NCBI GenBank assembly: GCA_016185125.1
Contig: JACPOC010000017.1
Coordinates: 1 to 64,000 of the forward strand
From: Bacteroidota bacterium
Lineage (GTDB): Bacteria > Bacteroidota > Bacteroidia > B-17B0 > Aurantibacillaceae
Length of the DNA stretch: 64,000 bases
Direction of reading: 5' to 3'
Positions 1 through 64,000 of the stretch are shown piece by piece (the stretch's first letter is position 1; each line of letters starts with the position of its first letter). The translations under genes and the position numbers were made by a program. Under the pieces are notes generated by a model, which saw nothing but the letters and a program-made list of their open reading frames with translations, was not told the origin of the DNA and ran no database searches.

Positions 1-516
1 GATAAAAGCAATCACCTGATTTTCGGCAATAGCGGAAGCAAAAATTCCAATGGATACAAAGCCTGCCCCTAAAAATAAAAGCCCAACATAAGAGCCCCAC
101 ATCCCTCCCGTATCAACGTTTCCTTTGGGATAACTTAAAACATGAACAGTGTAATAATAAATAAGTGTTGGTAGCAAAGAAATAATTACAAGGCTTAAAC
201 CGGCAAAATATTTAGCAAGTACAATTTGCAAATCGGTAAGCGGACGAGTTAAAAGTAATTCAATGGTTCCTGTTTTTTTTTCTTCGGAAAATGTGCGCAT
301 GGTAATGGCAGGAATTAAAAAAAGATATACCCACGGACCGATTGTAAAAAGAGGATCGATATTCGCAAAACCATTATCCAACACGTTGGAGCCGCCGCCT
401 TCGGAAGGAATGATCCACATAAAAATACCTATGAGTGTGATGAAAACACCAATGGCAATGTACCCTATAAGGGAACTTAAAAAACTACGGATTTCTTTTA
501 TGTACAACACCAACAT
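1..516 (-). CDS. gldF: GldF-like ABC-2 permease, C-terminus cut by window start
   Basis: Integral-membrane permease subunit of the Bacteroidota GldFG ABC exporter, linked in flavobacteria to gliding and type IX secretion. Only the first 172 codons are in the window. The N-terminus (MLVLYIKEIRSFLSSLIGYI) is the classic GldF opening. A first hydrophobic segment at about residues 15-35 is followed by a loop, then ITMRTFSEEKKTGTIELLLT (about 75-94), which is the conserved ABC-2 cytoplasmic motif, and further hydrophobic helices. The ATG at 516 is chosen because the family starts there and a -7 box lies just upstream. Family assignment is by recognition of the motif; gldG would be expected beyond the window edge. 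A role in gliding itself cannot be inferred from this gene alone. Confidence 0.85.
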   Translation of the reverse strand, partial: MLVLYIKEIRSFLSSLIGYIAIGVFITLIGIFMWIIPSEGGGSNVLDNGFANIDPLFTIGPWVYLFLIPAITMRTFSEEKKTGTIELLLTRPLTDLQIVLAKYFAGLSLVIISLLPTLIYYYTVHVLSYPKGNVDTGGMWGSYVGLLFLGAGFVSIGIFASAIAENQVIAFI

Positions 517-522
517 TGCCGG

Positions 523-530
523 CAAAAATA
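523..530 (-). promoter_or_regulatory. Bacteroidota -7 box for gldF
   Basis: TATTTTTG on the minus strand matches TAnnTTTG exactly. It ends 6 nt before the ATG at 516, so the transcript would have almost no leader. No clear -33 TTG was found. Confidence 0.4.
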
Positions 531-595
531 AGATTAAATGTTTAGCAGAGGCATAAACTATTTATAAAATAGTAACAATTATAAGTTGATTAAAA

Positions 596-1582
596 CTAAA
601 GTGAAACCATCAGGTTACAACCTCTTACATCGCTGTTATCATAGCGCCCCATTAATTCCAGTTCGCCTTTCTCATTAACGCGACCAAGATCCTGCGTGGC
701 AATAAACGAGCAGGAGTTTATATTTGCCAAATCAATTACATTAATGCCGCCGGTTTTAAGGTCTGTTTTAAGTGTGAGTGGATCTGTAACTTCTCTAATC
801 AAAAATTTCATCCAAGGCGGTGCTTGAAATTTCCCTTCTCCCAAACTATAAGCCTGACTTAACAGTTCGGTCATTCCATATTCGCTGTGAATGTTTTTAA
901 TTTTTAAACCGGTTTTTAAATAAGCGTGCAGTTCTTCCTTAAGCAGTTCTTTTCTTGTTCCTTTCATTCCGCCGGTTTCCATTACAATAAAATGTTCGTT
1001 CAGTTCAATATTTAAATCTGCAAGATCCATCAAAGCATACGAAACGCCGATGAGCAAAGCTTTTTGTTTAGCTTCTTTTAATTGAATGATATTTTCAATG
1101 AGCGCTTTTTTATTATGTAGAAAAAATCCGCTTAAAGGATGTTTGCTTTCTTTGATCAATCTATCGCACATATAAACCAGTGAAGAACCCTTTCTTTCCA
1201 AATAGCCAGGCAGTAAAGCCAGAATACAATAATCGCTAATTTCACCGTAAAATTTTACAAATCCTTTCAAAAAACTTTTTTCATATATAAAAATATCATT
1301 AACAAAGTGTTTTGATGGAGTTTGAGAAGTTGTTGAGCTGCTTGTAAAAACAACGGTGTTTTTGTTTTTAGACGAGGACAGTATTTCGTGTGTTTTAAAA
1401 AATTGTATGGGTAAAAAAGGAAGTTGAGTAATTTCAGTAATTAAAGCAGGGTTAATTTTTAAAAGATCTGTCCACTTTTTGTAAATTTCATTATTATGAT
1501 ATTGATACCGAAATACCGCTATTGCTTTTTCCCTGAATTCAGATTGCGAATTAATGTTAAATATCTTATCTGTTTCAATCAA
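596..1582 (-). CDS. LuxE-like acyl-protein synthetase / acyl-activating enzyme
   Basis: A 328-residue protein of the LuxE / phenylacetate-CoA-ligase-like branch of adenylate-forming enzymes, found as a stand-alone gene in many Bacteroidota. Visible signatures are the Ser/Thr-rich phosphate-binding loop VFTSSSTTSQTPSKHF (about residues 77-92) and the adenylate-binding motif EYGMTELLSQAYS (about 233-245). It is shorter than full acyl-CoA ligases (about 500 residues) but normal for LuxE. The physiological acceptor in non-luminous bacteria is not known. The only start available is TTG at 1582: there is no ATG between the upstream in-frame stop (1619-1621) and the conserved region. It is divergent from the lipoprotein gene at 1639. 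Confidence 0.7.
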   Translation of the reverse strand: MIETDKIFNINSQSEFREKAIAVFRYQYHNNEIYKKWTDLLKINPALITEITQLPFLPIQFFKTHEILSSSKNKNTVVFTSSSTTSQTPSKHFVNDIFIYEKSFLKGFVKFYGEISDYCILALLPGYLERKGSSLVYMCDRLIKESKHPLSGFFLHNKKALIENIIQLKEAKQKALLIGVSYALMDLADLNIELNEHFIVMETGGMKGTRKELLKEELHAYLKTGLKIKNIHSEYGMTELLSQAYSLGEGKFQAPPWMKFLIREVTDPLTLKTDLKTGGINVIDLANINSCSFIATQDLGRVNEKGELELMGRYDNSDVRGCNLMVSL

Positions 1583-1638
1583 AGAAGTATTTGTTTTTTT
1601 AAGAATAATTTCGTAAATTTATGTATTGATTTGATGTG

Positions 1639-2118
1639 ATGCGTTTTTTAATTTGCATATTTTTCGGGATTGGTGTTTTTATTTCCTGTGCTCCCAAGCA
1701 AAGGAACAGCCGCATACCCTCCATTGTGTACAAAGATTTTAAAGCCTATAAGGTTAACGGCAGCGATACCGCCGTTATGATAATTGCTTATGCGGATGGT
1801 GACGGGGATATTTTCAGAGATAATAATAGCAGCCCAAATTTTATAGGTACATTTTACTATTTGAATTCTGCTACTAAGCAATTTACCCCGCTTATTGATA
1901 TTGTTACCAAAGATACCGCTCGAATTACCCAAACAATTCTGCAACCTAAAGATAACAGTTATAAAGGTAAATCGGTGCAGGGCGAAATGTTTATTCCTTT
2001 TAATCCTTTCCGAAGTGGAGATTCTGTAAAAACCTTTAAATACACACTTTTTATGGTGGATCAAGCGGGCAACAAATCAAATGTTATCACTACGCCGGTT
2101 TATAATATCGACTTTTAA
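1639..2118 (+). CDS. Small secreted lipoprotein, unknown function
   Basis: A 159-residue protein with a type II signal peptide, MRFLICIFFGIGVFISC, with the lipobox cysteine at residue 17. The mature part is polar and beta-rich with a DGDGDIF stretch near residue 54, which may bind calcium. A GTG three bases upstream could also serve as start; the ATG at 1639 is preferred because it gives a clean signal peptide. A possible promoter TTTG-N20-TAAATTTA lies at 1590-1621. The last four bases overlap the convergent dehydrogenase gene. I do not recognise a family. Confidence 0.7.
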   Translation: MRFLICIFFGIGVFISCAPKQRNSRIPSIVYKDFKAYKVNGSDTAVMIIAYADGDGDIFRDNNSSPNFIGTFYYLNSATKQFTPLIDIVTKDTARITQTILQPKDNSYKGKSVQGEMFIPFNPFRSGDSVKTFKYTLFMVDQAGNKSNVITTPVYNIDF

Positions 2119-3056
2119 GTTCTCAAAACTTCAATCATTTTTTCAGCCACTATTTTGCTCATTTTATAATTACTTTCGTGTGTCCATCCTGCAATATGCG
2201 GACTTAAAATAACCTTATCCGATTCAAGAATATATTTAAGTGTTTCATTTTCTTTTGGATTTTCCATTTTTTCAAAAGAAGTACTTTCATATTCCAGCAC
2301 ATCCAAACAAGCGCCACGCACTTTTCCGTTTTTTAGACCCAACACCAGATCTTTTGTGTTAAGACACTTGCCGCGCGATGTATTTAGAATGTACACCGGT
2401 TTTTTAAACGCATTTATAAATCCGGAATTTATCATGTATTCCGTTTCATCATTTAAAGGCACGTGAATACTCACAATGTCACATTCATCAAATAAATTCT
2501 GAAGAGAGGTTTGTTTTAAATAATTATTTGATAAACCGGTTTTGTATTTATCATACACCAGTATCTTGCAATCAAATCCTTTTAATTTTTGGGCAAAGCT
2601 GCTTCCCATAAAACCGCAGCCAATAATACCAATTGTTTTGCCCGTTATTTCGTAACCACGGTTTTCAGTACGCAGCCATATATTGTTACGAACTTCATTA
2701 TCGGCTTTTTTTAAATTGTTCATCAGCATCAAGAGCATCCCTAAGGCATGTTCACCCACCGCGTCACGGTTTCCTTCGGGTGCGTTTACGCAAATCATAT
2801 TTTTGTGCTTAGCGTATTCGGTATCTATATTTTCCATTCCTGCGCCAACCCTTCCAATACATTTTAAATTAGTAGCGGCATCCATAATTTGTTTGGTGAT
2901 CTTGAATTTGCTCCTTATCACAAGCCCTTCGTAATCAGGTAATATTTTTTGAAGTTCCTCCGCAGATTTATCCCAATAAAGATCACAGGTAAAACCTGCC
3001 TTCGTTAATGTTTCATAAAGTACAGGATGATTGGAATCTGCCAGAAGAATTCGCAT
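2115..3056 (-). CDS. D-isomer-specific 2-hydroxyacid dehydrogenase (SerA-like)
   Basis: A 313-residue NAD-dependent dehydrogenase of the D-3-phosphoglycerate dehydrogenase type. The Rossmann motif GIIGCGFMGSSFA is at about residues 142-154, with the substrate-binding RVGAGMENID near 89 and the C-terminal SPHIAGWT, holding the catalytic histidine, near 285. It lacks the C-terminal ACT regulatory domain of long SerA forms, so it is the short type. Serine synthesis is the likeliest role, but other 2-hydroxyacid substrates are possible; no serC or serB is adjacent. It is monocistronic and overlaps the convergent lipoprotein gene by 4 nt. Confidence 0.8.
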   Translation of the reverse strand: MRILLADSNHPVLYETLTKAGFTCDLYWDKSAEELQKILPDYEGLVIRSKFKITKQIMDAATNLKCIGRVGAGMENIDTEYAKHKNMICVNAPEGNRDAVGEHALGMLLMLMNNLKKADNEVRNNIWLRTENRGYEITGKTIGIIGCGFMGSSFAQKLKGFDCKILVYDKYKTGLSNNYLKQTSLQNLFDECDIVSIHVPLNDETEYMINSGFINAFKKPVYILNTSRGKCLNTKDLVLGLKNGKVRGACLDVLEYESTSFEKMENPKENETLKYILESDKVILSPHIAGWTHESNYKMSKIVAEKMIEVLRT

Positions 3057-3331
3057 ATTGAGTTAAGATAATTTATTACAATTCAAACACAAATGTTGCT
3101 TAAAACTTTAAACTACTGGAAATGAACCGTAATAAACAATTAACAATTGCCTAACATTTGTTAGTTAAGAAGTGGTTTTGTGAATTATGAACACCCATTT
3201 TTAAGGAATAGTGCTGATATAGATGGGCTTACGAATAAAGAGTTAAGTTATGCACAAGTTATTAATAAAGCGGGCAATTTCGTAAATTCAGATAAGCAAT
3301 TTTTGTTGCACATTTGCCCTCCCCATTTGCT

Positions 3332-4918
3332 ATGAACCAGGATAATCAAAATAAAACACGTAAACGAATAATCAATTCCAATTCAAGCTCCTCGACCGAA
3401 ATCGGGAAGCTGCCGCCTCAGGCAATTGAATTGGAAGAAGCCGTTTTAGGAGCCATGCTTTTAGAGCGCGAAGCATTAAGCACAGTTATTGATATTTTAA
3501 GCCCCGAAGCTTTTTATAAGGAACAAAACGGACGCGTTTTTGCCGCCATGATCTCTTTATTTAACCGTTCGGAGCCGGTTGATATTTTAACCGTTACACA
3601 AGAATTAAAACGTACCGGCGAACTCGAACTTGTTGGAGGCGCTTACTATGTTTCAGCCCTTACCAATCGTATTGCTTCTTCTGCTAATATCGAATTTCAC
3701 GGCCGTATAGTTGCTCAGAAGTTTCTTCAGCGCGAATTGATACGCATTAGTACCGAAACTATTAAAGTGGCTTACGAAGACAGTACCGACGTTTTTGAAT
3801 TGCTGGATGAAACCACAAAAAACATTTTTGAAATTTTAGATTCAAACGTGCGCAAACAGCACGATAAAATGAGCACGCTTATTGCCAAGGCCATTCAGGA
3901 AATTGAAACGGCCGCTAATCAAACGGATGGGCTTTTAGGTGTTCCTTCGGGCTTTACAGCACTCGATCGCATCACCGGAGGCTGGCAAAAATCCGATCTT
4001 CTTATTTTAGCTGCTCGCCCGGGTATGGGTAAAACGGCTTTTGTGGTAAGCATGGCTAAAAACGCAGCAGTTGATTTTAATAAGCCTGTTGCTATTTTTA
4101 GTTTAGAGATGAGCAGTTTACAATTGGTAAAACGTTTAATTTCCAGCGAAACTGAAATTCCTCAAGATAAAATTTTAAAAGGAAATTTAGATGATCATGA
4201 ATTTGTTCAGCTGAATGAGCGTATTAAAAAATTAGCCGTGGCACCATTGTATATTGATGATACGCCGGCTCTTTCAATTTTTGAATTACGAGCCAAGGCG
4301 CGCCGTTTAAAGGAAAATCAAAAAGTAGAATTAATCATTATTGATTATCTTCAGTTGATGAGCGGCGGTCCCGATGGCAAAGGAAATCGTGAGCAGGAAA
4401 TCAGCCATATTTCGCGCGGTTTAAAAAGTTTATCAAAAGAATTAGAGATTCCTATTATTGCGCTTTCGCAGTTAAGCCGTCAGGTTGAGAACAGGCCGGG
4501 GGGAAGCAAACGCCCGCAATTAAGCGATCTTCGTGAATCGGGAGCTATTGAGCAAGATGCGGATATGGTAATGTTTATTTACCGTCCGGAATATTACGGT
4601 ATGGAGGTGGATGAGAATAACGAACCCACCAGAGGCAGGGCAGAGGTGATTATTGCAAAGAACAGACACGGAGCATTAGAAACAGTAAAGCTTCGTTTTA
4701 TTGGTCAGTTTGCAAAATTTGCCGACCTGGATTATACCGAGGGGCAAGATATTTATACGCAACAAAACAATCCTACCTCTCTGGAACAAAACACCGATTT
4801 TTTAATTGATAAAGGAACTAAAACAGTGGCTTCAAAAAATTGGGACAGAGTGGATGATAATAACAATGATATTGTTAAACGGAATGATATTGAAGATTTT
4901 AACGAACCTCCGTTTTAA
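3332..4918 (+). CDS. dnaB: Replicative DNA helicase DnaB
   Basis: Hexameric 5'-3' helicase of the replication fork, 528 residues from the ATG at 3332. The N-terminal DnaB domain begins LPPQAIELEEAVLGAMLLE. The RecA-like motor carries Walker A ARPGMGKTAF (about residues 228-237), the Walker B region LIIIDYLQLM (about 334-343), and the arginine-finger region SDLRESGAIEQDADMV. Length and order are normal and no intein is present. The frame is also open upstream to a TTG at 3314, but ATG 3332 is preferred. The tail is polar and acidic. It is followed by a strong terminator. Confidence 0.95.
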   Translation: MNQDNQNKTRKRIINSNSSSSTEIGKLPPQAIELEEAVLGAMLLEREALSTVIDILSPEAFYKEQNGRVFAAMISLFNRSEPVDILTVTQELKRTGELELVGGAYYVSALTNRIASSANIEFHGRIVAQKFLQRELIRISTETIKVAYEDSTDVFELLDETTKNIFEILDSNVRKQHDKMSTLIAKAIQEIETAANQTDGLLGVPSGFTALDRITGGWQKSDLLILAARPGMGKTAFVVSMAKNAAVDFNKPVAIFSLEMSSLQLVKRLISSETEIPQDKILKGNLDDHEFVQLNERIKKLAVAPLYIDDTPALSIFELRAKARRLKENQKVELIIIDYLQLMSGGPDGKGNREQEISHISRGLKSLSKELEIPIIALSQLSRQVENRPGGSKRPQLSDLRESGAIEQDADMVMFIYRPEYYGMEVDENNEPTRGRAEVIIAKNRHGALETVKLRFIGQFAKFADLDYTEGQDIYTQQNNPTSLEQNTDFLIDKGTKTVASKNWDRVDDNNNDIVKRNDIEDFNEPPF

Positions 4919-4964
4919 TAAGGTGAAAAGATAATTTATTACAAATATTTTCTGTCACTCAAAA

Positions 4965-4993
4965 AAAAAGCCCGGTTAATAGCCGGGCTTTTT
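4965..4993. terminator. Bidirectional intrinsic terminator between dnaB and the repeat-protein gene
   Basis: Stem GCCCGG / CCGGGC with a 7-nt loop, flanked by an A-run on the left and a T-run on the right, so it can work for both convergent genes. Confidence 0.85.
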
Positions 4994-5010
4994 GTTATAG
5001 TAGAGTGATA

Positions 5011-5415
5011 TTAAAACTTAAAGAAAAAGAAAACAACCGCCGCCCATTCTTTTTTTACTCCGCTGGCATGGCCAATTGTGGAGTGAGAAGAGTTCTCTAC
5101 CGTTCCATTATCTTTTACATATCCCATGGTTGAATGCGATGAATTTTCAATTGTTCCATCACTTTTTACATAACCCACAGTGCTGTGGCTGCTGTTTTCA
5201 ATAGTACCGTTACTTTTAATATATCCAATGGTGGAGTGTGATGAATTCTCAATAGTGCCATCGCTTTTAATGTAACCTTTAGTAGAATGACTACTGTTTT
5301 CAATAGTTCCGTCGGGTTTTACATAACCTGTGGTTGAGTGACTTCCGGATTCAATAGTTTGTGCTTTTACTCCAAAGACCAGACTTAAAAATGCGATTGC
5401 GATTAATTTTTTCAT
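5011..5415 (-). CDS. Secreted tandem-repeat protein (beta-flower-like)
   Basis: A 134-residue protein. A signal peptide (MKKLIAIAFLSLVFGVKAQ) is followed by about six copies of a 16-residue unit, SSHSTxGYxKSDGTIEN, then a short hydrophobic C-terminus GVKKEWAAVVFFFFKF. The units correspond to 48-bp DNA repeats (see the repeat feature). From memory this matches the small Bacteroidota family described as 5-fold beta-flower proteins, where the repeats form a radial beta structure; that name is a recollection, not a search result. Function is unknown. The Phe-rich end may anchor or pack against membrane. It is convergent with dnaB and divergent from aspartate kinase. Confidence 0.7.
   Translation of the reverse strand: MKKLIAIAFLSLVFGVKAQTIESGSHSTTGYVKPDGTIENSSHSTKGYIKSDGTIENSSHSTIGYIKSNGTIENSSHSTVGYVKSDGTIENSSHSTMGYVKDNGTVENSSHSTIGHASGVKKEWAAVVFFFFKF
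5085..5365 (-). repeat. 48-bp tandem coding repeats
   Basis: About five and a half imperfect 48-bp units inside the repeat-protein gene. The variable positions fall mostly at residues x in HSTxGYxK and at S/N exchanges, and the reading frame is kept throughout. Confidence 0.8.
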
Positions 5416-5471
5416 GATTTATTTTTTTTGATTTTATACGTGAATATAGATAAAAATACATTGATAGATAT

Positions 5472-5479
5472 TACATTTG
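5472..5479 (+). promoter_or_regulatory. -7 box for aspartate kinase
   Basis: TACATTTG is an exact TAnnTTTG match 13 nt upstream of the ATG at 5493. Confidence 0.45.
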
Positions 5480-5492
5480 TAAAAAATGATGT

Positions 5493-6764
5493 ATGCAGGT
5501 ATTTAAATTTGGCGGTGCTTCGGTTAAAAATGCGGAGGCTGTAAAAAACGTTGCATCAATCCTTAAAGTGTATGCCAAAGAGCCAACCATTGTTGTTATT
5601 TCGGCAATGGACAAAACAACCAATAAGCTCGAGGAACTGGTGAATGCCTATTTCTATAAAAAAGCAAATATAGAATCGCTTATAAATGACTTGAAAGACT
5701 TCCATTTGAATATTACCAAACAATTATTTACGGATTCAAAAAATATTAATAACGAGATAGAAAATGTTTTTGTAGAGATTCTTTGGGCCATTGAAGAAGA
5801 GCCGTCTTTTTCTTACAACCATCATTACGATCATTTAGTTTCGTTGGGCGAAGTGCTTTCCACAAAAATAGTTTCGGCTTATTTAAACAATAATTCTATT
5901 TCCAATAAATGGTTGGATGCACGCGGAATCATTCAAACAGATAATACGTTCAGAGAAGGAAAAGTAGATTATCCCTTAAGTGAAACTTTGGTTCAAACAC
6001 AACTCTTACCTCAATTTAAAACGACTGATATAGTGCTTACTCAAGGCTTTATTGGAGGTACTTCCGAAAATTATACCACCACTTTAGGTCGCGAAGGCAG
6101 TGATTACACAGCCGCACTTTTAGCTTATTTTGCTCATGCAGAACGGGTAATTATTTGGAAGGATGTCCCCGGAGTTTTAAATGCGGATCCAAAATATTTT
6201 AAAAACACCAAAAAAATTGATGAATTAACTTATCACGATGCTATTGAGTTGACTTATTACGGCGCCTCTGTTATTCATCCAAAAACCATTAAGCCTTTAC
6301 AAAATAAAAATATTCCCTTGTTTGTACGATCCTTTGTAAATCCTGCCGAGGAAGGAACGGTGATAAAAGAAAGCGACAAACGCAACAATGTTACCAGTTA
6401 TATTTTTAAGGACAATCAGATTCTATTATCCATTCAGCCCAAAGATTTTAGTTTTATTGCCGAAGAAAACCTTAGTGTAATTTTCAGTTTGTTCTCTAAA
6501 TACAATGTGCATGCCAACATGATACAAAATTCTGCCATCAGTTTTAGTGTGTGCACTGATTTTGACGAACAAAAAATGGAACCTTTAATAGCAGATCTTC
6601 AGAATGATTTTAAAGTGTTGTATAATAAAAATGTACAGCTAATGACCATCCGTAATTACGATAACGACCTTATTGCAAAACTCAGCGAAAATAAAATAAT
6701 ATTAATTGAGCAGAGAAGCCGGAACACGCATCAAATGGTGATGAAGGAGGAAAATAGTTATTAG
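5493..6764 (+). CDS. lysC: Aspartate kinase
   Basis: Phosphorylates L-aspartate as the first step to lysine, threonine and methionine. At 423 residues it is a monofunctional enzyme. The N-terminal amino-acid-kinase motif FKFGGASVKNAEAV is at residues 4-17 and the catalytic GREGSDYTAALLA at about 199-211. The C-terminal about 110 residues look like paired ACT domains (ILLSIQPKDFSFIAEENLSV), which would bind the feedback inhibitor. No homoserine dehydrogenase is fused. It is monocistronic with its own promoter and a long inverted repeat behind it. Confidence 0.92.
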   Translation: MQVFKFGGASVKNAEAVKNVASILKVYAKEPTIVVISAMDKTTNKLEELVNAYFYKKANIESLINDLKDFHLNITKQLFTDSKNINNEIENVFVEILWAIEEEPSFSYNHHYDHLVSLGEVLSTKIVSAYLNNNSISNKWLDARGIIQTDNTFREGKVDYPLSETLVQTQLLPQFKTTDIVLTQGFIGGTSENYTTTLGREGSDYTAALLAYFAHAERVIIWKDVPGVLNADPKYFKNTKKIDELTYHDAIELTYYGASVIHPKTIKPLQNKNIPLFVRSFVNPAEEGTVIKESDKRNNVTSYIFKDNQILLSIQPKDFSFIAEENLSVIFSLFSKYNVHANMIQNSAISFSVCTDFDEQKMEPLIADLQNDFKVLYNKNVQLMTIRNYDNDLIAKLSENKIILIEQRSRNTHQMVMKEENSY

Positions 6765-6829
6765 TGATTGGTTTTTAGTTTTTAATGATGAGTTCTTCTT
6801 GTTGAATACCTATTAAAACCAATAACTAA
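6761..6829. terminator. Long inverted repeat between convergent lysC and rsmG
   Basis: TTAGTGATTGGTTTT (6761-6775) pairs with AAAACCAATAACTAA (6815-6829) with one mismatch and a loop of about 39 nt. The right arm reaches into the end of rsmG. It has no G/C-rich core, so termination efficiency is uncertain. Confidence 0.4.
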
Positions 6830-7452
6830 ACACTTTTATAATAAACCACTTTCTTCGTCTCAAAAAATTCCTCCTCAAAAAAGTCTTTCAGGTTGTAAAA
6901 TTTGGCTTTGGCAAAATACTTTCCAAATTCGGCAGTTAAATCCCCGCCTTTTAAATATAAAATTCCGTTGGGCAACTCATTGAAATTTTCCTTCAAAAAT
7001 ACATGCTTTACCCAATTATAAAATACCGGAAATTCAGTTACCGCGCGGCTTACTACAAAGTGAAATTTCTCACGAACCTCTTCAGCACGTTGTTGCCGGC
7101 CAAAAACATTATTCAATTTTAAACCTTCCGCTACTTCATTTACCACTTTTATTTTTTTACCGATGCTGTCTACCAATAAAAATTCGCATTCAGGAAAAAG
7201 TATGGCTAAGGGAATTCCCGGAAAGCCACCGCCTGTACCAACATCTAAAATAGTAGTGCCTGGTTTAAACTGAATTACTTTTGCAATGCCAAGCGAATGC
7301 AAAATATGTCTTTCATATAAAAGATCAATTTCTTTGCGAGAAATAACATTTATCTGGCTGTTCCAATGCGAATACAACTCCTGCAGTTGTTCAAATTGCG
7401 AAAGCTGGTTTGGACTTAAATTTGGAAAATATTTTGTGATGATGGAGATCAA
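6826..7452 (-). CDS. rsmG: 16S rRNA (guanine-N7) methyltransferase RsmG
   Basis: SAM-dependent methylation of 16S rRNA G527. The 208-residue length is normal. The SAM-binding glycine loop LDVGTGGGFPGIPLAI is at about residues 69-84, and the family motif ISRKEIDLLYERHILHSL lies upstream at about 38-55. The start is a TTG (7452) that overlaps the stop of the upstream sigma-factor gene as TTGA; no ATG fits the conserved N-terminus. This points to translational coupling in the glycosyltransferase-sigma-rsmG operon. Confidence 0.92.
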   Translation of the reverse strand: MISIITKYFPNLSPNQLSQFEQLQELYSHWNSQINVISRKEIDLLYERHILHSLGIAKVIQFKPGTTILDVGTGGGFPGIPLAILFPECEFLLVDSIGKKIKVVNEVAEGLKLNNVFGRQQRAEEVREKFHFVVSRAVTEFPVFYNWVKHVFLKENFNELPNGILYLKGGDLTAEFGKYFAKAKFYNLKDFFEEEFFETKKVVYYKSV

Positions 7453-8066
7453 TAAGTTTCTTTACTGTTCTTTAAAGCACTGTATAAAAGATCGCGCGCC
7501 CTGAATAATTGGGCTTTAATAGTGCCAATTGGTAAATCCAGCTTTTGCGAAATCTCTTCATGGCTCATTTCCTTAAAATAAAACAGTTCAATCATTTCCT
7601 TATATTTTGGTTTTAAATTATCCACCAAAAGTCGTATCAATTCTGTTTTTTGTTTTTTAATAAAATTCTCTTCCGGGTCTAAGCTTGTTGATTTTAGATT
7701 ATACGAATCTTTATTTTCGCTGTTATCCATTTTATTATCAAGCGAAACAGAATTTAGCTGCTTCTTTTTTCTGATAAAATCAATGGCATTGTTACTGGCT
7801 ATTTTAAACAACCAGGTGCTAAAAGCGTATGCAGGGCTGTATTGCTCTAGTTTTTTAAAAGCGCGCCCAAAGGCTTCAATGGTTAAATCCTCTGCATCAT
7901 CTTTATTGTTGCACATGCGCAGCATCATGTAAAAAACACTTTCGCGGTAGCGCTGCAATAATTCCGCAAAAGCTTTCTGATCTCCGTTATCCAATGCCGC
8001 CTTAACCAATTTATAATCATAAATGGCCTTGGTGGTTAATTTATCGGTATTTTCTAATTCATCCAT
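7449..8066 (-). CDS. ECF-type sigma-70 family RNA polymerase sigma factor
   Basis: A 205-residue sigma factor. Region 2 lies at about residues 45-112 (NKDDAEDLTIEAFGRAF and FSTWLFKIASNNAIDFIRKK) and region 4 at about 150-198 (MSHEEISQKLDLPIGTIKAQ, a helix-turn-helix). No anti-sigma factor gene is next to it, which is unusual for classic ECF operons. It overlaps the glycosyltransferase gene by 13 nt upstream and rsmG by 4 nt downstream, so the three genes are probably co-transcribed. The target promoters are unknown. Confidence 0.88.
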   Translation of the reverse strand: MDELENTDKLTTKAIYDYKLVKAALDNGDQKAFAELLQRYRESVFYMMLRMCNNKDDAEDLTIEAFGRAFKKLEQYSPAYAFSTWLFKIASNNAIDFIRKKKQLNSVSLDNKMDNSENKDSYNLKSTSLDPEENFIKKQKTELIRLLVDNLKPKYKEMIELFYFKEMSHEEISQKLDLPIGTIKAQLFRARDLLYSALKNSKETY

Positions 8067-9193
8067 TTATTTGACCGGTAAAAATATTTATGAAGATGAA
8101 AGAGGGGATAGATAAACAAAAGTAACATCTCGTAAAAAAAACCGGCAAATAAAAGATCGGGTTCTTTTAATTTTTTGGCAGATTTATTTAACATGAGCAC
8201 TTGCGTTATCATTTTTAAAATTAATAAAATTGGAACTAATATAATGGTATTAATCGACAAGAACAGAGCAAATATCGATAAAAGGAAAAAATACTGGCTG
8301 AAGTAACTAAACATTAATCTTGATTTGGAAGCAGAGTTATAAAATGGGGCAGTAGTAATATGCCTTGCTTTTTGAATGCTCCATTCCTTAAATGTTTTTT
8401 TTGCGTTGGAATAAGTAATGGCATTATGCGAAATACAAACTGCAACATTTTTTTCTGTTGCGGCTTCATTCACAAAAAGATCATCATCGCCCGAGGTTAA
8501 ATGATAATGTCCGGCAAAACCTTTATTGGTAAAAAAAGTTTCTTTTGAATAGGCTAAATTGCGCCCCACACCCATATAGGCTTTGTTTTTTATAGCAGCC
8601 GATAAATACTGCACCGCAATAATAAAAGCATCAAAACGAATCAATTTATTTAATAGGCCTTTTTGTTTTTTATACGCCCCGTAGCCTAAAACAATTTCTT
8701 TTTCAAGTGAAAAACCAGTGGCCATTTCTTTTAACCATTGATTACTTGCCGGAACACAATCGGCATCGGTTAAAACCAAACGATTAAATTTTGCAGCTTT
8801 AATGCCCACCAGCAATGCAAATTTTTTACCATGTTTATAATAATTATCTTCTTTAATATTTGCTTTGCGAAGATTCGGAAATATCTTGGCAAATTCATCA
8901 ATAACATTCTCGGTATTATCCGTGCTGCAATCGTTAACCACTATTACTTCAAATTCCAAAGGAAACTCCTGCGTTAATATTTTAGGAAGAAACTCCGTTA
9001 AATTATCATCTTCATTCTTCGCGCAAATTATTACCGACACCGGCTCTAGTGCAGCAGAGGAAATCCTGGGCTTGTATAAAGAAAGCGGCAGATAATTGAT
9101 GCAATAATTAATTACAATCATTATAAAAGCAAGTGTGGCAATGATAGTTGTTATCTCAGAAAAACCTATTTCATTAAATTGTGGAAGAAGCAT
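8054..9193 (-). CDS. Membrane-bound family 2 glycosyltransferase
   Basis: A 379-residue GT-A glycosyltransferase with an N-terminal transmembrane helix (about residues 12-30). The catalytic domain has VSVIICAKNEDDNLTEF and the metal-binding LTDADCVPAS (DxD type), and the C-terminal part has two to three hydrophobic helices (about 285-350). The ATG at 9193 is chosen over one 15 nt upstream (9208) because the intervening bases contain an exact -7 promoter box, so the upstream ATG would not be on the transcript. Acceptor and product are unknown; cell-envelope or exopolysaccharide synthesis is likely. Confidence 0.85.
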   Translation of the reverse strand: MLLPQFNEIGFSEITTIIATLAFIMIVINYCINYLPLSLYKPRISSAALEPVSVIICAKNEDDNLTEFLPKILTQEFPLEFEVIVVNDCSTDNTENVIDEFAKIFPNLRKANIKEDNYYKHGKKFALLVGIKAAKFNRLVLTDADCVPASNQWLKEMATGFSLEKEIVLGYGAYKKQKGLLNKLIRFDAFIIAVQYLSAAIKNKAYMGVGRNLAYSKETFFTNKGFAGHYHLTSGDDDLFVNEAATEKNVAVCISHNAITYSNAKKTFKEWSIQKARHITTAPFYNSASKSRLMFSYFSQYFFLLSIFALFLSINTIILVPILLILKMITQVLMLNKSAKKLKEPDLLFAGFFYEMLLLFIYPLFHLHKYFYRSNKWMN

Positions 9194-9197
9194 CCGG

Positions 9198-9205
9198 CAA
9201 AGGTA
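9198..9205 (-). promoter_or_regulatory. -7 box for the glycosyltransferase operon
   Basis: TACCTTTG on the minus strand, exact TAnnTTTG, ending 4 nt before ATG 9193. It predicts a leaderless or nearly leaderless mRNA and decides the start codon. Confidence 0.5.
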
Positions 9206-9231
9206 CATTCACAAAGGGTGGGTATTATGAA

Positions 9232-9239
9232 TATATTTG
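9232..9239 (+). promoter_or_regulatory. -7 box for the HAD phosphatase gene
   Basis: TATATTTG, exact TAnnTTTG, 26 nt upstream of ATG 9266. It is divergent from the box at 9198-9205, about 27 nt away. Confidence 0.45.
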
Positions 9240-9265
9240 TAATTAAATAAACAAACTAATTAACA

Positions 9266-9934
9266 ATGTTCAGTCCCGTAAAAGCGCTTATTTTTGATAT
9301 GGATGGGGTGCTTATTGATAGCGAGCCTCTTTGGCGCAAAGCCATGATTATTGGCTTCAATCGAGTGGGAATGCCCTTTACAGAGGAAGATTGCCGCAAA
9401 ACCACCGGCATGCGCTTTAGGGAAGTTGTAGAAATTTGGGTAAAGCATTTTAAAATAGATGGAATTGATCCCATAAAACTCGAAAAAGAAGTTCTGGATA
9501 TTTTAATAGCGTTAATTGAAACCGAAGGAAGTTCCATTGCCGGAGCAATTGATGTTTTAAATTACGGAAAAGCTAAAGGATTAAAAATAGGCCTAGCCAC
9601 TTCTTCTGCTAACCGTTTAATGAACGCTGTTTTAAAAAAACTTGAATTACAAAACTCTTTTGATGTTGTGGTTTCGGCAGAGTTAATGGTGTATGGTAAA
9701 CCTCACCCCGAAGTGTTTTTAGTGTGCGCTCACAAATTGGGCGTGCACCCTATGGAATGTGTGGTAATTGAAGACTCCGTAAACGGTGTCATCGCTGCAA
9801 AAGCCGCGCAAATGAAAGTATTTGCCATCCCGGATCATGAACACAAAATGCGCAAAGAGTTTGCCGTGGCCGATTATTTTTGCGAGGATATGAAAGAGGT
9901 TTTAAAACTGTTTAAATCATTGCAACACGTGTAA
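9266..9934 (+). CDS. HAD-family sugar-phosphate phosphatase (HxpB/beta-phosphoglucomutase group)
   Basis: A 222-residue haloacid-dehalogenase hydrolase. Motif I is DMDGVLIDSEP (residues 10-20, nucleophile Asp10 and acid/base Asp12), motif II is ATSSA (about 111-115), the motif III lysine is in GKPHPEVF (about 145), and motif IV is VIEDSVNGVIAAKA (about 167-180). An alpha-helical cap sits between motifs I and II, as in hexitol phosphatase and beta-phosphoglucomutase. The substrate is probably a hexose or hexitol phosphate but cannot be read from the sequence. Confidence 0.85.
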   Translation: MFSPVKALIFDMDGVLIDSEPLWRKAMIIGFNRVGMPFTEEDCRKTTGMRFREVVEIWVKHFKIDGIDPIKLEKEVLDILIALIETEGSSIAGAIDVLNYGKAKGLKIGLATSSANRLMNAVLKKLELQNSFDVVVSAELMVYGKPHPEVFLVCAHKLGVHPMECVVIEDSVNGVIAAKAAQMKVFAIPDHEHKMRKEFAVADYFCEDMKEVLKLFKSLQHV

Positions 9935-10048
9935 GATAATGAGGTTAAAGTGTACCTTCTAAAAACAATTTCTTTATTTTTTGAGGTTGGTTTAAAAGTT
10001 TAATTAGGTTGTGTACATTTACCCCATACAAACAAATTAAAAAAAAAT

Positions 10049-10954
10049 ATGCTATTTATAATTTTAGGTCTTTTAATGTTAGGAGTTTCTTACTTTGTAA
10101 TTAGAGTTAACTACAAATTAAACCGCTTCTATAAACTAACTAATATTTTTGGAATTGTAATAATACTTTTAGGAATTTCGACCACCATTGTAAAACAAGT
10201 AGAGGCCGGACAAGCCGGAGTACAAACTCTTTTTGGGAAAGTGGACGACCATATATTGGAAAGCGGCTTAACCCTTATTAATCCGCTGGTAGAAGTAACT
10301 ATGTTTGATATTAAAACACAAAACTACACCATGTCCGGGGTGCATGATGAGGGTGATAAAAACGGTGATGATGCAATAAGGGTTTTATCAGCCGATGGAC
10401 TTGAAGTAATTATTGATCTAACGGTTTTGTACCGTGTAATACCTACTCAAGCGCCCCGGATATTAAAAGAGATTGGTACAGACTATAAAAATATTATTGT
10501 AAGGCCCATTACGCGCACAAAAATTAGGGATAACGCCGTTTATTACGATGCCGTTGCATTGTACTCTACTAAAAGAGATGAATTTCAATCAAGAATATTT
10601 AAAGGCATTGAAAAAGATTTTAAAGACAGAGGCCTTGTGTTGGAACAATTATTGGTAAGAAATATAACCTTGCCGCAATCGGTAAAAATAACCATTGAAT
10701 CAAAAATTAATGCCGAGCAGGACGCGCAAAAAATGCAATTTGTATTACAAAAAGAAAAACAGGAAGCCGAGAGAAAACGTGTGGAGGCGCAGGGTATAGC
10801 CGATTACCAAAAAATTATTAATACTGGTTTAAGCGATCAGCAATTACAATACGAAATGATTAAGGCTAATAAAGAAATTGCAACTTCACCCAATACCAAA
10901 ATAATTATAATTGGTAATGGCAAAAGTGTTCCATTAATTATAAACGATAAATAA
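10049..10954 (+). CDS. SPFH/Band 7 (prohibitin-like) membrane protein
   Basis: A 301-residue protein with one or two N-terminal hydrophobic segments (about residues 2-16 and 31-47). A prohibitin-type Band 7 domain follows (VEAGQAGVQTLFGKVDDHIL onward), then a charged helical coiled-coil (EKQEAERKRVEAQGIADYQK, about 236-255). Such proteins form membrane-bound ring oligomers that organise proteases or membrane domains. No FtsH or NfeD partner is adjacent. A weak box TACATTTA (10014-10021) precedes the gene. Confidence 0.85.
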   Translation: MLFIILGLLMLGVSYFVIRVNYKLNRFYKLTNIFGIVIILLGISTTIVKQVEAGQAGVQTLFGKVDDHILESGLTLINPLVEVTMFDIKTQNYTMSGVHDEGDKNGDDAIRVLSADGLEVIIDLTVLYRVIPTQAPRILKEIGTDYKNIIVRPITRTKIRDNAVYYDAVALYSTKRDEFQSRIFKGIEKDFKDRGLVLEQLLVRNITLPQSVKITIESKINAEQDAQKMQFVLQKEKQEAERKRVEAQGIADYQKIINTGLSDQQLQYEMIKANKEIATSPNTKIIIIGNGKSVPLIINDK

Positions 10955-11289
10955 TTAAATCAAAAGAATTTTTGCGCAATAAAAATAAGGACTATAGAGC
11001 CAATTGTAGGTAAGTTACACAAGCCTTAAAAAAAGCCGTTCAGCAAGCTCGGCAATTAACTTATTATGTGGTAATTCTGAAGAGAATAATTTTAATTATG
11101 AAAAAAATCTTTTTAATATATTCCGCGCGTCTCGGTGAGAAATATTTTACAGCTCCCTAAGTCAGCTAACATTATGTTTCTGTGAAATGTAATCTGTGGC
11201 AAAGAATCAGCACTCGCACCAAATATTCTGCGCTTTTTGTAAGAAATATCTTAGAACTCAAACAAAAAACGCCACTAAAGGGGCTTTAA
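10955..11289. other. 335-bp intergenic region without a gene
   Basis: No convincing ORF, only a 20-codon ATG frame near 11098. No RNA structure was recognised. The T-run on the minus strand at about 11264-11287 next to an imperfect hairpin (GCCCC / GTGGC with one mismatch) may terminate adk. Confidence 0.4.
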
Positions 11290-12462
11290 TTAGCGTTTCT
11301 GTTTAGCTTTTACCACCGGTTTTTTTCCTGCTTTCTTTGTGGGTAATTTTTTAATTGCTTTTTTAGAAGATACTTTTTTTACGGGTTTCTTTACTAGTTT
11401 TTTTACTGCTTTTTTAGATGCCGCTTTTTTAATAATCTTCTTTCGCGCCACCTTTTTTATTTGTTTTTTTTGAGCAGCTTTTTTAACCGCTTTCTTCGCA
11501 CCTTTTTTTGGAGCTGCTTTCTTTGTAGTTTTCTTTGCAGATTTTGCATCAGTTTTTTTAAGAGATGCTTTTTTCTTTAACATAGATGCCTTGGGCTTTT
11601 CCTTTTGCTTGTCAGCACCTGATGTTGCCTTAGCTTTGCCTTTAACGCTTCCCTTAACATTAGCGTGTGCCTGATTAAATGCCGCTTTATTGCTTTTTAC
11701 CAATCGTTTAGCCACTCTTTTCTCTTCTTTTGCATCTTCTTCTTCTTCGGCTTCGGCGCGTTTTATAGCATCTATTTCCAAAAGCAATTCCGGCGCAATA
11801 TCATCGGCCACTTCAAAATCCTGTATGGTAAGGTCTAAGTGCTCAATATCGCTTTCCAGGGCGGTAAGATCCATTTCGGCTTTTAAAAATACAATGCGCT
11901 CGGTTAATAGTTTAAAGATCTCTTCAATAGTTCCAATTCCCTGAATGGAATGAAATTTACCCTGCTCGCTGTAATAATTTTTTAACGGAAGCGTTTTGTT
12001 ATTGTATTCATTGATCCTTTTCATGATCACCTCTTTATTGGCGTCATCCGGACGGCCGCTTGCCAAGCCGCGTTTTAACAAGCGTTCGGTTAATTCCTCA
12101 TCACTTACTTCCAGTGCAAGCATGGCGCTTATGCCTGTTCCTTTTTTCTGCAAAACATCATCTAACGCAACAGCCTGAGCGATAGTGCGCGGAAACCCGT
12201 CAAAAATAAAACCTTTGGCGTTGGGGTTAGCGTCCAGCTTACTTTCAATCATTGCAATTACAATAGCATCGCTAACCAGTTCGCCGCGGTCCATTACCTC
12301 TTTTGCCTTGCGGCCAAGGTCGGTTCCTTTAGCAATTTCGCTGCGCAAAATATCGCCGGTACTTAAGTGTACGAGGCCGTATTTATTAATTAAATTTTCA
12401 GATTGTGTGCCCTTGCCTGCGCCGGGGGGACCAAATAACACCAGGTTTAACATTCTTTCCAT
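11290..12462 (-). CDS. adk: Adenylate kinase with a long lysine/alanine-rich C-terminal tail
   Basis: Interconverts AMP + ATP and 2 ADP. The P-loop LFGPPGAGKGTQSENL is at about residues 8-23, the AMP-binding region LSTGDILRSE follows, then FDGFPRTIAQA near 87 and the LID-region GLASGRPDD near 131. The enzyme core ends near residue 195, the usual family length. About 195 further residues follow: an acidic linker (AEAEEEEDAKEEKR), then a strongly basic stretch made of KK, KAxKK and KKxxKK repeats that resembles histone H1 or Hc1-like nucleoid proteins. The reading frame is continuous. Start could be 12462 or 12453 (MLNLVLFGPPG). It lies 12 nt after hpt and is probably co-transcribed with it. 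Confidence 0.93.
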   Translation of the reverse strand: MERMLNLVLFGPPGAGKGTQSENLINKYGLVHLSTGDILRSEIAKGTDLGRKAKEVMDRGELVSDAIVIAMIESKLDANPNAKGFIFDGFPRTIAQAVALDDVLQKKGTGISAMLALEVSDEELTERLLKRGLASGRPDDANKEVIMKRINEYNNKTLPLKNYYSEQGKFHSIQGIGTIEEIFKLLTERIVFLKAEMDLTALESDIEHLDLTIQDFEVADDIAPELLLEIDAIKRAEAEEEEDAKEEKRVAKRLVKSNKAAFNQAHANVKGSVKGKAKATSGADKQKEKPKASMLKKKASLKKTDAKSAKKTTKKAAPKKGAKKAVKKAAQKKQIKKVARKKIIKKAASKKAVKKLVKKPVKKVSSKKAIKKLPTKKAGKKPVVKAKQKR

Positions 12463-12474
12463 TTTGTTTTTTTA

Positions 12475-13011
12475 TTAAGCTAATACGTAAATCTCTTTTA
12501 AATTTCTTCCCATGCCATCGTAATCTAAACCATAGCCAACCACAAAATCATTGCCAATTTCGAGGCCTGCATAGTCTATGTTATATTCTTTTTTGTAAGA
12601 AGCCGGCTTTAAAAGAGCGGTGGCCACTTTTATCTGCTTTACATTTTTTCGTTTTAGAACGGTAAATAATTTTTCGAGAGTAATACCGGTATCTACAATA
12701 TCTTCTATAATTACAACAGTGCGATCCGTTATATCTTCCGTTAATCCAATAAGTTCGCTAACCGCGCCGCTGCTGGATGTTCCGTGATAACTGGCCACTT
12801 TTATAAATGAAATTTCGCAGGGTATGTTTACTTCTTTTAAAAGATCGGAAGCAAACATAAATGAGCCGTTTAAAACTACCAGAAATACCGGTTGTTCGTG
12901 TTCAAGATCAGTATTTATTTTATCGGCCAGCCTTTTTACCGCGTTGCTAATTTGCTCTGCGGTAATAAATGGTTTAAACTGTTTATCCTTTATGGTTATA
13001 AGCTTATTCAC
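12475..13011 (-). CDS. hpt: Hypoxanthine phosphoribosyltransferase
   Basis: Purine salvage: hypoxanthine or guanine + PRPP to IMP or GMP. The PRPP-binding motif VVIIEDIVDTGITLEKL is clear, and FLVVLNGSFMFASDLL matches the second loop. The GTG at 13011 is chosen: it gives 178 residues, the normal family length, and an exact -7 box lies 7 nt upstream. The frame is open to an ATG at 13086, but that would overlap the divergent tsaC gene and its promoter. It pairs with adk downstream as a nucleotide-metabolism unit. Confidence 0.9.
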   Translation of the reverse strand: MNKLITIKDKQFKPFITAEQISNAVKRLADKINTDLEHEQPVFLVVLNGSFMFASDLLKEVNIPCEISFIKVASYHGTSSSGAVSELIGLTEDITDRTVVIIEDIVDTGITLEKLFTVLKRKNVKQIKVATALLKPASYKKEYNIDYAGLEIGNDFVVGYGLDYDGMGRNLKEIYVLA

Positions 13012-13018
13012 GTGGAAA

Positions 13019-13026
13019 CAAATATA
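13019..13026 (-). promoter_or_regulatory. -7 box for hpt-adk
   Basis: TATATTTG on the minus strand, exact consensus, 7 nt before the GTG start at 13011. Confidence 0.5.
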
Positions 13027-13044
13027 TGCTTTTTCCTTAATTAG

Positions 13045-13052
13045 TATATTTG
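13045..13052 (+). promoter_or_regulatory. -7 box for tsaC
   Basis: TATATTTG, exact consensus, ending 4 nt before ATG 13057. It is divergent from the hpt box only 18 bp away, so the two promoters must share upstream DNA. Confidence 0.5.
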
Positions 13053-13056
13053 CATA

Positions 13057-14013
13057 ATGGCTCAAACCGGAAAAAATATTTCGCATGCCGCTGAACTCTT
13101 ATTAGAGGGTAAGCTGGTTGCTATTCCCACCGAAACGGTGTATGGTTTAGCGGCCAATGCATTAAACGAGCAAGCAGTACTTTCAGTTTTTGAAGCAAAA
13201 CAGCGTCCTTTTTTCGATCCTTTAATCATTCACGTTCCGGATATGGAAAGTATATGTAAGTACGCCGAATTAAAGGACGAACGGTTGTTGAAGCTTGCCC
13301 GCAGTTTTTGGCCGGGACCTTTAACACTGCTTCTTCCCAGGAATGAGAGTATTCCTGGGATAGTAACATCGGGGTTGGATAACGTTGCTGTGCGAATTCC
13401 TGATCATCCACTTACGCTGGAGTTGCTGAAAAAGGTTGGCGTTCCTCTGGCGGCCCCAAGCGCTAATCCTTTTGGGTATGTGAGCCCAACAACAGCAGCG
13501 CATGTAAATGATCAGCTGGGGAGTAAAATAGATTATATTTTAGACGGAGGAGAGTGTAAAGTGGGATTAGAATCTACTATTGTTGGGGTAGAGGAGGGCA
13601 GAGTGTGCGTGTACCGTTTAGGCGGATTATCGGTAGAAGATATGGAAGTTCAGATAGGAACCGTAGAATTACGGATCAATAATTCCGGTGATCCAAAGGC
13701 ACCGGGTCAATTGAAAAGTCATTATGCGCCAATTAAGCCTTTATTTTTAGGCGATTTAGAGAAGTTATTAAAGCTGAAGGATAATAAGAAATTAGCGATT
13801 ATTTGCTTTGGAAAACTTAATTTCAAATCAGATATGAATACGGTTTATAATTTATCTGAGAAAGCTTCATTACAGGAAGCGGCCATTAACTTGTTTAAAT
13901 TTTTGCGTTTAGCAGATTTGAGTGGTGCTGAGGAAGTGATTGCGCAACTTTTGCCGGATGAAGGTTTAGGAAGAGCCATAAATGACCGTTTAAAAAGAGC
14001 CGCTTGTAAATAA
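13057..14013 (+). CDS. tsaC: L-threonylcarbamoyladenylate synthase (YrdC/Sua5 type)
   Basis: Makes threonylcarbamoyl-AMP from threonine, bicarbonate and ATP for the tRNA t6A37 modification. The YrdC domain has PTETVYGLAANAL (about residues 22-34), KQRPFFDPLIIHV, and PLAAPSANPFGYVSPT. At 318 residues it is the longer Sua5 form, with the linker APGQLKSHYAPIKPL and a C-terminal Sua5 domain. It is monocistronic and convergent with the secreted PHP protein, 12 bp away. Confidence 0.92.
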   Translation: MAQTGKNISHAAELLLEGKLVAIPTETVYGLAANALNEQAVLSVFEAKQRPFFDPLIIHVPDMESICKYAELKDERLLKLARSFWPGPLTLLLPRNESIPGIVTSGLDNVAVRIPDHPLTLELLKKVGVPLAAPSANPFGYVSPTTAAHVNDQLGSKIDYILDGGECKVGLESTIVGVEEGRVCVYRLGGLSVEDMEVQIGTVELRINNSGDPKAPGQLKSHYAPIKPLFLGDLEKLLKLKDNKKLAIICFGKLNFKSDMNTVYNLSEKASLQEAAINLFKFLRLADLSGAEEVIAQLLPDEGLGRAINDRLKRAACK

Positions 14014-14025
14014 AGCATTTAACCC

Positions 14026-15441
14026 TTATTCCACTATCAGTTTTTTGGTAACGGATTGTTTGCTGTTGCTCACTTTTAAGGTGTAAATTCCCTTATTAAA
14101 TTGCGAAAGGTCAATTCCTAATGAATTATCTGTGTAAGTATTTTCAAAAATCAAACGTCCGGTTAAATCAATAATAGAAATAAGGTAAGTATCGGGCATG
14201 GCCATACTGATGAATAATTTTTGAACCACAGGGTTAGGATAAAAATGGAAATCGAGCAGAGCTTCTTTTTCATATAAACCTACAGGTAAAGAATATTTAT
14301 ACCAGATGGGTGATGTAACAATCCAATCGCCATCGTTTTGTTTTATTTCAACAAAATAATAATATTCGGTTCCCGGACTTAAACCGGCATCGGTAAATGT
14401 TTTTGTGTTGTTTTGTTTTGTAATAGAAATAACCTGAGGATAAACACCACCACTGTTACTCACACCTCTCCATATCTTTATACTGTCAGCTATTTCTGCG
14501 TTACCATCATTATGTACTATATTAAATGTAGGCATGTAAGTTCCGGCTAATTGTGAGCCCATGATGTTGCTTCCTGAGGTAAAGGAAACCTTAGCGTTCC
14601 AATCGTCGCTACCATAAAAATTCATTTTTTGCATGGCGTTGTAAAGATTAGCTGTACTTAAAGTTGGTGTAACAATAACCATTCTTCCGCCATTATTTCT
14701 TCCAAAAGTAGTGTAGTGGTTATCATGGTCGTATCCCATGCCAACATGATAGCCTATAGAAAGGATTTTTTTATAATATTGAAAGTAGTTGCCGGATGGA
14801 TAATCAGAATAATTAGTAAAAGTACTGAATGCAAGTCCGCTTCTTAAAGGTGTTCCCACAATTGCACTGTCGTAAGCGGCGTTGTAGGGCATGTTTGAAA
14901 GCGCGGTAGAAGCGGTACCGTTGATAGAAAAGTCACTAAATTGCGGATGTGCGAGATAACAAAACGCATTTGGGTTGTTTTTTACTTTTTTAAAAATGCC
15001 ATCGTAATCAGTTTTAGCATTGTAGATATCAAAATTGCCGGTTTCCCAGCCGATTAATTGATTGAATCCGTAAATAATTAGGTGGCCGCTATAGCTTGCC
15101 GACACGCCCCATTCCATTCCAAATAAAGTTAAAAATGTTCCTTCCTGATTAGCAGCTGCAGCTTGATTTAATCCCACAGAATAGCTTTGAACCTGAAACC
15201 CCGGATTGTTAGTAGCGGAAAAGTGATTATGCTCCGACACTCCTAAAAAATTAAAGTTTTGAGATAATTTTGCATAAGCGTACGCTCCGGTTGGATTGGT
15301 TACTCCAGAGCTGGTAGAGTCTTTACTTCCATCGCTTAAGCCGGTATGTGAGTGTAAGTTTCCAAAATAATAATTGTAAGTTTGAGAGAATATGTTTTGG
15401 GAAATAAATAAAAAAATAATAATTGGAAGAAGAAATCTCAT
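14026..15441 (-). CDS. Secreted PHP-type metallohydrolase with T9SS sorting domain
   Basis: A 471-residue secreted protein. A signal peptide (to about residue 19) is followed by a PHP/CehA-like region with metal-ligand motifs NLHSHTGLSDGS (near 28) and VSEHNHFSA (near 74) and AHPQF further on. A fibronectin-like linker leads to a type A T9SS C-terminal domain: FHFYPNPVVQKLFI, IIDLTGRLI and FNKGIYTLKV. The C-terminal domain indicates export through the type IX system. The substrate is unknown. A possible -7 box TATCTTTA (15445-15452) is only 3 nt from the start. Confidence 0.82.
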   Translation of the reverse strand: MRFLLPIIIFLFISQNIFSQTYNYYFGNLHSHTGLSDGSKDSTSSGVTNPTGAYAYAKLSQNFNFLGVSEHNHFSATNNPGFQVQSYSVGLNQAAAANQEGTFLTLFGMEWGVSASYSGHLIIYGFNQLIGWETGNFDIYNAKTDYDGIFKKVKNNPNAFCYLAHPQFSDFSINGTASTALSNMPYNAAYDSAIVGTPLRSGLAFSTFTNYSDYPSGNYFQYYKKILSIGYHVGMGYDHDNHYTTFGRNNGGRMVIVTPTLSTANLYNAMQKMNFYGSDDWNAKVSFTSGSNIMGSQLAGTYMPTFNIVHNDGNAEIADSIKIWRGVSNSGGVYPQVISITKQNNTKTFTDAGLSPGTEYYYFVEIKQNDGDWIVTSPIWYKYSLPVGLYEKEALLDFHFYPNPVVQKLFISMAMPDTYLISIIDLTGRLIFENTYTDNSLGIDLSQFNKGIYTLKVSNSKQSVTKKLIVE

Positions 15442-15552
15442 ATTTTAAAGATATGGACTTTAAATTAAATTTTAAAAAAAATTAATGATTTGCCAAAAAT
15501 TTTCGACAGACTTTATGTTTTACCCATTTACTTCTAATTTTGGGCGTATGAA

Positions 15553-16032
15553 TTATTTTTTATAGATAAGCGCTACCGCATACGCATTAACACCTTCGCT
15601 TCGGCCCACATAACCTAATCGCTCGTTGGTAGTTGCTTTTATGGAGATGGCATCGATGTCTATCTCTAAAACCGGTGCAAGTATTTCCTGCATTTTTGTA
15701 ATATAGGGATTAATTTTAGGAGCCTCGAGGCTTAAAGTGGCATCAATATTCCCAATTAAATAATTTTTTTCCTTTAACAAACGCACTACTTCTTTTAAAA
15801 GAAGTTTACTGTCTGTTCCTTTATATTTTGGATTGGTATTAGGAAAGTGAAAACCTATATCGCGCAAATTTGCAGCGCCTAGTAAGGCATCGCAAATGGC
15901 ATGTAAAAGCACATCGGCATCGCTATGTCCCACGCAGCCTTTTTCAAACTCAAGTTTTACGCCTCCGAGCCAGAGCTCTCGGCCTTCCCCTAAAGGATGT
16001 ACATCGTAACCAAACCCAATTCTGAAATTCAT
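15553..16032 (-). CDS. ispF: 2-C-methyl-D-erythritol 2,4-cyclodiphosphate synthase
   Basis: MEP-pathway isoprenoid enzyme, 159 residues as usual. The zinc ligands are in GYDVHPL (Asp10, His12) and HSDADVLLHAICDALLG. The C-terminus TTNERLGYVGRSEGVNAYAV binds the substrate cytidine part. It is the last gene of a minus-strand run that starts at 22911; the gap to the small lipoprotein gene is 17 nt. Confidence 0.95.
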   Translation of the reverse strand: MNFRIGFGYDVHPLGEGRELWLGGVKLEFEKGCVGHSDADVLLHAICDALLGAANLRDIGFHFPNTNPKYKGTDSKLLLKEVVRLLKEKNYLIGNIDATLSLEAPKINPYITKMQEILAPVLEIDIDAISIKATTNERLGYVGRSEGVNAYAVALIYKK

Positions 16033-16049
16033 TTATTATTTAAATAAAA

Positions 16050-16241
16050 TTATTTTAAATAGCATTCGGTATTGGCGTTCGAAAGATTATTACAAGCTTT
16101 TTTTGCCTGACTTCTTGTGCCATATATTTCGCCGGCAGTATAAGTGCTGTTTGCATTTTTACATTCGCAGATTCTGTTTTTTTTGCATGAAACAAATGAC
16201 AGAGTTGAAAGGATAAGTAATAATTTAAATTTATATTTCAT
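16050..16241 (-). CDS. Small cysteine-rich lipoprotein
   Basis: A 63-residue protein. The lipobox LSFVSC puts the lipidated cysteine at residue 19. The mature peptide of about 45 residues has four more cysteines (CEC, then two near the C-terminus), which suggests disulfides in the periplasm or at the surface. The stop codon of pgk is 1 nt upstream, so it is in the operon. No family recognised. Confidence 0.65.
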   Translation of the reverse strand: MKYKFKLLLILSTLSFVSCKKNRICECKNANSTYTAGEIYGTRSQAKKACNNLSNANTECYLK

Positions 16242-16242
16242 T

Positions 16243-17436
16243 TTAATTTTCTATTGCTTTAATTCCGGGTAAAGTGCCTTGTTCAATATATTCTAAAAGT
16301 GCGCCACCGCCTGTACTTACATAACTCACCTGATCTGCCAGATTATATTTATTAATGGCCGCTACACTATCGCCACCGCCAATTAACGAATAGGCAGCTC
16401 CTTTGGTGGCTTCCGCAATATCATAAGCGACTTGTTTAGTACCTTTTTCAAAATTACTCATTTCAAACACACCCATGGGGCCATTCCATAAAATGGTTTT
16501 TGATTTTTTTATCACTTCGCCAAATTGCTTAATGCTATTTGAGCCTATATCAAGCCCCATCCAACCTTCAGGTATTTGAGTTATATCTACTTCTTTCGTA
16601 TTGGCATCATTTGAAAAATCATCGGCAATAACAGCATCTACAGGAATATGCATTGCAATACCTTTGGCCTTAGCTTTATCTAAAAGTTGTTTTGCAGTTT
16701 CCAGGCGATCATCTTCGCATAACGACTTTCCGATTTTTCCGCCCATTGCTTTTACAAACGTAAAGGCCATTCCGCCTCCAATAATGATGTTATCAGCTTT
16801 ATTCATTAATTGTTCAATGATCATTATTTTATCACTTACCTTAGCTCCGCCGATAATAGCGGTAAAAGGTTTTTCAGATTTATTAAGTACCTTATCAATA
16901 CTTGAAATTTCACCCGCCATTACATAGCCAAAACATTTGTTTTGAGGTTCAAAGAACTGTGCCATTACCGCAGTGGAGGCATGCGCGCGGTGGGCTGTGC
17001 CAAACGCATCGTTAACATAAATGTTACCATGCTTTGATAATTTCTGAGCAAACACTTCATTGCCTTTTTCTTCTTCTTTATGAAAGCGTAAATTTTCAAG
17101 CAATAAAACTTCGCCGGGTTTTAATGCCGATGATTGCTGAAATGATTTTTCGCTGATGCAGTCATCCGCGAATTTAATTTCTGTGCCCAGTAAATTGCTT
17201 GCTTCCTTAATAATATGTTTTAAAGAATATTTATCTGCGGGACCATCTTTTGGCCTGCCTAAATGGCTCATCAAAACAATACTTCCGCCATCTTTCAATA
17301 TTTTTTTTAAGGTAGGAATTGCGGCTTTGATACGGGTGTTATCCGTTACTTCAAATTCTTCATTGAGCGGAACATTAAAATCAACACGGATAAGTGCTTT
17401 TTTTTGTGAAAAATTTATGGAGTCTATGGTTTTCAT
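16243..17436 (-). CDS. pgk: Phosphoglycerate kinase
   Basis: Glycolytic enzyme: 1,3-bisphosphoglycerate + ADP to 3-phosphoglycerate + ATP. 397 residues, normal length. The substrate loop [10 protein letters not shown] is at about 17-26, with [10 protein letters not shown], the hinge-region ENLRFHKEE and the nucleotide loop [10 protein letters not shown] near the C-terminus. It is co-oriented with pdxA (17 nt upstream) and ispF, probably one transcript. Confidence 0.96.
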
Positions 17437-17453
17437 GGAGAAGTATGAATTTA

Positions 17454-18503
17454 TTATCTTTCTTTTTTAATATAAGTAAAGGGCAAGGGGTTCGCTGAAA
17501 TTTCGCTATACAATTGTCTGTTTTTATAAATATCAATGGCCGCGTACAATGCTTTTTTGAACGATTGTTCGTTGGCAATGTTTTTCCCGGCAATTTCGTA
17601 AGCGGTTCCATGATCGGGGCTGGTTCGAACGCTGTTAAGTCCGGCAGTAAAGTTTACGCCTTCATTAAATGCCAGAGTTTTAAACGGAATCAAACCCTGA
17701 TCGTGATACATGGCAAGAATGCCGTCAAATTTTTTATAAGTGCCATTTCCAAAAAAACCATCAGCAGAGTAGGGGCCAAGCACCAAACCGTTAGTTTTAG
17801 CCTTTTCAATAGCGGGAGTAATGATGTCTCGGTCTTCATTCCCAATAGTTCCGTTATCGCCGGCATGCGGGTTAAGTCCAAGTACCGCTATTTTTGGCTT
17901 ACGCACACCAAAGTCTTTAACCAGTGATGTATGAAGCTGCACTATTTTTGAGCTTACATTTTCTATGGTTATTTTTGATGCTATTTCAGTAATTGGTATG
18001 TGACCTGTAGCAACGGCAATACGTAAACCGTTATCTGAACATAAAAGCATTAAAGGATCGCCGCCTAATTTTGCTCCTAAATATTCGGTGTGTCCAACAA
18101 ATTTAAAATCATCATTTTGAATAGTGCTTTTATCAATGGGAGCGGTAACCAAGGCATTAATGTTATTGTTCGCAAGAGCTTCGGTAGCTTTTTCAAGGGA
18201 AATGAACGCATACTTACCGGTGGTGGCAGAGGCTTTTCCCATTTCAATATTCACTTCTTCATCATAGCAGATAAACACGTTTACTTTTTTATTATTGATC
18301 TGACTGAAATCTTTTATGGGATTAAAATTAAATTCTTCAAATCCTAATACCTTGCGATAATAGGAAACTGTTTTTTGAGAGCTGAATAAAACAGGCGTAC
18401 AAACTTCGGTAATACCTGGTTCCATGAGCGTTTTAAGAACAACTTCCAGGCCAATACCATTTACATCACCTTGCGATATTCCAACTATAACTTTTTCATT
18501 CAT
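17454..18503 (-). CDS. pdxA: 4-hydroxythreonine-4-phosphate dehydrogenase
   Basis: Oxidises 4-phosphohydroxy-L-threonine in pyridoxal phosphate synthesis. 349 residues. Motifs: [18 protein letters not shown] at the N-terminus, [31 protein letters not shown] and [15 protein letters not shown], which include the metal-binding histidines. The gap to the amidohydrolase gene upstream is 6 nt. Confidence 0.94.
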
Positions 18504-18509
18504 ACTTAT

Positions 18510-19799
18510 TTATTTTATTCCGTATTTATTTTTATATTTTATATATAAATCGGTTTGGTGATTGGTGAGGGTCACCGGTTTTCCTGCAATATATGCAGAA
18601 ATAATAATGTTGGATCTTATATCTAAAATATCTCCTTCGCTCACAATAAGGCTGGCCAATTTTCCTTCTTCCAAACTTCCTAATTTATGGTCTATCCCTA
18701 AAATTTTTGCGACATTTAATGTAATGCTTTGCAAGGCTTGTTCTTTAGAAAGGCCGTAAGCTACGGTAGCGCCGGCCTGAAAAGGCAAGTTGCGGCTGTG
18801 CATAGCTTCCATATCTCCTTCTAATTGTAGGCAAAACAGTATACTGTCTTTTTGCAAAAGATAAGGCGTGCTGTAAACAATATCCACATTGTAATCCGGG
18901 TTATCCGGCAAATCAAAAAGGCGATTGAACATTACCGGCACCTTGTTCTTTTTTAATTCGGCGGTAACTTTATAACTTTCTTTTCCCCCCACAATAACAG
19001 GTTTTTTTATATTTTGTTTAATAGAAAAATTTATTACGCTGATAATGTCTTTTGCTTTATCGCAATGAAAATACAAATTTGCATTGCCCGCTAAGACTGA
19101 ACGCATGGCCTCGAAGCGAATATTTTTTTCTGTTGTAATTGTTGTGTTGCAATAGCTTTGTGCATCGCTGAAAAATTTAGTCAATAAACTTATTTCATCG
19201 TTGTATTTTTTATTTGGATTTAAAGTGCTTTCGCCCTCTTCATTATACTTGCGTTCAATGATGCGTGGAAAGTTAATATGAATGCCGTCGTCTGCTTTTA
19301 AAACCGCGTCTTCCCAATTCCAACCCTCAAGTGCCATTACTGAAGACGAGCCGCTGATAAGCCCACCGCGAGGGGTACACTGAGTGTAAAGTACTCCGTT
19401 TGTTTTTACGGTAGGCACAATTTTATTATCTGTATTATAAGCAATCAAGGCCCTCACGTGAGGATTCAAACTTCCAACTTCTGCAAAATCGCGTGTAGCC
19501 CGAACCGATTCCGCATCGTGTAAACCCAGAATATTATTAGTATTAATTAAGGCCGGGTATATATGTTTTCCGCTGAGATCAATTACAGTATCGTAAGCGG
19601 CGTAACTTAATTTAATGCCTTTAATATCGGAAACCACTTCCAGCTTATCGGTATTTATAACTACCAACGAAGTTTCAATGACTTTGCCATTACCAATGTG
19701 CGCGGTGGCATTTATGAGCGCAATGTGCTTATAGGTTTTTTGAGCAAAGAAGCCCGTTGTTAAAAGCAGCAGGGTTATGAGTAATATTTTTTTTGTCAT
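18510..19799 (-). CDS. Secreted amidohydrolase-fold protein, probably inactive
   Basis: A 429-residue protein with a signal peptide (MTKKILLITLLLLTTGFFAQ). The N-terminal composite beta-sandwich (LINATAHIGNGKVIETSLVV) and C-terminal ILGIDHKLGSLEEGKLASL place it in the amidohydrolase superfamily. At the position of the metal-binding HxH motif it reads PALINTNNILGL, so both histidines are missing. It is 28 nt downstream of a larger paralogue and probably acts with it. Enzymatic activity is doubtful; a structural or binding role is inferred. Confidence 0.75.
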   Translation of the reverse strand: MTKKILLITLLLLTTGFFAQKTYKHIALINATAHIGNGKVIETSLVVINTDKLEVVSDIKGIKLSYAAYDTVIDLSGKHIYPALINTNNILGLHDAESVRATRDFAEVGSLNPHVRALIAYNTDNKIVPTVKTNGVLYTQCTPRGGLISGSSSVMALEGWNWEDAVLKADDGIHINFPRIIERKYNEEGESTLNPNKKYNDEISLLTKFFSDAQSYCNTTITTEKNIRFEAMRSVLAGNANLYFHCDKAKDIISVINFSIKQNIKKPVIVGGKESYKVTAELKKNKVPVMFNRLFDLPDNPDYNVDIVYSTPYLLQKDSILFCLQLEGDMEAMHSRNLPFQAGATVAYGLSKEQALQSITLNVAKILGIDHKLGSLEEGKLASLIVSEGDILDIRSNIIISAYIAGKPVTLTNHQTDLYIKYKNKYGIK

Positions 19800-19827
19800 T
19801 AATTCTAATTTATTTTATTATCAAACA

Positions 19828-22800
19828 CTAACGATGTCCGGTTTCTTCTTCACTAACTCCTTCAATTGTATTACAATGATATAAACGTTGGCGTTTACTT
19901 TCATGCTTAACCGTTTTTCCGCCTTTTTGTTTTTCTTTTAATAATTTGGCAATCAGCCTGGCGCGTTCGGTTTTAATATACTCTTGAAGTTTCGTATCCT
20001 CTTCACGATCAAAATAAATCTGACCATCAATAATCGTTTTATCTGCTTTTGCATAAACGCTCAACGGATTATCCGTCCATAACACAAGATCGGCAACTTT
20101 ACCTACTTTAATACTTCCAACTTTATCATCGATGTGCAGCATTTTTGCAGGATTGAGCGTTACAAGTTTTAAAGCTTCCGTTTCGCTGAGTGCCCCGTAT
20201 TTTACCGATTTACCGGCTTCCTGATTTAGCCTGCGTGCCATTTCTGCATCGTCGCTATTGATTGCTGTTACTACACCCATTTTGGTTAAAATGGCCGCGT
20301 TGTAAGGAATGGCATCCATTACTTCGTTTTTGTAAGCCCACCAATCTGAGAAGGTTGAGGCAGCCACACCATGCGTTTTCATTTTATCAGCTACTTTATA
20401 ACCTTCCAAAATATGTGTAAACGTATTTACTTTAAAACCAAAAGAATCAGCAACATGCATCAGCATATTTATTTCGCTTTGCACGTAGCTGTGGCAAGTA
20501 ATAAAACGTTTTTTGTTTAAAATTTCTCCCAAAGCTTCTAATTCCAGATCTTTGCGGGGCGCGGATGACTTTGACTTTTCAATTTCCTTTGCCGAAAGTT
20601 TTGAGAAGGATGCAAATTGTGTATTGTATTCTTTAGCACGACTGAAAAAATCAACATAAACTTGTTCAACTCCCATTCTTGATTGTGGAAAACGAACGGT
20701 ATTAAAATCACCCCAATTACTTTGTTTTACATTTTCTCCGAGAGCAAACTTTATAAAGCCGTCAGTTTTTTCATATTTCATATCTTCTGCATTATGACCC
20801 CAGCGCAATTTGATAATAGCGCTTTGGCCTCCAATTGGGTTAGCAGAACCATGCAATAGCTGAGCGCAAGTAACGCCCCCCGATAATTGCCTATAGATAT
20901 TGATATCTTCCGGATTGATAACGTCACCCATTCTAACTTCGGCACTGCTGGCCTGCGCGCCTTCATTAACTCCGGCCCATAAGGCAATGTGACTATGCTC
21001 GTCAATAATTCCCGGCGTTAAGTGCATTCCTTTACCGTTAATTACTTTGGCAAAGGCCAGTTTTGTGGCTTCTATATTTGGCGCAATTCTAACAATTTTA
21101 CCTTCAACAATATAAACGTCATGATCTCTTAAAACACTGTCACCTTCGTTTGTCCAGATGGTAGCGTTTTTTATGAGGATGGCTGAGTAGCGATTTTTAA
21201 ATTTATTCCAATTGTCTTTAAACAAGCCGTTACTTTCAGGTAAAGGTTCTCCATAAGCATTGAATGGATAAATTACTTTGCCTAAATTAAGCTCAGATTT
21301 TTTTTGAATTTGTTTTTTTGCTGCGGTGTCAACCATGGACACATATTTTAAATTAAAATTAAACCAATTACCGTTAGCCCATTGCCCTTTTCCGGCAAAG
21401 GATTTATCAACTAAATTGTAATTGCCGGTTAATCGCGCGGTATTAATTGTATCTACAGGAAATGAAAATGAAATAAGGTTATTATTAAAAGAATAATTGA
21501 TATTCTTTTTTGTGGTGTCGAGTTTTATTTGTGATGAAGGTTTTACAGCATCGCCATAAAATTTGAGTTCGTAATTTTTATTTTCTATGTTAAGAATATA
21601 ATTGCCGCGAATATCATACGGATTAAGATCGGTGTAAATTTCCGGTTCTCCATTTACAATGTGTTGCATAATGGTTGCATCTTCTTCAAAAATAGATTTA
21701 TTTGAAATAAAAAAATTTGCATAATAATCTTTTTTTAAAGCTCCCACTTTATCATACGCATTAATAAAAAGTGCAGGATGAGCGGTAAGAGCTTTTAGTG
21801 CTGCTTTTTCAGACAAACCATATTGCACCGCTTTTCTTAAATTCTTTAAAAAATCACTTTTATTTTTCAAATCAGAAAGCGTTAAGCAAAACGGAATATT
21901 GTTTTTTTCAAATTCAGCCGGATTTAATGGAGCAAGTTCCCAGTGTTTTAATTCGGCAAGCGTAATATTTTCAGAATCGTATGGATCTTCAACATCAAAT
22001 GCTTCAGGAAAATTTAAGGGCAAAATATATTTAAGAAAAGTAGATTGAATGTCGTTAATCCGTTGATATTCATTGCCACCACCTTTAATAATATATTTTA
22101 CGTTAAACTCTTTACCTACTTTTGCAGCACGAAGATCATTAAACTTATCATTGGCCTCAATTACCGAGGGCAGATCTTGTAATTTATTGAAAGCCTCTAA
22201 CGAAATATTATATTCAGTTTTATTGACACTTCCTTTATACCAAATCGCATCGTAATAGGTTTGCCGTAGAAGTGCAATGGCTCCAGTTAATGAACTTGGA
22301 TAATCTTGAGTAGAAGTGCCTTTATTAAATGAATAAAAGGCAGCGGCGTTATCTTTTACAATGGATTGATTTTCCTTTCCTTTTGTTAAATTAATCAGTA
22401 CGCCGCTTCCGCGAACAATTCCATCTTTAGGGCAGGTAAGCACGGTAGCAAAACCATTTTTTTTATATTCTTCGGCTTTTTCTTTGTTATGAATAAACAT
22501 TCGCGAAGCCTCTACCTCTGCCTTAATGGCTTGGTTCCATCCATACGCTCCCTTAACCACACTTTCCATTTGCGGTCCCTGATAATTTCTGGAAGTTGGT
22601 TTAATTTCCGGCATTCCGTAATCACTGTAAATATCAATAAAGGATGGGTAAATAAATTTGCCTTTAAGGTCTGTTATTACAGCCTCCTTGGGTATATCGG
22701 CTTTTTCTGACACGGAAATGACTTTTCCATCTTTGCAAATTAATGTTCCGTTTTTAATAAAAGTCTCATAATCAACAAAAATATTTGCATTAATGTACGC

Positions 22801-22911
22801 ATAGGTTGTATGTACATTAAATGGAGCTCCATTAGTAGGAAACGTGCTTTGCGAGATGCCTTTAAATAAAATAAACAGGCATATAATTAATAGTAATCTG
22901 TTCTTGCTCAT
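19828..22911 (-). CDS. Secreted double amidohydrolase, only the second half with metal ligands
   Basis: A 1027-residue protein: signal peptide (about 20 residues) and two amidohydrolase-like halves. The first (about residues 30-430) keeps the fold signatures IYPSFIDIYSDYG and GALKKDYYANF but has no HxH. A beta-rich segment links to the second (about 575-990), which has the active-site entry TPGIIDEHSHIAL, FTHILEGYKVADK and INSDDAEMARRL, and ends VGSIKVGKVADLVLWTDNP. It resembles periplasmic imidazolonepropionase-like or dipeptidase-like proteins. First gene of the minus-strand operon that runs to ispF. Confidence 0.8.
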   Translation of the reverse strand: MSKNRLLLIICLFILFKGISQSTFPTNGAPFNVHTTYAYINANIFVDYETFIKNGTLICKDGKVISVSEKADIPKEAVITDLKGKFIYPSFIDIYSDYGMPEIKPTSRNYQGPQMESVVKGAYGWNQAIKAEVEASRMFIHNKEKAEEYKKNGFATVLTCPKDGIVRGSGVLINLTKGKENQSIVKDNAAAFYSFNKGTSTQDYPSSLTGAIALLRQTYYDAIWYKGSVNKTEYNISLEAFNKLQDLPSVIEANDKFNDLRAAKVGKEFNVKYIIKGGGNEYQRINDIQSTFLKYILPLNFPEAFDVEDPYDSENITLAELKHWELAPLNPAEFEKNNIPFCLTLSDLKNKSDFLKNLRKAVQYGLSEKAALKALTAHPALFINAYDKVGALKKDYYANFFISNKSIFEEDATIMQHIVNGEPEIYTDLNPYDIRGNYILNIENKNYELKFYGDAVKPSSQIKLDTTKKNINYSFNNNLISFSFPVDTINTARLTGNYNLVDKSFAGKGQWANGNWFNFNLKYVSMVDTAAKKQIQKKSELNLGKVIYPFNAYGEPLPESNGLFKDNWNKFKNRYSAILIKNATIWTNEGDSVLRDHDVYIVEGKIVRIAPNIEATKLAFAKVINGKGMHLTPGIIDEHSHIALWAGVNEGAQASSAEVRMGDVINPEDINIYRQLSGGVTCAQLLHGSANPIGGQSAIIKLRWGHNAEDMKYEKTDGFIKFALGENVKQSNWGDFNTVRFPQSRMGVEQVYVDFFSRAKEYNTQFASFSKLSAKEIEKSKSSAPRKDLELEALGEILNKKRFITCHSYVQSEINMLMHVADSFGFKVNTFTHILEGYKVADKMKTHGVAASTFSDWWAYKNEVMDAIPYNAAILTKMGVVTAINSDDAEMARRLNQEAGKSVKYGALSETEALKLVTLNPAKMLHIDDKVGSIKVGKVADLVLWTDNPLSVYAKADKTIIDGQIYFDREEDTKLQEYIKTERARLIAKLLKEKQKGGKTVKHESKRQRLYHCNTIEGVSEEETGHR

Positions 22912-22919
22912 AAAACCAC

Positions 22920-22927
22920 CAAATTTA
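22920..22927 (-). promoter_or_regulatory. -7 box for the amidohydrolase-pdxA-pgk-ispF run
   Basis: TAAATTTG on the minus strand, exact consensus, 8 nt before ATG 22911. Confidence 0.5.
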
Positions 22928-22997
22928 AACAGATTATTAAATATTCATACTATTTTTATTTGGCCGAATATTGTTAATTTTACAGGAAATATAAGCT

Positions 22998-23606
22998 ATG
23001 GCCAAAGGAATTTTACATACCCATTATTTAGTAGTTGTACTTTTTTTAATAATTTATGTTATTAAAACGGTATTGCTGCTTAGTAATAACAATGATCTCT
23101 TACTTAAGTTCAGTAAAAAAGTAAAAGTACCTGAAATAATTATCAGTTTTCTTTTTCTTGCAACGGGTATTTATCTCATGGTTCAACTCCCTGTGATACA
23201 TTATTTGATGTGGGTTAAACTGGTGCTTGTATTTGCATCCATACCAATTGCAGTAATTGGTTTTAAAAAGGGAAACAAAATTTTAGCGGCTTTGAGTTTA
23301 ATGATGATTACTGCCAGCTTTGGTATTGCTGAAATTGCAAAGAAGAAAAAAATGCAAGCCGATAATAGTCTTATTGCTTCAAATGATGGAAAAGCCTTGT
23401 ACGAAAATAATTGTAAAAGTTGTCACGGAATAGATGGTAAGGCCGGCCTTTCAGGGGCTAAGGATCTTTCAGTAACAATGTTGCATGCGGAGGGTATAAT
23501 AGAAGTGATTTTGCACGGGCAAAACATGATGCAGCCCGTTCCCGTTACAAATGAGCAAGCCGCCGCCATTTCGGCGTATGTTGATACTAATTTGAAGGGA
23601 CAATAA
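22998..23606 (+). CDS. SirB-like four-helix membrane domain fused to cytochrome c
   Basis: A 202-residue protein. The N-terminal about 110 residues contain four hydrophobic helices (about 8-27, 45-65, 70-88, 93-108) in the pattern of the SirB family. A Lys-rich turn (AKKKKM) is followed by a short cytochrome c domain with the haem motif CKSCHG (about residues 139-144) and a probable axial methionine in QNMMQPVP. The haem domain should face the periplasm. The electron partner is unknown. hflX follows 6 nt after the stop. Confidence 0.75.
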   Translation: MAKGILHTHYLVVVLFLIIYVIKTVLLLSNNNDLLLKFSKKVKVPEIIISFLFLATGIYLMVQLPVIHYLMWVKLVLVFASIPIAVIGFKKGNKILAALSLMMITASFGIAEIAKKKKMQADNSLIASNDGKALYENNCKSCHGIDGKAGLSGAKDLSVTMLHAEGIIEVILHGQNMMQPVPVTNEQAAAISAYVDTNLKGQ

Positions 23607-23612
23607 ATTTTA

Positions 23613-24812
23613 ATGAAACCCAGCTCGCGTACTACGGCATTGCCTCAATATTCTTGTGTATTAATTGGTGTGATTAATAAATTTCAGGATGATTCAGCCT
23701 CTAAAGAATATTTAGAAGAACTCGCTTTTTTGGCTGAAACTTACGGCTTGCAAACCAAAAAAACCTTTACTCAAAAACTTGAGCGTCCGGATAAATCCAC
23801 CTTTATCGGAAAGGGAAAAGTAGCAGAGGTAGAAGCCTTTGTAAATGAACATAAGATTGATGTTATTATTTTTGACGATGAATTATCGCCCTCGCAACAA
23901 CGGAATTTAGAGAAAGTATTGGGTAAAAAAATATTAGATCGCACCACACTGATTTTAGAAATATTTGAACAACGCGCTCAGACCGCACATGCAAAAACTC
24001 AAGTGGAATTAGCCCAAATGCAGTATTTATTGCCCAGGTTAACGGGTATGTGGACTCACTTAGAAAGGCAGCGCGGAGGAACAGGAACACGCGGAGGCGC
24101 AGGAGAAAAAGAAATTGAAACAGACAGGCGAATAGTGCGTGATAAGATTGCTTTAATGAAAGAGCGCTTACGCGAAATTGATAAACAAATGGCCACGCAG
24201 CGTAAAAACAGAGGAGAACTTATAAGGGTGGCTTTGGTTGGTTATACAAATGTGGGCAAAAGCACCATTATGAACCTATTAAGCAAAAGCAACGTGTTTG
24301 CCGAAGATAAATTATTTGCCACCCTTGATACCACCGTAAGAAAAGTAACCATTGAAAATCTTTTCTTTTTATTAAGCGATACCGTAGGTTTTATACGCAA
24401 ACTGCCAACGCAATTAGTTGAAAGTTTTAAATCTACTTTGGATGAAGTGCGTGAGGCAGATATTTTGATTCATGTGGTAGATATTTCTCATAAAAATTTT
24501 GAAGAGCATATTAATGTGGTAAAGCAAACCTTGCAGGATATTGGGGCGGGTGATAAGCCCACTATTCTTGTATTTAATAAAATAGACGCTTTTTCTTACA
24601 CGCCTAAAGATGAAGATGATCTTACGCCAACCACAAGAGAAAATTTATCGTTAAAGGATATTAAGAATACCTGGATGAAAAATCTGAACACTCAGGTTTT
24701 ATTTATTAGTGCTCAGAATAAAGAAAATGTTGATGAATTTAAATCACTTCTTTACGAAAAAGTAAAAGAATTACACCTTAAACGGTATCCTTATAATAAT
24801 CTTTTATATTGA
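23613..24812 (+). CDS. hflX: GTPase HflX
   Basis: Ribosome-associated GTPase that splits or rescues stalled ribosomes, often in stress. 399 residues. The N-terminal HflX domain (DKSTFIGKGKVAEVEAFV) is followed by the glycine-rich RGGTGTRGGAGEKEIETDRR. The G domain has G1 ALVGYTNVGKST (about residues 208-219), G3 SDTVGFIRKLP and G4 FNKIDAF. It is probably co-transcribed with the cytochrome gene. Confidence 0.93.
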   Translation: MKPSSRTTALPQYSCVLIGVINKFQDDSASKEYLEELAFLAETYGLQTKKTFTQKLERPDKSTFIGKGKVAEVEAFVNEHKIDVIIFDDELSPSQQRNLEKVLGKKILDRTTLILEIFEQRAQTAHAKTQVELAQMQYLLPRLTGMWTHLERQRGGTGTRGGAGEKEIETDRRIVRDKIALMKERLREIDKQMATQRKNRGELIRVALVGYTNVGKSTIMNLLSKSNVFAEDKLFATLDTTVRKVTIENLFFLLSDTVGFIRKLPTQLVESFKSTLDEVREADILIHVVDISHKNFEEHINVVKQTLQDIGAGDKPTILVFNKIDAFSYTPKDEDDLTPTTRENLSLKDIKNTWMKNLNTQVLFISAQNKENVDEFKSLLYEKVKELHLKRYPYNNLLY

Positions 24813-24826
24813 TATTTTCTGAAGCC

Positions 24827-24849
24827 TGTACTGAAATTTATTCAGTACA
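24827..24849. terminator. Hairpin downstream of hflX
   Basis: TGTACTGA / TCAGTACA, 8-bp perfect stem with a 7-nt loop, 15 nt after the hflX stop. There is no T-run, so termination is uncertain. Confidence 0.35.
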
Positions 24850-24959
24850 AGTTCAGATGGATAACAATAACGAACTTTTAAGCAAGCCTTTTCTTTTACC
24901 AAATTCCATTATACCAAATGAATCTACAATTTAGTCCAAAATCATAAATTCTTTTGGTA

Positions 24960-25130
24960 TTAGGCATGATCCAATTGCTTTTGTTTTGCTTTATGGTTTA
25001 CCTCCGGCAAAAGATCTTCCAGCGTTGGCATAACCAATTTCATGACGTCTTCAAATGTTTTAATTTTATAGTATTTTGCTACTTCACGTATCAGTGCGAT
25101 ACTTAAGTACATTACAATTAGCTTTTTCAT
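24960..25130 (-). CDS. Small peptide, subfamily 2 (IREVAK type), locus A
   Basis: A 56-residue peptide starting MKKLIVMYLSIALIREVAKY. The N-terminal half is a hydrophobic/amphipathic helix, then KIKTFEDVMKLVMPTLEDLL forms a second predicted amphipathic helix, then a charged Lys/Gln tail. It is close to the peptide at 33684-33848, sharing MKKLIVMYLxIALIREVAKY and the spacing after it. It lies downstream of the subfamily 1 gene at 25251-25379 with a hairpin between them. Coding is supported by paralogy in frame and protein-level conservation. I do not recognise the family and assign no function. Confidence 0.7.
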   Translation of the reverse strand: MKKLIVMYLSIALIREVAKYYKIKTFEDVMKLVMPTLEDLLPEVNHKAKQKQLDHA

Positions 25131-25213
25131 AATTTTAAGTTTTAATTTATTTTTTTACTCTATTATTTTCTTTTAAATTCCATGTATGAATGCAAAAGAA
25201 AATAATCTTTAAT

Positions 25214-25236
25214 CCGCTCCGGCCTTTCCGGAGCGG
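25214..25236. terminator. Strong hairpin between the two locus-A peptide genes
   Basis: CCGCTCCGG / CCGGAGCGG, 9-bp perfect GC-rich stem with a 5-nt loop, just after the stop of the upstream peptide gene. The following bases on the minus strand are moderately T-rich (ATTAAAGATTATTTTC). It probably terminates or attenuates transcription between the genes. Confidence 0.6.
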
Positions 25237-25250
25237 GTTTTAGAATTTGG

Positions 25251-25379
25251 TTAAGATTTAAGCAAACCCTTTAATTGCGGAGCTAATTTAGTTAACGCAT
25301 CCACTGAATTAATTTTGTAGAATTTTGCGACCTGGTAAAGCGCTGCGCCCCCAATGGCCAATAAAATAAGTTTTTTCAT
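25251..25379 (-). CDS. Small peptide, subfamily 1 (LYQVAK type), locus A
   Basis: A 42-residue cationic peptide starting MKKLILLAIGGAALYQVAKF and ending LTKLAPQLKGLLKS. It is nearly identical in layout to the peptide at 33499-33624: 26 consecutive bases (25324-25349) are identical to 33529-33554. A hydrophobic Gly/Ala-rich N-terminal helix is followed by KIN and a second amphipathic helix. A possible -7 box TAATTTTA lies at 25415-25422. No database family comes to mind; membrane association is inferred from composition only. Confidence 0.72.
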   Translation of the reverse strand: MKKLILLAIGGAALYQVAKFYKINSVDALTKLAPQLKGLLKS

Positions 25380-25583
25380 GATTTCAATTTTTAATATTGT
25401 TATAATTTATAATGTAAAATTACAACTGAAAAAAGCGCATGAGGCTGCAAATTTGATTAAAGGGCATTAGCTATAGCCATACGGCTGCTTTTCTTTCTTA
25501 AAAAAGCGAATTGGGAAAAATAAAATGGCCATTCATTTTAAAAATGTTTGGCAGGAATAAAAATAAATGGTAAGTAAAATCTA

Positions 25584-26012
25584 TTAATTTTTTATTCCGG
25601 TGATAACCAAAACATCATCAATAATGCTTTTTAGATCATTTGATGAAATGGGTTTTAAATAATATTTCAGCGCGCCGTGATTCAGACAGTCTTTTTCTAT
25701 TTGAGGCTGCTTACTGGTAGAAATAATAAAAACGGGAATATGTTTAAGCTGATTGTCTTTTTTTAATTCAATCAATAATTCATACCCATTTAAAAGTGGC
25801 ATATTTAAATCGGTAAGAATAAAATCCGGAAAAAAACTTTCCCCTTCAACAGGCGAAAGGCTGCTTCTTAAAAAATCCAAAGCTTGTACGCCGTTATACA
25901 CCGATTTTATTTGAATGTTAGAATCAAAATCATTGATTACGCTTTCTATAAAAAAATGATCATCGGGGTCGTCATCAACCAGAAGAATTTTGGGGGAAGT
26001 AGCTCTCTTCAT
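25584..26012 (-). CDS. Stand-alone response regulator (CheY-like receiver)
   Basis: A 142-residue single receiver domain with no output domain. The acidic pocket is DDDPDDH, the phospho-acceptor Asp lies in DFILTDLNMPLLNGYEL, the switch Thr/Ser in VFIISTSK, and the conserved Lys in YYLKPIS. The same type occurs at 30208 and 31094. It likely relays phosphate from a PAS kinase such as the one at 31594. Confidence 0.9.
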   Translation of the reverse strand: MKRATSPKILLVDDDPDDHFFIESVINDFDSNIQIKSVYNGVQALDFLRSSLSPVEGESFFPDFILTDLNMPLLNGYELLIELKKDNQLKHIPVFIISTSKQPQIEKDCLNHGALKYYLKPISSNDLKSIIDDVLVITGIKN

Positions 26013-26135
26013 TTTTATCCAACATTAAATTGGATGATAAAGATAAGCTTATTAAATTAATTTTAATACTATATAAATTGTTTTAAAATAGCAATACTCC
26101 GATAATTTTTGTTATATTACCGAGTCGGCGTTTGT

Positions 26136-26330
26136 TTAGCGTTGAAAAAGTATCTGGCAATTATTGCAAAAAAAATCAGATTTTCTTGTGTGCGGAATGT
26201 ATAAGGATTGAATAGGATCTTTACAGCGCGGACAGTTGGATTTTCTATACGTAAGGCAATCCTTATTTATTGGTTGAGTTCTTTTTAATTTACTAACGTC
26301 GAACCTGAAGTTTTTTATTTCCCTTAACAT
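26136..26330 (-). CDS. Small zinc-ribbon protein
   Basis: A 64-residue protein with two CxxC pairs, NCPRC and CNNC, about 21 residues apart, the arrangement of a zinc ribbon that could bind nucleic acid or protein. The ATG at 26330 (MLREIKNF) is preferred over a TTG at 26372. The rest is basic. No family recognised. Confidence 0.5.
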   Translation of the reverse strand: MLREIKNFRFDVSKLKRTQPINKDCLTYRKSNCPRCKDPIQSLYIPHTRKSDFFCNNCQILFQR

Positions 26331-26449
26331 AAAGCTTGTTTTATATAAATGCTCTATAAAATTAAATGCCAATTATTTTCTCGTCATTTTTAATATTTGA
26401 GTAATTATTTCTACATTTATTTAACTAATTGATTATCATTATCTTAACA

Positions 26450-26465
26450 TGGTACATCTTTGGCA
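26450..26465 (+). promoter_or_regulatory. Sigma-54-like promoter for the DUF4142 gene
   Basis: TGGTACATCTTTGGCA has GG (26451-26452) and GC (26463-26464) at the exact 12-bp offset of -24/-12 elements. Predicted +1 is near 26476, which places the ATG at 26475 off the transcript and favours the start at 26496. Confidence 0.5.
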
Positions 26466-26495
26466 TTATAGTTTATGAAATTTCAATCATCATCC

Positions 26496-26984
26496 ATGAA
26501 ACACTTACTTTTAATAACATTTTTATTTTTTTCCTTTTTTTGGGCCAAAGCGCAACAAGACGCCGCATTTGCCATTGAAGCGGCCAACTCGCATCTGCTT
26601 AAAATAAAATTAGGCGAACTGGCCATTAACACCGCCTTATCCGATTCAGTTAAAAAATTGGGTAAAATGCTGAAGGAAGACCAAGTGGCGGCGTTTACAG
26701 AATTGCTTGAAATTTCTACTAAATTAGCCATTGCATTGCCTAAAGACGTTGATGATAAAGGTCAAGAGCAATTTGTAACGCTATCAAAAAAGAACGCCGA
26801 AAAGTTTGATAAAAAGTTTTTGAAGCTGATGGTTAAAATAAATAAAAGGCAATTGCGCAATATTGAGCGAGAGTTAAAAAGAGGTAAAAATTTGGATATG
26901 AAAGCCTGGGCACAACGCAATTTAGAGGTGGCTAAACAGCAAAAAATGCAAACAGACAGGGTTTGTAAACAACTTAAGCTATAA
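26496..26984 (+). CDS. Secreted DUF4142 protein
   Basis: A 162-residue exported protein. The signal peptide MKHLLLITFLFFSFFWAKAQ starts at the second in-frame ATG (the first is 26475). The mature part is all-helical with the DUF4142 pattern (AAFAIEAANSHLLKIKLGEL, then SVKKLGKMLKEDQ and MVKINKRQLRNIERELKRG) but lacks the usual HH motif of the best-known members. DUF4142 proteins are periplasmic or surface proteins often linked to stress and biofilm. It stands alone, with a sigma-54-like promoter upstream. Confidence 0.7.
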   Translation: MKHLLLITFLFFSFFWAKAQQDAAFAIEAANSHLLKIKLGELAINTALSDSVKKLGKMLKEDQVAAFTELLEISTKLAIALPKDVDDKGQEQFVTLSKKNAEKFDKKFLKLMVKINKRQLRNIERELKRGKNLDMKAWAQRNLEVAKQQKMQTDRVCKQLKL

Positions 26985-27162
26985 AAATGTTCAATTTATC
27001 AACAATTAAATAACATCTTTTATTTTTTTTCGAAATAATTTGGGCTTGCGTATAATTTTCTACATTAACGCATCATTTTTTTATATTTTTTGAGAATATT
27101 TGCCACGTGCTACCAAACCTTCTTTGAGCAACAAAAGAATAATAGGTAAAAAAAATTTAAAT

Positions 27163-27504
27163 TTATTCTTCTTCCTTGGGCTTGTAAAATTTGGCAAGCA
27201 TAGAATTAATTATAGGCATGGTTACCATTTTTTCTTTTAGCACGTTTAATAAAATTACAAGAATTATATAAAAAACCGCTACGCATAAAAAGCCTAAAAA
27301 AGGCATTTCGGTAGCACTGGAAATGGCGTAGGCGGCAGATAAACTTAAGAACAGCAGAATAAACAGGCCTAATATACCGGAAGCTGCGCCCACAATGGCT
27401 CCGGAGATGGCTCCGCCGGTTTTATCAATAGCTTTTAATTTAATAATATCAATTTTTGTTTCAATATAATCTTCAACATTTTCTTTAATTGTAGCGTCTT
27501 CCAT
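27163..27504 (-). CDS. Holin-superfamily (YqjE-like) inner-membrane protein
   Basis: A 113-residue protein: an amphipathic N-terminal helix (VEDYIETKIDIIKLKAIDK), then two transmembrane segments (about residues 37-60 and 66-90) and a charged tail. This is the layout of the phage-holin-superfamily III / YqjE proteins that accompany stress-induced envelope genes such as yqjCDE. It is divergent from the yihY-like gene. Confidence 0.7.
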   Translation of the reverse strand: MEDATIKENVEDYIETKIDIIKLKAIDKTGGAISGAIVGAASGILGLFILLFLSLSAAYAISSATEMPFLGFLCVAVFYIILVILLNVLKEKMVTMPIINSMLAKFYKPKEEE

Positions 27505-27641
27505 TTTGTTTGTTTTTTAAAATAAATAATAAAAGTATGTGCCTGTTTTAATTTTTTATTCTTTATATCAATAAATTTCTCGCGCTAATTCCACATAAAT
27601 AAAATATGGTTAAAATTATACTCACTATTTTTTTGACAAAC

Positions 27642-27649
27642 TAAATTTG
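27642..27649 (+). promoter_or_regulatory. -7 box for the YihY-family gene
   Basis: TAAATTTG, exact TAnnTTTG, 43 nt before ATG 27693. A TTGACA lies only 6 nt upstream, too near to be a -33 or -35 partner. Confidence 0.35.
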
Positions 27650-27692
27650 CAGGCGGTACAACTTTTTATTTAAAAAATGCAAACCTATTAAT

Positions 27693-29054
27693 ATGAAAAA
27701 AAAATTGAGCAAGTTTTTTAAGGTTATAAAAGAAACCTACAAGGGTTGGAATGCCGATGACCCTTTTCGTCAGAGTGCTGTAATTGCCTATTACGCAATA
27801 TTTTCGTTGCCTGCCCTGTTGGTTTTGATAATTAATGTGGTGGGATTTGTGTTTGAGAAAGATGCCATTAACGGGGAAATTTCTCGACAAATTGAGGGAG
27901 TAATGGGAGCCGACGCTGCCCAACAGGTAGAAGGCATTGTAACAAAAGCCGGTGAAATGAAAGCGGGTGTAATTTCAACCATTATTGCCATTGTTACTAT
28001 TATTTTTGGTGCCACCGGAGTATTTGTTCAATTACAAAAAACGCTAAATCAAATATGGGATGTAAAGGAAAGAGAAGATCTTAGTTTTTTAAAACAATTG
28101 CGCGGAAGATTATTTTCCTTCGGCTTAATTTTAAGCATAGGTTTTTTACTTTTAATTTCACTAGTAATAAGCTCAGGCTTGGCCGCGGCCAGTAATTGGC
28201 TGGAAGAGATTTTTCCGGATGTAATTGCTTATTTATTTTACGCCCTTGAATTTGTGGTTTCTTTATCTGTTATCAGCGTGCTTTTCGCTTTAATGTTCAA
28301 GTACCTTCCCGACGTTAAAATTCCTTGGAAAAACGTTTGGAAGGGCGCTTTTTTAACCGGTTTTCTCTTCATCTTAGGAAAATACGGATTAAGTTTTTAT
28401 TTCGGAAAGTCAGAGCCCGCTTCGGTTTACGGAGCCGCCGGATCTATCATTTTAATGCTTTTGTGGGTTTCCTATTCTTCCATGATTGTGTTTTTTGGCG
28501 CCGAGTTTACCAAGCAATATGCTCTTGCTCAGGGCCATAGCATTGAGCCTACCAAGGATGCGGTTAAAATAGAGGGCAGTTTGGATGAACATCAAAAAAC
28601 CAAAAAATTTGAAAGTAAAAAGGAAGAAAAAGCACGTACAGAGCAGCCGGAAATGAAACACACTATCCAATCAAAGGATGGCTATGAGTGGAAAGAATAC
28701 CAGAATGGCTCGGTAAAACATTTTAGTGAAAAAACGGAGGAGGAAGATAAAAAACATATAAAAGTAACGGGAACCCGGCATAAATATTCGAAAATGAAGA
28801 ATAGAAAAGAATTGCAGGACGAAATTGCCCGCATGGAAAATCGCTTAACGGAAGATAAAGAAGATATTAAAGATAATTTCAGATGGACCCATCTTTTTGG
28901 AGGGATCATTCCAAAAGCACTAAAAATAAAGGATAAAGATAAAAAAATGTCGTTTGATGATGTGGTAAAACACGTGGCGCGCAATCACATTGGTGCGGTT
29001 AAAAAAGATGAAACCATTCTTGATAAAATCAAAAAATTTATTCATGTAGATTAA
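27693..29054 (+). CDS. YihY/BrkB family membrane protein with cytoplasmic extension
   Basis: A 453-residue protein. The first about 285 residues are the YihY/virulence-factor-BrkB domain with six hydrophobic helices and the family motifs DDPFRQSAVIAYYAIFSLPA and KYLPDVKIPWKNVWKGAFLT. About 165 further charged residues follow, with DGYEWKEYQNGSVKHF and a helical RKELQDEIARMENRLTEDKE, ending basic. Standard YihY proteins are about 290 residues, so the tail is an addition, probably cytoplasmic. Function of the family is unsettled. Confidence 0.85.
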   Translation: MKKKLSKFFKVIKETYKGWNADDPFRQSAVIAYYAIFSLPALLVLIINVVGFVFEKDAINGEISRQIEGVMGADAAQQVEGIVTKAGEMKAGVISTIIAIVTIIFGATGVFVQLQKTLNQIWDVKEREDLSFLKQLRGRLFSFGLILSIGFLLLISLVISSGLAAASNWLEEIFPDVIAYLFYALEFVVSLSVISVLFALMFKYLPDVKIPWKNVWKGAFLTGFLFILGKYGLSFYFGKSEPASVYGAAGSIILMLLWVSYSSMIVFFGAEFTKQYALAQGHSIEPTKDAVKIEGSLDEHQKTKKFESKKEEKARTEQPEMKHTIQSKDGYEWKEYQNGSVKHFSEKTEEEDKKHIKVTGTRHKYSKMKNRKELQDEIARMENRLTEDKEDIKDNFRWTHLFGGIIPKALKIKDKDKKMSFDDVVKHVARNHIGAVKKDETILDKIKKFIHVD

Positions 29055-29139
29055 ATGAAAAGTGCTGTATGTTTTTATTAAGTAAAGAATTTGTTAACAT
29101 TTAACGGAATGTAAAGGAATATAGTTAAATAACTGCCTG

Positions 29140-29155
29140 TGGCACAGTTTTTTAC
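29140..29155 (+). promoter_or_regulatory. Possible sigma-54-type half element before the PAS-sigma gene
   Basis: TGGCACAGTTTTTTAC has a perfect TGGCAC -24 half, but the -12 reads TA in place of GC. A weak candidate only; included because the next gene has a similar element. Confidence 0.2.
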
Positions 29156-29172
29156 GTGTGTATATCAATCAA

Positions 29173-30114
29173 ATGTTTATGATGATACTGCACCAATTAC
29201 CTATTGAAAAACATACTTCTTACATTAACGATCATAAAGAAGGAAATTGGGAATTAAATGTAAAAACCAAAGAGCTAAGTTGGTCTCCCAATCAATATAA
29301 AATTTATGGATTTGAACCCGGAGAAGTGGATATTAATAGCGACTATTTTTTATTAAAAACCACGCATGTTTCGGATGTAAAACGAATTGCAAAAATTATT
29401 GACGACTCCTTAAAAAATCACAACGAATATAATTTTAAACGCCGGATAGTTAAAAAAGATGGAAGTATTGGTTATGCACAAACGCAAGCCAAAATTTTAA
29501 GGGAGCAAAATGGCCAAGCGGTTAAAATTGTAGGCCTTACCCGCGAAGTAGAAACGATGAATGCTGATGGCCAAATAGATTACAACCATCCTGAATTTTT
29601 TAAGATATTTTATAAAAATTATAAAAAAGCAATTTATTCTAAATTATTTAAAATGACGCAGGATGCTGAAGTAACTCAAGATCTGTGTCAGGAAGTATTT
29701 GTAAAAGCGTGGAATAATATGTCCACTTACAAAAAAGAAAAAGGCGAATTATACACGTGGTTAATTAACATAACTCAAAACCATTGCAAGGATTATTTTA
29801 AATCGCTTTATTTTAAATCAAAACAAAAAACTTCTCCATTAGATTTAGGTATTGAGTTTAAAAGTGTATTGCCTGTTGCCGGCGCTCATTTAGATGTGGA
29901 AGGTTTGCTATTGCATTTAAAACCAGAGCAAAAGGAAATTGTTGAATTGCTATTTATGCAAGGTTTTACTCATCAGGAAGTTGCTGTTATTAAAAAAATG
30001 CCTTTAGGAACGGTAAAATCAGTAAGCAGAACCTCTATTAATTTATTACGGAAATTTGCCACTGCTCAAAATGATGAGACTTTACAGGTGCAATCTGTTC
30101 TTCGGGTAGCCTAA
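29173..30114 (+). CDS. PAS-domain / sigma-70 factor fusion
   Basis: A 313-residue protein. Residues about 20-120 form a PAS fold of the PAS_3 type (KTKELSWSPNQYKIYGFEPG, then FKRRIVKKDGSIGYAQTQAK). From about residue 140 comes sigma region 2 (TQDAEVTQDLCQEVFVKAWN, LYTWLINITQNHCKDYFKS) and from about 230 region 4 (QGFTHQEVAVIKKMPLGTVK). It would be a one-component sensor-sigma protein in which the PAS domain directly controls promoter choice. Start is ATG 29173; a GTG at 29158 and ATGs at 29179 and 29182 are alternatives. No anti-sigma gene is adjacent. Confidence 0.8.
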   Translation: MFMMILHQLPIEKHTSYINDHKEGNWELNVKTKELSWSPNQYKIYGFEPGEVDINSDYFLLKTTHVSDVKRIAKIIDDSLKNHNEYNFKRRIVKKDGSIGYAQTQAKILREQNGQAVKIVGLTREVETMNADGQIDYNHPEFFKIFYKNYKKAIYSKLFKMTQDAEVTQDLCQEVFVKAWNNMSTYKKEKGELYTWLINITQNHCKDYFKSLYFKSKQKTSPLDLGIEFKSVLPVAGAHLDVEGLLLHLKPEQKEIVELLFMQGFTHQEVAVIKKMPLGTVKSVSRTSINLLRKFATAQNDETLQVQSVLRVA

Positions 30115-30128
30115 TTTAATTAGTTTCC

Positions 30129-30144
30129 TTGGCACAATGTTTTC
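30129..30144 (+). promoter_or_regulatory. Sigma-54-like element before the response regulator at 30208
   Basis: TTGGCACAATGTTTTC: perfect TGGCAC -24 half, -12 half TTTC in place of TTGC. Predicted +1 near 30156, about 52 nt before ATG 30208. Confidence 0.3.
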
Positions 30145-30207
30145 TATTATAAATATAAGTGCTAGAAATTAAATTTTTCTTATTTTTTTTAATTATTTTT
30201 TTTGTTT

Positions 30208-30633
30208 ATGAATAAGAAACGTTTTTCAGTATTGTTGGCAGAGGATGATTTGGATGATCAGCACTTTCTTAAAATTGCGTTTGAAGAAATAAACCCTTCA
30301 ATTTCCCTTACTATTGCTTATGATGGCGTTCACGCCCTTAACTTTTTTCTTAAAAAAGAAAGTACGGTTTCGCGCCCTTTTGAATTACCCAAATTTATAA
30401 TTACCGATTTAAATATGCCAAGGCTGGATGGCTTTGATTTTATTGCAAGAATTAAAAAAGATCCAACCTTGATGCACATTCCAATTTTTGTTTTATCAAC
30501 TTCTTCGGATGAAAAAGCCAAAGAGCGAGCGTTAAAATTAGGCGCGGAAGATTATTACATTAAGCCGCTGGACCTTACCCAATTTAAGCCAATTATTGAG
30601 GAAATGGTAAGCAAGGTAATGCAAACTAAATAG
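30208..30633 (+). CDS. Stand-alone response regulator (CheY-like)
   Basis: A 141-residue receiver domain: acidic pocket LLAEDDLDDQ, phospho-acceptor in FIITDLNMPRLDGFDF, FVLSTSSDE and DYYIKPLD. It is most like the regulator at 25584, suggesting duplication. Start is ATG 30208; a TTG at 30202 is in frame. It lies next to the PAS-sigma gene and is convergent with the STAS-like gene, 1 nt away. Confidence 0.9.
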   Translation: MNKKRFSVLLAEDDLDDQHFLKIAFEEINPSISLTIAYDGVHALNFFLKKESTVSRPFELPKFIITDLNMPRLDGFDFIARIKKDPTLMHIPIFVLSTSSDEKAKERALKLGAEDYYIKPLDLTQFKPIIEEMVSKVMQTK

Positions 30634-30634
30634 T

Positions 30635-31036
30635 TTATTTTTTTGTTTGGAAAACCTCTGTTAACGATTTAATCCACACAAGCGCTTCTTCTTTGGTGTT
30701 AAAAATATTCATGGGTATGCCCGGTCGATGATTATTTTTGTAAAAATTAACTGTTAAACTATTGGCAAAAGAGCAATTATAATGAGCGCAGGCTAAGCGA
30801 TTATTTACTGTAGAACTTAAAGAAGCGTATTTAAACGATTCTGAATCTATTGTAAAATAATTTTGTGAATTGATAAGTGCGTAATGTTTTTTGTTATCTG
30901 TTATAAGGTTTATGGCGGCGTAATGCTCTTTAGTAGTCTCCAGGTTCATATCGGCATCCGGGCGCATTTCTATATGAAGAATAGAGTCCTCTTCATTGTA
31001 ACTAAGAACGGAAATGCTTGTATTTAGTACTTTCAT
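30635..31036 (-). CDS. STAS/SpoIIAA-like protein
   Basis: A 133-residue soluble protein. The alternating beta/alpha pattern (SILHIEMRPDADMNLETTKE, KKHYALINSQNYFTIDSESF, and the C-terminal FNTKEEALVWIKSL) resembles the SpoIIAA-like STAS proteins common in Bacteroidota. No phosphorylatable serine motif is obvious. Its place among sigma and receiver genes suggests a partner-switching or regulatory role; this is inference. Confidence 0.5.
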   Translation of the reverse strand: MKVLNTSISVLSYNEEDSILHIEMRPDADMNLETTKEHYAAINLITDNKKHYALINSQNYFTIDSESFKYASLSSTVNNRLACAHYNCSFANSLTVNFYKNNHRPGIPMNIFNTKEEALVWIKSLTEVFQTKK

Positions 31037-31093
31037 AAAACTAAAAATACACTTTTAATCAATTGAAAAAAAGACCAAATTGCGAAAAATATT

Positions 31094-31498
31094 TCAGGCG
31101 CAATTTTTAACTTCTTTTATATTCAAAATCTCCGCAAGGGTAGAAACGGTAGCGTCAAATCCCACCGGTTTTGTAAACACATGCACCGCGCCTAATTCTT
31201 TAATCTCTTCAGAATCAAACATACTCATGTAGGTAGAATACAGAATAACAGGTATTTGCTTCAATTTTTCGTCTTTTTTAATTTCTTTTAAAAAGGCCAT
31301 GCCGTTCATTCGGGGCATGTTAAAATCAAGAATAATCATATCCGGAATAAATTCTTCAAGTTTATCAAAGGCTTCGCGGCCATCGCCGGCATTGGTTACG
31401 GTTATTTCCGGATTAACCTGTTCAAGGGCTTTGTAAAAAAAATATTTATAATCCTGGTCGTCATCAACCAAAAGAATAGATTTAATGCAGTGCGTCAT
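31094..31498 (-). CDS. Stand-alone response regulator (CheY-like)
   Basis: A 134-residue receiver: SILLVDDDQDYKYFFYKAL, phospho-acceptor in DMIILDFNMPRMNGMAFL, VILYSTYM and VFTKPVGF. ATG 31498 (MTHCIKSILL) is preferred over a TTG at 31519 because an exact -7 box lies at 31517-31524. It is in tandem with the histidine kinase upstream, which is its probable partner. Confidence 0.9.
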   Translation of the reverse strand: MTHCIKSILLVDDDQDYKYFFYKALEQVNPEITVTNAGDGREAFDKLEEFIPDMIILDFNMPRMNGMAFLKEIKKDEKLKQIPVILYSTYMSMFDSEEIKELGAVHVFTKPVGFDATVSTLAEILNIKEVKNCA

Positions 31499-31516
31499 AT
31501 TAAATTTCTTTAAAAT

Positions 31517-31524
31517 CAAAATTA
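31517..31524 (-). promoter_or_regulatory. -7 box for the response regulator at 31094
   Basis: TAATTTTG on the minus strand, exact consensus, 18 nt before ATG 31498. Confidence 0.4.
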
Positions 31525-31593
31525 AAGTAGAGTAGTTGTTATATGAAAAAATTTCGTCAGGAGCGTGTTTTTAATAGCTTATGCGTGTTAAAA

Positions 31594-33330
31594 TTAGGCT
31601 ACAGGTAAATAAATAGAAAAGGTTGCGCCATTAGCATAACTTCCAGTAGCGGTAATAAATCCTTTATGTGAATTTACTATTTTTTTACAGATAGCAAGCC
31701 CTATGCCCGTTCCGGCGTATTCATCTTTGTTATGTAAACGCTGAAAAACTTCAAATATTTTATCAGCATATTTTTGATCAAAGCCAATTCCGTTATCTTC
31801 TACATTTATTTTCCAATAATTAATGTTTGCATTTACGCCTTCTTGTTCTATTTGAGATCCGGGAATTTCGGCACAAGATATTTTTATTACCGGGCTCACA
31901 TCGGGCTTACTATACTTAATAGAGTTGCTTATAAGGTTAATAAATAATTGCTGTATTTGAAAAGGCAATAACATTACAACCGGCAGTTGCGTTTTTTTAA
32001 TGACCGCGTTTTTTTCTTCCATGAGATCGCTTAAGTTGGCAATCACTTCATCCATTAACACATTCATATCTGTTTTTTCAAAAGCTAAAGGTGTGTTTTC
32101 TACTCGAGAGTAATTTAAAAATGCAACAATTAAATTCTGCATTCGTATGGCGGAGGAGGAAATACGCGAAAGATAACCTCGGGTTTTGTCGTTCAGATCG
32201 GTATCTTTTTCCAGAATAAGTTTACTAAAGGTATGGATCTTTCTTACCGGTTCCTGTAAATCATGACTGGCAATATAATTAAACGAAGCAAGTTCGGTAT
32301 TACTCTTTTCTAATTCTTTATTTTTTTGATGAATCAATTCATGCATTTCTACATCTGAAGTAATATCCTGAACCGTGCCAATAACAAGAGTGTCATTTTC
32401 AGGCCCCGTAATTTTACCCGAACTATGCAAATACTTTAATTTTCCTGATTTAGTGTAGATGCGGTATCTTGAATTTTTTATTTTTTTACTGCGCAGATAT
32501 TCTTCCCAATTAGTAAGCATCGTTGCTCTGTCGTCGGGATGTACAAAGGTCATGTATTTTTCAAAGGAAGGTTCAAACTCATCCACTTCACATCCTAACA
32601 GCTTATATAAATTATCAGAATATTCAAGTTTATTAGAGGCAAGATACCAGGCATAGCTTCCAATTAAGGCGTTTTCTTCGGCATGGTTAAAGATGGCATT
32701 TCGTAATATAAGTTTTTGATTTACCAAGGTTAACTGAGCCTGACTGCTGCTTAATTGGGTGTAATTTTCTTTCACCTCTTCAGCCATTTGTTCTATGGCT
32801 ATTTTTTGCTGGGTCTGATTCAGTGTTTCTTGTGTAATCAGATAGGTCATAAATCCAATAATAAAAATAAAACCTGTTCTAACGGTTGCCTCTGTTTCGT
32901 TATCAGCTAATTGATTTAATTGCCATAATAAAATAAAGTAACAAAGAGTATAAAGTGCTGAGGTAAAAAAAGTGGTTTTAAGATCAAAGCGAAAGGCTAC
33001 CGCAATAATGGAGATATAAAACATAACATGATAAGGTGAATAAAACCCCCCGGTTGCATAAATCCATAAGGTTGCAAAAATGCTATCACTTAAATAAGTA
33101 AACCAACTGGCTAAAAATATAGAATACTTTTTATAAGGTTTAAAAATTGGAATATATAAACCGTACAGCCAAATAAGTATTAATAAAAAATGCGCGAGAG
33201 GTGTATGAACGTGAGGATGGTTAAGAAAGAAAAAAGTAACCGTGCCAAATAGTATAACAATCATCCGCACGTATGAAATTTGTTTTTCGGCGGTAAATGT
33301 TTTTTGTCTGGCAGCTTCTTTTAAGTCCAT
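31594..33330 (-). CDS. Membrane PAS histidine kinase
   Basis: A 578-residue kinase. Five to six transmembrane helices (about residues 20-165) lead into a short coiled-coil and a PAS domain (LEYSDNLYKLLGCEVDEFEP, VHPDDRATML, about 230-320). HisKA carries the phospho-acceptor in ASHDLQEPVRKIHTF (about 355). HATPase has the N box INLISNSIKYSKPD, VEDNGIGFDQKYADKIFEVF and GTGIGLAICKKIV. The ATG at 33330 is preferred over a TTG at 33354; a box TATATTTA (33344-33351) precedes it. It probably phosphorylates the three stand-alone receivers in this island. Confidence 0.88.
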   Translation of the reverse strand: MDLKEAARQKTFTAEKQISYVRMIVILFGTVTFFFLNHPHVHTPLAHFLLILIWLYGLYIPIFKPYKKYSIFLASWFTYLSDSIFATLWIYATGGFYSPYHVMFYISIIAVAFRFDLKTTFFTSALYTLCYFILLWQLNQLADNETEATVRTGFIFIIGFMTYLITQETLNQTQQKIAIEQMAEEVKENYTQLSSSQAQLTLVNQKLILRNAIFNHAEENALIGSYAWYLASNKLEYSDNLYKLLGCEVDEFEPSFEKYMTFVHPDDRATMLTNWEEYLRSKKIKNSRYRIYTKSGKLKYLHSSGKITGPENDTLVIGTVQDITSDVEMHELIHQKNKELEKSNTELASFNYIASHDLQEPVRKIHTFSKLILEKDTDLNDKTRGYLSRISSSAIRMQNLIVAFLNYSRVENTPLAFEKTDMNVLMDEVIANLSDLMEEKNAVIKKTQLPVVMLLPFQIQQLFINLISNSIKYSKPDVSPVIKISCAEIPGSQIEQEGVNANINYWKINVEDNGIGFDQKYADKIFEVFQRLHNKDEYAGTGIGLAICKKIVNSHKGFITATGSYANGATFSIYLPVA

Positions 33331-33454
33331 AATGAGTAAAATGTAAATATACAACGGAACGGGAAAAGAATAAAGTAAAATAATTTTAACGCCCTTTTAG
33401 CTATTGAATTTGGGTGTTAAACAAATATCTATTATAAACCGCTAATTCTGTGCG

Positions 33455-33462
33455 TACCTTTA
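33455..33462 (+). promoter_or_regulatory. Possible -7 box for the locus-B peptide genes
   Basis: TACCTTTA matches seven of eight consensus positions, 36 nt before ATG 33499. The same eight bases precede the fourth peptide gene (34191-34198). Confidence 0.35.
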
Positions 33463-33475
33463 CTATAGAAATTGA

Positions 33476-33513
33476 TTATTAATTAAAAATTTGAAATCAT
33501 GAAAAAGTTAATT
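33476..33513 (+). repeat. 38-bp direct repeat, first copy
   Basis: Thirty-eight bases spanning the leader and first five codons of the peptide gene at 33499 are identical to 33661-33698, 185 bp downstream. This shows recent tandem duplication or gene conversion of the 5' end. Confidence 0.9.
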
Positions 33514-33624
33514 TTATTGGCCGTGGGTGGCGCAGCGCTTTACCAGGTCGCAAAGTATAAAAAAATAAATTCGGATAGTTTAACCAAACTTATTCCGCAG
33601 TTAAAAGGTTTATTAGGTAAGTAA
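33499..33624 (+). CDS. Small peptide, subfamily 1 (LYQVAK type), locus B
   Basis: A 41-residue peptide starting MKKLILLAVGGAALYQVAKY and ending LTKLIPQLKGLLGK. It differs from the locus-A copy (25251-25379) at few positions and shares 26 identical bases (33529-33554). Net positive charge, Gly/Ala-rich hydrophobic N-terminus, amphipathic C-terminal helix. First of four tandem paralogues. Function unknown; no family recognised. Confidence 0.72.
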   Translation: MKKLILLAVGGAALYQVAKYKKINSDSLTKLIPQLKGLLGK

Positions 33625-33660
33625 AGAAAGATTTCTGGAATTATCGGTTGATTATTCCTT

Positions 33661-33698
33661 TTATTAATTAAAAATTTGAAATCATGAAAAAGTTAATT
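33661..33698 (+). repeat. 38-bp direct repeat, second copy
   Basis: Identical to 33476-33513. It covers the leader and first five codons of the peptide gene at 33684. Confidence 0.9.
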
Positions 33699-33848
33699 GT
33701 AATGTACCTAGGTATTGCCTTGATACGTGAGGTAGCAAAATATTATAAAATAAATTCTTTTGCCGATATAATGAAAATGGTATTACCATCTTTAGATGAG
33801 ATTTTACCAAACGGAAAGTCAAAAACAAAAGAATTGCAATATTCATAG
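33684..33848 (+). CDS. Small peptide, subfamily 2 (IREVAK type), locus B
   Basis: A 54-residue peptide starting MKKLIVMYLGIALIREVAKY, continuing NSFADIMKMVLPSLDEILP with a polar Lys-rich tail. It is the counterpart of 24960-25130; the gene order subfamily 1 then subfamily 2 is the same in both loci. It is followed by a hairpin terminator. Confidence 0.7.
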   Translation: MKKLIVMYLGIALIREVAKYYKINSFADIMKMVLPSLDEILPNGKSKTKELQYS

Positions 33849-33858
33849 TAAAAAACTT

Positions 33859-33888
33859 AAGGGTCGTTGAAAAATACTACCCTTTTTT
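33859..33888 (+). terminator. Terminator after the second locus-B peptide gene
   Basis: AAGGGT / ACCCTT, 6-bp stem with a 14-nt loop, followed by a short T-run. Confidence 0.55.
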
Positions 33889-33901
33889 AAATTATTGAAA
33901 T

Positions 33902-34054
33902 ATGAAAAAATGGCTTGTAATGACCATTGGTTCGGCGGTGCTGAAACGGGTCGCAAAAACTTTAAACATTCACTCCTTCGCGGATTTGATAAATTTTATA
34001 AAACACACAGTAACAAATTTACTGTCAAAAACTAAAAAATTTTCACTTTCGTAA
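33902..34054 (+). CDS. Small peptide, divergent third member, locus B
   Basis: A 50-residue peptide starting MKKWLVMTIGSAVLKRVAKT, then NIHSFADLINFIKHTVTNLL and a Lys/Ser tail. It keeps the GxAxxxxVAK core and the NxxSFADxx segment of subfamily 2, which supports coding. A strong terminator follows. Confidence 0.65.
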   Translation: MKKWLVMTIGSAVLKRVAKTLNIHSFADLINFIKHTVTNLLSKTKKFSLS

Positions 34055-34073
34055 TTGCGAAAATGAATCTTTT

Positions 34074-34100
34074 AAAAGCTGCAGCAATGCAGCTTTTTTT
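34074..34100 (+). terminator. Strong intrinsic terminator after the third peptide gene
   Basis: AAAAGCTGCA / TGCAGCTTTT, 10-bp stem with a GCAA tetraloop, running into T7. Confidence 0.88.
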
Positions 34101-34190
34101 ATGGATGCTGTTCAGGCTTTAATAGTGCCCTTATAAGCCATATTAATGACTGTTTTATCTAATAATTAACCACACCTATAAATTGTTCCG

Positions 34191-34198
34191 TACCTTTA
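34191..34198 (+). promoter_or_regulatory. Possible -7 box for the fourth peptide gene
   Basis: TACCTTTA, the same as upstream of the first peptide gene, 33 nt before ATG 34232. With a terminator just before it, this gene appears to be its own transcription unit. Confidence 0.35.
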
Positions 34199-34231
34199 TG
34201 GTAGAAGGTAATAAATAAAAAAATTGAAATT

Positions 34232-34383
34232 ATGAAAACATTAATTGTATTGACCGCCGGTGCAATAGCTTTGTATCAGGTCGCCAAACGTTATAATATA
34301 AATTTGGTAAAAAGTTTAAACAAACCGTAATGCCAAAGATAAAAAACTTAGTACCGCAATTTCACAAGGTATTCGCAAATTAG
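34232..34383 (+). CDS. Small peptide, fourth member, frame interrupted at an A5 run
   Basis: Frame 0 gives only 32 residues (MKTLIVLTAGAIALYQVAKR to NLVKSLNKP, stop at 34328-34330). A -1 slip, or one extra A, in the A-run at 34309-34313 joins it to a second frame ending at 34383. The product is then 50 residues with a tail (KQTVMPKIKNLVPQFHKVF) that fits the family length and its P-x-L-x-x-L pattern. The stop overlaps an ATG as TAATG, so re-initiation of a 17-residue peptide is another possibility. It could be programmed frameshifting, a decayed gene or an assembly error. Confidence 0.5.
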
Positions 34384-34404
34384 GTACAACATCCTATCAA
34401 AATT

Positions 34405-34439
34405 AACCGCTAACGATAAATACTGTTAGCGGTTTTTTT
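34405..34439 (+). terminator. Strong intrinsic terminator after the fourth peptide gene
   Basis: AACCGCTAAC / GTTAGCGGTT, 10-bp perfect stem, 10-nt loop, then a T-run. Confidence 0.9.
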
Positions 34440-34582
34440 ATTTTAGAGAGTTAATTAAAATTCCTCTCTCAATTTGATAGCGTTTTTCTCATATCTGATA
34501 CAAAATAAATTCAACAAAAATATACTATTCTGCATTTGTCTGTAAATCAAGAGTATATATTCGCTTTAAAAAACATAATTAA

Positions 34583-34598
34583 CGGCATGCCATTTGCA
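34583..34598 (+). promoter_or_regulatory. Sigma-54-like promoter for the 100-residue membrane protein
   Basis: CGGCATGCCATTTGCA: GG (34584-34585) and GC (34596-34597) at the right offset, with TTTGCA matching the -12 element fully. Predicted +1 about 34609, ATG at 34648. Confidence 0.5.
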
Positions 34599-34647
34599 AT
34601 ATTTAGTGTAGATACCAATATTAATTATTCATTTAAAACTAAATATT

Positions 34648-34950
34648 ATGGAAACCAAGGAATTAGTTCGAAAAGCCATTAACACGGCTACCAACGGAAA
34701 ACATGACCATTCAGAAGGTAAAGTAGCAAAAACAATTGAGCAGCAAACCGCTAAACTTCCATCAGATTTATTCTTGTGGGTTGGTTTAGGATGTTTGGCC
34801 GCTTCGGTTGTAACGGGATTAACCGGATTAAAAACTGTAGCTACTGTGGTAGGACAGTTTGCATCTCCAATTCTAATTATGGGTTTATATAATAAACTTG
34901 TTAAGTTAGAAGGTTCTGATAAAAATACTAAAAATCAATTTGTTTATTAA
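34648..34950 (+). CDS. Small two-helix membrane protein, unknown
   Basis: A 100-residue protein. A charged N-terminus with a His/Lys-rich stretch (residues 14-30) is followed by two hydrophobic segments (about 42-62, VGLGCLAASVVTGLTG, and 66-84) and a polar tail. This is a hairpin membrane topology. No family recognised. It has a sigma-54-like promoter and its own terminator, so it looks like an independently regulated stress-type gene at the right edge of the island. Confidence 0.65.
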   Translation: METKELVRKAINTATNGKHDHSEGKVAKTIEQQTAKLPSDLFLWVGLGCLAASVVTGLTGLKTVATVVGQFASPILIMGLYNKLVKLEGSDKNTKNQFVY

Positions 34951-34989
34951 CGGTAAGCGAAAACATTGATAATATAAATAAAAAATATA

Positions 34990-35023
34990 AAAGGCCTGTC
35001 GTTTACGATGGGTCTTTTTATTT
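34990..35023 (+). terminator. Intrinsic terminator after the membrane-protein gene
   Basis: AAAGGCCTGTCG / CGATGGGTCTTT, 12 pairs counting three G-T wobbles, TTTA loop, T-rich tail. Confidence 0.75.
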
Positions 35024-35032
35024 AGAATATGA

Positions 35033-35758
35033 TTAATTCATATTAATAGTCATAGGGATTTCCATTAATAAAAATTCTGTTTTTGTTGTTGCTTTAAGTA
35101 TGATTGATTCGGTATCCCAAATGCCAATTCCATCGCGTGTATTCAGGTTGCTTCCCTTAACTTCCATTTCGCCATTCAAAATAAAAATATACATCCCATT
35201 TCCTGATTTTTTGAGTTTGTATTCAGTTGAAAAATCTTTATCAAAATCGGCCAGATAAAACCACGCATCCTGATGTATCCATACACCGTCGTCCTGTGCA
35301 TTTGGCGAAATAATCTGCTGAAGTTTATTGTGTCTGTGCTTTTCATTTAAAGTAATTTGGCCATAACGCGGAGTAACATTTTTTTTATTCGGAAAAATCC
35401 AAATCTGTAAAAGCTTCGTTAGCTTATTGTTATTAGGGTTGTATTCGCTGTGTTTTATTCCGGTGCCGGCACTCATCACCTGAATATCCCCATTTTTTAT
35501 TACCGCGCTATTGCCCATGCTATCTTTGTGTTCCAAATCTCCTTCTAATGGAATGGTGATGATTTCCATATTATCATGAGGATGCGTACCAAAGCCCATT
35601 CCCGGATCAATGCGATCGTCGTTTAATACGCGCAACACACCAAAATGCATTCGCTCTGGATTGTAATAATTTGCGAAACTGAATGTATGGTAGCTATCAA
35701 GCCATCCGTGATTTGCATGTCCGCGTGTTTCCGCTTTGTGAATAACTGTATTTTCCAT
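35033..35758 (-). CDS. Pirin family bicupin (YhhW-like)
   Basis: A 241-residue pirin. The metal-binding N-cupin has GFGTHPHDNMEIITIPLEG with the His-x-His and Glu ligands, and KHSEYNPN supplies the next histidine. The opening GWLDSYHTFSFANYYNPERM is typical of YhhW-type quercetin dioxygenase-like pirins. The native substrate is unknown. It is monocistronic. Confidence 0.9.
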   Translation of the reverse strand: MENTVIHKAETRGHANHGWLDSYHTFSFANYYNPERMHFGVLRVLNDDRIDPGMGFGTHPHDNMEIITIPLEGDLEHKDSMGNSAVIKNGDIQVMSAGTGIKHSEYNPNNNKLTKLLQIWIFPNKKNVTPRYGQITLNEKHRHNKLQQIISPNAQDDGVWIHQDAWFYLADFDKDFSTEYKLKKSGNGMYIFILNGEMEVKGSNLNTRDGIGIWDTESIILKATTKTEFLLMEIPMTINMN

Positions 35759-35983
35759 AATTTTATTTGTATTTTATAATCTTACAAAAGCGGTAACCGT
35801 TATAAACATCCCGTGTTCGCAAAACGTCCTTTTTTTTATAAGATATTTTTTATCCATTACCATAAAAGTTGCTTTGTAAATTTAAAAAAAGAAATTGTGT
35901 AATTTAATTTCTTAACAAAATTAAGCATCAGTATGATATTGGTGATAACCCAGGTATAATTTATTAAATTCGTAATTATAATT

Positions 35984-36709
35984 ATGAGGAGCCTGGCATT
36001 TACTATAGTGTTTATGATTTTGGCAAGCGGTATGTTGGCACAAAGCAAAATAAAAATATATCTGTTTCCGGGCCAAGGCTCTGATTACAGGATATTTGAT
36101 TCATTGGATTTTGATTTAAATAAATATAATATAGTTTATATAGCATATCCTGTTCCCAAAAAAGGCATGAGTTTAAAGGAATATTCGCAATCGTTGGCTC
36201 ATAAAATTGATACCTTAAAACCCTTTATTTTAATTGGTGTTTCTTTAGGTGGAATGATTTGTTGCGAGTTGAGTGAAGTATTAAGGGCTGAAAAAGTAAT
36301 CATTATTTCCAGCGCAAAGAAGAGAAGTGAACTGCCGCTTCGATACAGATTTCAAAAAGCAATTCCCTTGTATAAACTCGTTCCTGCATCTTTAATAAAA
36401 ACAGGAGCTAAAATGTTGCAGCCACTTGTTGAACGGGACAGAAGAAAAAATAAAAGCACTTTCAAAAAAATGTTGAACGCTAAGGATTCAAAGTTTATGA
36501 AACGAACTGTTGAAATGATCATTAAATGGGATAGAAAAACAAACACGAAAAATATTTTTCATATTCATGGAACCAAAGATCATACTTTACCTTATCGGTA
36601 TGTAAAGCCCGATTATACCGTTGAAAAAGGTTCGCACATGATGACGCTGACAGATTTTAAGAGGGTACAGGAATATATTGATTTGATTTTAAGACCTCAA
36701 AGACCCTGA
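35984..36709 (+). CDS. Secreted or membrane-anchored alpha/beta hydrolase
   Basis: A 241-residue hydrolase with a signal-like N-terminus (MRSLAFTIVFMILASGMLAQ). The nucleophile elbow is GVSLGG (about residues 85-90), the oxyanion-side motif LFPGQGSDYRIF is near the start, and a C-terminal HGTKDHTLPY and GSHMM supply the acid and histidine. The substrate is unknown. Its stop lies inside the left arm of a palindrome. Confidence 0.75.
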   Translation: MRSLAFTIVFMILASGMLAQSKIKIYLFPGQGSDYRIFDSLDFDLNKYNIVYIAYPVPKKGMSLKEYSQSLAHKIDTLKPFILIGVSLGGMICCELSEVLRAEKVIIISSAKKRSELPLRYRFQKAIPLYKLVPASLIKTGAKMLQPLVERDRRKNKSTFKKMLNAKDSKFMKRTVEMIIKWDRKTNTKNIFHIHGTKDHTLPYRYVKPDYTVEKGSHMMTLTDFKRVQEYIDLILRPQRP

Positions 36710-36732
36710 AGTTTTTTAAACCTTCAGGGTCT
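36701..36732. repeat. Palindromic repeat element
   Basis: AGACCCTGAAG / CTTCAGGGTCT, 11-bp perfect arms with a 10-nt AT-rich loop, overlapping the end of the hydrolase gene. The arms resemble the dispersed palindromes seen between Bacteroidota genes. It sits on the 3' side of a transposase remnant. Confidence 0.65.
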
Positions 36733-36799
36733 ACGGTTATAAGATTCAAGGTTTTAACTTTGAGATGTAATATAAGTGTTCTTAAAATTTTAGTAATCC

Positions 36800-36956
36800 A
36801 CTTAACCAATCTATTACCTCCCTTTTTTAAAATCGGAATATCGTCTGAGTTCTTTACCTCTTCCGGAAGCATTAATCCTTTATACGAAGAATATTTCCAT
36901 TGGTCTGCGCGGTCACATAAGCCAGCTTCTAATGGATTTAATAATGCGTTTAAGAA
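36800..36956 (-). pseudogene. Remnant of a REP-associated tyrosine (Y1) transposase C-terminus
   Basis: The minus-strand frame from 36956 reads NPLEAGLCDRADQWKYSSYK near its start, which matches the conserved C-terminal segment of RAYT/IS200-type transposases (NPVRAGLVERPEDYxWSSYR). No HUH catalytic region or start is present, because the radical SAM gene directly adjoins on the other side. The frame runs on with unrelated residues. It is a truncated relic; the left boundary is approximate. Confidence 0.55.
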
Positions 36957-38027
36957 TCAAAACAAACTCAGTTGCGCCTCACCGGCTTTATAATTAAAGG
37001 CGTTTAAATTAAATTCAAAACGTTTGGCGTTTTTCATAAATTGTTTTTTAGAAAGTTCAAAAAGTTGCTTGATGCTTTCGGCCATTTTTCCTTCTCCTCG
37101 CATTCTTACGCCAAATCGGCTATCGTTAACATCGCCGCCATGACTATCAGAGATCTGATTCCAGACTTTATCGGCTCTATCCGGAAAAATTTTCAGTAAC
37201 CAGTCTTTAAAAATAGGACCAACAGATCCGTTCAGCCTTACTATTGTATATCCTGCGCTTGTTGCTCCTGCCTTTGCTGCCGCTTCTATTACATTTGGTA
37301 TTTCGTGGTTATTTATACCCGGAATAATTGGCGCCACCATTACCCCGCAAGGAATTCCCAGACCCGATAGACTCTCCAGCACTTTAAATCTGTTTTTATA
37401 AGTAGCCGTTCTCGGCTCTAATTTTAAACGCATGTTTTCATCAGTTCCGGTAATAGAAACCATCACGTTTACCAAATTGTGTTTAGCCAGTTCTTCCAAA
37501 ATATCTGCGTCTCTTAATATCAGCGAATTTTTGGTAATAATACCTACAGGATGCTTGTACTTTAAACAGGTTTGTAGAATCTTTCGGGTAATGCCTAATT
37601 GTTTTTCCAAGGGTTGGTAGCAATCTGTATTGCCGGACAACATTATGGGCTGAGGCTTCCATTTTTTGCTGCTAAAATGCTTTTCCAGAATATCGGTAAC
37701 TCCTTGTTTCACTATTATTTTTTGTTCGAAATCAAGCCCCGCACTGTATCCCCAGTATTCGTGGGTGTTTCGGGCATAACAATAAACGCAGCCGTGTTCG
37801 CATCCCTGATAGGGATTAAGGGAATATTCCGCGCTCAAATCCGGACTATCAACTTTGTTTATTACCGTTTTAGGGTAGGTGTAAATGACTTCCGTTTTTT
37901 GGTTCACCACAAATTCCTCATCCAAAACCTCCGGATTTTCCTGCGTATAAACAAACTTATTAAACTTGTTATGAATATTAATTTGCGATCCTCTTCCTTT
38001 AAAATATGAATCAACGGGTGTAATCAT
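36957..38027 (-). CDS. Radical SAM protein (PA0069 / spore-photoproduct-lyase-like)
   Basis: A 356-residue radical SAM enzyme. The 4Fe-4S motif is in NPYQGCEHGCVYCYARNTHE (C-x3-C-x2-C, about residues 76-83), preceded by the family N-terminus with GRGSQINIHNKF. VMVSITGTDENMRLKLEPRT is the SAM-contacting strand region. The family is widespread but its reaction is not known. Its stop codon adjoins the transposase remnant, so the C-terminus may have been altered, though the length is normal. Confidence 0.88.
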   Translation of the reverse strand: MITPVDSYFKGRGSQINIHNKFNKFVYTQENPEVLDEEFVVNQKTEVIYTYPKTVINKVDSPDLSAEYSLNPYQGCEHGCVYCYARNTHEYWGYSAGLDFEQKIIVKQGVTDILEKHFSSKKWKPQPIMLSGNTDCYQPLEKQLGITRKILQTCLKYKHPVGIITKNSLILRDADILEELAKHNLVNVMVSITGTDENMRLKLEPRTATYKNRFKVLESLSGLGIPCGVMVAPIIPGINNHEIPNVIEAAAKAGATSAGYTIVRLNGSVGPIFKDWLLKIFPDRADKVWNQISDSHGGDVNDSRFGVRMRGEGKMAESIKQLFELSKKQFMKNAKRFEFNLNAFNYKAGEAQLSLF

Positions 38028-38095
38028 ACCACAAAATTAGTATATAACATAGCAATTGGTGGCTATGAATTATAGCAATTTTATGTAAGATGCTC

Positions 38096-38121
38096 AAAAA
38101 AAGCCGCTCGACATGAGCAGC
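38096..38121 (-). terminator. Intrinsic terminator of trxA
   Basis: Minus-strand GCTGCTC / GAGCGGC, 7 pairs with one G-T, 5-nt loop, followed by T7. Confidence 0.85.
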
Positions 38122-38146
38122 TCCTTACTAAATTATTTTTTCTCGA

Positions 38147-38464
38147 TTACAATTGAGCGTCTAACTTAGCGGCCAAAGCAGCCTTAGGCACAACACCAAC
38201 TTGTTTATCAACAACCTGCCCGTTTTTAAAATATAAAAGAGTAGGAATGTTGCGGATACCGTAATTTGTGCTTATGGTTGAATTCTGATCCACATTAACT
38301 TTACCAATTACCGCTTTGCCTTCGTATTCTTTAGCAAGCTCTTCAACTACGGGGCCAACCATTCGGCAAGGGCCGCACCATTCCGCCCAAAAGTCTACCA
38401 ATACGGGTTTGTTACTTTTTAATACAAGTTCATCAAAGTTTGCATCTGTAATTTCTATTGCCAT
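38147..38464 (-). CDS. trxA: Thioredoxin
   Basis: A 105-residue cytoplasmic thioredoxin with active site AEWCGPCRM (CGPC at residues 30-33) and the cis-proline loop RNIPTLL. No signal peptide. Normal length. It has its own terminator. Confidence 0.95.
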
Positions 38465-38563
38465 GATATTTAGTTTTTAATTATTTGTTTATTTAATTTT
38501 CTATTTAAAGTTAAGCTTTGTTTTTTTAATCTTAAAATAAAAAAACCTAAATGTTATTTTCAA

Positions 38564-41236
38564 TTAACTAACAATAACATTATTCTTTCTGTGAAGATAA
38601 ATTCCTGTTCCTACTAAAAGTAATACCAGGATGGATCCTATAATTGCTATGGTAGTGGCGGTTTTATAAGTGGCAGGTTCAAATTTAAACTCAATTGTAT
38701 GTTTTCCTGCCGGGATGTTTAAGCCGCGTAATACATAATCAACATTAGCGTGAGGTTTTAAAACCCCATCCACGTATGCGTTCCATCCTTTGGGATAATA
38801 GATCTCCGAAAAAACGGCAAATTGTTCTTCCCCGCTTTGGCTTTCATAAATCAAATCATTGGCTTGATACGAGGTGAGTTTTATTGAACCTTCTGCGCTG
38901 TATGAATTTTTTAAACCTAATTCTTCTTTGTATTTTTTATTCAGAATTGCCTGAACTTTTGTATTGATGTAATACAATCCCACAATTTCACTATCGGGAT
39001 CATTAACTATTCTAAGCGACTTAACAAACCAAACACTTCCGTTAGCCTGCGGATTTTTAAAGGGAATAACCGCGCGTTCTTCGCCACCTGCGGGAATAAT
39101 AAAATATTTAGTATTCAACATGTTTATCACATTCATTTTTCCTAAAAGAGATTGCATCATACTGTCGTTTGAAGCGGCCTTGCTTACATCCGTATAAAAA
39201 GCCTTTATTTCCGGATCGATATGAAATTCAATCAACTCCGCATACTTTTTGAGTTTGGCCCCGTGATAACCTCCAATAGATTTATGATAGTAAGAAGTGC
39301 TTGCATCATTAAAAGTATTATTCGTTAAATTCAACACGCGGTAATCCGGATCCGGATCTCTTAGAATTTCATCATCAGCAGCGGTTTTAGCAACCAAACT
39401 TTGTAAATTTTGTTCCTTAGTTACAAAAGATTTTGCATTCAGATAACGGTTATCAACGGTCCAAAGATCAATAGTAATAAATAATCCAAGCGCTACAAAA
39501 AATAATTCTTTTTTAATTTTATTGGTGAAGTACAAATAAAGCGTACCAAAGGCCAATAAAATAAAAATTAAAGAGCGAATGGCATCTGCTTTGAAAATTG
39601 ATTTTCGCGCCACTTCAATCTGCGCCATTAACTGAGTAACTTCAGATCGAACTTGCTCTTCTGTTCCTTGTCCCGCTTTTACATATTCTCGTATCATTTG
39701 CTGCTCTTCGCCCTGCGCCAAAAAAGAATTGAACAAGTCAGGTGCCAAATAACAGAACAGACAAAATCCTCCCACAATACTTACTGAAACAATAATAATT
39801 TTTTTTAAGCTTTGTTCGTGTTTTAAGAATCTTAATTTAATTTTTGCTTCCCAATTTTTGAATTTAAGCAGTTCGTTTACTCCCATAACAGCGAGTAGGG
39901 GAATGGTTAATTCTGCAATAACCATAAGCATGGATACGGCTCTGAATTTATTGTATCCCGGCACATGATCCATAAAAAAATCAGTTAAAGCCATAAAATT
40001 ATTGCCCCACGCCAACGCAATGGTTAACAGCGTAGCAAAAAATACAGGCCATTTAAGCGGATTTTTTATAATAAACATTCCCAATAAGGCCAGAAACATA
40101 ATGATGGCACCAATATAAACCGGTCCGCTTGTAAATGGCTGATCGCCGAAATATGCATTACTGCTTGCAACTTGTTGACGATAGTCAGGATTTACTTTTT
40201 TAAGTGCATTTTCATCGGCATTTCCAATGGCCGATGTTGCTCCACCTTTAAAATCAGGGATAAGAAAAGTAAATGTTTCTCCAATGCCATAGCTCCAATT
40301 AGTAGCGTAATCTTTATCTAAACCCGTGGTTTTGTTTTTCGAATGTTTTTCTTTTTCACCGGTATTAATATAATTTCCTTTTGCGGCGGGCTGCGCAACA
40401 TTGCCGTCAAGGCCTACAGCCGAAGACCGTGCCGCTTTAATTGAATTGTAATTGATGGTCAATTCAGATTTTCCGCGGGTGCTGTATTTGCCGTATTCGT
40501 TGGTAGTTAAAAGATTTCCGGCATTTGGTAATGCACCAATAATAGAAGCGAGAATAAAAAACGCGAATGCTTTGAAGAACACAGGCAGTTGTTTTTGTTT
40601 AAAGGATTCTATGAAATATCCTGCAATAATAAATGCAATAAGAATGTATCCGTAATAGGAGATCTGAACGTGATTGGCGTTTAATTCCATTGCTGTGAAT
40701 AATGTAGTTACAGCCAATCCTAACCAGTGCTTGCCTCTGAAAAGCAGGATAACACCACCTAGTAACGCGGGCAAATATCCCAAAGCATTTGCTTTCGAAT
40801 TATGCCCTGCTTCCAAAATAATCAGGAAATACGAACTCAATCCATAGGCAATGGCTCCTATTAATGAGAGCCATGGGTTAATATCCAGACATAACATCAA
40901 AATAAAAAATCCGATAAAATACAAAAACACGTATCCCGCAGGTAAAGGGATAAATAGTTTAAAAACATTGTCCAATTTTCCTATCCAATTTCCCGGATAT
41001 AAGGTTGAGATCTGGTATGCAGGCATTCCTCCAAACATACTGTTTGTCCATAATGGTTCTGTTTTCTTTTCCTTTCTAAAATCAGCTATTTCCTTGCTCA
41101 TGCCTTTATGGCGGGCAATATCATCCTGTCTAAGCTCTTTTCCGCCTAATAATGGTTTAAAATAAATTAAAGTTATGATTGCAAAAATTATTACAGCTGC
41201 GGCATGGGGTATGTACTTTTTGTAATTGAAATTCAT
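38564..41236 (-). CDS. YfhO-family multi-pass membrane protein
   Basis: An 890-residue protein with about 12 or more transmembrane helices in the first 580 residues and one at the C-terminus. The motif FGGMPAYQISTLYPGNW and the C-terminal soluble YPKGWNAYVDGVLKPHANVD are typical of YfhO (bacterial membrane protein, GT-C-like fold), which attaches sugars to envelope polymers in Gram-positives. The ATG at 41236 is preferred over a GTG at 41299, because a -7 box lies between them. Confidence 0.82.
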   Translation of the reverse strand: MNFNYKKYIPHAAAVIIFAIITLIYFKPLLGGKELRQDDIARHKGMSKEIADFRKEKKTEPLWTNSMFGGMPAYQISTLYPGNWIGKLDNVFKLFIPLPAGYVFLYFIGFFILMLCLDINPWLSLIGAIAYGLSSYFLIILEAGHNSKANALGYLPALLGGVILLFRGKHWLGLAVTTLFTAMELNANHVQISYYGYILIAFIIAGYFIESFKQKQLPVFFKAFAFFILASIIGALPNAGNLLTTNEYGKYSTRGKSELTINYNSIKAARSSAVGLDGNVAQPAAKGNYINTGEKEKHSKNKTTGLDKDYATNWSYGIGETFTFLIPDFKGGATSAIGNADENALKKVNPDYRQQVASSNAYFGDQPFTSGPVYIGAIIMFLALLGMFIIKNPLKWPVFFATLLTIALAWGNNFMALTDFFMDHVPGYNKFRAVSMLMVIAELTIPLLAVMGVNELLKFKNWEAKIKLRFLKHEQSLKKIIIVSVSIVGGFCLFCYLAPDLFNSFLAQGEEQQMIREYVKAGQGTEEQVRSEVTQLMAQIEVARKSIFKADAIRSLIFILLAFGTLYLYFTNKIKKELFFVALGLFITIDLWTVDNRYLNAKSFVTKEQNLQSLVAKTAADDEILRDPDPDYRVLNLTNNTFNDASTSYYHKSIGGYHGAKLKKYAELIEFHIDPEIKAFYTDVSKAASNDSMMQSLLGKMNVINMLNTKYFIIPAGGEERAVIPFKNPQANGSVWFVKSLRIVNDPDSEIVGLYYINTKVQAILNKKYKEELGLKNSYSAEGSIKLTSYQANDLIYESQSGEEQFAVFSEIYYPKGWNAYVDGVLKPHANVDYVLRGLNIPAGKHTIEFKFEPATYKTATTIAIIGSILVLLLVGTGIYLHRKNNVIVS

Positions 41237-41254
41237 AGTATGGTTTATAACGGG

Positions 41255-41262
41255 CAAAGATA
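41255..41262 (-). promoter_or_regulatory. -7 box for the YfhO-family gene
   Basis: TATCTTTG on the minus strand, exact consensus, 18 nt before ATG 41236. It rules out the upstream GTG start. Confidence 0.5.
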
Positions 41263-41306
41263 TTAAAATATTGTTTTTACCCGTGTTTAATAAAATCACC
41301 TACAAT

Positions 41307-41336
41307 TTTGTTAAACCGTGGGTTTTCTTAATTTTG
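41307..41336 (+). promoter_or_regulatory. Full promoter of the diacetamido-sugar operon
   Basis: TTTG (41307-41310), 18-bp spacer, TAATTTTG (41329-41336), 11 nt before ATG 41348. This is the best two-part Bacteroidota promoter in the window. Confidence 0.65.
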
Positions 41337-41347
41337 CATAGAATTTT

Positions 41348-41932
41348 ATGAACGAAAATAAAAATTTTTACGCGCATCCAACTGCGCTTATTGATGAAGG
41401 CTGCGAAATAGGGGAAGGAACCAAAATTTGGCATTTTTCGCATATTATGCCTAATTGTAAATTGGGTAAAAATTGTAATATTGGACAAAATGTTGTTATT
41501 TCTCCTGATGTTGTTTTAGGTAATAATGTGAAGGCTCAGAATAATATTTCCATTTATACCGGAGTTACCTGCGATGACGATGTCTTTCTCGGTCCAAGCA
41601 TGGTTTTTACCAATGTTATTAATCCGCGTAGTGCGGTTAACCGAAAAAATCAATATGCTAAAACACACGTAGGTAAAGGTGCCTCCATTGGAGCAAATGC
41701 TACAATTGTTTGCGGGCATGATATTGGTAAATTTGCTTTTATAGGTGCAGGTACCGTTGTAACAAAGCATGTTCCCGATTTTGCTTTAATAGTTGGGAAT
41801 CCTGGTCGTCAGATAGGCTGGATGAGCGAGTACGGACACCGACTGGAGTTTGATAAAGAAGGCTTTGCTTTATGTAAAGAAAGCGGACAAAAATATAAAT
41901 TGGAAAATAATTTAGTTTCGCGGGTTAATTGA
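41348..41932 (+). CDS. WbpD-like N-acetyltransferase (left-handed beta-helix)
   Basis: A 194-residue hexapeptide-repeat acetyltransferase. The repeats IGQNVVISPDVVLGNNVKAQ and KGASIGANATIVCGHDIGKF build the beta-helix, and the C-terminus GNPGRQIGWMSEYG is diagnostic of WbpD/WlbB. These enzymes acetylate UDP-GlcNAc(3NH2)A to UDP-2,3-diacetamido-2,3-dideoxyglucuronate. The matching oxidoreductase and UDP-sugar dehydrogenase follow in the same operon. Confidence 0.85.
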   Translation: MNENKNFYAHPTALIDEGCEIGEGTKIWHFSHIMPNCKLGKNCNIGQNVVISPDVVLGNNVKAQNNISIYTGVTCDDDVFLGPSMVFTNVINPRSAVNRKNQYAKTHVGKGASIGANATIVCGHDIGKFAFIGAGTVVTKHVPDFALIVGNPGRQIGWMSEYGHRLEFDKEGFALCKESGQKYKLENNLVSRVN

Positions 41933-41939
41933 TATAAGT

Positions 41940-42449
41940 ATGCAACTGCAAAAAATACAGTCGAAAATATACTATATCAGAGAACTTCGCGTGATGTTGG
42001 ATTTTGATCTTGCTCAACTTTATGAAGTAGAAACGAGAGTATTAAATCAGGCAGTTAAACGCAATATAAAGCGTTTTCCTGAAGATTTTATGTTTCAGTT
42101 AACTCAGGAAGAATGGGAGGTTATGTCATCACAAATTGTGACAACATTGTCACGCAAGCGCCCAAAATCGGCCTTACCTTTTGCTTTTACCGAACAGGGA
42201 TTGGCCATGTTAAGTGGCATCTTAAATTCCGATAAAGCAATAAATGTAAATATTGGAATAATGCGTGCATTTGTTGTTTTGCGGCAATTTGCTTTAACAA
42301 ATGAAAAATTAACAATAAAATTAAAAGAAATAGAAACTAAATACGACAAACAATTTAAAGACGTATATGAAGCTATAAATTTTTTATTGCAAAAAGAAAA
42401 AATTCAAACTTTGCAGCAAAAAAGAAAAAAGATAGGATTTAAAAAGTAA
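41940..42449 (+). CDS. ORF6N-domain DNA-binding protein
   Basis: A 169-residue protein. The N-terminal about 90 residues form an ORF6N domain (YYIRELRVMLDFDLAQLYEV, then RFPEDFMFQLTQEEW), followed by LPFAFTEQGLAMLSGILNSD and a coiled-coil, Lys-rich tail. ORF6N domains are phage-type DNA-binding modules often joined to antirepressors. It lies 7 nt after the acetyltransferase and 1 nt before the oxidoreductase, inside a sugar-nucleotide operon, which is an odd setting. It may be an acquired regulator. Confidence 0.8.
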   Translation: MQLQKIQSKIYYIRELRVMLDFDLAQLYEVETRVLNQAVKRNIKRFPEDFMFQLTQEEWEVMSSQIVTTLSRKRPKSALPFAFTEQGLAMLSGILNSDKAINVNIGIMRAFVVLRQFALTNEKLTIKLKEIETKYDKQFKDVYEAINFLLQKEKIQTLQQKRKKIGFKK

Positions 42450-42450
42450 A

Positions 42451-43497
42451 ATGACACATTTAAATAAAATTAAATTCGCCGTAATAGGGCAGGGGCATAT
42501 AGGTAAACGGCACGCTGAAATGGTTCGCAGAAATGAAAATTGCGAATTGGTAGCAGTATGCGACGCTTTACCAAAGGAAAAATTAGGACTTGAAAATATT
42601 AAAGAGAAATTTTACAACAGCATTGACGACCTTTTAAAAGCACATCCTGAAGTGGAAGTGGTTAATGTTTGTACACCTAACGGTTTGCATAGTGAACACT
42701 CTTTAAAAGCTCTTAATCACAGCAAGCATGTGGTAGTTGAAAAACCAATGGCCTTAAGCAAAGCCGATTGCGAAAAAATAATTTACGGTGCCTTGCATCA
42801 TCATAAAACCGTGTTTTGTGTAATGCAAAATCGTTATTCTCCTCCGAGTGTTTGGTTAAAAGAAATTGTGAGTAATAAAACGATTGGCGATATTTATATG
42901 GTTCAGCTCAATTGTTATTGGAACCGAGACGAACGTTACTATAAAAAAGGTAATTGGAAGGGAACTTCCGAACTTGATGGCGGCACCTTATTTACACAAT
43001 TCAGTCACTGGATTGATATTATGTATTGGATTTTTGGAGACATCACCAACATTCAGGCAAAATTTGCAGATTTCAATCACAGTAACACCACCGCTTTTGA
43101 AGACAGTGGTTTTGTAAGTTTTGATTTTGTAAATGGAGGCATGGGCTGCGTCAATTATTCTACCGCTGTGTGGGATAAAAATCTGGAGTCTTCCCTTACA
43201 ATTGTTGGAAGCAAAGGAAGTGTTAAAGTGGGTGGGCAATACATGGATCAGATAGAAGTATGTAATATAAAAGATTACACTATGCCGAAACTTGCCGAAA
43301 CAAATCCGGCGAATGATTATGGAGCTTATAAAGGTTCGGCTAACAATCACCACAACGTTATTGAAAATGTGGTGGAGACTTTAAGAGGAAAAAATAAAAT
43401 TACAACCAATGCTTTAGAGGGATTAAAGGTGGTAGATATCATTGAACGCATTTATGCATTACGACCTGCAACAGTAATTAAAAATTTAAATTCATAA
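42451..43497 (+). CDS. Gfo/Idh/MocA oxidoreductase (WbpB/WlbA-like)
   Basis: A 348-residue NAD-dependent oxidoreductase. The Rossmann motif FAVIGQGHIGKRHAEMV is at residues 9-25 and the catalytic EKPMALSKADCE near 97. DGGTLFTQFSHWIDIMYWIF is typical of the WlbA branch, which oxidises UDP-GlcNAcA at C3. With the neighbours it forms steps of UDP-diacetamido-uronic acid synthesis. The WbpE aminotransferase is not in the window. Confidence 0.85.
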   Translation: MTHLNKIKFAVIGQGHIGKRHAEMVRRNENCELVAVCDALPKEKLGLENIKEKFYNSIDDLLKAHPEVEVVNVCTPNGLHSEHSLKALNHSKHVVVEKPMALSKADCEKIIYGALHHHKTVFCVMQNRYSPPSVWLKEIVSNKTIGDIYMVQLNCYWNRDERYYKKGNWKGTSELDGGTLFTQFSHWIDIMYWIFGDITNIQAKFADFNHSNTTAFEDSGFVSFDFVNGGMGCVNYSTAVWDKNLESSLTIVGSKGSVKVGGQYMDQIEVCNIKDYTMPKLAETNPANDYGAYKGSANNHHNVIENVVETLRGKNKITTNALEGLKVVDIIERIYALRPATVIKNLNS

Positions 43498-43511
43498 TTA
43501 AAAAAGATAGA

Positions 43512-44804
43512 ATGAACTTATATAATAAGATAATAAAAAAAGATGCTGTAGTGGCTGTAATTGGGCTTGGATATGTGGGATTACCGATTGCCCTTGCTTT
43601 CGCAAAAAAAATTAAAGTGATTGGTTTTGATATTAACGAAAAACGCGTTAATATGATGAAAAAAAGTATAGATCCAAGTCAGGAATTAACTAAAGAAGAT
43701 TTTAAAAATTCCGATATTACTTTTACTCATAAATTGGAAGATCTTAAGAAAGCTAATTTTTTTATTATTGCTGTTCCCACGCCAATAGATGAGCATAATC
43801 TTCCTGATCTTAAGCCCTTGATCGGAGCCAGCACCACGGTTGGAAAAGTTTTAAAAAAGGGCGATTACGTAGTTTATGAATCAACAGTATATCCCGGTTG
43901 TACCGAAGACGATTGTATTCCGGTATTGGAACAGCACAGCAAATTAAAGTTTGTAAAAGATTTTAAAGTAGGATACTCTCCCGAGCGTATTAATCCGGGC
44001 GATAAAGAACATACCATTACAAAGATTTTAAAAATTGTTGCAGGTTGCGATGCGGAGAGCCTTGATGTAATTGCAAAAACCTACGAAATAATTGTAGAGC
44101 CGGGCACACATCGCGCTTCCAGCATTAAAGTGGCAGAGGCCGCTAAAATTATTGAAAACACACAGCGTGATGTAAATATTGCATTAATGAATGAGCTTTC
44201 GATTATATTCAATAAAATGAATATTAATACTTATGATGTTCTTGAAGCAGCGGGTACAAAGTGGAACTTCTTGAAATTCTCGCCCGGTTTAGTGGGCGGC
44301 CATTGCATTGGTGTAGATCCTTATTATCTTACTTATAAAGCTGAATCGTTGGGTTACCATGCGCGTGTTATTAATAGCGGACGTTATGTAAACGACAGCA
44401 TGGGTTTTTATGTTGCAAAAACCTGTGTGAAGAAAATAATTGCAGCGGGAAAAAATCTTTCGAAATCAAAAGTGCTGGTAATGGGCGCAACCTTTAAAGA
44501 AGACGTGAGCGATATACGTAATAGCAAAGTTGCGGATATAGTAAAAGAATTAAAATCTTTTGGTGTAAAAGTAGATATTGTTGATCCGCATGCCGACAGC
44601 GATGAATTAAAGCACGAATATGGATTTGGTTTAAGTAAACTAAGCAAGGGCTACGATGGTGTTATTGTCGCAGTAAATCATAAGGAATACAAAACCCTTG
44701 ATGAAAAATATTTTAAAACAATTATTTCTAAAAAAGGAGTTTTGGTGGATGTGAAAGGCATGTACAAAGATAAAATGAAGGACCTCGCTTATTGGAGTTT
44801 GTAA
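43512..44804 (+). CDS. UDP-N-acetylhexosamine 6-dehydrogenase (WbpA/TviB family)
   Basis: A 430-residue nucleotide-sugar dehydrogenase: VIGLGYVGLPIALAFAKK (about residues 16-33), YESTVYPGCTEDDCIP, PERINPGD and the catalytic-cysteine segment SPGLVGGHCIGVDPYYLTYK (about 257-276). This TviB-type sequence oxidises UDP-GlcNAc or UDP-GalNAc to the uronic acid, the first step for the two enzymes upstream. Last gene of the operon; an AT palindrome follows. Confidence 0.9.
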   Translation: MNLYNKIIKKDAVVAVIGLGYVGLPIALAFAKKIKVIGFDINEKRVNMMKKSIDPSQELTKEDFKNSDITFTHKLEDLKKANFFIIAVPTPIDEHNLPDLKPLIGASTTVGKVLKKGDYVVYESTVYPGCTEDDCIPVLEQHSKLKFVKDFKVGYSPERINPGDKEHTITKILKIVAGCDAESLDVIAKTYEIIVEPGTHRASSIKVAEAAKIIENTQRDVNIALMNELSIIFNKMNINTYDVLEAAGTKWNFLKFSPGLVGGHCIGVDPYYLTYKAESLGYHARVINSGRYVNDSMGFYVAKTCVKKIIAAGKNLSKSKVLVMGATFKEDVSDIRNSKVADIVKELKSFGVKVDIVDPHADSDELKHEYGFGLSKLSKGYDGVIVAVNHKEYKTLDEKYFKTIISKKGVLVDVKGMYKDKMKDLAYWSL

Positions 44805-44890
44805 TCTTTTAAAAGATTTCTCTAATTGGTTTTGTAAAGAATATTGTCCATGTTGTTTTGCTTAAACGCTTTGAGTACCTTCACTTTTAG

Positions 44891-45730
44891 TTGTCAATTA
44901 AAAAACAAATACCGGTACATGGCCATCGCGGAGCAAGAGGATTGCTTCCCGAAAATACAATTGCTGGATTTTTAGAGGCGGCTCGATTCGGCGTTCAGGC
45001 CTTGGAAATTGATGTTGTAATATCAAAGGATCTGCAAGTGGTTGTATCACACGAGCCCTGGATGAATGAACTATTCTGCACCCAACCTAATGGCAGTGAA
45101 ATTGAAAGTAACTCTAAAGAAAAGTATAATTTCTATCAAATGCCTTTTGGCGATATAACGGCTTTTGATTGTGGCTTAAAAGTTAATCCTGAATTCCCTT
45201 TTCAAAAATCTCTTCCTTCCCGTAAGCCTTTGCTTTCAGAAGTGATTTGCGTAATAGAAGATTATATTAATAAAAATTCTCTTTCACCAATTATATATAA
45301 TATTGAAATTAAAAGTGATCCATCAGAATACGGCATATTTCAACCTGATCCTGAAACTTTTGTGTGGGTTTTATTTAAGGTACTTCTGCGTTTTAATATT
45401 ACCGACCGTGTTATTATTCAATCATTTGATGTTACGGTTCTTCAGGAAGTAAGAAAAAGATATCCGGGCAGCAGCATAGGTCTTCTCATAGAAAATGCGA
45501 AAGAATTAAAAAGTAATATAGAAGATCTTGGCTTCACGCCTTCTTTTTATAATCCCGATTTTCATCTGGTTAACGAAAAGCTTGTAAGCGAATTACATAG
45601 TAAACATATTAAAATCATTCCATGGACGGTGAATGAAATTACTGATATGCAACAATTAATAGGGATGGGTGTTGACGGATTAATAACCGATTATCCCGAT
45701 AGGGCTCTTGAATTGATAAGGTCATTATAA
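44891..45730 (+). CDS. Glycerophosphodiester phosphodiesterase
   Basis: A 279-residue GDPD with the signature VHGHRGARGLLPENTIAGF (residues 9-27, catalytic His pair) and the second motif EIDVVISKDLQVVVSHEP. Releases glycerol-3-phosphate from glycerophosphodiesters, which the next gene (GlpD) oxidises. The start is TTG at 44891; an in-frame TAG is directly before it and no ATG lies before the catalytic motif. No signal peptide, so probably cytoplasmic. Confidence 0.88.
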   Translation: MSIKKQIPVHGHRGARGLLPENTIAGFLEAARFGVQALEIDVVISKDLQVVVSHEPWMNELFCTQPNGSEIESNSKEKYNFYQMPFGDITAFDCGLKVNPEFPFQKSLPSRKPLLSEVICVIEDYINKNSLSPIIYNIEIKSDPSEYGIFQPDPETFVWVLFKVLLRFNITDRVIIQSFDVTVLQEVRKRYPGSSIGLLIENAKELKSNIEDLGFTPSFYNPDFHLVNEKLVSELHSKHIKIIPWTVNEITDMQQLIGMGVDGLITDYPDRALELIRSL

Positions 45731-45754
45731 ACTCGTAACTTTAATAATCTTACT

Positions 45755-47410
45755 TTGAATTTTTCATCTAAAAATAGAAATAATTTAATTGAACAATTAG
45801 CTAAAAACACATTTGATATTTTAGTTATTGGTGGGGGAATTACCGGTGCGGGCATTGCTTTGGATGCTACTGCGCGAGGCTTAAAAGTAGCTTTAGTGGA
45901 AATGCAGGATTTTGCATCCGGAACATCAGGACGGTCAACTAAACTTATTCACGGCGGCTTAAGATATTTAAAACAAGGCGAATTTAAGTTGGTGGCCGAG
46001 GTTGGAAAGGAACGACAGATCATTTATAAAAATGCGCCACATTTAACTAAGCCGGAATTAATGCTTTTGCCATTGGTTAAAAATGGATCTTTAAATATGT
46101 TTTCAGCCACTATTGGAATGTTTATTTACGAATGGCTTGCTAGGGTTAAACCAAGTGAGAGGCATAAAGTACTTAATAAATCACAAACATTACTTGCTGA
46201 GCCTGCCTTGAAAAGCGATAATTTAAAAGGTGGTATTTTATTTTATGAATATCGTACCGATGATGCCAGGTTAACCATTGAAGTGTTGAAAGAAGCAGTT
46301 GCCCGTGGCGCTTTAATTGTAAATTATATGCGCGTGGAAAATTTTATTTACAAAAATAAAATTATTTCCGGCGCTTTTATTAAAGACCAATTAACGGAAG
46401 AAGTACTTGAAATAAATGCCAACTATGTTGTTAATGCGGGAGGTCCTTGGGTGGATGAACTGGATGCTATGGATGAAAAAAATCATCAAAATAAATTACA
46501 CATAACCAAAGGGGTGCATCTTGTTTGCGATCATAAAAAACTACCTGTTAAGCAATCGCTGTATTTTGATACGTTTGATAAGCGCATGTTATTTGTAATA
46601 CCAAGAGAAGGTAAAACATACATAGGAACCACCGATACTTTTTATTCGGGTAATTTAAATGAACCAATAATCACTGAAGAAGATCTCGACTACGTTTTAA
46701 AATGCGTAAATAATTTTTTTCCTGCTCATACGTTAAATGTTTCAGATATTGAATCAGCGTGGGCTGGTTTAAGACCATTGATCAATAAACCCGGAAAAGG
46801 ACCGTCAGAAATTTCGAGGAAAGATGAAATGTTTTTATCTTCTTCCGGCATGATTACTATTGCCGGAGGAAAACTTACCGGTTACCGAAAAATGGCGGAA
46901 AGAGTAGTGAATGCAATTGCCTATTCAATTTTTCAAAAACAAAACAGAAAGTTAAAAGAATGTTCAACACAACATATACCGCTATCAGGAGGGGATATGA
47001 AAAGTTCTGATAGTTTTGATGAGCTTATAAAAAGTAAAAGTAAAGAAGGAATTGCGTTTGGATTAACTTTATACGAAGCACTACTTTTGATTCACCGCTA
47101 TGGCTCAAATGTTGATCAGTTATATCTTATCTGCGAAAATTTAAAAAAAGAAAATAGTGAATTGCCTTTGTTTTTAAGAGCACAGGTACACTACGCCATC
47201 GATTACGAAATGTGTTTAAGCCCGCAAGATTTTTTTATTCGAAGAACCGGTGCTTTGTATTTTAATATTCAAGAAGTGAAAAAATATCAAACCTTGGTTT
47301 TTAAATATATGCAGGATATATTTTTTTGGAAAAAATCATTATCAGATAAGTTTAGGGAGGAGTTAGATATCGCTATTAATAATTCTGTACTAAAGGAACT
47401 AAAGACTTAA
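45755..47410 (+). CDS. glpD: Glycerol-3-phosphate dehydrogenase (FAD)
   Basis: A 551-residue aerobic enzyme that oxidises glycerol-3-phosphate to dihydroxyacetone phosphate and passes electrons to quinone. FAD motif DILVIGGGITGAGIALDATA (about residues 22-41), then SGTSGRSTKLIHGGLRYLK, and ITIAGGKLTGYRKMAE near 370. The start is TTG at 45755: the upstream gene's stop is in the same frame 24 nt earlier and there is no ATG. It follows the GDPD gene by 24 nt and fits it metabolically. Confidence 0.9.
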   Translation: MNFSSKNRNNLIEQLAKNTFDILVIGGGITGAGIALDATARGLKVALVEMQDFASGTSGRSTKLIHGGLRYLKQGEFKLVAEVGKERQIIYKNAPHLTKPELMLLPLVKNGSLNMFSATIGMFIYEWLARVKPSERHKVLNKSQTLLAEPALKSDNLKGGILFYEYRTDDARLTIEVLKEAVARGALIVNYMRVENFIYKNKIISGAFIKDQLTEEVLEINANYVVNAGGPWVDELDAMDEKNHQNKLHITKGVHLVCDHKKLPVKQSLYFDTFDKRMLFVIPREGKTYIGTTDTFYSGNLNEPIITEEDLDYVLKCVNNFFPAHTLNVSDIESAWAGLRPLINKPGKGPSEISRKDEMFLSSSGMITIAGGKLTGYRKMAERVVNAIAYSIFQKQNRKLKECSTQHIPLSGGDMKSSDSFDELIKSKSKEGIAFGLTLYEALLLIHRYGSNVDQLYLICENLKKENSELPLFLRAQVHYAIDYEMCLSPQDFFIRRTGALYFNIQEVKKYQTLVFKYMQDIFFWKKSLSDKFREELDIAINNSVLKELKT

Positions 47411-47418
47411 TATAATAT

Positions 47419-49152
47419 TTACCGGCTTTCTTTCCATTCATTCACCATCCAATAAGGATTGGTTTTAAATTTTTTCCAATCTTTCAGCAATTCATTTTCA
47501 AGTTCATCAATAGCATTTTTTATTTCTGCGCTGTACTTTTTATAATTTCTTTGGTATTTTTTATTCTTAATATATTTTTCTATGTATTCCAATAAACTAA
47601 AGCACATGGTAAATTGGCCGCATGCAATTAATGTATCGGGCATATTTTTAGCACCTTCTAATTCTTCTGTGGTGAACCAAAGTTTTGTGCCCATTTCATT
47701 TGCTTTGGTAGCTGTTTTAATTATTTGATCACCAGGTTCTAATATCTCGGGATTAAAATAAGGATATTTTTTTCTGCGTTTTTCAACTTCATCTTCTGTA
47801 AATTCAAACGCCGCATTCATTATTAAACGAGGCCGCCATGCCGAGTCGCCGTAAACGCGTTCATAACTAAACCAACGCATATGTTTTATAAATACATCCG
47901 AAACCAAGGTCATGGATGATTTTCGTCGGTTTAATAACATGTTGTAAAGAGTGCCTAATTTTAATTTATCAAAATGCAACATTCGCTTCACAACAAATTC
48001 GGGAACGCCCAATCTTCTTGTTAATCCTGTTAATCCCAAAGAAAAAACTAAAAGAATAAATGCAGTTAAAAGCCCCAGAGTTCCAAAAATTGAAAGGCCA
48101 ATAATGGATACTCTAATAGTAGTATAAAAAGCATAAATTATTGCGCTTATTCCTGAAATAGCACTAAGCACCCCAAAGAGTCTTAAGCTTTTGAAATTCC
48201 ACGTGCCTATAACAGGTATTTTATCTATAATGCTTCGAGTATAGTTTTCCATTTTAGGAGGAGAAGCATCTGATATTATATAAAGATCAACTGTTTTTTC
48301 ATCATCAGAGCTAAAAGCCTGTAGCTCCGCAGGGTAATGTTTCATTCGTTCTTCAGCCATAACAACCGCATCTACGCCTTGATTATCGTCAATAGAGCCG
48401 TCCATTAATCCTATCGGATAATGAATTTTATCGCCGTTATCAGAAAAATTCGGAAGCAATGAAGAATCTTTCATTTTTATGGCATCATCATGAATAAAAT
48501 CATCAGGAAAATTAATTGGTTCAAAACCAAATGGAAAACAGGAGGAGGCTGCTATAATGTCGGCGAGTCTAATTTCTTTAGCAACTTCCAGCGGTATATG
48601 AATCTTTTTATTTCCAACATAGAAATCTCTATCCTGATCTAAAGTTGATTTTTCCGTTTTTTGAAACCTGAAGGGAAGTGCGAAATTAAATTCGGTGGCG
48701 TTAAAACTTATTTCTTTTAAATGGATAGAATTTTTTTCGTCGTAAAGCAAACCAAAATTTTCGGATTCAAATTCCCTGTGATAAATAGAAGCAAAAGCAT
48801 TTATTAAAGTTCTTCTTTTTACGCCCTTCCAATTTTCATTATCAGATAAATACTGTAACGATTCAGATACCAGATCGCAATTGCACATAAACGCATACAA
48901 ACTTTTATAACAATCTTTTATGGTTCCGCCATTTTTTAATGTAGATACATATTTTACACCCGTAAAAGTTCCTGCCGAAACCGTAGAAAGAATTCGGGTT
49001 CTTTCAAGAAGTGTTATATCTGAAAACTTTATTTCAGACAAATAAGATATCACACCAAGATGAAAAGCAGTTGCTCTGAAACCTCCACCGGAAAGAGAAA
49101 TAGCAATATTCGAAAATGGATTCTTAGGTAATTTATCTTTTATCTTTGTCAT
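47419..49152 (-). CDS. Patatin-like phospholipase with transmembrane segments
   Basis: A 577-residue protein. The oxyanion hole is in ISLSGGGFRATAFHLGVISY (near residue 20). The nucleophile serine is in STVSAGTF, with Ser in place of the first Gly of GxSxG, and the catalytic aspartate is in LMDGSIDDNQG. Two hydrophobic segments (about 320-340 and 345-375) interrupt the catalytic region and the C-terminal domain, so the protein is probably membrane-bound. It is convergent with glpD, 8 bp away. A role in lipid release is consistent with the neighbours. Confidence 0.82.
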   Translation of the reverse strand: MTKIKDKLPKNPFSNIAISLSGGGFRATAFHLGVISYLSEIKFSDITLLERTRILSTVSAGTFTGVKYVSTLKNGGTIKDCYKSLYAFMCNCDLVSESLQYLSDNENWKGVKRRTLINAFASIYHREFESENFGLLYDEKNSIHLKEISFNATEFNFALPFRFQKTEKSTLDQDRDFYVGNKKIHIPLEVAKEIRLADIIAASSCFPFGFEPINFPDDFIHDDAIKMKDSSLLPNFSDNGDKIHYPIGLMDGSIDDNQGVDAVVMAEERMKHYPAELQAFSSDDEKTVDLYIISDASPPKMENYTRSIIDKIPVIGTWNFKSLRLFGVLSAISGISAIIYAFYTTIRVSIIGLSIFGTLGLLTAFILLVFSLGLTGLTRRLGVPEFVVKRMLHFDKLKLGTLYNMLLNRRKSSMTLVSDVFIKHMRWFSYERVYGDSAWRPRLIMNAAFEFTEDEVEKRRKKYPYFNPEILEPGDQIIKTATKANEMGTKLWFTTEELEGAKNMPDTLIACGQFTMCFSLLEYIEKYIKNKKYQRNYKKYSAEIKNAIDELENELLKDWKKFKTNPYWMVNEWKESR

Positions 49153-49210
49153 TAATAAATTTTACGATTTAAATTAACAAAACGTTTTATTTTTTGTTAA
49201 AATGTGAAAG

Positions 49211-50473
49211 CTAATTATTATAATTTCTTTTAAATAAAACATTGGTAATTTTAGGTATTTGCGTATTGTATGTTGCATTAATTGCATTTATAAATTCATT
49301 AGCAATGATTGTATGACCTAAGGAATTTGGGTGTAATCCATCAAGGGAGTATACTCCTCTTTTAAAATAACTTATACTGCGTACTTTCTCATTGTAAAAA
49401 CGGTCTTTTTCAGCAGTTTTTGCAAGGGCATTCGTATCCACCAAAGCCAAACCTTTATCATAAGAAATTGTTTTTATGATACTATTAAATGATTTAGTTG
49501 CGGTTTTAATTTTAGAAATTTTTTCCAAAGTGAGTACATATTTCTCAGGGATAGGTAAACTACCGTTTAAATATTTTTCTTTTAAAGGATCGAGCATAAT
49601 ATCTAACAAAATGAGTTCTTCTTTTTCAATAAACCTTATTCCAGAGGAATTAAATCCCGAATCTATAATGGCAAAGGAGTTTGCTCCGATTGTAAAACAA
49701 AGGCCATTTTTATAATATTTTGTGTTTAAAACTTTTACTTCATTTTCGTCAAGGTTCAAACCGTTATAAGGAATAGTGGTAAAAAAAGGTACTGAAGTAA
49801 TATCGGCAATATTTGCAATTGCACCTTTGGCTCCATTGGCTAAAAGATCATTTACCAGCACTTGCATACTGCTTTCAAAACCGATGCCCGGGGTTCCCTC
49901 AAGCGGAGTAATTACATCTGTTGTGCCGCCTGAAAGAGCATATGCAAGAATGTCATTATTTCCAATAAATAAAGTAAAAAATGTTGGACTCATTTTCAAA
50001 GCATCGGACAATACTGATGCTGAGGTGGTTTCGGAGGCCATGCGAGCAAAAAAGGGATTGTAATTTCCCGAATCTTTTAGTGAATTCCCATATCCTGAAA
50101 TCGGCAAAGAAATTGCCTTTGCTCCGGGCACACCTAAATTATGGAACGGCCCTTGATCTTTATAAATGTTTAAAGAAAAAATAGAGTGGTCGCCAGATGA
50201 ATCAAGATAGGATATGGCCGGGAAACCATATTTAGAAGTGTTTTTTAAAATTAAACGAGAGTTCCCGGCAAAGCCAATTCCAACTGATTGCGGATCAATC
50301 AGTGGCTGTTTAAAATCACCTCCTCCAATTGTTTTAAATTGAGCAGCCAGTAAATTTGGAAAAGAATTGTTTTGTCCTGAATAATGTAAAGCACCGTCGG
50401 TATATCCGGCAGTTATCGAATCACCCAAGGCTACATAGCGCGATACATTAATAATTTGTTTGTCCGGTATCAT
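49211..50473 (-). CDS. SGNH/GDSL-family hydrolase
   Basis: A 420-residue esterase/lipase-like protein: block I VALGDSITAGYTDG (about residues 13-26), block III FIGNNDILAY, and block V DGLHPNSLGHTIIANEF with the catalytic Asp-x-x-His. It has no clear signal peptide, which is unusual for a GDSL lipase of this size. It lies between patatin and the acyl-CoA dehydrogenase gene (26 nt gap), so it may be the lipase of the fatty-acid degradation cluster. Confidence 0.8.
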   Translation of the reverse strand: MIPDKQIINVSRYVALGDSITAGYTDGALHYSGQNNSFPNLLAAQFKTIGGGDFKQPLIDPQSVGIGFAGNSRLILKNTSKYGFPAISYLDSSGDHSIFSLNIYKDQGPFHNLGVPGAKAISLPISGYGNSLKDSGNYNPFFARMASETTSASVLSDALKMSPTFFTLFIGNNDILAYALSGGTTDVITPLEGTPGIGFESSMQVLVNDLLANGAKGAIANIADITSVPFFTTIPYNGLNLDENEVKVLNTKYYKNGLCFTIGANSFAIIDSGFNSSGIRFIEKEELILLDIMLDPLKEKYLNGSLPIPEKYVLTLEKISKIKTATKSFNSIIKTISYDKGLALVDTNALAKTAEKDRFYNEKVRSISYFKRGVYSLDGLHPNSLGHTIIANEFINAINATYNTQIPKITNVLFKRNYNN

Positions 50474-50499
50474 TGTATCAGAAGCCTAGGATTTTTCAA

Positions 50500-52281
50500 T
50501 TAAAAACAATATTTATTTTCACTTATAAGCTTTTGAGCTACAACTTGTCTGGCTAATTTGGCATTAAACGCATCTTGTTTTGTAAAGCGTTTTAGTCCTA
50601 TCAGCATCATTCGCAATTCATCACCCTCAGCAAAACTATTCAACGCTTCTTTTCCGCTAATGTAAATTTTATCACAGGCAGAATTAATATACAAGCGCGC
50701 CATGTTTAATTGCGCACTGCATTCTTCTTGGCTTTTCATACTTATTAATTTCTCCACCCGCAGTAAAACCGACTCTGCCACGTAAGTTTCTATGGCCATA
50801 TCCGCAATATTCATTATTATCTCTTGTTCTTTGCTTAAGGTGGTCATTAATTTTTGAACTGCGGCTCCGGCAATCATTAAAATTACTTTCTTAAAATTAG
50901 TAACCATTTTCTTTTCATAAGCAAAAAGTGAGTCGTCCGCCTCGCCCATTTCTGGCATGCCTACCAGTTCTGCGCCAACTTTTTGCGCCGGACCCATTAA
51001 ATCCAATTCGCCTTTCATGGCACGTTTTAAAAGCATGTCCACGATTAATAAACGGTTAATTTCATTAGTACCTTCAAAGATTCGGTTAATACGTGAATCT
51101 CGGTAAACTCTATCCATGGGTCCTTCTGAACTATAACCCATGCCTCCGTAAATTTGTACACCTTCATCGGCCACATAATCCAGTGTTTCAGATCCGTGAA
51201 CTTTTAAAATAGCAGCCTCTACTGCAAATTGTTCTATTCCTTTTAAAATTGCTTTTGCTTCATCTAATCCTTCTTGCGAGAGATTATGAATTGCATCCTC
51301 GATATTTTGAGAGGCTCTATAAGTAGCGCTTTCGGAGGCGAATGTGCGTGTTGCTTGTTCGGCTAACTTGTAGCGTATGGCTCCATATTTAGAGATGGGT
51401 CTTTCAAACTGAATGCGTTCATTGGCGTATTTTACAGATAAAGAAATGGTACTCTTGCTGGCCCCAATAGCTGCGCCTGCTAATTTAACACGACCAATAT
51501 TGAGAATGTTTACGGCAATCTTAAAACCGTTACCTCTTTCTGATAATAAATTTTCAATCGGAATTTTGCAGTTGTTAAAGAAAACCTGGCGTGTTGAACT
51601 TCCTTTAATACCCATTTTATGTTCTTCAGGATTTAGTGTGATACCTCCAAAAGATTTTTCCACTATGAATGCGGATAAATTTTTATCATCATCAATCTTA
51701 GCAAAAACGGTAAAAATATCCGCGAACCCGCCATTGGTGATCCACATTTTTTGTCCGTTTAAAATATAATGCTTTCCATCTGCAGAAAGTGTGGCATTTG
51801 TTTTTCCACTATTTGCATCTGATCCACTTGCCGGTTCCGTGAGACAATAACATGCTTTCCAATCTCCTGATGCAAGTTTTGGAATGTATTTCTTTTTCTG
51901 TTCTTCATTTCCATAATAAAGTATTGGTAAAGTTCCAATTCCTGTATGTGCCGAAAGAGCAACAGCAGCCGAATGACCCGTGCCGATTATTTCAGTAGTA
52001 AGCATGGATGTTACAAAATCAAATCCTGAACCTCCCAAATCTTCGGGAACTGAAATGCCTAAGAGACCAAGTTTACCGGCTTTATCCATAATGGAAACCA
52101 TTAATCCTTCTTCCTGATTATCAATTCTATCGAGATGGGGAGATACTTCCTGTGCGATAAAATCTTCACAGGTTTTTTTCATCATTAGTTGTTCTTCCGT
52201 CCATTGCTCTGGAATAAAAATATCTTTTGATAATGTTTCTTTGATTAAAAATTCTCCGCCCTTTAGTTTATTTGTAGCCAT
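50500..52281 (-). CDS. Acyl-CoA dehydrogenase
   Basis: A 593-residue FAD enzyme for the first beta-oxidation step. Motifs: CYCLTEPASGSDANSGKT (about residues 147-164), WITNGGFADIFTVFAK, and the catalytic region YGGMGYSSEGPMDRVYRDSR with RIFEGTNEINR. The extra C-terminal about 170 residues make it the long VLCAD/ACAD9-like type, suited to long-chain substrates. It is in the run fadD-marR-fadB-fadA-M20-acd. Confidence 0.92.
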   Translation of the reverse strand: MATNKLKGGEFLIKETLSKDIFIPEQWTEEQLMMKKTCEDFIAQEVSPHLDRIDNQEEGLMVSIMDKAGKLGLLGISVPEDLGGSGFDFVTSMLTTEIIGTGHSAAVALSAHTGIGTLPILYYGNEEQKKKYIPKLASGDWKACYCLTEPASGSDANSGKTNATLSADGKHYILNGQKMWITNGGFADIFTVFAKIDDDKNLSAFIVEKSFGGITLNPEEHKMGIKGSSTRQVFFNNCKIPIENLLSERGNGFKIAVNILNIGRVKLAGAAIGASKSTISLSVKYANERIQFERPISKYGAIRYKLAEQATRTFASESATYRASQNIEDAIHNLSQEGLDEAKAILKGIEQFAVEAAILKVHGSETLDYVADEGVQIYGGMGYSSEGPMDRVYRDSRINRIFEGTNEINRLLIVDMLLKRAMKGELDLMGPAQKVGAELVGMPEMGEADDSLFAYEKKMVTNFKKVILMIAGAAVQKLMTTLSKEQEIIMNIADMAIETYVAESVLLRVEKLISMKSQEECSAQLNMARLYINSACDKIYISGKEALNSFAEGDELRMMLIGLKRFTKQDAFNAKLARQVVAQKLISENKYCF

Positions 52282-52316
52282 AGTATTTTTGTTACGTTTT
52301 TAAAATATATAGTTGT

Positions 52317-53507
52317 TTAATCTTTTAGAAGTTTTAATGCGCCTTCACTTAATAATTTAGAACCATAAGGTATACATTCTTCATTAAAGGTAACCTTTGA
52401 ATCGTGTAGAAAGTAACGATCGTTGGCAGGATCTTTTGCCCCTAAGAAATAAAACATAGAGGGAACTTTTCTCGAGTAAAAGGCAAAGTCTTCGGAGCCA
52501 AGGATCGCCTCTATAGGAATGATGCTTTCTTTTCCGAAAATATCTACTAAAGTATCAGATACTGTGTGGTGAACATTTTTATCATTTAGCAAACTCGGAT
52601 AATTTAAATTATACTCTATGGTAATGCCGCAACCAAAAGACAAGCGTGTGCCGTCGATAATATTATTAATTCTTTCAAGAACCTGATGGTAAGTATTTAT
52701 ATCCAGCGCGCGCACAGTGCCTTCGATAATCACTTGGTCTGCTACTACATTAGGCGCAATGCCTCCGTGTATTTTTGTAAACGAAATTACGGTCGCTTCG
52801 GTAGGAGCTATGTATTTATGAACGATGGACGAAACAGATTGAATTAAATGACTAGCTATTAGTACTGCATCAATTCCTAAATGTGGAGCCACAGCCGCAT
52901 GAGCCATTTTGCCCGTAATTTCAATTTTAAAAAAATTTGCGCAAGCCAATGCCTGACCAAGTTTATACGCAAGTTTGCCCACTGGTAAAAGAGGATGAAC
53001 ATGTAAGCCTAAAGCCGCTTTCACGTCATCCAGTTCGCCGCTTTCAACAATGTGCTGGCCTCCTGATTTTTTATCGGGATCGTCATACACATCTTCTTCT
53101 GAAGGTTGAAAAATAAATTTGACTGTTCCTTTAAAATTGGACTCTTTTAATAATGCCGCTGCACCTAAGAGCATGGTGGTGTGAAGGTCGTGACCACAAG
53201 CATGCATTAGAGGAATATCCGGACTATGTGATGATTGTATTTTTTTCTCACTTTTATATGGAAGATCATTATCTTCTTTAATAGGCAACGCATCAATATC
53301 TGCACGCAATGCAATGCATGAACCATCACCCTTTTTTAAAACACCTATTACTCCGGTTTTTGCAATCCCTTTTTTATAAGGTATCCCTAAAGCGTCAAGC
53401 TCTTTGCAGATAAGATTGGCAGTTTCATATTCCTGATAACCAATTTCAGGGTTTGCATGAATTTTCCTTCTGATGGATACTAATTTGTCAACTAATTCTT
53501 TATTCAT
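52317..53507 (-). CDS. M20 family amidohydrolase / aminoacylase
   Basis: A 396-residue metallopeptidase-like enzyme. Metal ligands are in MHACGHDLHTTMLLGAA (about residues 99-115), QPSEEDVYDD, and the C-terminal LGSEDFAFYS. It belongs to the ILR1/HipO-type N-acyl-amino-acid hydrolases. In a beta-oxidation operon it could free fatty or aromatic acids from amino-acid conjugates; that role is inferred from context. Gaps: 35 nt to the dehydrogenase gene, 19 nt to thiolase. Confidence 0.88.
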   Translation of the reverse strand: MNKELVDKLVSIRRKIHANPEIGYQEYETANLICKELDALGIPYKKGIAKTGVIGVLKKGDGSCIALRADIDALPIKEDNDLPYKSEKKIQSSHSPDIPLMHACGHDLHTTMLLGAAALLKESNFKGTVKFIFQPSEEDVYDDPDKKSGGQHIVESGELDDVKAALGLHVHPLLPVGKLAYKLGQALACANFFKIEITGKMAHAAVAPHLGIDAVLIASHLIQSVSSIVHKYIAPTEATVISFTKIHGGIAPNVVADQVIIEGTVRALDINTYHQVLERINNIIDGTRLSFGCGITIEYNLNYPSLLNDKNVHHTVSDTLVDIFGKESIIPIEAILGSEDFAFYSRKVPSMFYFLGAKDPANDRYFLHDSKVTFNEECIPYGSKLLSEGALKLLKD

Positions 53508-53526
53508 ATAAATTATTAATTAATTT

Positions 53527-54702
53527 TTATAATAACTCAAAAACTCCGGCGGCTCCATGTCCGGTTCCTATGCACATGGTTACAATACCGTATTTTTTCT
53601 TCTGCCTGCGCAACTCATTAAATAATTGCACTGATAATTTAGCGCCACTGCAGCCCAGCGGATGCCCTAAAGCGATAGCTCCGCCATTTACATTTACAAT
53701 TTCCGGATCTATTTCTAATTTTCTTATAACGGCTAAAGATTGAGAAGCAAAGGCTTCATTTAATTCAAAGAGATCAATGTCTTTTAATTTTAACCCTGCT
53801 TTTTCAACAGCTTTTGGTATAGCAGCTATCGGACCCACACCCATAATACGTGGAGGCACACCGGCTACCGCATGAGAAACTAAGCGCGCAATGGGTTGAA
53901 GTTTCAATTCTTTCATCATACGTTCACTCATTACAATTACAAAAGCGGCACCATCGCTAGTTTGAGATGAGTTACCGGCTGTAACGCTTCCTCCGATAGC
54001 AAATACAGGCTTTAGCTTAGCTAGTGCTTCTATCGAAGTATCACTGCGCGGACCTTCATCATTATCAACAATATAGTCACGTGTTTTGCGTTTTTGTTTA
54101 TCGTCCAAATAAGTTTCGGTAACTTTTACAGGAACAATTTCATTTTTAAAATGCCCTGCGTTAATAGCCTTTATCGCTTTTTGGTGAGAATGAAAAGAAA
54201 ACATATCCTGATCTTCCCTTGATACATTATATTCTTTGGCAACTGCTTCGGCTGTTAGTCCCATACCCCAATACCAATCAGGATGTTCTTTTGCAATTTT
54301 TGGATTAGGGACAATTCGCCATCCACCCATCGGAATGAGGCTCATACTTTCCACACCGCCTGCAATAATACAATCGGCCATTCCTGAATTTATTTTTGCA
54401 CTTGCAATTGCAATGGTTTCGAGGCCGGATGCGCAATAACGGTTAACAGTCATACCTGAAACTTTATCGGTGTTCAATGCCATGAGGGAAATCAATCTTC
54501 CAATGTTCAAACCTTGTTCAGCTTCAGGCATGGCATTGCCTACCATCACATCATCAATCCTGTCTTTATCTAATTGAGGAACAGAATTTACAAGATGCCT
54601 GATAACTTCTGCTGCCAGATCATCAGGGCGGGTAAAGCGGAACAAGCCGCGGGGAGCTTTTGTAACAGCACTTCTAAAACCTGATATTATATACGCGTTC
54701 AT
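53527..54702 (-). CDS. fadA: Acetyl-CoA acyltransferase (thiolase)
   Basis: A 391-residue thiolase for the last beta-oxidation step. Nucleophile cysteine in VNRYCASGLETIAIA (about residue 88), catalytic His in NGGAIALGHPLGCSGAKL, and the second Cys in MCIGTGHGAAGVFE. It pairs with the FadB-like gene 9 nt upstream. Confidence 0.94.
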   Translation of the reverse strand: MNAYIISGFRSAVTKAPRGLFRFTRPDDLAAEVIRHLVNSVPQLDKDRIDDVMVGNAMPEAEQGLNIGRLISLMALNTDKVSGMTVNRYCASGLETIAIASAKINSGMADCIIAGGVESMSLIPMGGWRIVPNPKIAKEHPDWYWGMGLTAEAVAKEYNVSREDQDMFSFHSHQKAIKAINAGHFKNEIVPVKVTETYLDDKQKRKTRDYIVDNDEGPRSDTSIEALAKLKPVFAIGGSVTAGNSSQTSDGAAFVIVMSERMMKELKLQPIARLVSHAVAGVPPRIMGVGPIAAIPKAVEKAGLKLKDIDLFELNEAFASQSLAVIRKLEIDPEIVNVNGGAIALGHPLGCSGAKLSVQLFNELRRQKKKYGIVTMCIGTGHGAAGVFELL

Positions 54703-54711
54703 AGTTATATT

Positions 54712-57114
54712 TTAATTTCTTAATATTTTGCCACCATTGATTATACTGTGTATTCGTTCAAGAGTTTTTTTCTCGCTGCAAAGTGAAACAAAAATTTCAC
54801 GTTCAAGATCCAAAAGATATTGTTCTTTAACTAATGTTGGCTGCGACAGATCTCCTCCCGCCAAAACAAATCCTAACTTCTCCGATATTTTTCGATCATG
54901 ATCACTTATAAAATTTCCGCTGAACATGGAATTTGCACCAGCATATACCAAGCCCAAAGCTTCGTTGCCCATTACGCGAATATCTTTACGCTCTAACGGT
55001 TGCGTATAACCCGCATTGGCCAATTTTAAACATTCCGCTTTTGCTTCACTTAACAACCGTACTCTCGATATAACTACTTTATCTATTCCTTTACGAAGAA
55101 TTCCTAAATCAAAAGCTTCATAAGCCGAAGTAGAAACTTTAGCCTGGCCTAAGGTTAAAAATTTATCGCGAAATGAATTTAGGGCAATATCTCCCTCTTT
55201 CAGCGAATCACTTAATCGTAAAGCAAACTCTTTTGTGCCACCGCCACCCGGAATAAGTCCTACACCAAATTCAACAAGCCCGATATACGTTTCGGCATGC
55301 GCCACTACCATATCTGCATGAAGACACACTTCACAGGCGCCTCCTAAAGCTAAATTATGTGGTGCTGCCACTACCGGGATTGACGAATAACGGAGACGCA
55401 TTGTTGTTTGCTGGAATAATTTTACTGCCATGTGTAACTCATCCCAATCCTGTTCCGCTGCAAGCATAAAAATCATACCCACATTTGCACCGGCTGAAAA
55501 GTTAGCCCCTTCATTGCTAATTACTAATCCTCGGTATTCTTTTTCCGCAATGTCGACAGCTTTGTTGAGTCCTTGCAAAATTTCACCGCCAATGGTATTC
55601 ATTTTAGTATGAAATTCTGCATTGATGATTCCATCCCCTAAATCTGTAATTGTTACTCCACTGTTTTTCCAAATAGTTTTGGAAGATCGTATATTTTCTA
55701 ATGAAATAAAATGTTCAGAACCCGGAATTGTTTTGTAACTTTTTGAAGGAATATCATAAAATTTACGAACGCTATTTTCGGTTTTATAGAAAGTGTTATT
55801 GTTGGTGAGCATCTCGTATACCCATTCCGCTGGTTTATGGCCCGAAGATTCCATCATAGATATGGCTTCTTTAACACCAAGAGCGTCCCAATATTCAAAG
55901 GGACCCAGTTCCCATCCAAATCCGGCTTTTAAAGCGTCATCAATTCGGTAAAGCTCATCCGAAATTTCAGGAATTCGATTGGATACATATTGAAATAATC
56001 CGGTAAATGTTTCGCGATAAAATTCACCTGCTTTATCTTTTCCAGATATTAAAACCTTAACGCGCTCTTTTAAATTATCAACGGACTTTGTAAGTTCAAG
56101 TGTTGCGAATTTTACTTTTTGTGAAGGTTTATATTCAAGCGTTTTAAGATCTAATGATAGGATTTCAGATTTCCCCTCTTTGTTTTTAACTTTTTTATAA
56201 AAACCTTGTCCCGCTTTATCTCCGATCCATTTGGCATCTACCATTTTCTGAATGTATTCCGGTATCGAGAAAAGAGCATTCGCTTCATCTTCAATGCAAT
56301 TTTTCTTTAGTCCGTTAGCAACTAATACTAAGGTGTCCAAGCCCACCACATCGCAGGTTCTGAATGTTGCGGATTTTGGGCGTCCAAGAACCGAACCGGT
56401 AAGTTTGTCAACTTCCTCAACCGTTAGTTCCATTTTTTCAACAATATGAAGTAAGGACATAATGCTGTAAACGCCTACACGGTTGGCGATGAATGCAGGT
56501 GTATCTTTACATAATACAGTTGTTTTTCCAAGAAACTGTTCGCCGTAGAGCGTTAAGAAATCGATGACTTCCGACTTTGTATGAACGGTAGGAATAATTT
56601 CAAGCAACTTTAAATAACGCGGAGGATTGAAAAAGTGTGTGCCGCAGAAATGTGCTTTAAAATCTTCCGATCTTCCTTCGGTCATTAAATAGATAGGAAT
56701 GCCCGAGGTATTGGAAGTGATGAGGGTTCCGGGTTTTCGGTGCTTTTCCACATTCTCAAAAACTTTCTTTTTGATGTCAAGATTTTCTACTACCACTTCA
56801 ATGATCCAGTCGGAAGTAGCAATTTTTGACAGATCATCTTCAAAATTCCCCACATTAATACGTGAAGCAAATTCCTTTTTATAAATGGGTGAAGGATTAG
56901 ATTTAAGAGCAAATTGCAAGGCTTCTGCCGCTATTTTGTTTCGGATTGGTTTTGATTCAAGTGTTAGTCCTTTCGAAAGTTCGACTTCACTAAGGCTTTT
57001 TGGAATAATATCCAATAAAAGCACTTCGCATCCCGCATTAGCAAAATGACAGGCGATTCTTGAACCCATAACGCCTGAACCCAGTACCGTAACTTTTTGA
57101 ATTATTCTTTTCAT
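54712..57114 (-). CDS. 3-hydroxyacyl-CoA dehydrogenase / enoyl-CoA hydratase (FadN-like)
   Basis: An 800-residue bifunctional enzyme. NAD motif TVLGSGVMGSRIACHFANAG (residues 9-28), the dehydrogenase motif AHFCGTHFFNPPRYLKLLEI, and DTPAFIANRVGVYSIMSLL. The hydratase domain lies at about residues 500-690 (SNEGANFSAGANVGMIFML, GLVEFGVGLIPGGGGTKEF). The order, dehydrogenase first, is that of Bacillus FadN, not E. coli FadB. Its partner is the thiolase downstream. Confidence 0.92.
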   Translation of the reverse strand: MKRIIQKVTVLGSGVMGSRIACHFANAGCEVLLLDIIPKSLSEVELSKGLTLESKPIRNKIAAEALQFALKSNPSPIYKKEFASRINVGNFEDDLSKIATSDWIIEVVVENLDIKKKVFENVEKHRKPGTLITSNTSGIPIYLMTEGRSEDFKAHFCGTHFFNPPRYLKLLEIIPTVHTKSEVIDFLTLYGEQFLGKTTVLCKDTPAFIANRVGVYSIMSLLHIVEKMELTVEEVDKLTGSVLGRPKSATFRTCDVVGLDTLVLVANGLKKNCIEDEANALFSIPEYIQKMVDAKWIGDKAGQGFYKKVKNKEGKSEILSLDLKTLEYKPSQKVKFATLELTKSVDNLKERVKVLISGKDKAGEFYRETFTGLFQYVSNRIPEISDELYRIDDALKAGFGWELGPFEYWDALGVKEAISMMESSGHKPAEWVYEMLTNNNTFYKTENSVRKFYDIPSKSYKTIPGSEHFISLENIRSSKTIWKNSGVTITDLGDGIINAEFHTKMNTIGGEILQGLNKAVDIAEKEYRGLVISNEGANFSAGANVGMIFMLAAEQDWDELHMAVKLFQQTTMRLRYSSIPVVAAPHNLALGGACEVCLHADMVVAHAETYIGLVEFGVGLIPGGGGTKEFALRLSDSLKEGDIALNSFRDKFLTLGQAKVSTSAYEAFDLGILRKGIDKVVISRVRLLSEAKAECLKLANAGYTQPLERKDIRVMGNEALGLVYAGANSMFSGNFISDHDRKISEKLGFVLAGGDLSQPTLVKEQYLLDLEREIFVSLCSEKKTLERIHSIINGGKILRN

Positions 57115-57129
57115 AAAATTAAAAATTAA

Positions 57130-57579
57130 TTAATGTTTGATGAGTCCACCCCTTTTTTCGGCAAGGAGTATGATCTCATCAATTGTTTTATAAAATGCAG
57201 AGATTTTATGTTTTCCTAAGTGAAATTCTACCAACTGATTAAAATTCCGAACGATATTTTTCGCACGTTCCTTATGGGTTTTACCTTTTGCGGTAAGTAA
57301 TATTTTAATTCGCCTTTTATCTTTTTTGTCAGGTAATCTCTGAATTAGCTTTTTTTCTTCGAGCGATAGAATGATGCGGGAGAGGGAGGTGCTTTCCATT
57401 CCTAAATGTGGGGCAATATCAGAAGCATAAGAGCCCTCTTTACTGTCAACATTCAACAAAAAATGAGCCATAGAAATATTTCCGCCAAGCAGGAAAGCTT
57501 CTGCATTATACATCCGACTGACTTGTTGCCAGGCAGATTTTAGTTTTGAATCTATGGTTTCGGTGTGCTTTTTTGACAT
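57130..57579 (-). CDS. MarR-family transcriptional regulator
   Basis: A 149-residue winged-helix regulator. The HTH LGMESTSLSRIILSLEEKKL is followed by the wing RLPDKKDKRRIKILLTAKGK. It sits inside the fatty-acid operon between fadD and fadB, so it is probably a repressor of the cluster released by acyl-CoA, as known for some MarR members. Candidate operators lie in the fadD/nitronate-monooxygenase intergenic region. Confidence 0.88.
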   Translation of the reverse strand: MSKKHTETIDSKLKSAWQQVSRMYNAEAFLLGGNISMAHFLLNVDSKEGSYASDIAPHLGMESTSLSRIILSLEEKKLIQRLPDKKDKRRIKILLTAKGKTHKERAKNIVRNFNQLVEFHLGKHKISAFYKTIDEIILLAEKRGGLIKH

Positions 57580-57623
57580 TGAAGTTAATGAAAATTTTTT
57601 AATTTGTTATGTCGGCATAATAG

Positions 57624-59399
57624 TTATCCAAGGACACTGTCAGGATAAATTTTTTGATAGGCAGATTTATTCTGATTTAAAATAATTTTACGTTTCAAAG
57701 AAAGTTTCGGGGTCATTTCTCCCTGATCAATTGTCCATTCGCGTGCTAATAATTCAAATTTTTTCAAACGTTCATATTGCGCAAACTCTTTATTAGCCTC
57801 GGAAACTTCCCTGTTAATTCTTTCAATAACAAGCGGATTTTTAATTATTTCTTCATTAGTGGTAAAAGGAACATTATGTTTTTGGCACCATTGTTTCAGT
57901 ACGATAAATGCCGGAACAATTAACACGGAAGGAAATTTTTCATTTTCACCGATAACCATAGCCTGTTCAATAAAACGACTTTCCTTTAGTTTGTTTTCCA
58001 TACGCTGCGGTGTAATGTATTTACCTCCGGAGGTTTTAAAAATTTCTTTTTTTCTATCCGTTATTTTCAGGAATTTGCCGTCTTCTATTATGCCAATATC
58101 ACCCGTGTGAAACCAGCCTTCTTCATCAATAACTTCCTTGGTGAGTTCGGGCTGCTTGTAATAACCCATCATTACATTTTCGCCTTTCGCATAAATTTCA
58201 CCATCTTCTGCAATTTTCACTTTTACATTCTTTAAAACAGGACCAACGGTACCTATTTTAATACCGGATTCATCAAAACTGTTAACGGCTATAACCGGCG
58301 CCGTTTCTGTAAGGCCATAGCCTTCAAGTATTTTTATTCGGGCAGAGTGAAAAACCTTGGCAAGGCGGGGTTGTAGGGCTGAACCTCCTGATACAATTGC
58401 CATGATGTTGCCTCCAAGGGCGGCTCGCCATTTGCTGAAAATTATTTTGTTGGCGAGTTTTAATTGAAATTCGTACCACCAGCCGTTTGCTTTGTGTTGT
58501 TGGTAGCGAAGCCCTAAATTAAGAGCCCAAAAGAAAAGCATCTTTTTTATACCTTTTAATTGTGCTCCCGCATTCACAATTTTTTCATACACCTTTTCTA
58601 ATAATCGCGGAACTGTTACAAAAATATGCGGTTTTACTTCTTTTAAATCTGAACCAATGGTATCAAGGCTTTCGGCATAATATACAGATAAACCATGGCT
58701 TGTATATAAATAGGATAGCATTCTTTCATACACGTGATTTAAAGGTAAAAAACTGAGCGCCCTCCATTGGGGTGTAAAGGGGCAAAGATCGCGTGCGCCA
58801 ATAACATTGCTCATAAAATTACGATGAGAAAGCATAACGCCTTTGGGATTGCCGGTTGTGCCGGAAGTGTAAATAAGAGTGGCCAAATCGGTTGGTTTTA
58901 TGGCAGCTTTAATTTCTTCGAGTTTTTTTTCATTGAGGTTGGCTTTACCTAATGTAATTAAATCATTTATTGAACGAACACCCTTTATGGTGTTAAAGGA
59001 AAATATCTCTTTAATGGTTGAATTAATTGAGCAATTTTTAACTTTATTATATTGATCCTCATTAGCCACAAAAAAGAATTTAATTTCGGCTTCAGCTATG
59101 ATCAAGGAAAGATCGTGATCGCTTATGGTGGGATAAAGTGGTGTATTTATAGCGCCTGTTTGCAGGCAAGCGTAATCCACAAAATTCCACTCCGGCCTGT
59201 TGTTGGAGATCAAACCTATTTTATCTCCGGCTTTAATGCCTAAATTAATAAGGGCGTAACTTAAGTGATTAACCGCATCAATATAATTTTGGGTGCTGTG
59301 TTTAATCCACACCCCGTTTTCTTTTCCCGCAAGTGCATCCTCTTTTAAAGGAAATGTTTTTAAATTATGTAAAAGATCAAAAAGTCTAAAATTTTCCAT
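57624..59399 (-). CDS. fadD: Long-chain acyl-CoA synthetase
   Basis: A 591-residue AMP-forming ligase that activates fatty acids. P-loop LIYTSGTTGNPKGVMLSHRN (about residues 175-194), EGYGLTETAPVIAVNS, and GWFHTGDIGIIEDGKFLKIT with the fatty-acyl-ligase signature; ITDRKKEIFKTSGGKYI follows. ATG 59399 (MENFRLFDLL) is preferred over a TTG at 59405. First gene of the fatty-acid operon. Confidence 0.93.
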   Translation of the reverse strand: MENFRLFDLLHNLKTFPLKEDALAGKENGVWIKHSTQNYIDAVNHLSYALINLGIKAGDKIGLISNNRPEWNFVDYACLQTGAINTPLYPTISDHDLSLIIAEAEIKFFFVANEDQYNKVKNCSINSTIKEIFSFNTIKGVRSINDLITLGKANLNEKKLEEIKAAIKPTDLATLIYTSGTTGNPKGVMLSHRNFMSNVIGARDLCPFTPQWRALSFLPLNHVYERMLSYLYTSHGLSVYYAESLDTIGSDLKEVKPHIFVTVPRLLEKVYEKIVNAGAQLKGIKKMLFFWALNLGLRYQQHKANGWWYEFQLKLANKIIFSKWRAALGGNIMAIVSGGSALQPRLAKVFHSARIKILEGYGLTETAPVIAVNSFDESGIKIGTVGPVLKNVKVKIAEDGEIYAKGENVMMGYYKQPELTKEVIDEEGWFHTGDIGIIEDGKFLKITDRKKEIFKTSGGKYITPQRMENKLKESRFIEQAMVIGENEKFPSVLIVPAFIVLKQWCQKHNVPFTTNEEIIKNPLVIERINREVSEANKEFAQYERLKKFELLAREWTIDQGEMTPKLSLKRKIILNQNKSAYQKIYPDSVLG

Positions 59400-59414
59400 A
59401 ATCAATGTTTTTAT

Positions 59415-59429
59415 GTATATTAGTTATAC
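59415..59429. promoter_or_regulatory. Inverted repeat upstream of fadD, possible operator
   Basis: GTATA-N5-TATAC, 15 bp, 16 nt upstream of the fadD start. Candidate MarR site; short and AT-rich, so it could be chance. Confidence 0.3.
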
Positions 59430-59476
59430 GGCCAATTTACTAAAAGGGTTGTGTTATAATGAATATTTTTTTAAAT

Positions 59477-59492
59477 ATTATGCGCGCATAAT
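59477..59492. promoter_or_regulatory. 16-bp perfect palindrome, probable operator
   Basis: ATTATGCGCGCATAAT, perfectly self-complementary. It ends 5 bp before the -7 box at 59498-59505, so a bound protein would cover the -33/-7 spacer. The GC core is unusual in this AT-rich region. Confidence 0.55.
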
Positions 59493-59497
59493 TAAAG

Positions 59498-59505
59498 TAT
59501 ATTTG
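59498..59505 (+). promoter_or_regulatory. -7 box for the nitronate monooxygenase gene
   Basis: TATATTTG, exact consensus, 17 nt before ATG 59523. Confidence 0.5.
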
Positions 59506-59522
59506 TACTAAGGATTTGTACC

Positions 59523-60527
59523 ATGTCTGAAAAGCCTTCTATAACTGAATTACTCCACATTAGCTTCCCGTTAATAATGGCTCCTATGTTTTTAGTGAGC
59601 AATAAGGAAATGCTAATGGCCGGAATGCGGGGAGGCATTATGTCTGTATTTCCTACCTTAAATTTCAGGAAAGAAGGCGAACTTGGTTCGATTTTGGATG
59701 AACTGCAAACCTATCAATCCGCGATGTCCAAAGGGAATTATGGCGTTAATCTCATTGTTCAGAGTTCCAATCCGTTTTATAAAAAGCATCTTGAAATATG
59801 TATTGCCAAAAAAGTGCCGTTTTTTATCACTTCACTTGGCAATCCAAAAGAGGTAATAGAAAAAGCGCATAGTTACGGCGCGAAAGTTTTTTGCGATGTT
59901 ACCACGCTTGCGCATGCCCAAAAATGTTACGATGTAAACTGCGATGGTTTTATAGCGGTGGGACAAGGCGCCGGAGGTCATGCAGGACCTAATCCGCTGC
60001 AGGTTCTTGTGCCTGCTTTAAAAAAGCATTTTCCTAATAAACCGATAATTGCGGCCGGCGGAATTGTAAGCGGGCAGGGGCTTTTATCTGTTATGGTTTT
60101 AGGAGCTGAAGGAGCCTCTATAGGCACACGTTTTATAGCCAGTAAAGAATGCACCGTTACTGAAGCCTATAAGCAAGGGATTTTAAATGCCGGAATGGAT
60201 GATATTGTTATGACAACTAAATTATCGGGCTCGCCATGCACTATTATTAATACCCCCGAAGCAAAAAAAATGGGCTATACCCAATCCTGGTTTGAAAGGG
60301 TCATGTCAAATAATCCGAATACAAAAAAATGGTTTAAAACCCTCGTTCAATACAGAGGCATGAAAAAATTGGAACAATCTGTTTTACCCAATAATTATAA
60401 CCGTTTGTGGTGTGCAGGTAAATCGGCGGAATTAATTGACGGTATTCAAACCTGCCAAGAAATAATTGACGGTATCCAACAAGAATATAACGATACATTA
60501 CAGGAATTTGCCAATAAATGCAAATAG
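59523..60527 (+). CDS. Nitronate monooxygenase / 2-nitropropane dioxygenase-like FMN protein
   Basis: A 334-residue TIM-barrel flavoprotein. FMN-phosphate motifs are VGQGAGGHAGPNPLQVL and IAAGGIVSGQGLLSVMVLG, then GASIGTRFIASKEC. Family members oxidise nitronates or act as enoyl reductase-like enzymes (FabK relatives). It is divergent from fadD and may share its regulation through the intervening palindrome, which hints at a link to acyl-CoA metabolism. Confidence 0.82.
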   Translation: MSEKPSITELLHISFPLIMAPMFLVSNKEMLMAGMRGGIMSVFPTLNFRKEGELGSILDELQTYQSAMSKGNYGVNLIVQSSNPFYKKHLEICIAKKVPFFITSLGNPKEVIEKAHSYGAKVFCDVTTLAHAQKCYDVNCDGFIAVGQGAGGHAGPNPLQVLVPALKKHFPNKPIIAAGGIVSGQGLLSVMVLGAEGASIGTRFIASKECTVTEAYKQGILNAGMDDIVMTTKLSGSPCTIINTPEAKKMGYTQSWFERVMSNNPNTKKWFKTLVQYRGMKKLEQSVLPNNYNRLWCAGKSAELIDGIQTCQEIIDGIQQEYNDTLQEFANKCK

Positions 60528-60597
60528 AATAAACAGGCTTATAACCCAAATTCTTCCCCTTTCACCGAATAAGCCTAAATTCTATTTAAACCTGCTT

Positions 60598-60605
60598 TAC
60601 CTTTG
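60598..60605 (+). promoter_or_regulatory. -7 box for the PAS protein gene
   Basis: TACCTTTG, exact consensus, 25 nt before ATG 60631. It favours ATG 60631 over the long upstream open frame from 60466. Confidence 0.5.
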
Positions 60606-60630
60606 TTGTGACCTAAAAAACAAATGTAAT

Positions 60631-61134
60631 ATGGAAAAATTTAATGCAAGTTCAAGTGTTCCCGTTAACGCAATGAGTGTAGCTACTCCAAAAGTGGTTT
60701 CTCAATTAGAAGATTTTTGTGAGAATGCCATTTTGCCTTTACATTGTGTAAATGGTAGCGGAATTATTGTATGGACCAATCAGGCAGAACTTGATTTTTT
60801 AGGATACTCAAAAGACGAGTATATTAATAATCATATCAGTGCTTTTCATTGCGATAAACACGTAATTGAAGATATTTTGACCCGTTTGATCAAACAGCAA
60901 AAATTAGTTAATTATTATGCACGTTTGCTTTGTAAAAGCGGAGAGATTAAACATGTTCTCATTAACTCAAACGTTTTTTTTAAAGACGGTAAATTTTCGC
61001 ATACACGTTGCTTTACTACCGATATTACCGATATTAAAAAAGAAGAATTAAAAAACAGAAGCTTAATATCTGAATTACAGGAACGCAATACCCGATTATT
61101 GTGGAAAGCTGGCAACATTCAACGATCTGCCTAA
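60631..61134 (+). CDS. Stand-alone PAS-domain protein
   Basis: A 167-residue soluble protein with one PAS domain (about residues 25-145): VNGSGIIVWTNQAELDFLGY, then FHCDKHVIEDIL and SGEIKHVLINSNVFFKDGKF, followed by a short coiled-coil end. No output domain. It could pair with a separate kinase, as is common in Bacteroidota. The start is decided by the -7 box; the frame is open to 60466 but that overlaps the upstream gene. Confidence 0.75.
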   Translation: MEKFNASSSVPVNAMSVATPKVVSQLEDFCENAILPLHCVNGSGIIVWTNQAELDFLGYSKDEYINNHISAFHCDKHVIEDILTRLIKQQKLVNYYARLLCKSGEIKHVLINSNVFFKDGKFSHTRCFTTDITDIKKEELKNRSLISELQERNTRLLWKAGNIQRSA

Positions 61135-61242
61135 ATTACACTTTAAACTTACTTATAATTAAACCATGTTTTAAAAGAGCAAGGTTTTTTTATGTTTAGG
61201 AAGCATCTAACCCCACTCATTGCTTATCCTTAAAAAATAGTC

Positions 61243-61250
61243 TATCTTTA
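61243..61250 (+). promoter_or_regulatory. Likely -7 box for guaB
   Basis: TATCTTTA, seven of eight consensus positions, with TTG at 61220-61222 (20-bp spacer), 29 nt before ATG 61280. Confidence 0.4.
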
Positions 61251-61270
61251 CGCGAATTTTAAAACCTTAA

Positions 61271-62758
<1,488 letters not shown>

Positions 62759-62788
62759 TTATTTTTAAAAATTTTAAAATTCAAAAAA

Positions 62789-63391
62789 ATGGTGCTACCA
62801 ATAGTTATTTACGGAGATCCTGTTCTTAGAAAAGTTGGTGAGGAAATTGATAAAGATTACCCGGGACTCGAACAGTTTATTAAAGATATGTTTGAAACCA
62901 TGTATAAAGCCAACGGCGTGGGTTTAGCGGCTCCCCAAGTTGGCAAGGCCATTCGGTTATTTATAGTAGATACCAAGCCTTTTACTGAGGGTGATGATGA
63001 GGATGACGACGAGGAGTTTACGCCTGAACAGAAAAAAGAGTTGGTGGCTTTTAAAAAGATATTTATCAACGCAAAAATACTAAATGAAGAAGGAGAAGAG
63101 TGGGCCTTTAGCGAAGGTTGTTTAAGTATCCCCAAAATACGGGAAAATGTGAACCGCATGCCCGATATTGAAATTGAATATTACGACGAAAAATTTAAAA
63201 AACATGTGGAGAAATACAGTGGCGTTATTGCGCGGGTTATTCAGCATGAGTATGATCACATCGAAGGTAAATTATTTACAGATAAAATAAGTCCGTTTAA
63301 ACGTAAAATGCTTTCGGGTAAGCTAAAAGATATTTCAATAGGAAAAATAACCGCTGATTACAAAACCAAAGTTTACAGGCCAAAGAAATAA
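62789..63391 (+). CDS. def: Peptide deformylase
   Basis: Removes the N-formyl group from new proteins. 200 residues with the three motifs GVGLAAPQVG (about 48-57), EGCLSIP (about 109-115) and QHEYDHIEGKLF (metal-binding HExxH, about 151-162). An acidic insertion (GDDEDDDEEFTPEQKK, about 69-84) lies between motifs 1 and 2, a feature seen in other Bacteroidota. It is 30 nt downstream of guaB. Confidence 0.95.
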   Translation: MVLPIVIYGDPVLRKVGEEIDKDYPGLEQFIKDMFETMYKANGVGLAAPQVGKAIRLFIVDTKPFTEGDDEDDDEEFTPEQKKELVAFKKIFINAKILNEEGEEWAFSEGCLSIPKIRENVNRMPDIEIEYYDEKFKKHVEKYSGVIARVIQHEYDHIEGKLFTDKISPFKRKMLSGKLKDISIGKITADYKTKVYRPKK

Positions 63392-63395
63392 AATT

Positions 63396-64000
63396 ATGAT
63401 GCGTTTTTTTAAAGTATGTCTCATTTTTATCTCAGCTATTCTTTTTGCTTCCTGCTCCCAAAAAAATGAATCGAAGGAAAGAGTCAGTCATCCTAAAAAA
63501 GACTCTTCGCAAAGCGATTATTTAAAAGGAGTTTCACATAGTTCAAAAGAATATTTAAACGATTGTAAAAAATTGTTTGCCGAAGCCAAAAAAATGGACA
63601 GTATTATTATGAGGGAAACCGAAATTAAAACAGATATAGCCAATAAATCAATGAAAGCATTTACAGATTTCGCGTATTATTGTAAAAATGATAGTTTGGC
63701 TCCGGTATTTCTTATTAAAACCGCCCAAATTGCCCAATCTGTTAATAATATTCCACAGGCAAAATTAGTACTTGATAAATGTATCAGCGATTATTCCAAC
63801 TTTAAAAATTTGCCCGCCGCCCTTTTTTTATTGGCGCAGCTTTACGATGATGAAAACTCCTATTTGAATGATGAAGTTCAGGCCAAAAAATTATATAAAC
63901 AAATTATTGAAGAATATCCAAAAAGCGATTTGGTGCCAAGTGCAAAAGGCGCTTTAGATCATATAGGAAAAACAGATGCTCAACTTATAAAAGAGTTTAA
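63396..64000 (+). CDS. TPR-type lipoprotein, cut by window end
   Basis: 201 codons are visible. The signal peptide has lipobox ILFASC with the cysteine at residue 20. The mature part is helical; residues about 105-190 form tetratricopeptide-like helices (FLIKTAQIAQSVNNIPQAKL, then AKKLYKQIIEEYPKSDLVPS), as in YbgF/BamD-type proteins. It starts 4 nt after the def stop. Likely periplasmic; function not known. Confidence 0.75.
   Translation, partial: MMRFFKVCLIFISAILFASCSQKNESKERVSHPKKDSSQSDYLKGVSHSSKEYLNDCKKLFAEAKKMDSIIMRETEIKTDIANKSMKAFTDFAYYCKNDSLAPVFLIKTAQIAQSVNNIPQAKLVLDKCISDYSNFKNLPAALFLLAQLYDDENSYLNDEVQAKKLYKQIIEEYPKSDLVPSAKGALDHIGKTDAQLIKEF

Follow-up and report, generated by a model that had tools for sequence, protein, structure and literature searches.

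Adenylate kinase (Adk) is described in textbooks as a freely diffusing enzyme, and the locus described here raises the question of why such an enzyme should be continued by a long, highly charged C-terminal extension. The gene lies in a window of 64,000 nucleotides, i.e., the whole stretch of DNA that was analyzed, from a member of the Bacteroidota. It is a single uninterrupted frame of 390 amino acids, which occupies positions 11290-12462 on the minus strand. The initial annotation had regarded this frame as a fusion of Adk with a long extension, and this proved correct: the core ends at about residue 190 and is followed by about 200 residues in one frame. The true start may be Met4, because a methionine is found at this position in 51 of 54 relatives. 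The parts of the gene are compiled in Table 1.

Table 1. Coordinates of the adk gene parts and of the upstream neighbor within the window.
Feature	Position	Strand	Basis
Adenylate kinase core, residues 1-190	11893..12462	(-)	Pfam ADK 4.1e-52; NF001381; PDB sequence matches; Adk fold
Likely start Met4 of Adk	12453	(-)	Met in relatives
Acidic helical stalk, residues 191-240	11743..11892	(-)	dN/dS, invariant residues, AF2 helices
Mixed-charge, E/K-rich end of second predicted helix, residues 241-262	11677..11742	(-)	AF2, net charge
Histone-H1-like Lys/Ala tail with predicted disorder, residues 263-390	11293..11676	(-)	Composition, pLDDT, kept extension
hpt-like phosphoribosyltransferase gene	12475..13086	(-)	Pfam Pribosyltran 1.4e-29; directly upstream of adk; conserved neighbor

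Residues 9-168 match the Pfam model ADK (PF00406) with 176.8 bits (4.1e-52; cut-off 26.8) and residues 5-187 match NF001381 with 233.5 bits (cut-off 187). The core also matches Adk sequences in the PDB, and residues 3-195 of the predicted model show the Adk fold when compared with 1dvr_A (VIA-align Z 23.9, rmsd 2.3, 189 aligned residues). Within 55 aligned sequences the P-loop GPPGAGKGT and many other core residues are invariant, including R40, R92, R127, R131, R137, and R149, which we take to be the catalytic arginines of Adk. The window's own genome (G000, 3.34 Mb in 59 contigs) contains one match to the protein at E <= 0.001, which is its sole Adk match. Judged from its sequence, the catalytic core of the tailed Adk is an intact short-type adenylate kinase.

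The extension was present in frame on 54 of the 56 Adk loci read from the window's order, which is represented by a single family (f1) in this genome collection. A frame error or an assembly fusion can be rejected on the basis of these 54 loci. The search for the same tail in Adk homologs was thus successful, and the opposite arrangement, in which relatives would have one gene for Adk and another for the basic protein, is contradicted by the same loci. The set comprised 100 related genomes, 95 of them with an Adk match, and 90 loci were read; five matched loci were left out, one of the same genus that is a fragment at a contig end (G038) and four of other families (G077, G081, G085, and G099). 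Two genomes of genus g2 (G055, G060) had no Adk match among these 100. In one of the 54 loci (L024) the contig stops within the extension, and another contig of the same genome (L149) carries a nearly matching continuation. The two same-order loci lacking the extension (L089, L090) belong to genus g2 and encode a divergent Adk. Their Adk stands on a very long branch and was possibly replaced by transfer.

Among further genomes of the order, 22 of 26 contained Adk frames of 313-438 amino acids, a count that refers to frame lengths and not to tails read. One genome (G117) showed a short Adk frame of 168 amino acids, and two (G102, G107) gave no Adk match. No match to the Adk core at E <= 0.001 was obtained in G103, a 98% complete genome of the same order; a KA-rich DksA/TraR-like frame (L147) was the only hit there, which may be due to a gap in the assembly or to a strongly deviating Adk.

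In a quick tree of 108 cores, calculated without bootstrap and without the incomplete L007 and L024, the 52 tailed f1 Adks form one clade (SH-aLRT 99), with 48 of 105 inner branches open. The tail label changes nine times on the best tree, and the starred branches force at least three changes. The linker between core and tail differs by genus: the main stalk form is found in g1, g3, g5, g6, and g8, a second conserved form (DNKT...DGxxTVADIS) in g4, g7, and g9, and still other linkers in g10, one of them rich in His and Asp. The Adk of L061 (G054) has a His/Asp/Glu-rich linker ahead of its lysine-rich tail, which perhaps binds metal.

The segment following the core had been described as an acidic linker. 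Its acidity was verified, as residues 191-240 have a net charge of -13 (residues 241-262: +2), but it is not a loose linker: it is conserved, predicted to be helical, and represents the best-conserved stretch of the extension. Fourteen residues are invariant in the 55 aligned proteins (F192, A195, E196, L199, T200, L202, E203, D205, E207, H208, L209, D210, T212, and D215). The hydrophobic positions 192-195-199-202-206-209-213-216 are spaced in a heptad-like manner, a contrast that was reached by 34 of 20000 shuffles in a test that was run once the pattern had been noticed. AlphaFold2 (AF2), supplied with the 55 sequences, predicted helices at 179-217 and 224-262 with block pLDDT values of 58-87 over residues 191-240 and 58-88 as far as residue 250; the second helix reaches residue 262 at a block pLDDT of 78, followed by 59 and 45. 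Since the overall model has a mean pLDDT of 70.1 and a pTM of 0.50, its placement of the stalk on the core is unreliable. No convincing relative of the stalk was found in the PDB by sequence profile (best E 0.65), and the fold comparison hardly reached past residue 195 of the model.

For the comparison of selection, dN/dS was computed for the 40 pairs of highest similarity without L007 and L012, and 20 of them were printed; the individual values are rough because dS exceeds 1 in many pairs. In the printed pairs dN/dS is 0.00-0.08 for the stalk vs. 0.00-0.06 for the core, and the stalk is thus constrained by purifying selection to about the same degree as the enzyme core. Purifying selection also rules out a shadow ORF. 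The invariant polar residues E196, T200, E203, D205, E207, H208, D210, T212, and D215 exceed the needs of a plain coiled coil and point to a specific partner or a specific packing.

A search of named genomes with the alignment of residues 179-240 yielded 56 loci, and each of them has the stalk in frame behind an Adk core. All of these loci are MAG records, and all but one bear Bacteroidota-type names; as the named genomes largely repeat those of the relatives' set, this count is not independent of the 54 loci above. The scan relied on one motif, and relatedness was confirmed for all but 22 of its 78 pattern matches. With this one motif, the stalk was not found outside Adk in the named genomes.

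The likeness of the tail to histone H1, which the initial annotation had noted, is real with respect to composition and is conserved in relatives. Residues 263-390 have a net charge of +50 and comprise 51 Lys, two Arg, 22 Ala, and no aromatic residue, and disorder is predicted, with AF2 block pLDDT values of 41-48. A Pfam scan up to E 1 returned kinase and AAA families and one weak composition-type match (BSP_II); it returned no histone or Hc1 model, matches of a kind that the filters and bias correction of HMMER suppress. The likeness to histone H1 is one of composition. Lysine pairs recur every four or five residues in 713 of 1021 printed spacings from 55 tails. In a sample of 458 kb of the own genome (20 genome stretches plus the window), in which 375 non-overlapping ORFs of at least 100 amino acids were listed mechanically, the tailed Adk has the highest lysine density over 60 residues; six ORFs including this one reach 30% Lys or more, at a mean maximum of 15%.

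In all 55 tails counted, the part beyond the 50th residue has a net charge of +32 to +76, with lysine making up 96% of the basic residues; the 53 complete f1 tails among them are all strongly cationic. The tail drifts and varies in length among relatives, and lysine positions persist through AAA/AAG changes. Its dN/dS is 0.09-0.27 in 16 of the 20 printed pairs and 0.71 in one, with three not computable, values that are rough owing to low-complexity alignment and saturated dS. As they lie above those of the core, mainly the bulk charge seems to be constrained. Recent expansion of a DNA repeat is not supported: Tandem Repeats Finder detected one array of 43 bases in the tail (period 12 bases, 81% matches) and two short overlapping rows further up, and the codons are mixed over the 200-residue extension (Lys: AAA 43, AAG 15; Ala: GCT 9, GCC 5, GCA 13, GCG 6).

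Lysine-rich tails on Adk are not confined to the window's order. They occur with unrelated linkers in five other families of Bacteroidia (f6, f11, f21, f38, and f44). Two of the 34 other-family loci in the relatives' set carry such a tail (L059, L066); the Adk of L078 (G067) has a C-terminal extension of 328 residues without lysine enrichment, which has the appearance of a different domain. A wider search matched 281 of 295 genomes, and among the matches listed 20 longer frames were read, ten with lysine-rich tails and ten without; several listed frames of 220-235 amino acids were left out. Family f21 is patchy, as four of its nine listed Adks have frames above 300 amino acids and five have 193-200. 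The polycation thus recurs across families with differing linkers, and the linker is lineage-specific. The tail may have been gained repeatedly, or gained and then lost in some lineages. Long Adks are at least catalogued, given the existence of the model NF010381 (PRK13808), which with 335 positions is longer than a normal Adk, and which presumably derives from Alphaproteobacteria and has a K/A-rich end. The window's protein matches it from residue 6 to 374, i.e., into the tail, and scores 182.7-186.3 bits, far below the cut-off of 426.

Similar segments are found on other proteins of the own genome. Topoisomerase I (TopA, L163) and ribosomal protein Thx (L165) have a Lys/Ala-rich segment at the C-terminus, a SWIB-domain protein (L167) has one at the N-terminus, and a free KA-rich ORF of 41 residues is also encoded (L164). 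Small separate KA-rich ORFs exist in relatives as well (L153-L156, L158-L160). The initial annotation had also considered that proteolysis might free a DNA-binding protein from the tailed Adk, an idea that gained no support from these data. By contrast, the nucleoside diphosphate kinase (NDK) and guanylate kinase frames, with 149 and 209 amino acids, are of ordinary length. A KA-rich segment also precedes a HemD-like enzyme (L192, identified by Pfam), and since this is a metabolic enzyme, the occurrence of such segments is not restricted to nucleic-acid proteins. In relatives, KA-rich N-terminal segments occur on L147 and L148, which by eye are DksA/TraR-like and HemD-like, respectively. The tail of Adk is one instance of a polycation module in this lineage, which is mostly but not only attached to nucleic-acid proteins.

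Several published systems can be compared with the tailed Adk. The C-termini of AlgP (net charge +55) and PhaF (+35) are lysine-rich and homologous; a C-terminal fragment of AlgP binds DNA, and for PhaF, which possesses an oligomerization domain, a role in tethering granules to the nucleoid has been proposed (PMC9239181). The tailed Adk resembles both in its C-terminal domain, which is Lys/Ala-rich, disordered, and comparable in length and charge, and its stalk, if read as an oligomerization segment, would have its counterpart in PhaF (PMC9239181). However, neither PhaF nor AlgP has an adenylate kinase as its N-terminal part, both repeat KPAA whereas the tailed Adk mostly has KK every four to five residues, and the Pfam scan up to E 1 gave no phasin-type match in the tailed Adk. 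Lysine-rich low-complexity regions are reported to be enriched among DNA-binding proteins (PMC6821194). The lysine-rich tail of mycobacterial TopA likewise sits on an enzyme and takes part in DNA relaxation and an electrostatic protein contact, but it measures about 20 residues and belongs to a DNA enzyme (PMC9760754). C-terminal targeting of an Adk is already documented for human AK2A, which is recruited to AIFM1 through its last seven residues; there, however, the residues supply a protein partner with an additional beta strand and do not form a polycation (PMC7617965). No description of an Adk with such a stalk and tail was found among the titles and opening lines of abstracts in the open-access literature.

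The tether to nucleic acid or polyphosphate proposed in the initial annotation would fit these observations. By analogy with PhaF and AlgP, the tailed Adk may be a tethered enzyme, in which the stalk would act as oligomerizer or spacer and the tail as a polyanion clamp; we consider the chances for and against this reading to be balanced, with oligomerization, binding, localization, and benefit all inferred. The last helix of the core would continue into the conserved acidic stalk, which probably forms oligomers or a hairpin or serves as a docking site for a partner. From there the Lys/Ala tail, predicted to be disordered, would bind polyanions irrespective of sequence; DNA of the nucleoid and ribosomal RNA would be the likeliest targets, with polyphosphate in second place. 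Adk would thereby be concentrated where enzymes of nucleic-acid metabolism and translation use ATP and release AMP and ADP. In favor of the tether we counted the order-wide conservation, the selection on the stalk, the retained charge of the tail, and its recurrence in five families, as well as the segments on TopA, Thx, and the SWIB protein next to the ordinary NDK and guanylate kinase. Against it we counted the segment of the HemD-like enzyme, the untailed Adk of g2, the higher dN/dS of the tail, and the surplus of invariant polar residues in the stalk.

Alternatively, the tail might anchor Adk to polyphosphate granules and couple polyphosphate to AMP/ADP/ATP metabolism. This is suggested by AlgP, which has a similar tail and associates with such granules (PMC9239181), and by the polyphosphate kinase gene (PPK1) in the own genome. 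PPK1 was found in all 14 genomes tried, with tailed and untailed Adk alike, so that no association with the tail emerges and its presence does not help in choosing between nucleic acid and polyphosphate; we regard a polyphosphate anchor as unlikely.

The gene neighborhood bears on a further alternative. The hpt gene is located directly upstream of adk on the same strand in 55 of the 56 named loci; the remaining one is presumably L096, the contig of which starts inside adk. In three loci of family f34 (L182, L183, L184) Adk is preceded within one frame by a phosphoribosyltransferase that by eye looks like the Hpt of the window, and this fusion joins two genes that adjoin in the window. Downstream, the window has a Band 7/SPFH gene (10049-10954) convergent to adk, and farther away on the minus strand (5011-5415) a probable secreted protein of 134 amino acids with repeats like IENSSHSTxGYxKSDGT. 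In at least 40 of the 56 named loci adk is followed by an ORF with a glycine motif of the Obg type, which by this motif is presumably obgE. The stalk could be the functional part and dock a single defined partner, with ribosome assembly as a possible setting given the frequent obgE-like gene, and with the lysine-rich tail being a weakly selected, expandable low-complexity region. The stalk's dN/dS, equal to that of the core and below that of the tail, would fit this idea, but the strong positive charge of every complete f1 tail and the occurrence of such tails in other families without the main stalk make it improbable. Equally improbable is an electrostatic self-regulation, in which the acidic stalk would pair with the basic tail within or between molecules and cause autoinhibition, oligomers, or condensates responsive to nucleotides, RNA, or salt: the charges are strongly segregated and the acidic stalk residues conserved, but -13 and +50 are far out of balance, and the tailed Adks L171 and L185 of other families are almost devoid of an acidic segment.

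Returning to the tethered enzyme, a broader interpretation can be offered tentatively, although we think it somewhat more likely to fail than to hold. In most of one Bacteroidota order and in several other families, the central Adk would be oligomeric and bound to the nucleoid or the ribosome, and an H1-like domain grafted onto a housekeeping kinase would organize adenylate metabolism spatially. If Adk were held on a polyanion in most of the order, this would represent a direct and testable case of spatially organized energy metabolism in bacteria. It would also exemplify how metabolic enzymes repeatedly acquire H1-like tails, and would offer a polycation tag of natural origin on an enzyme that has been studied well.
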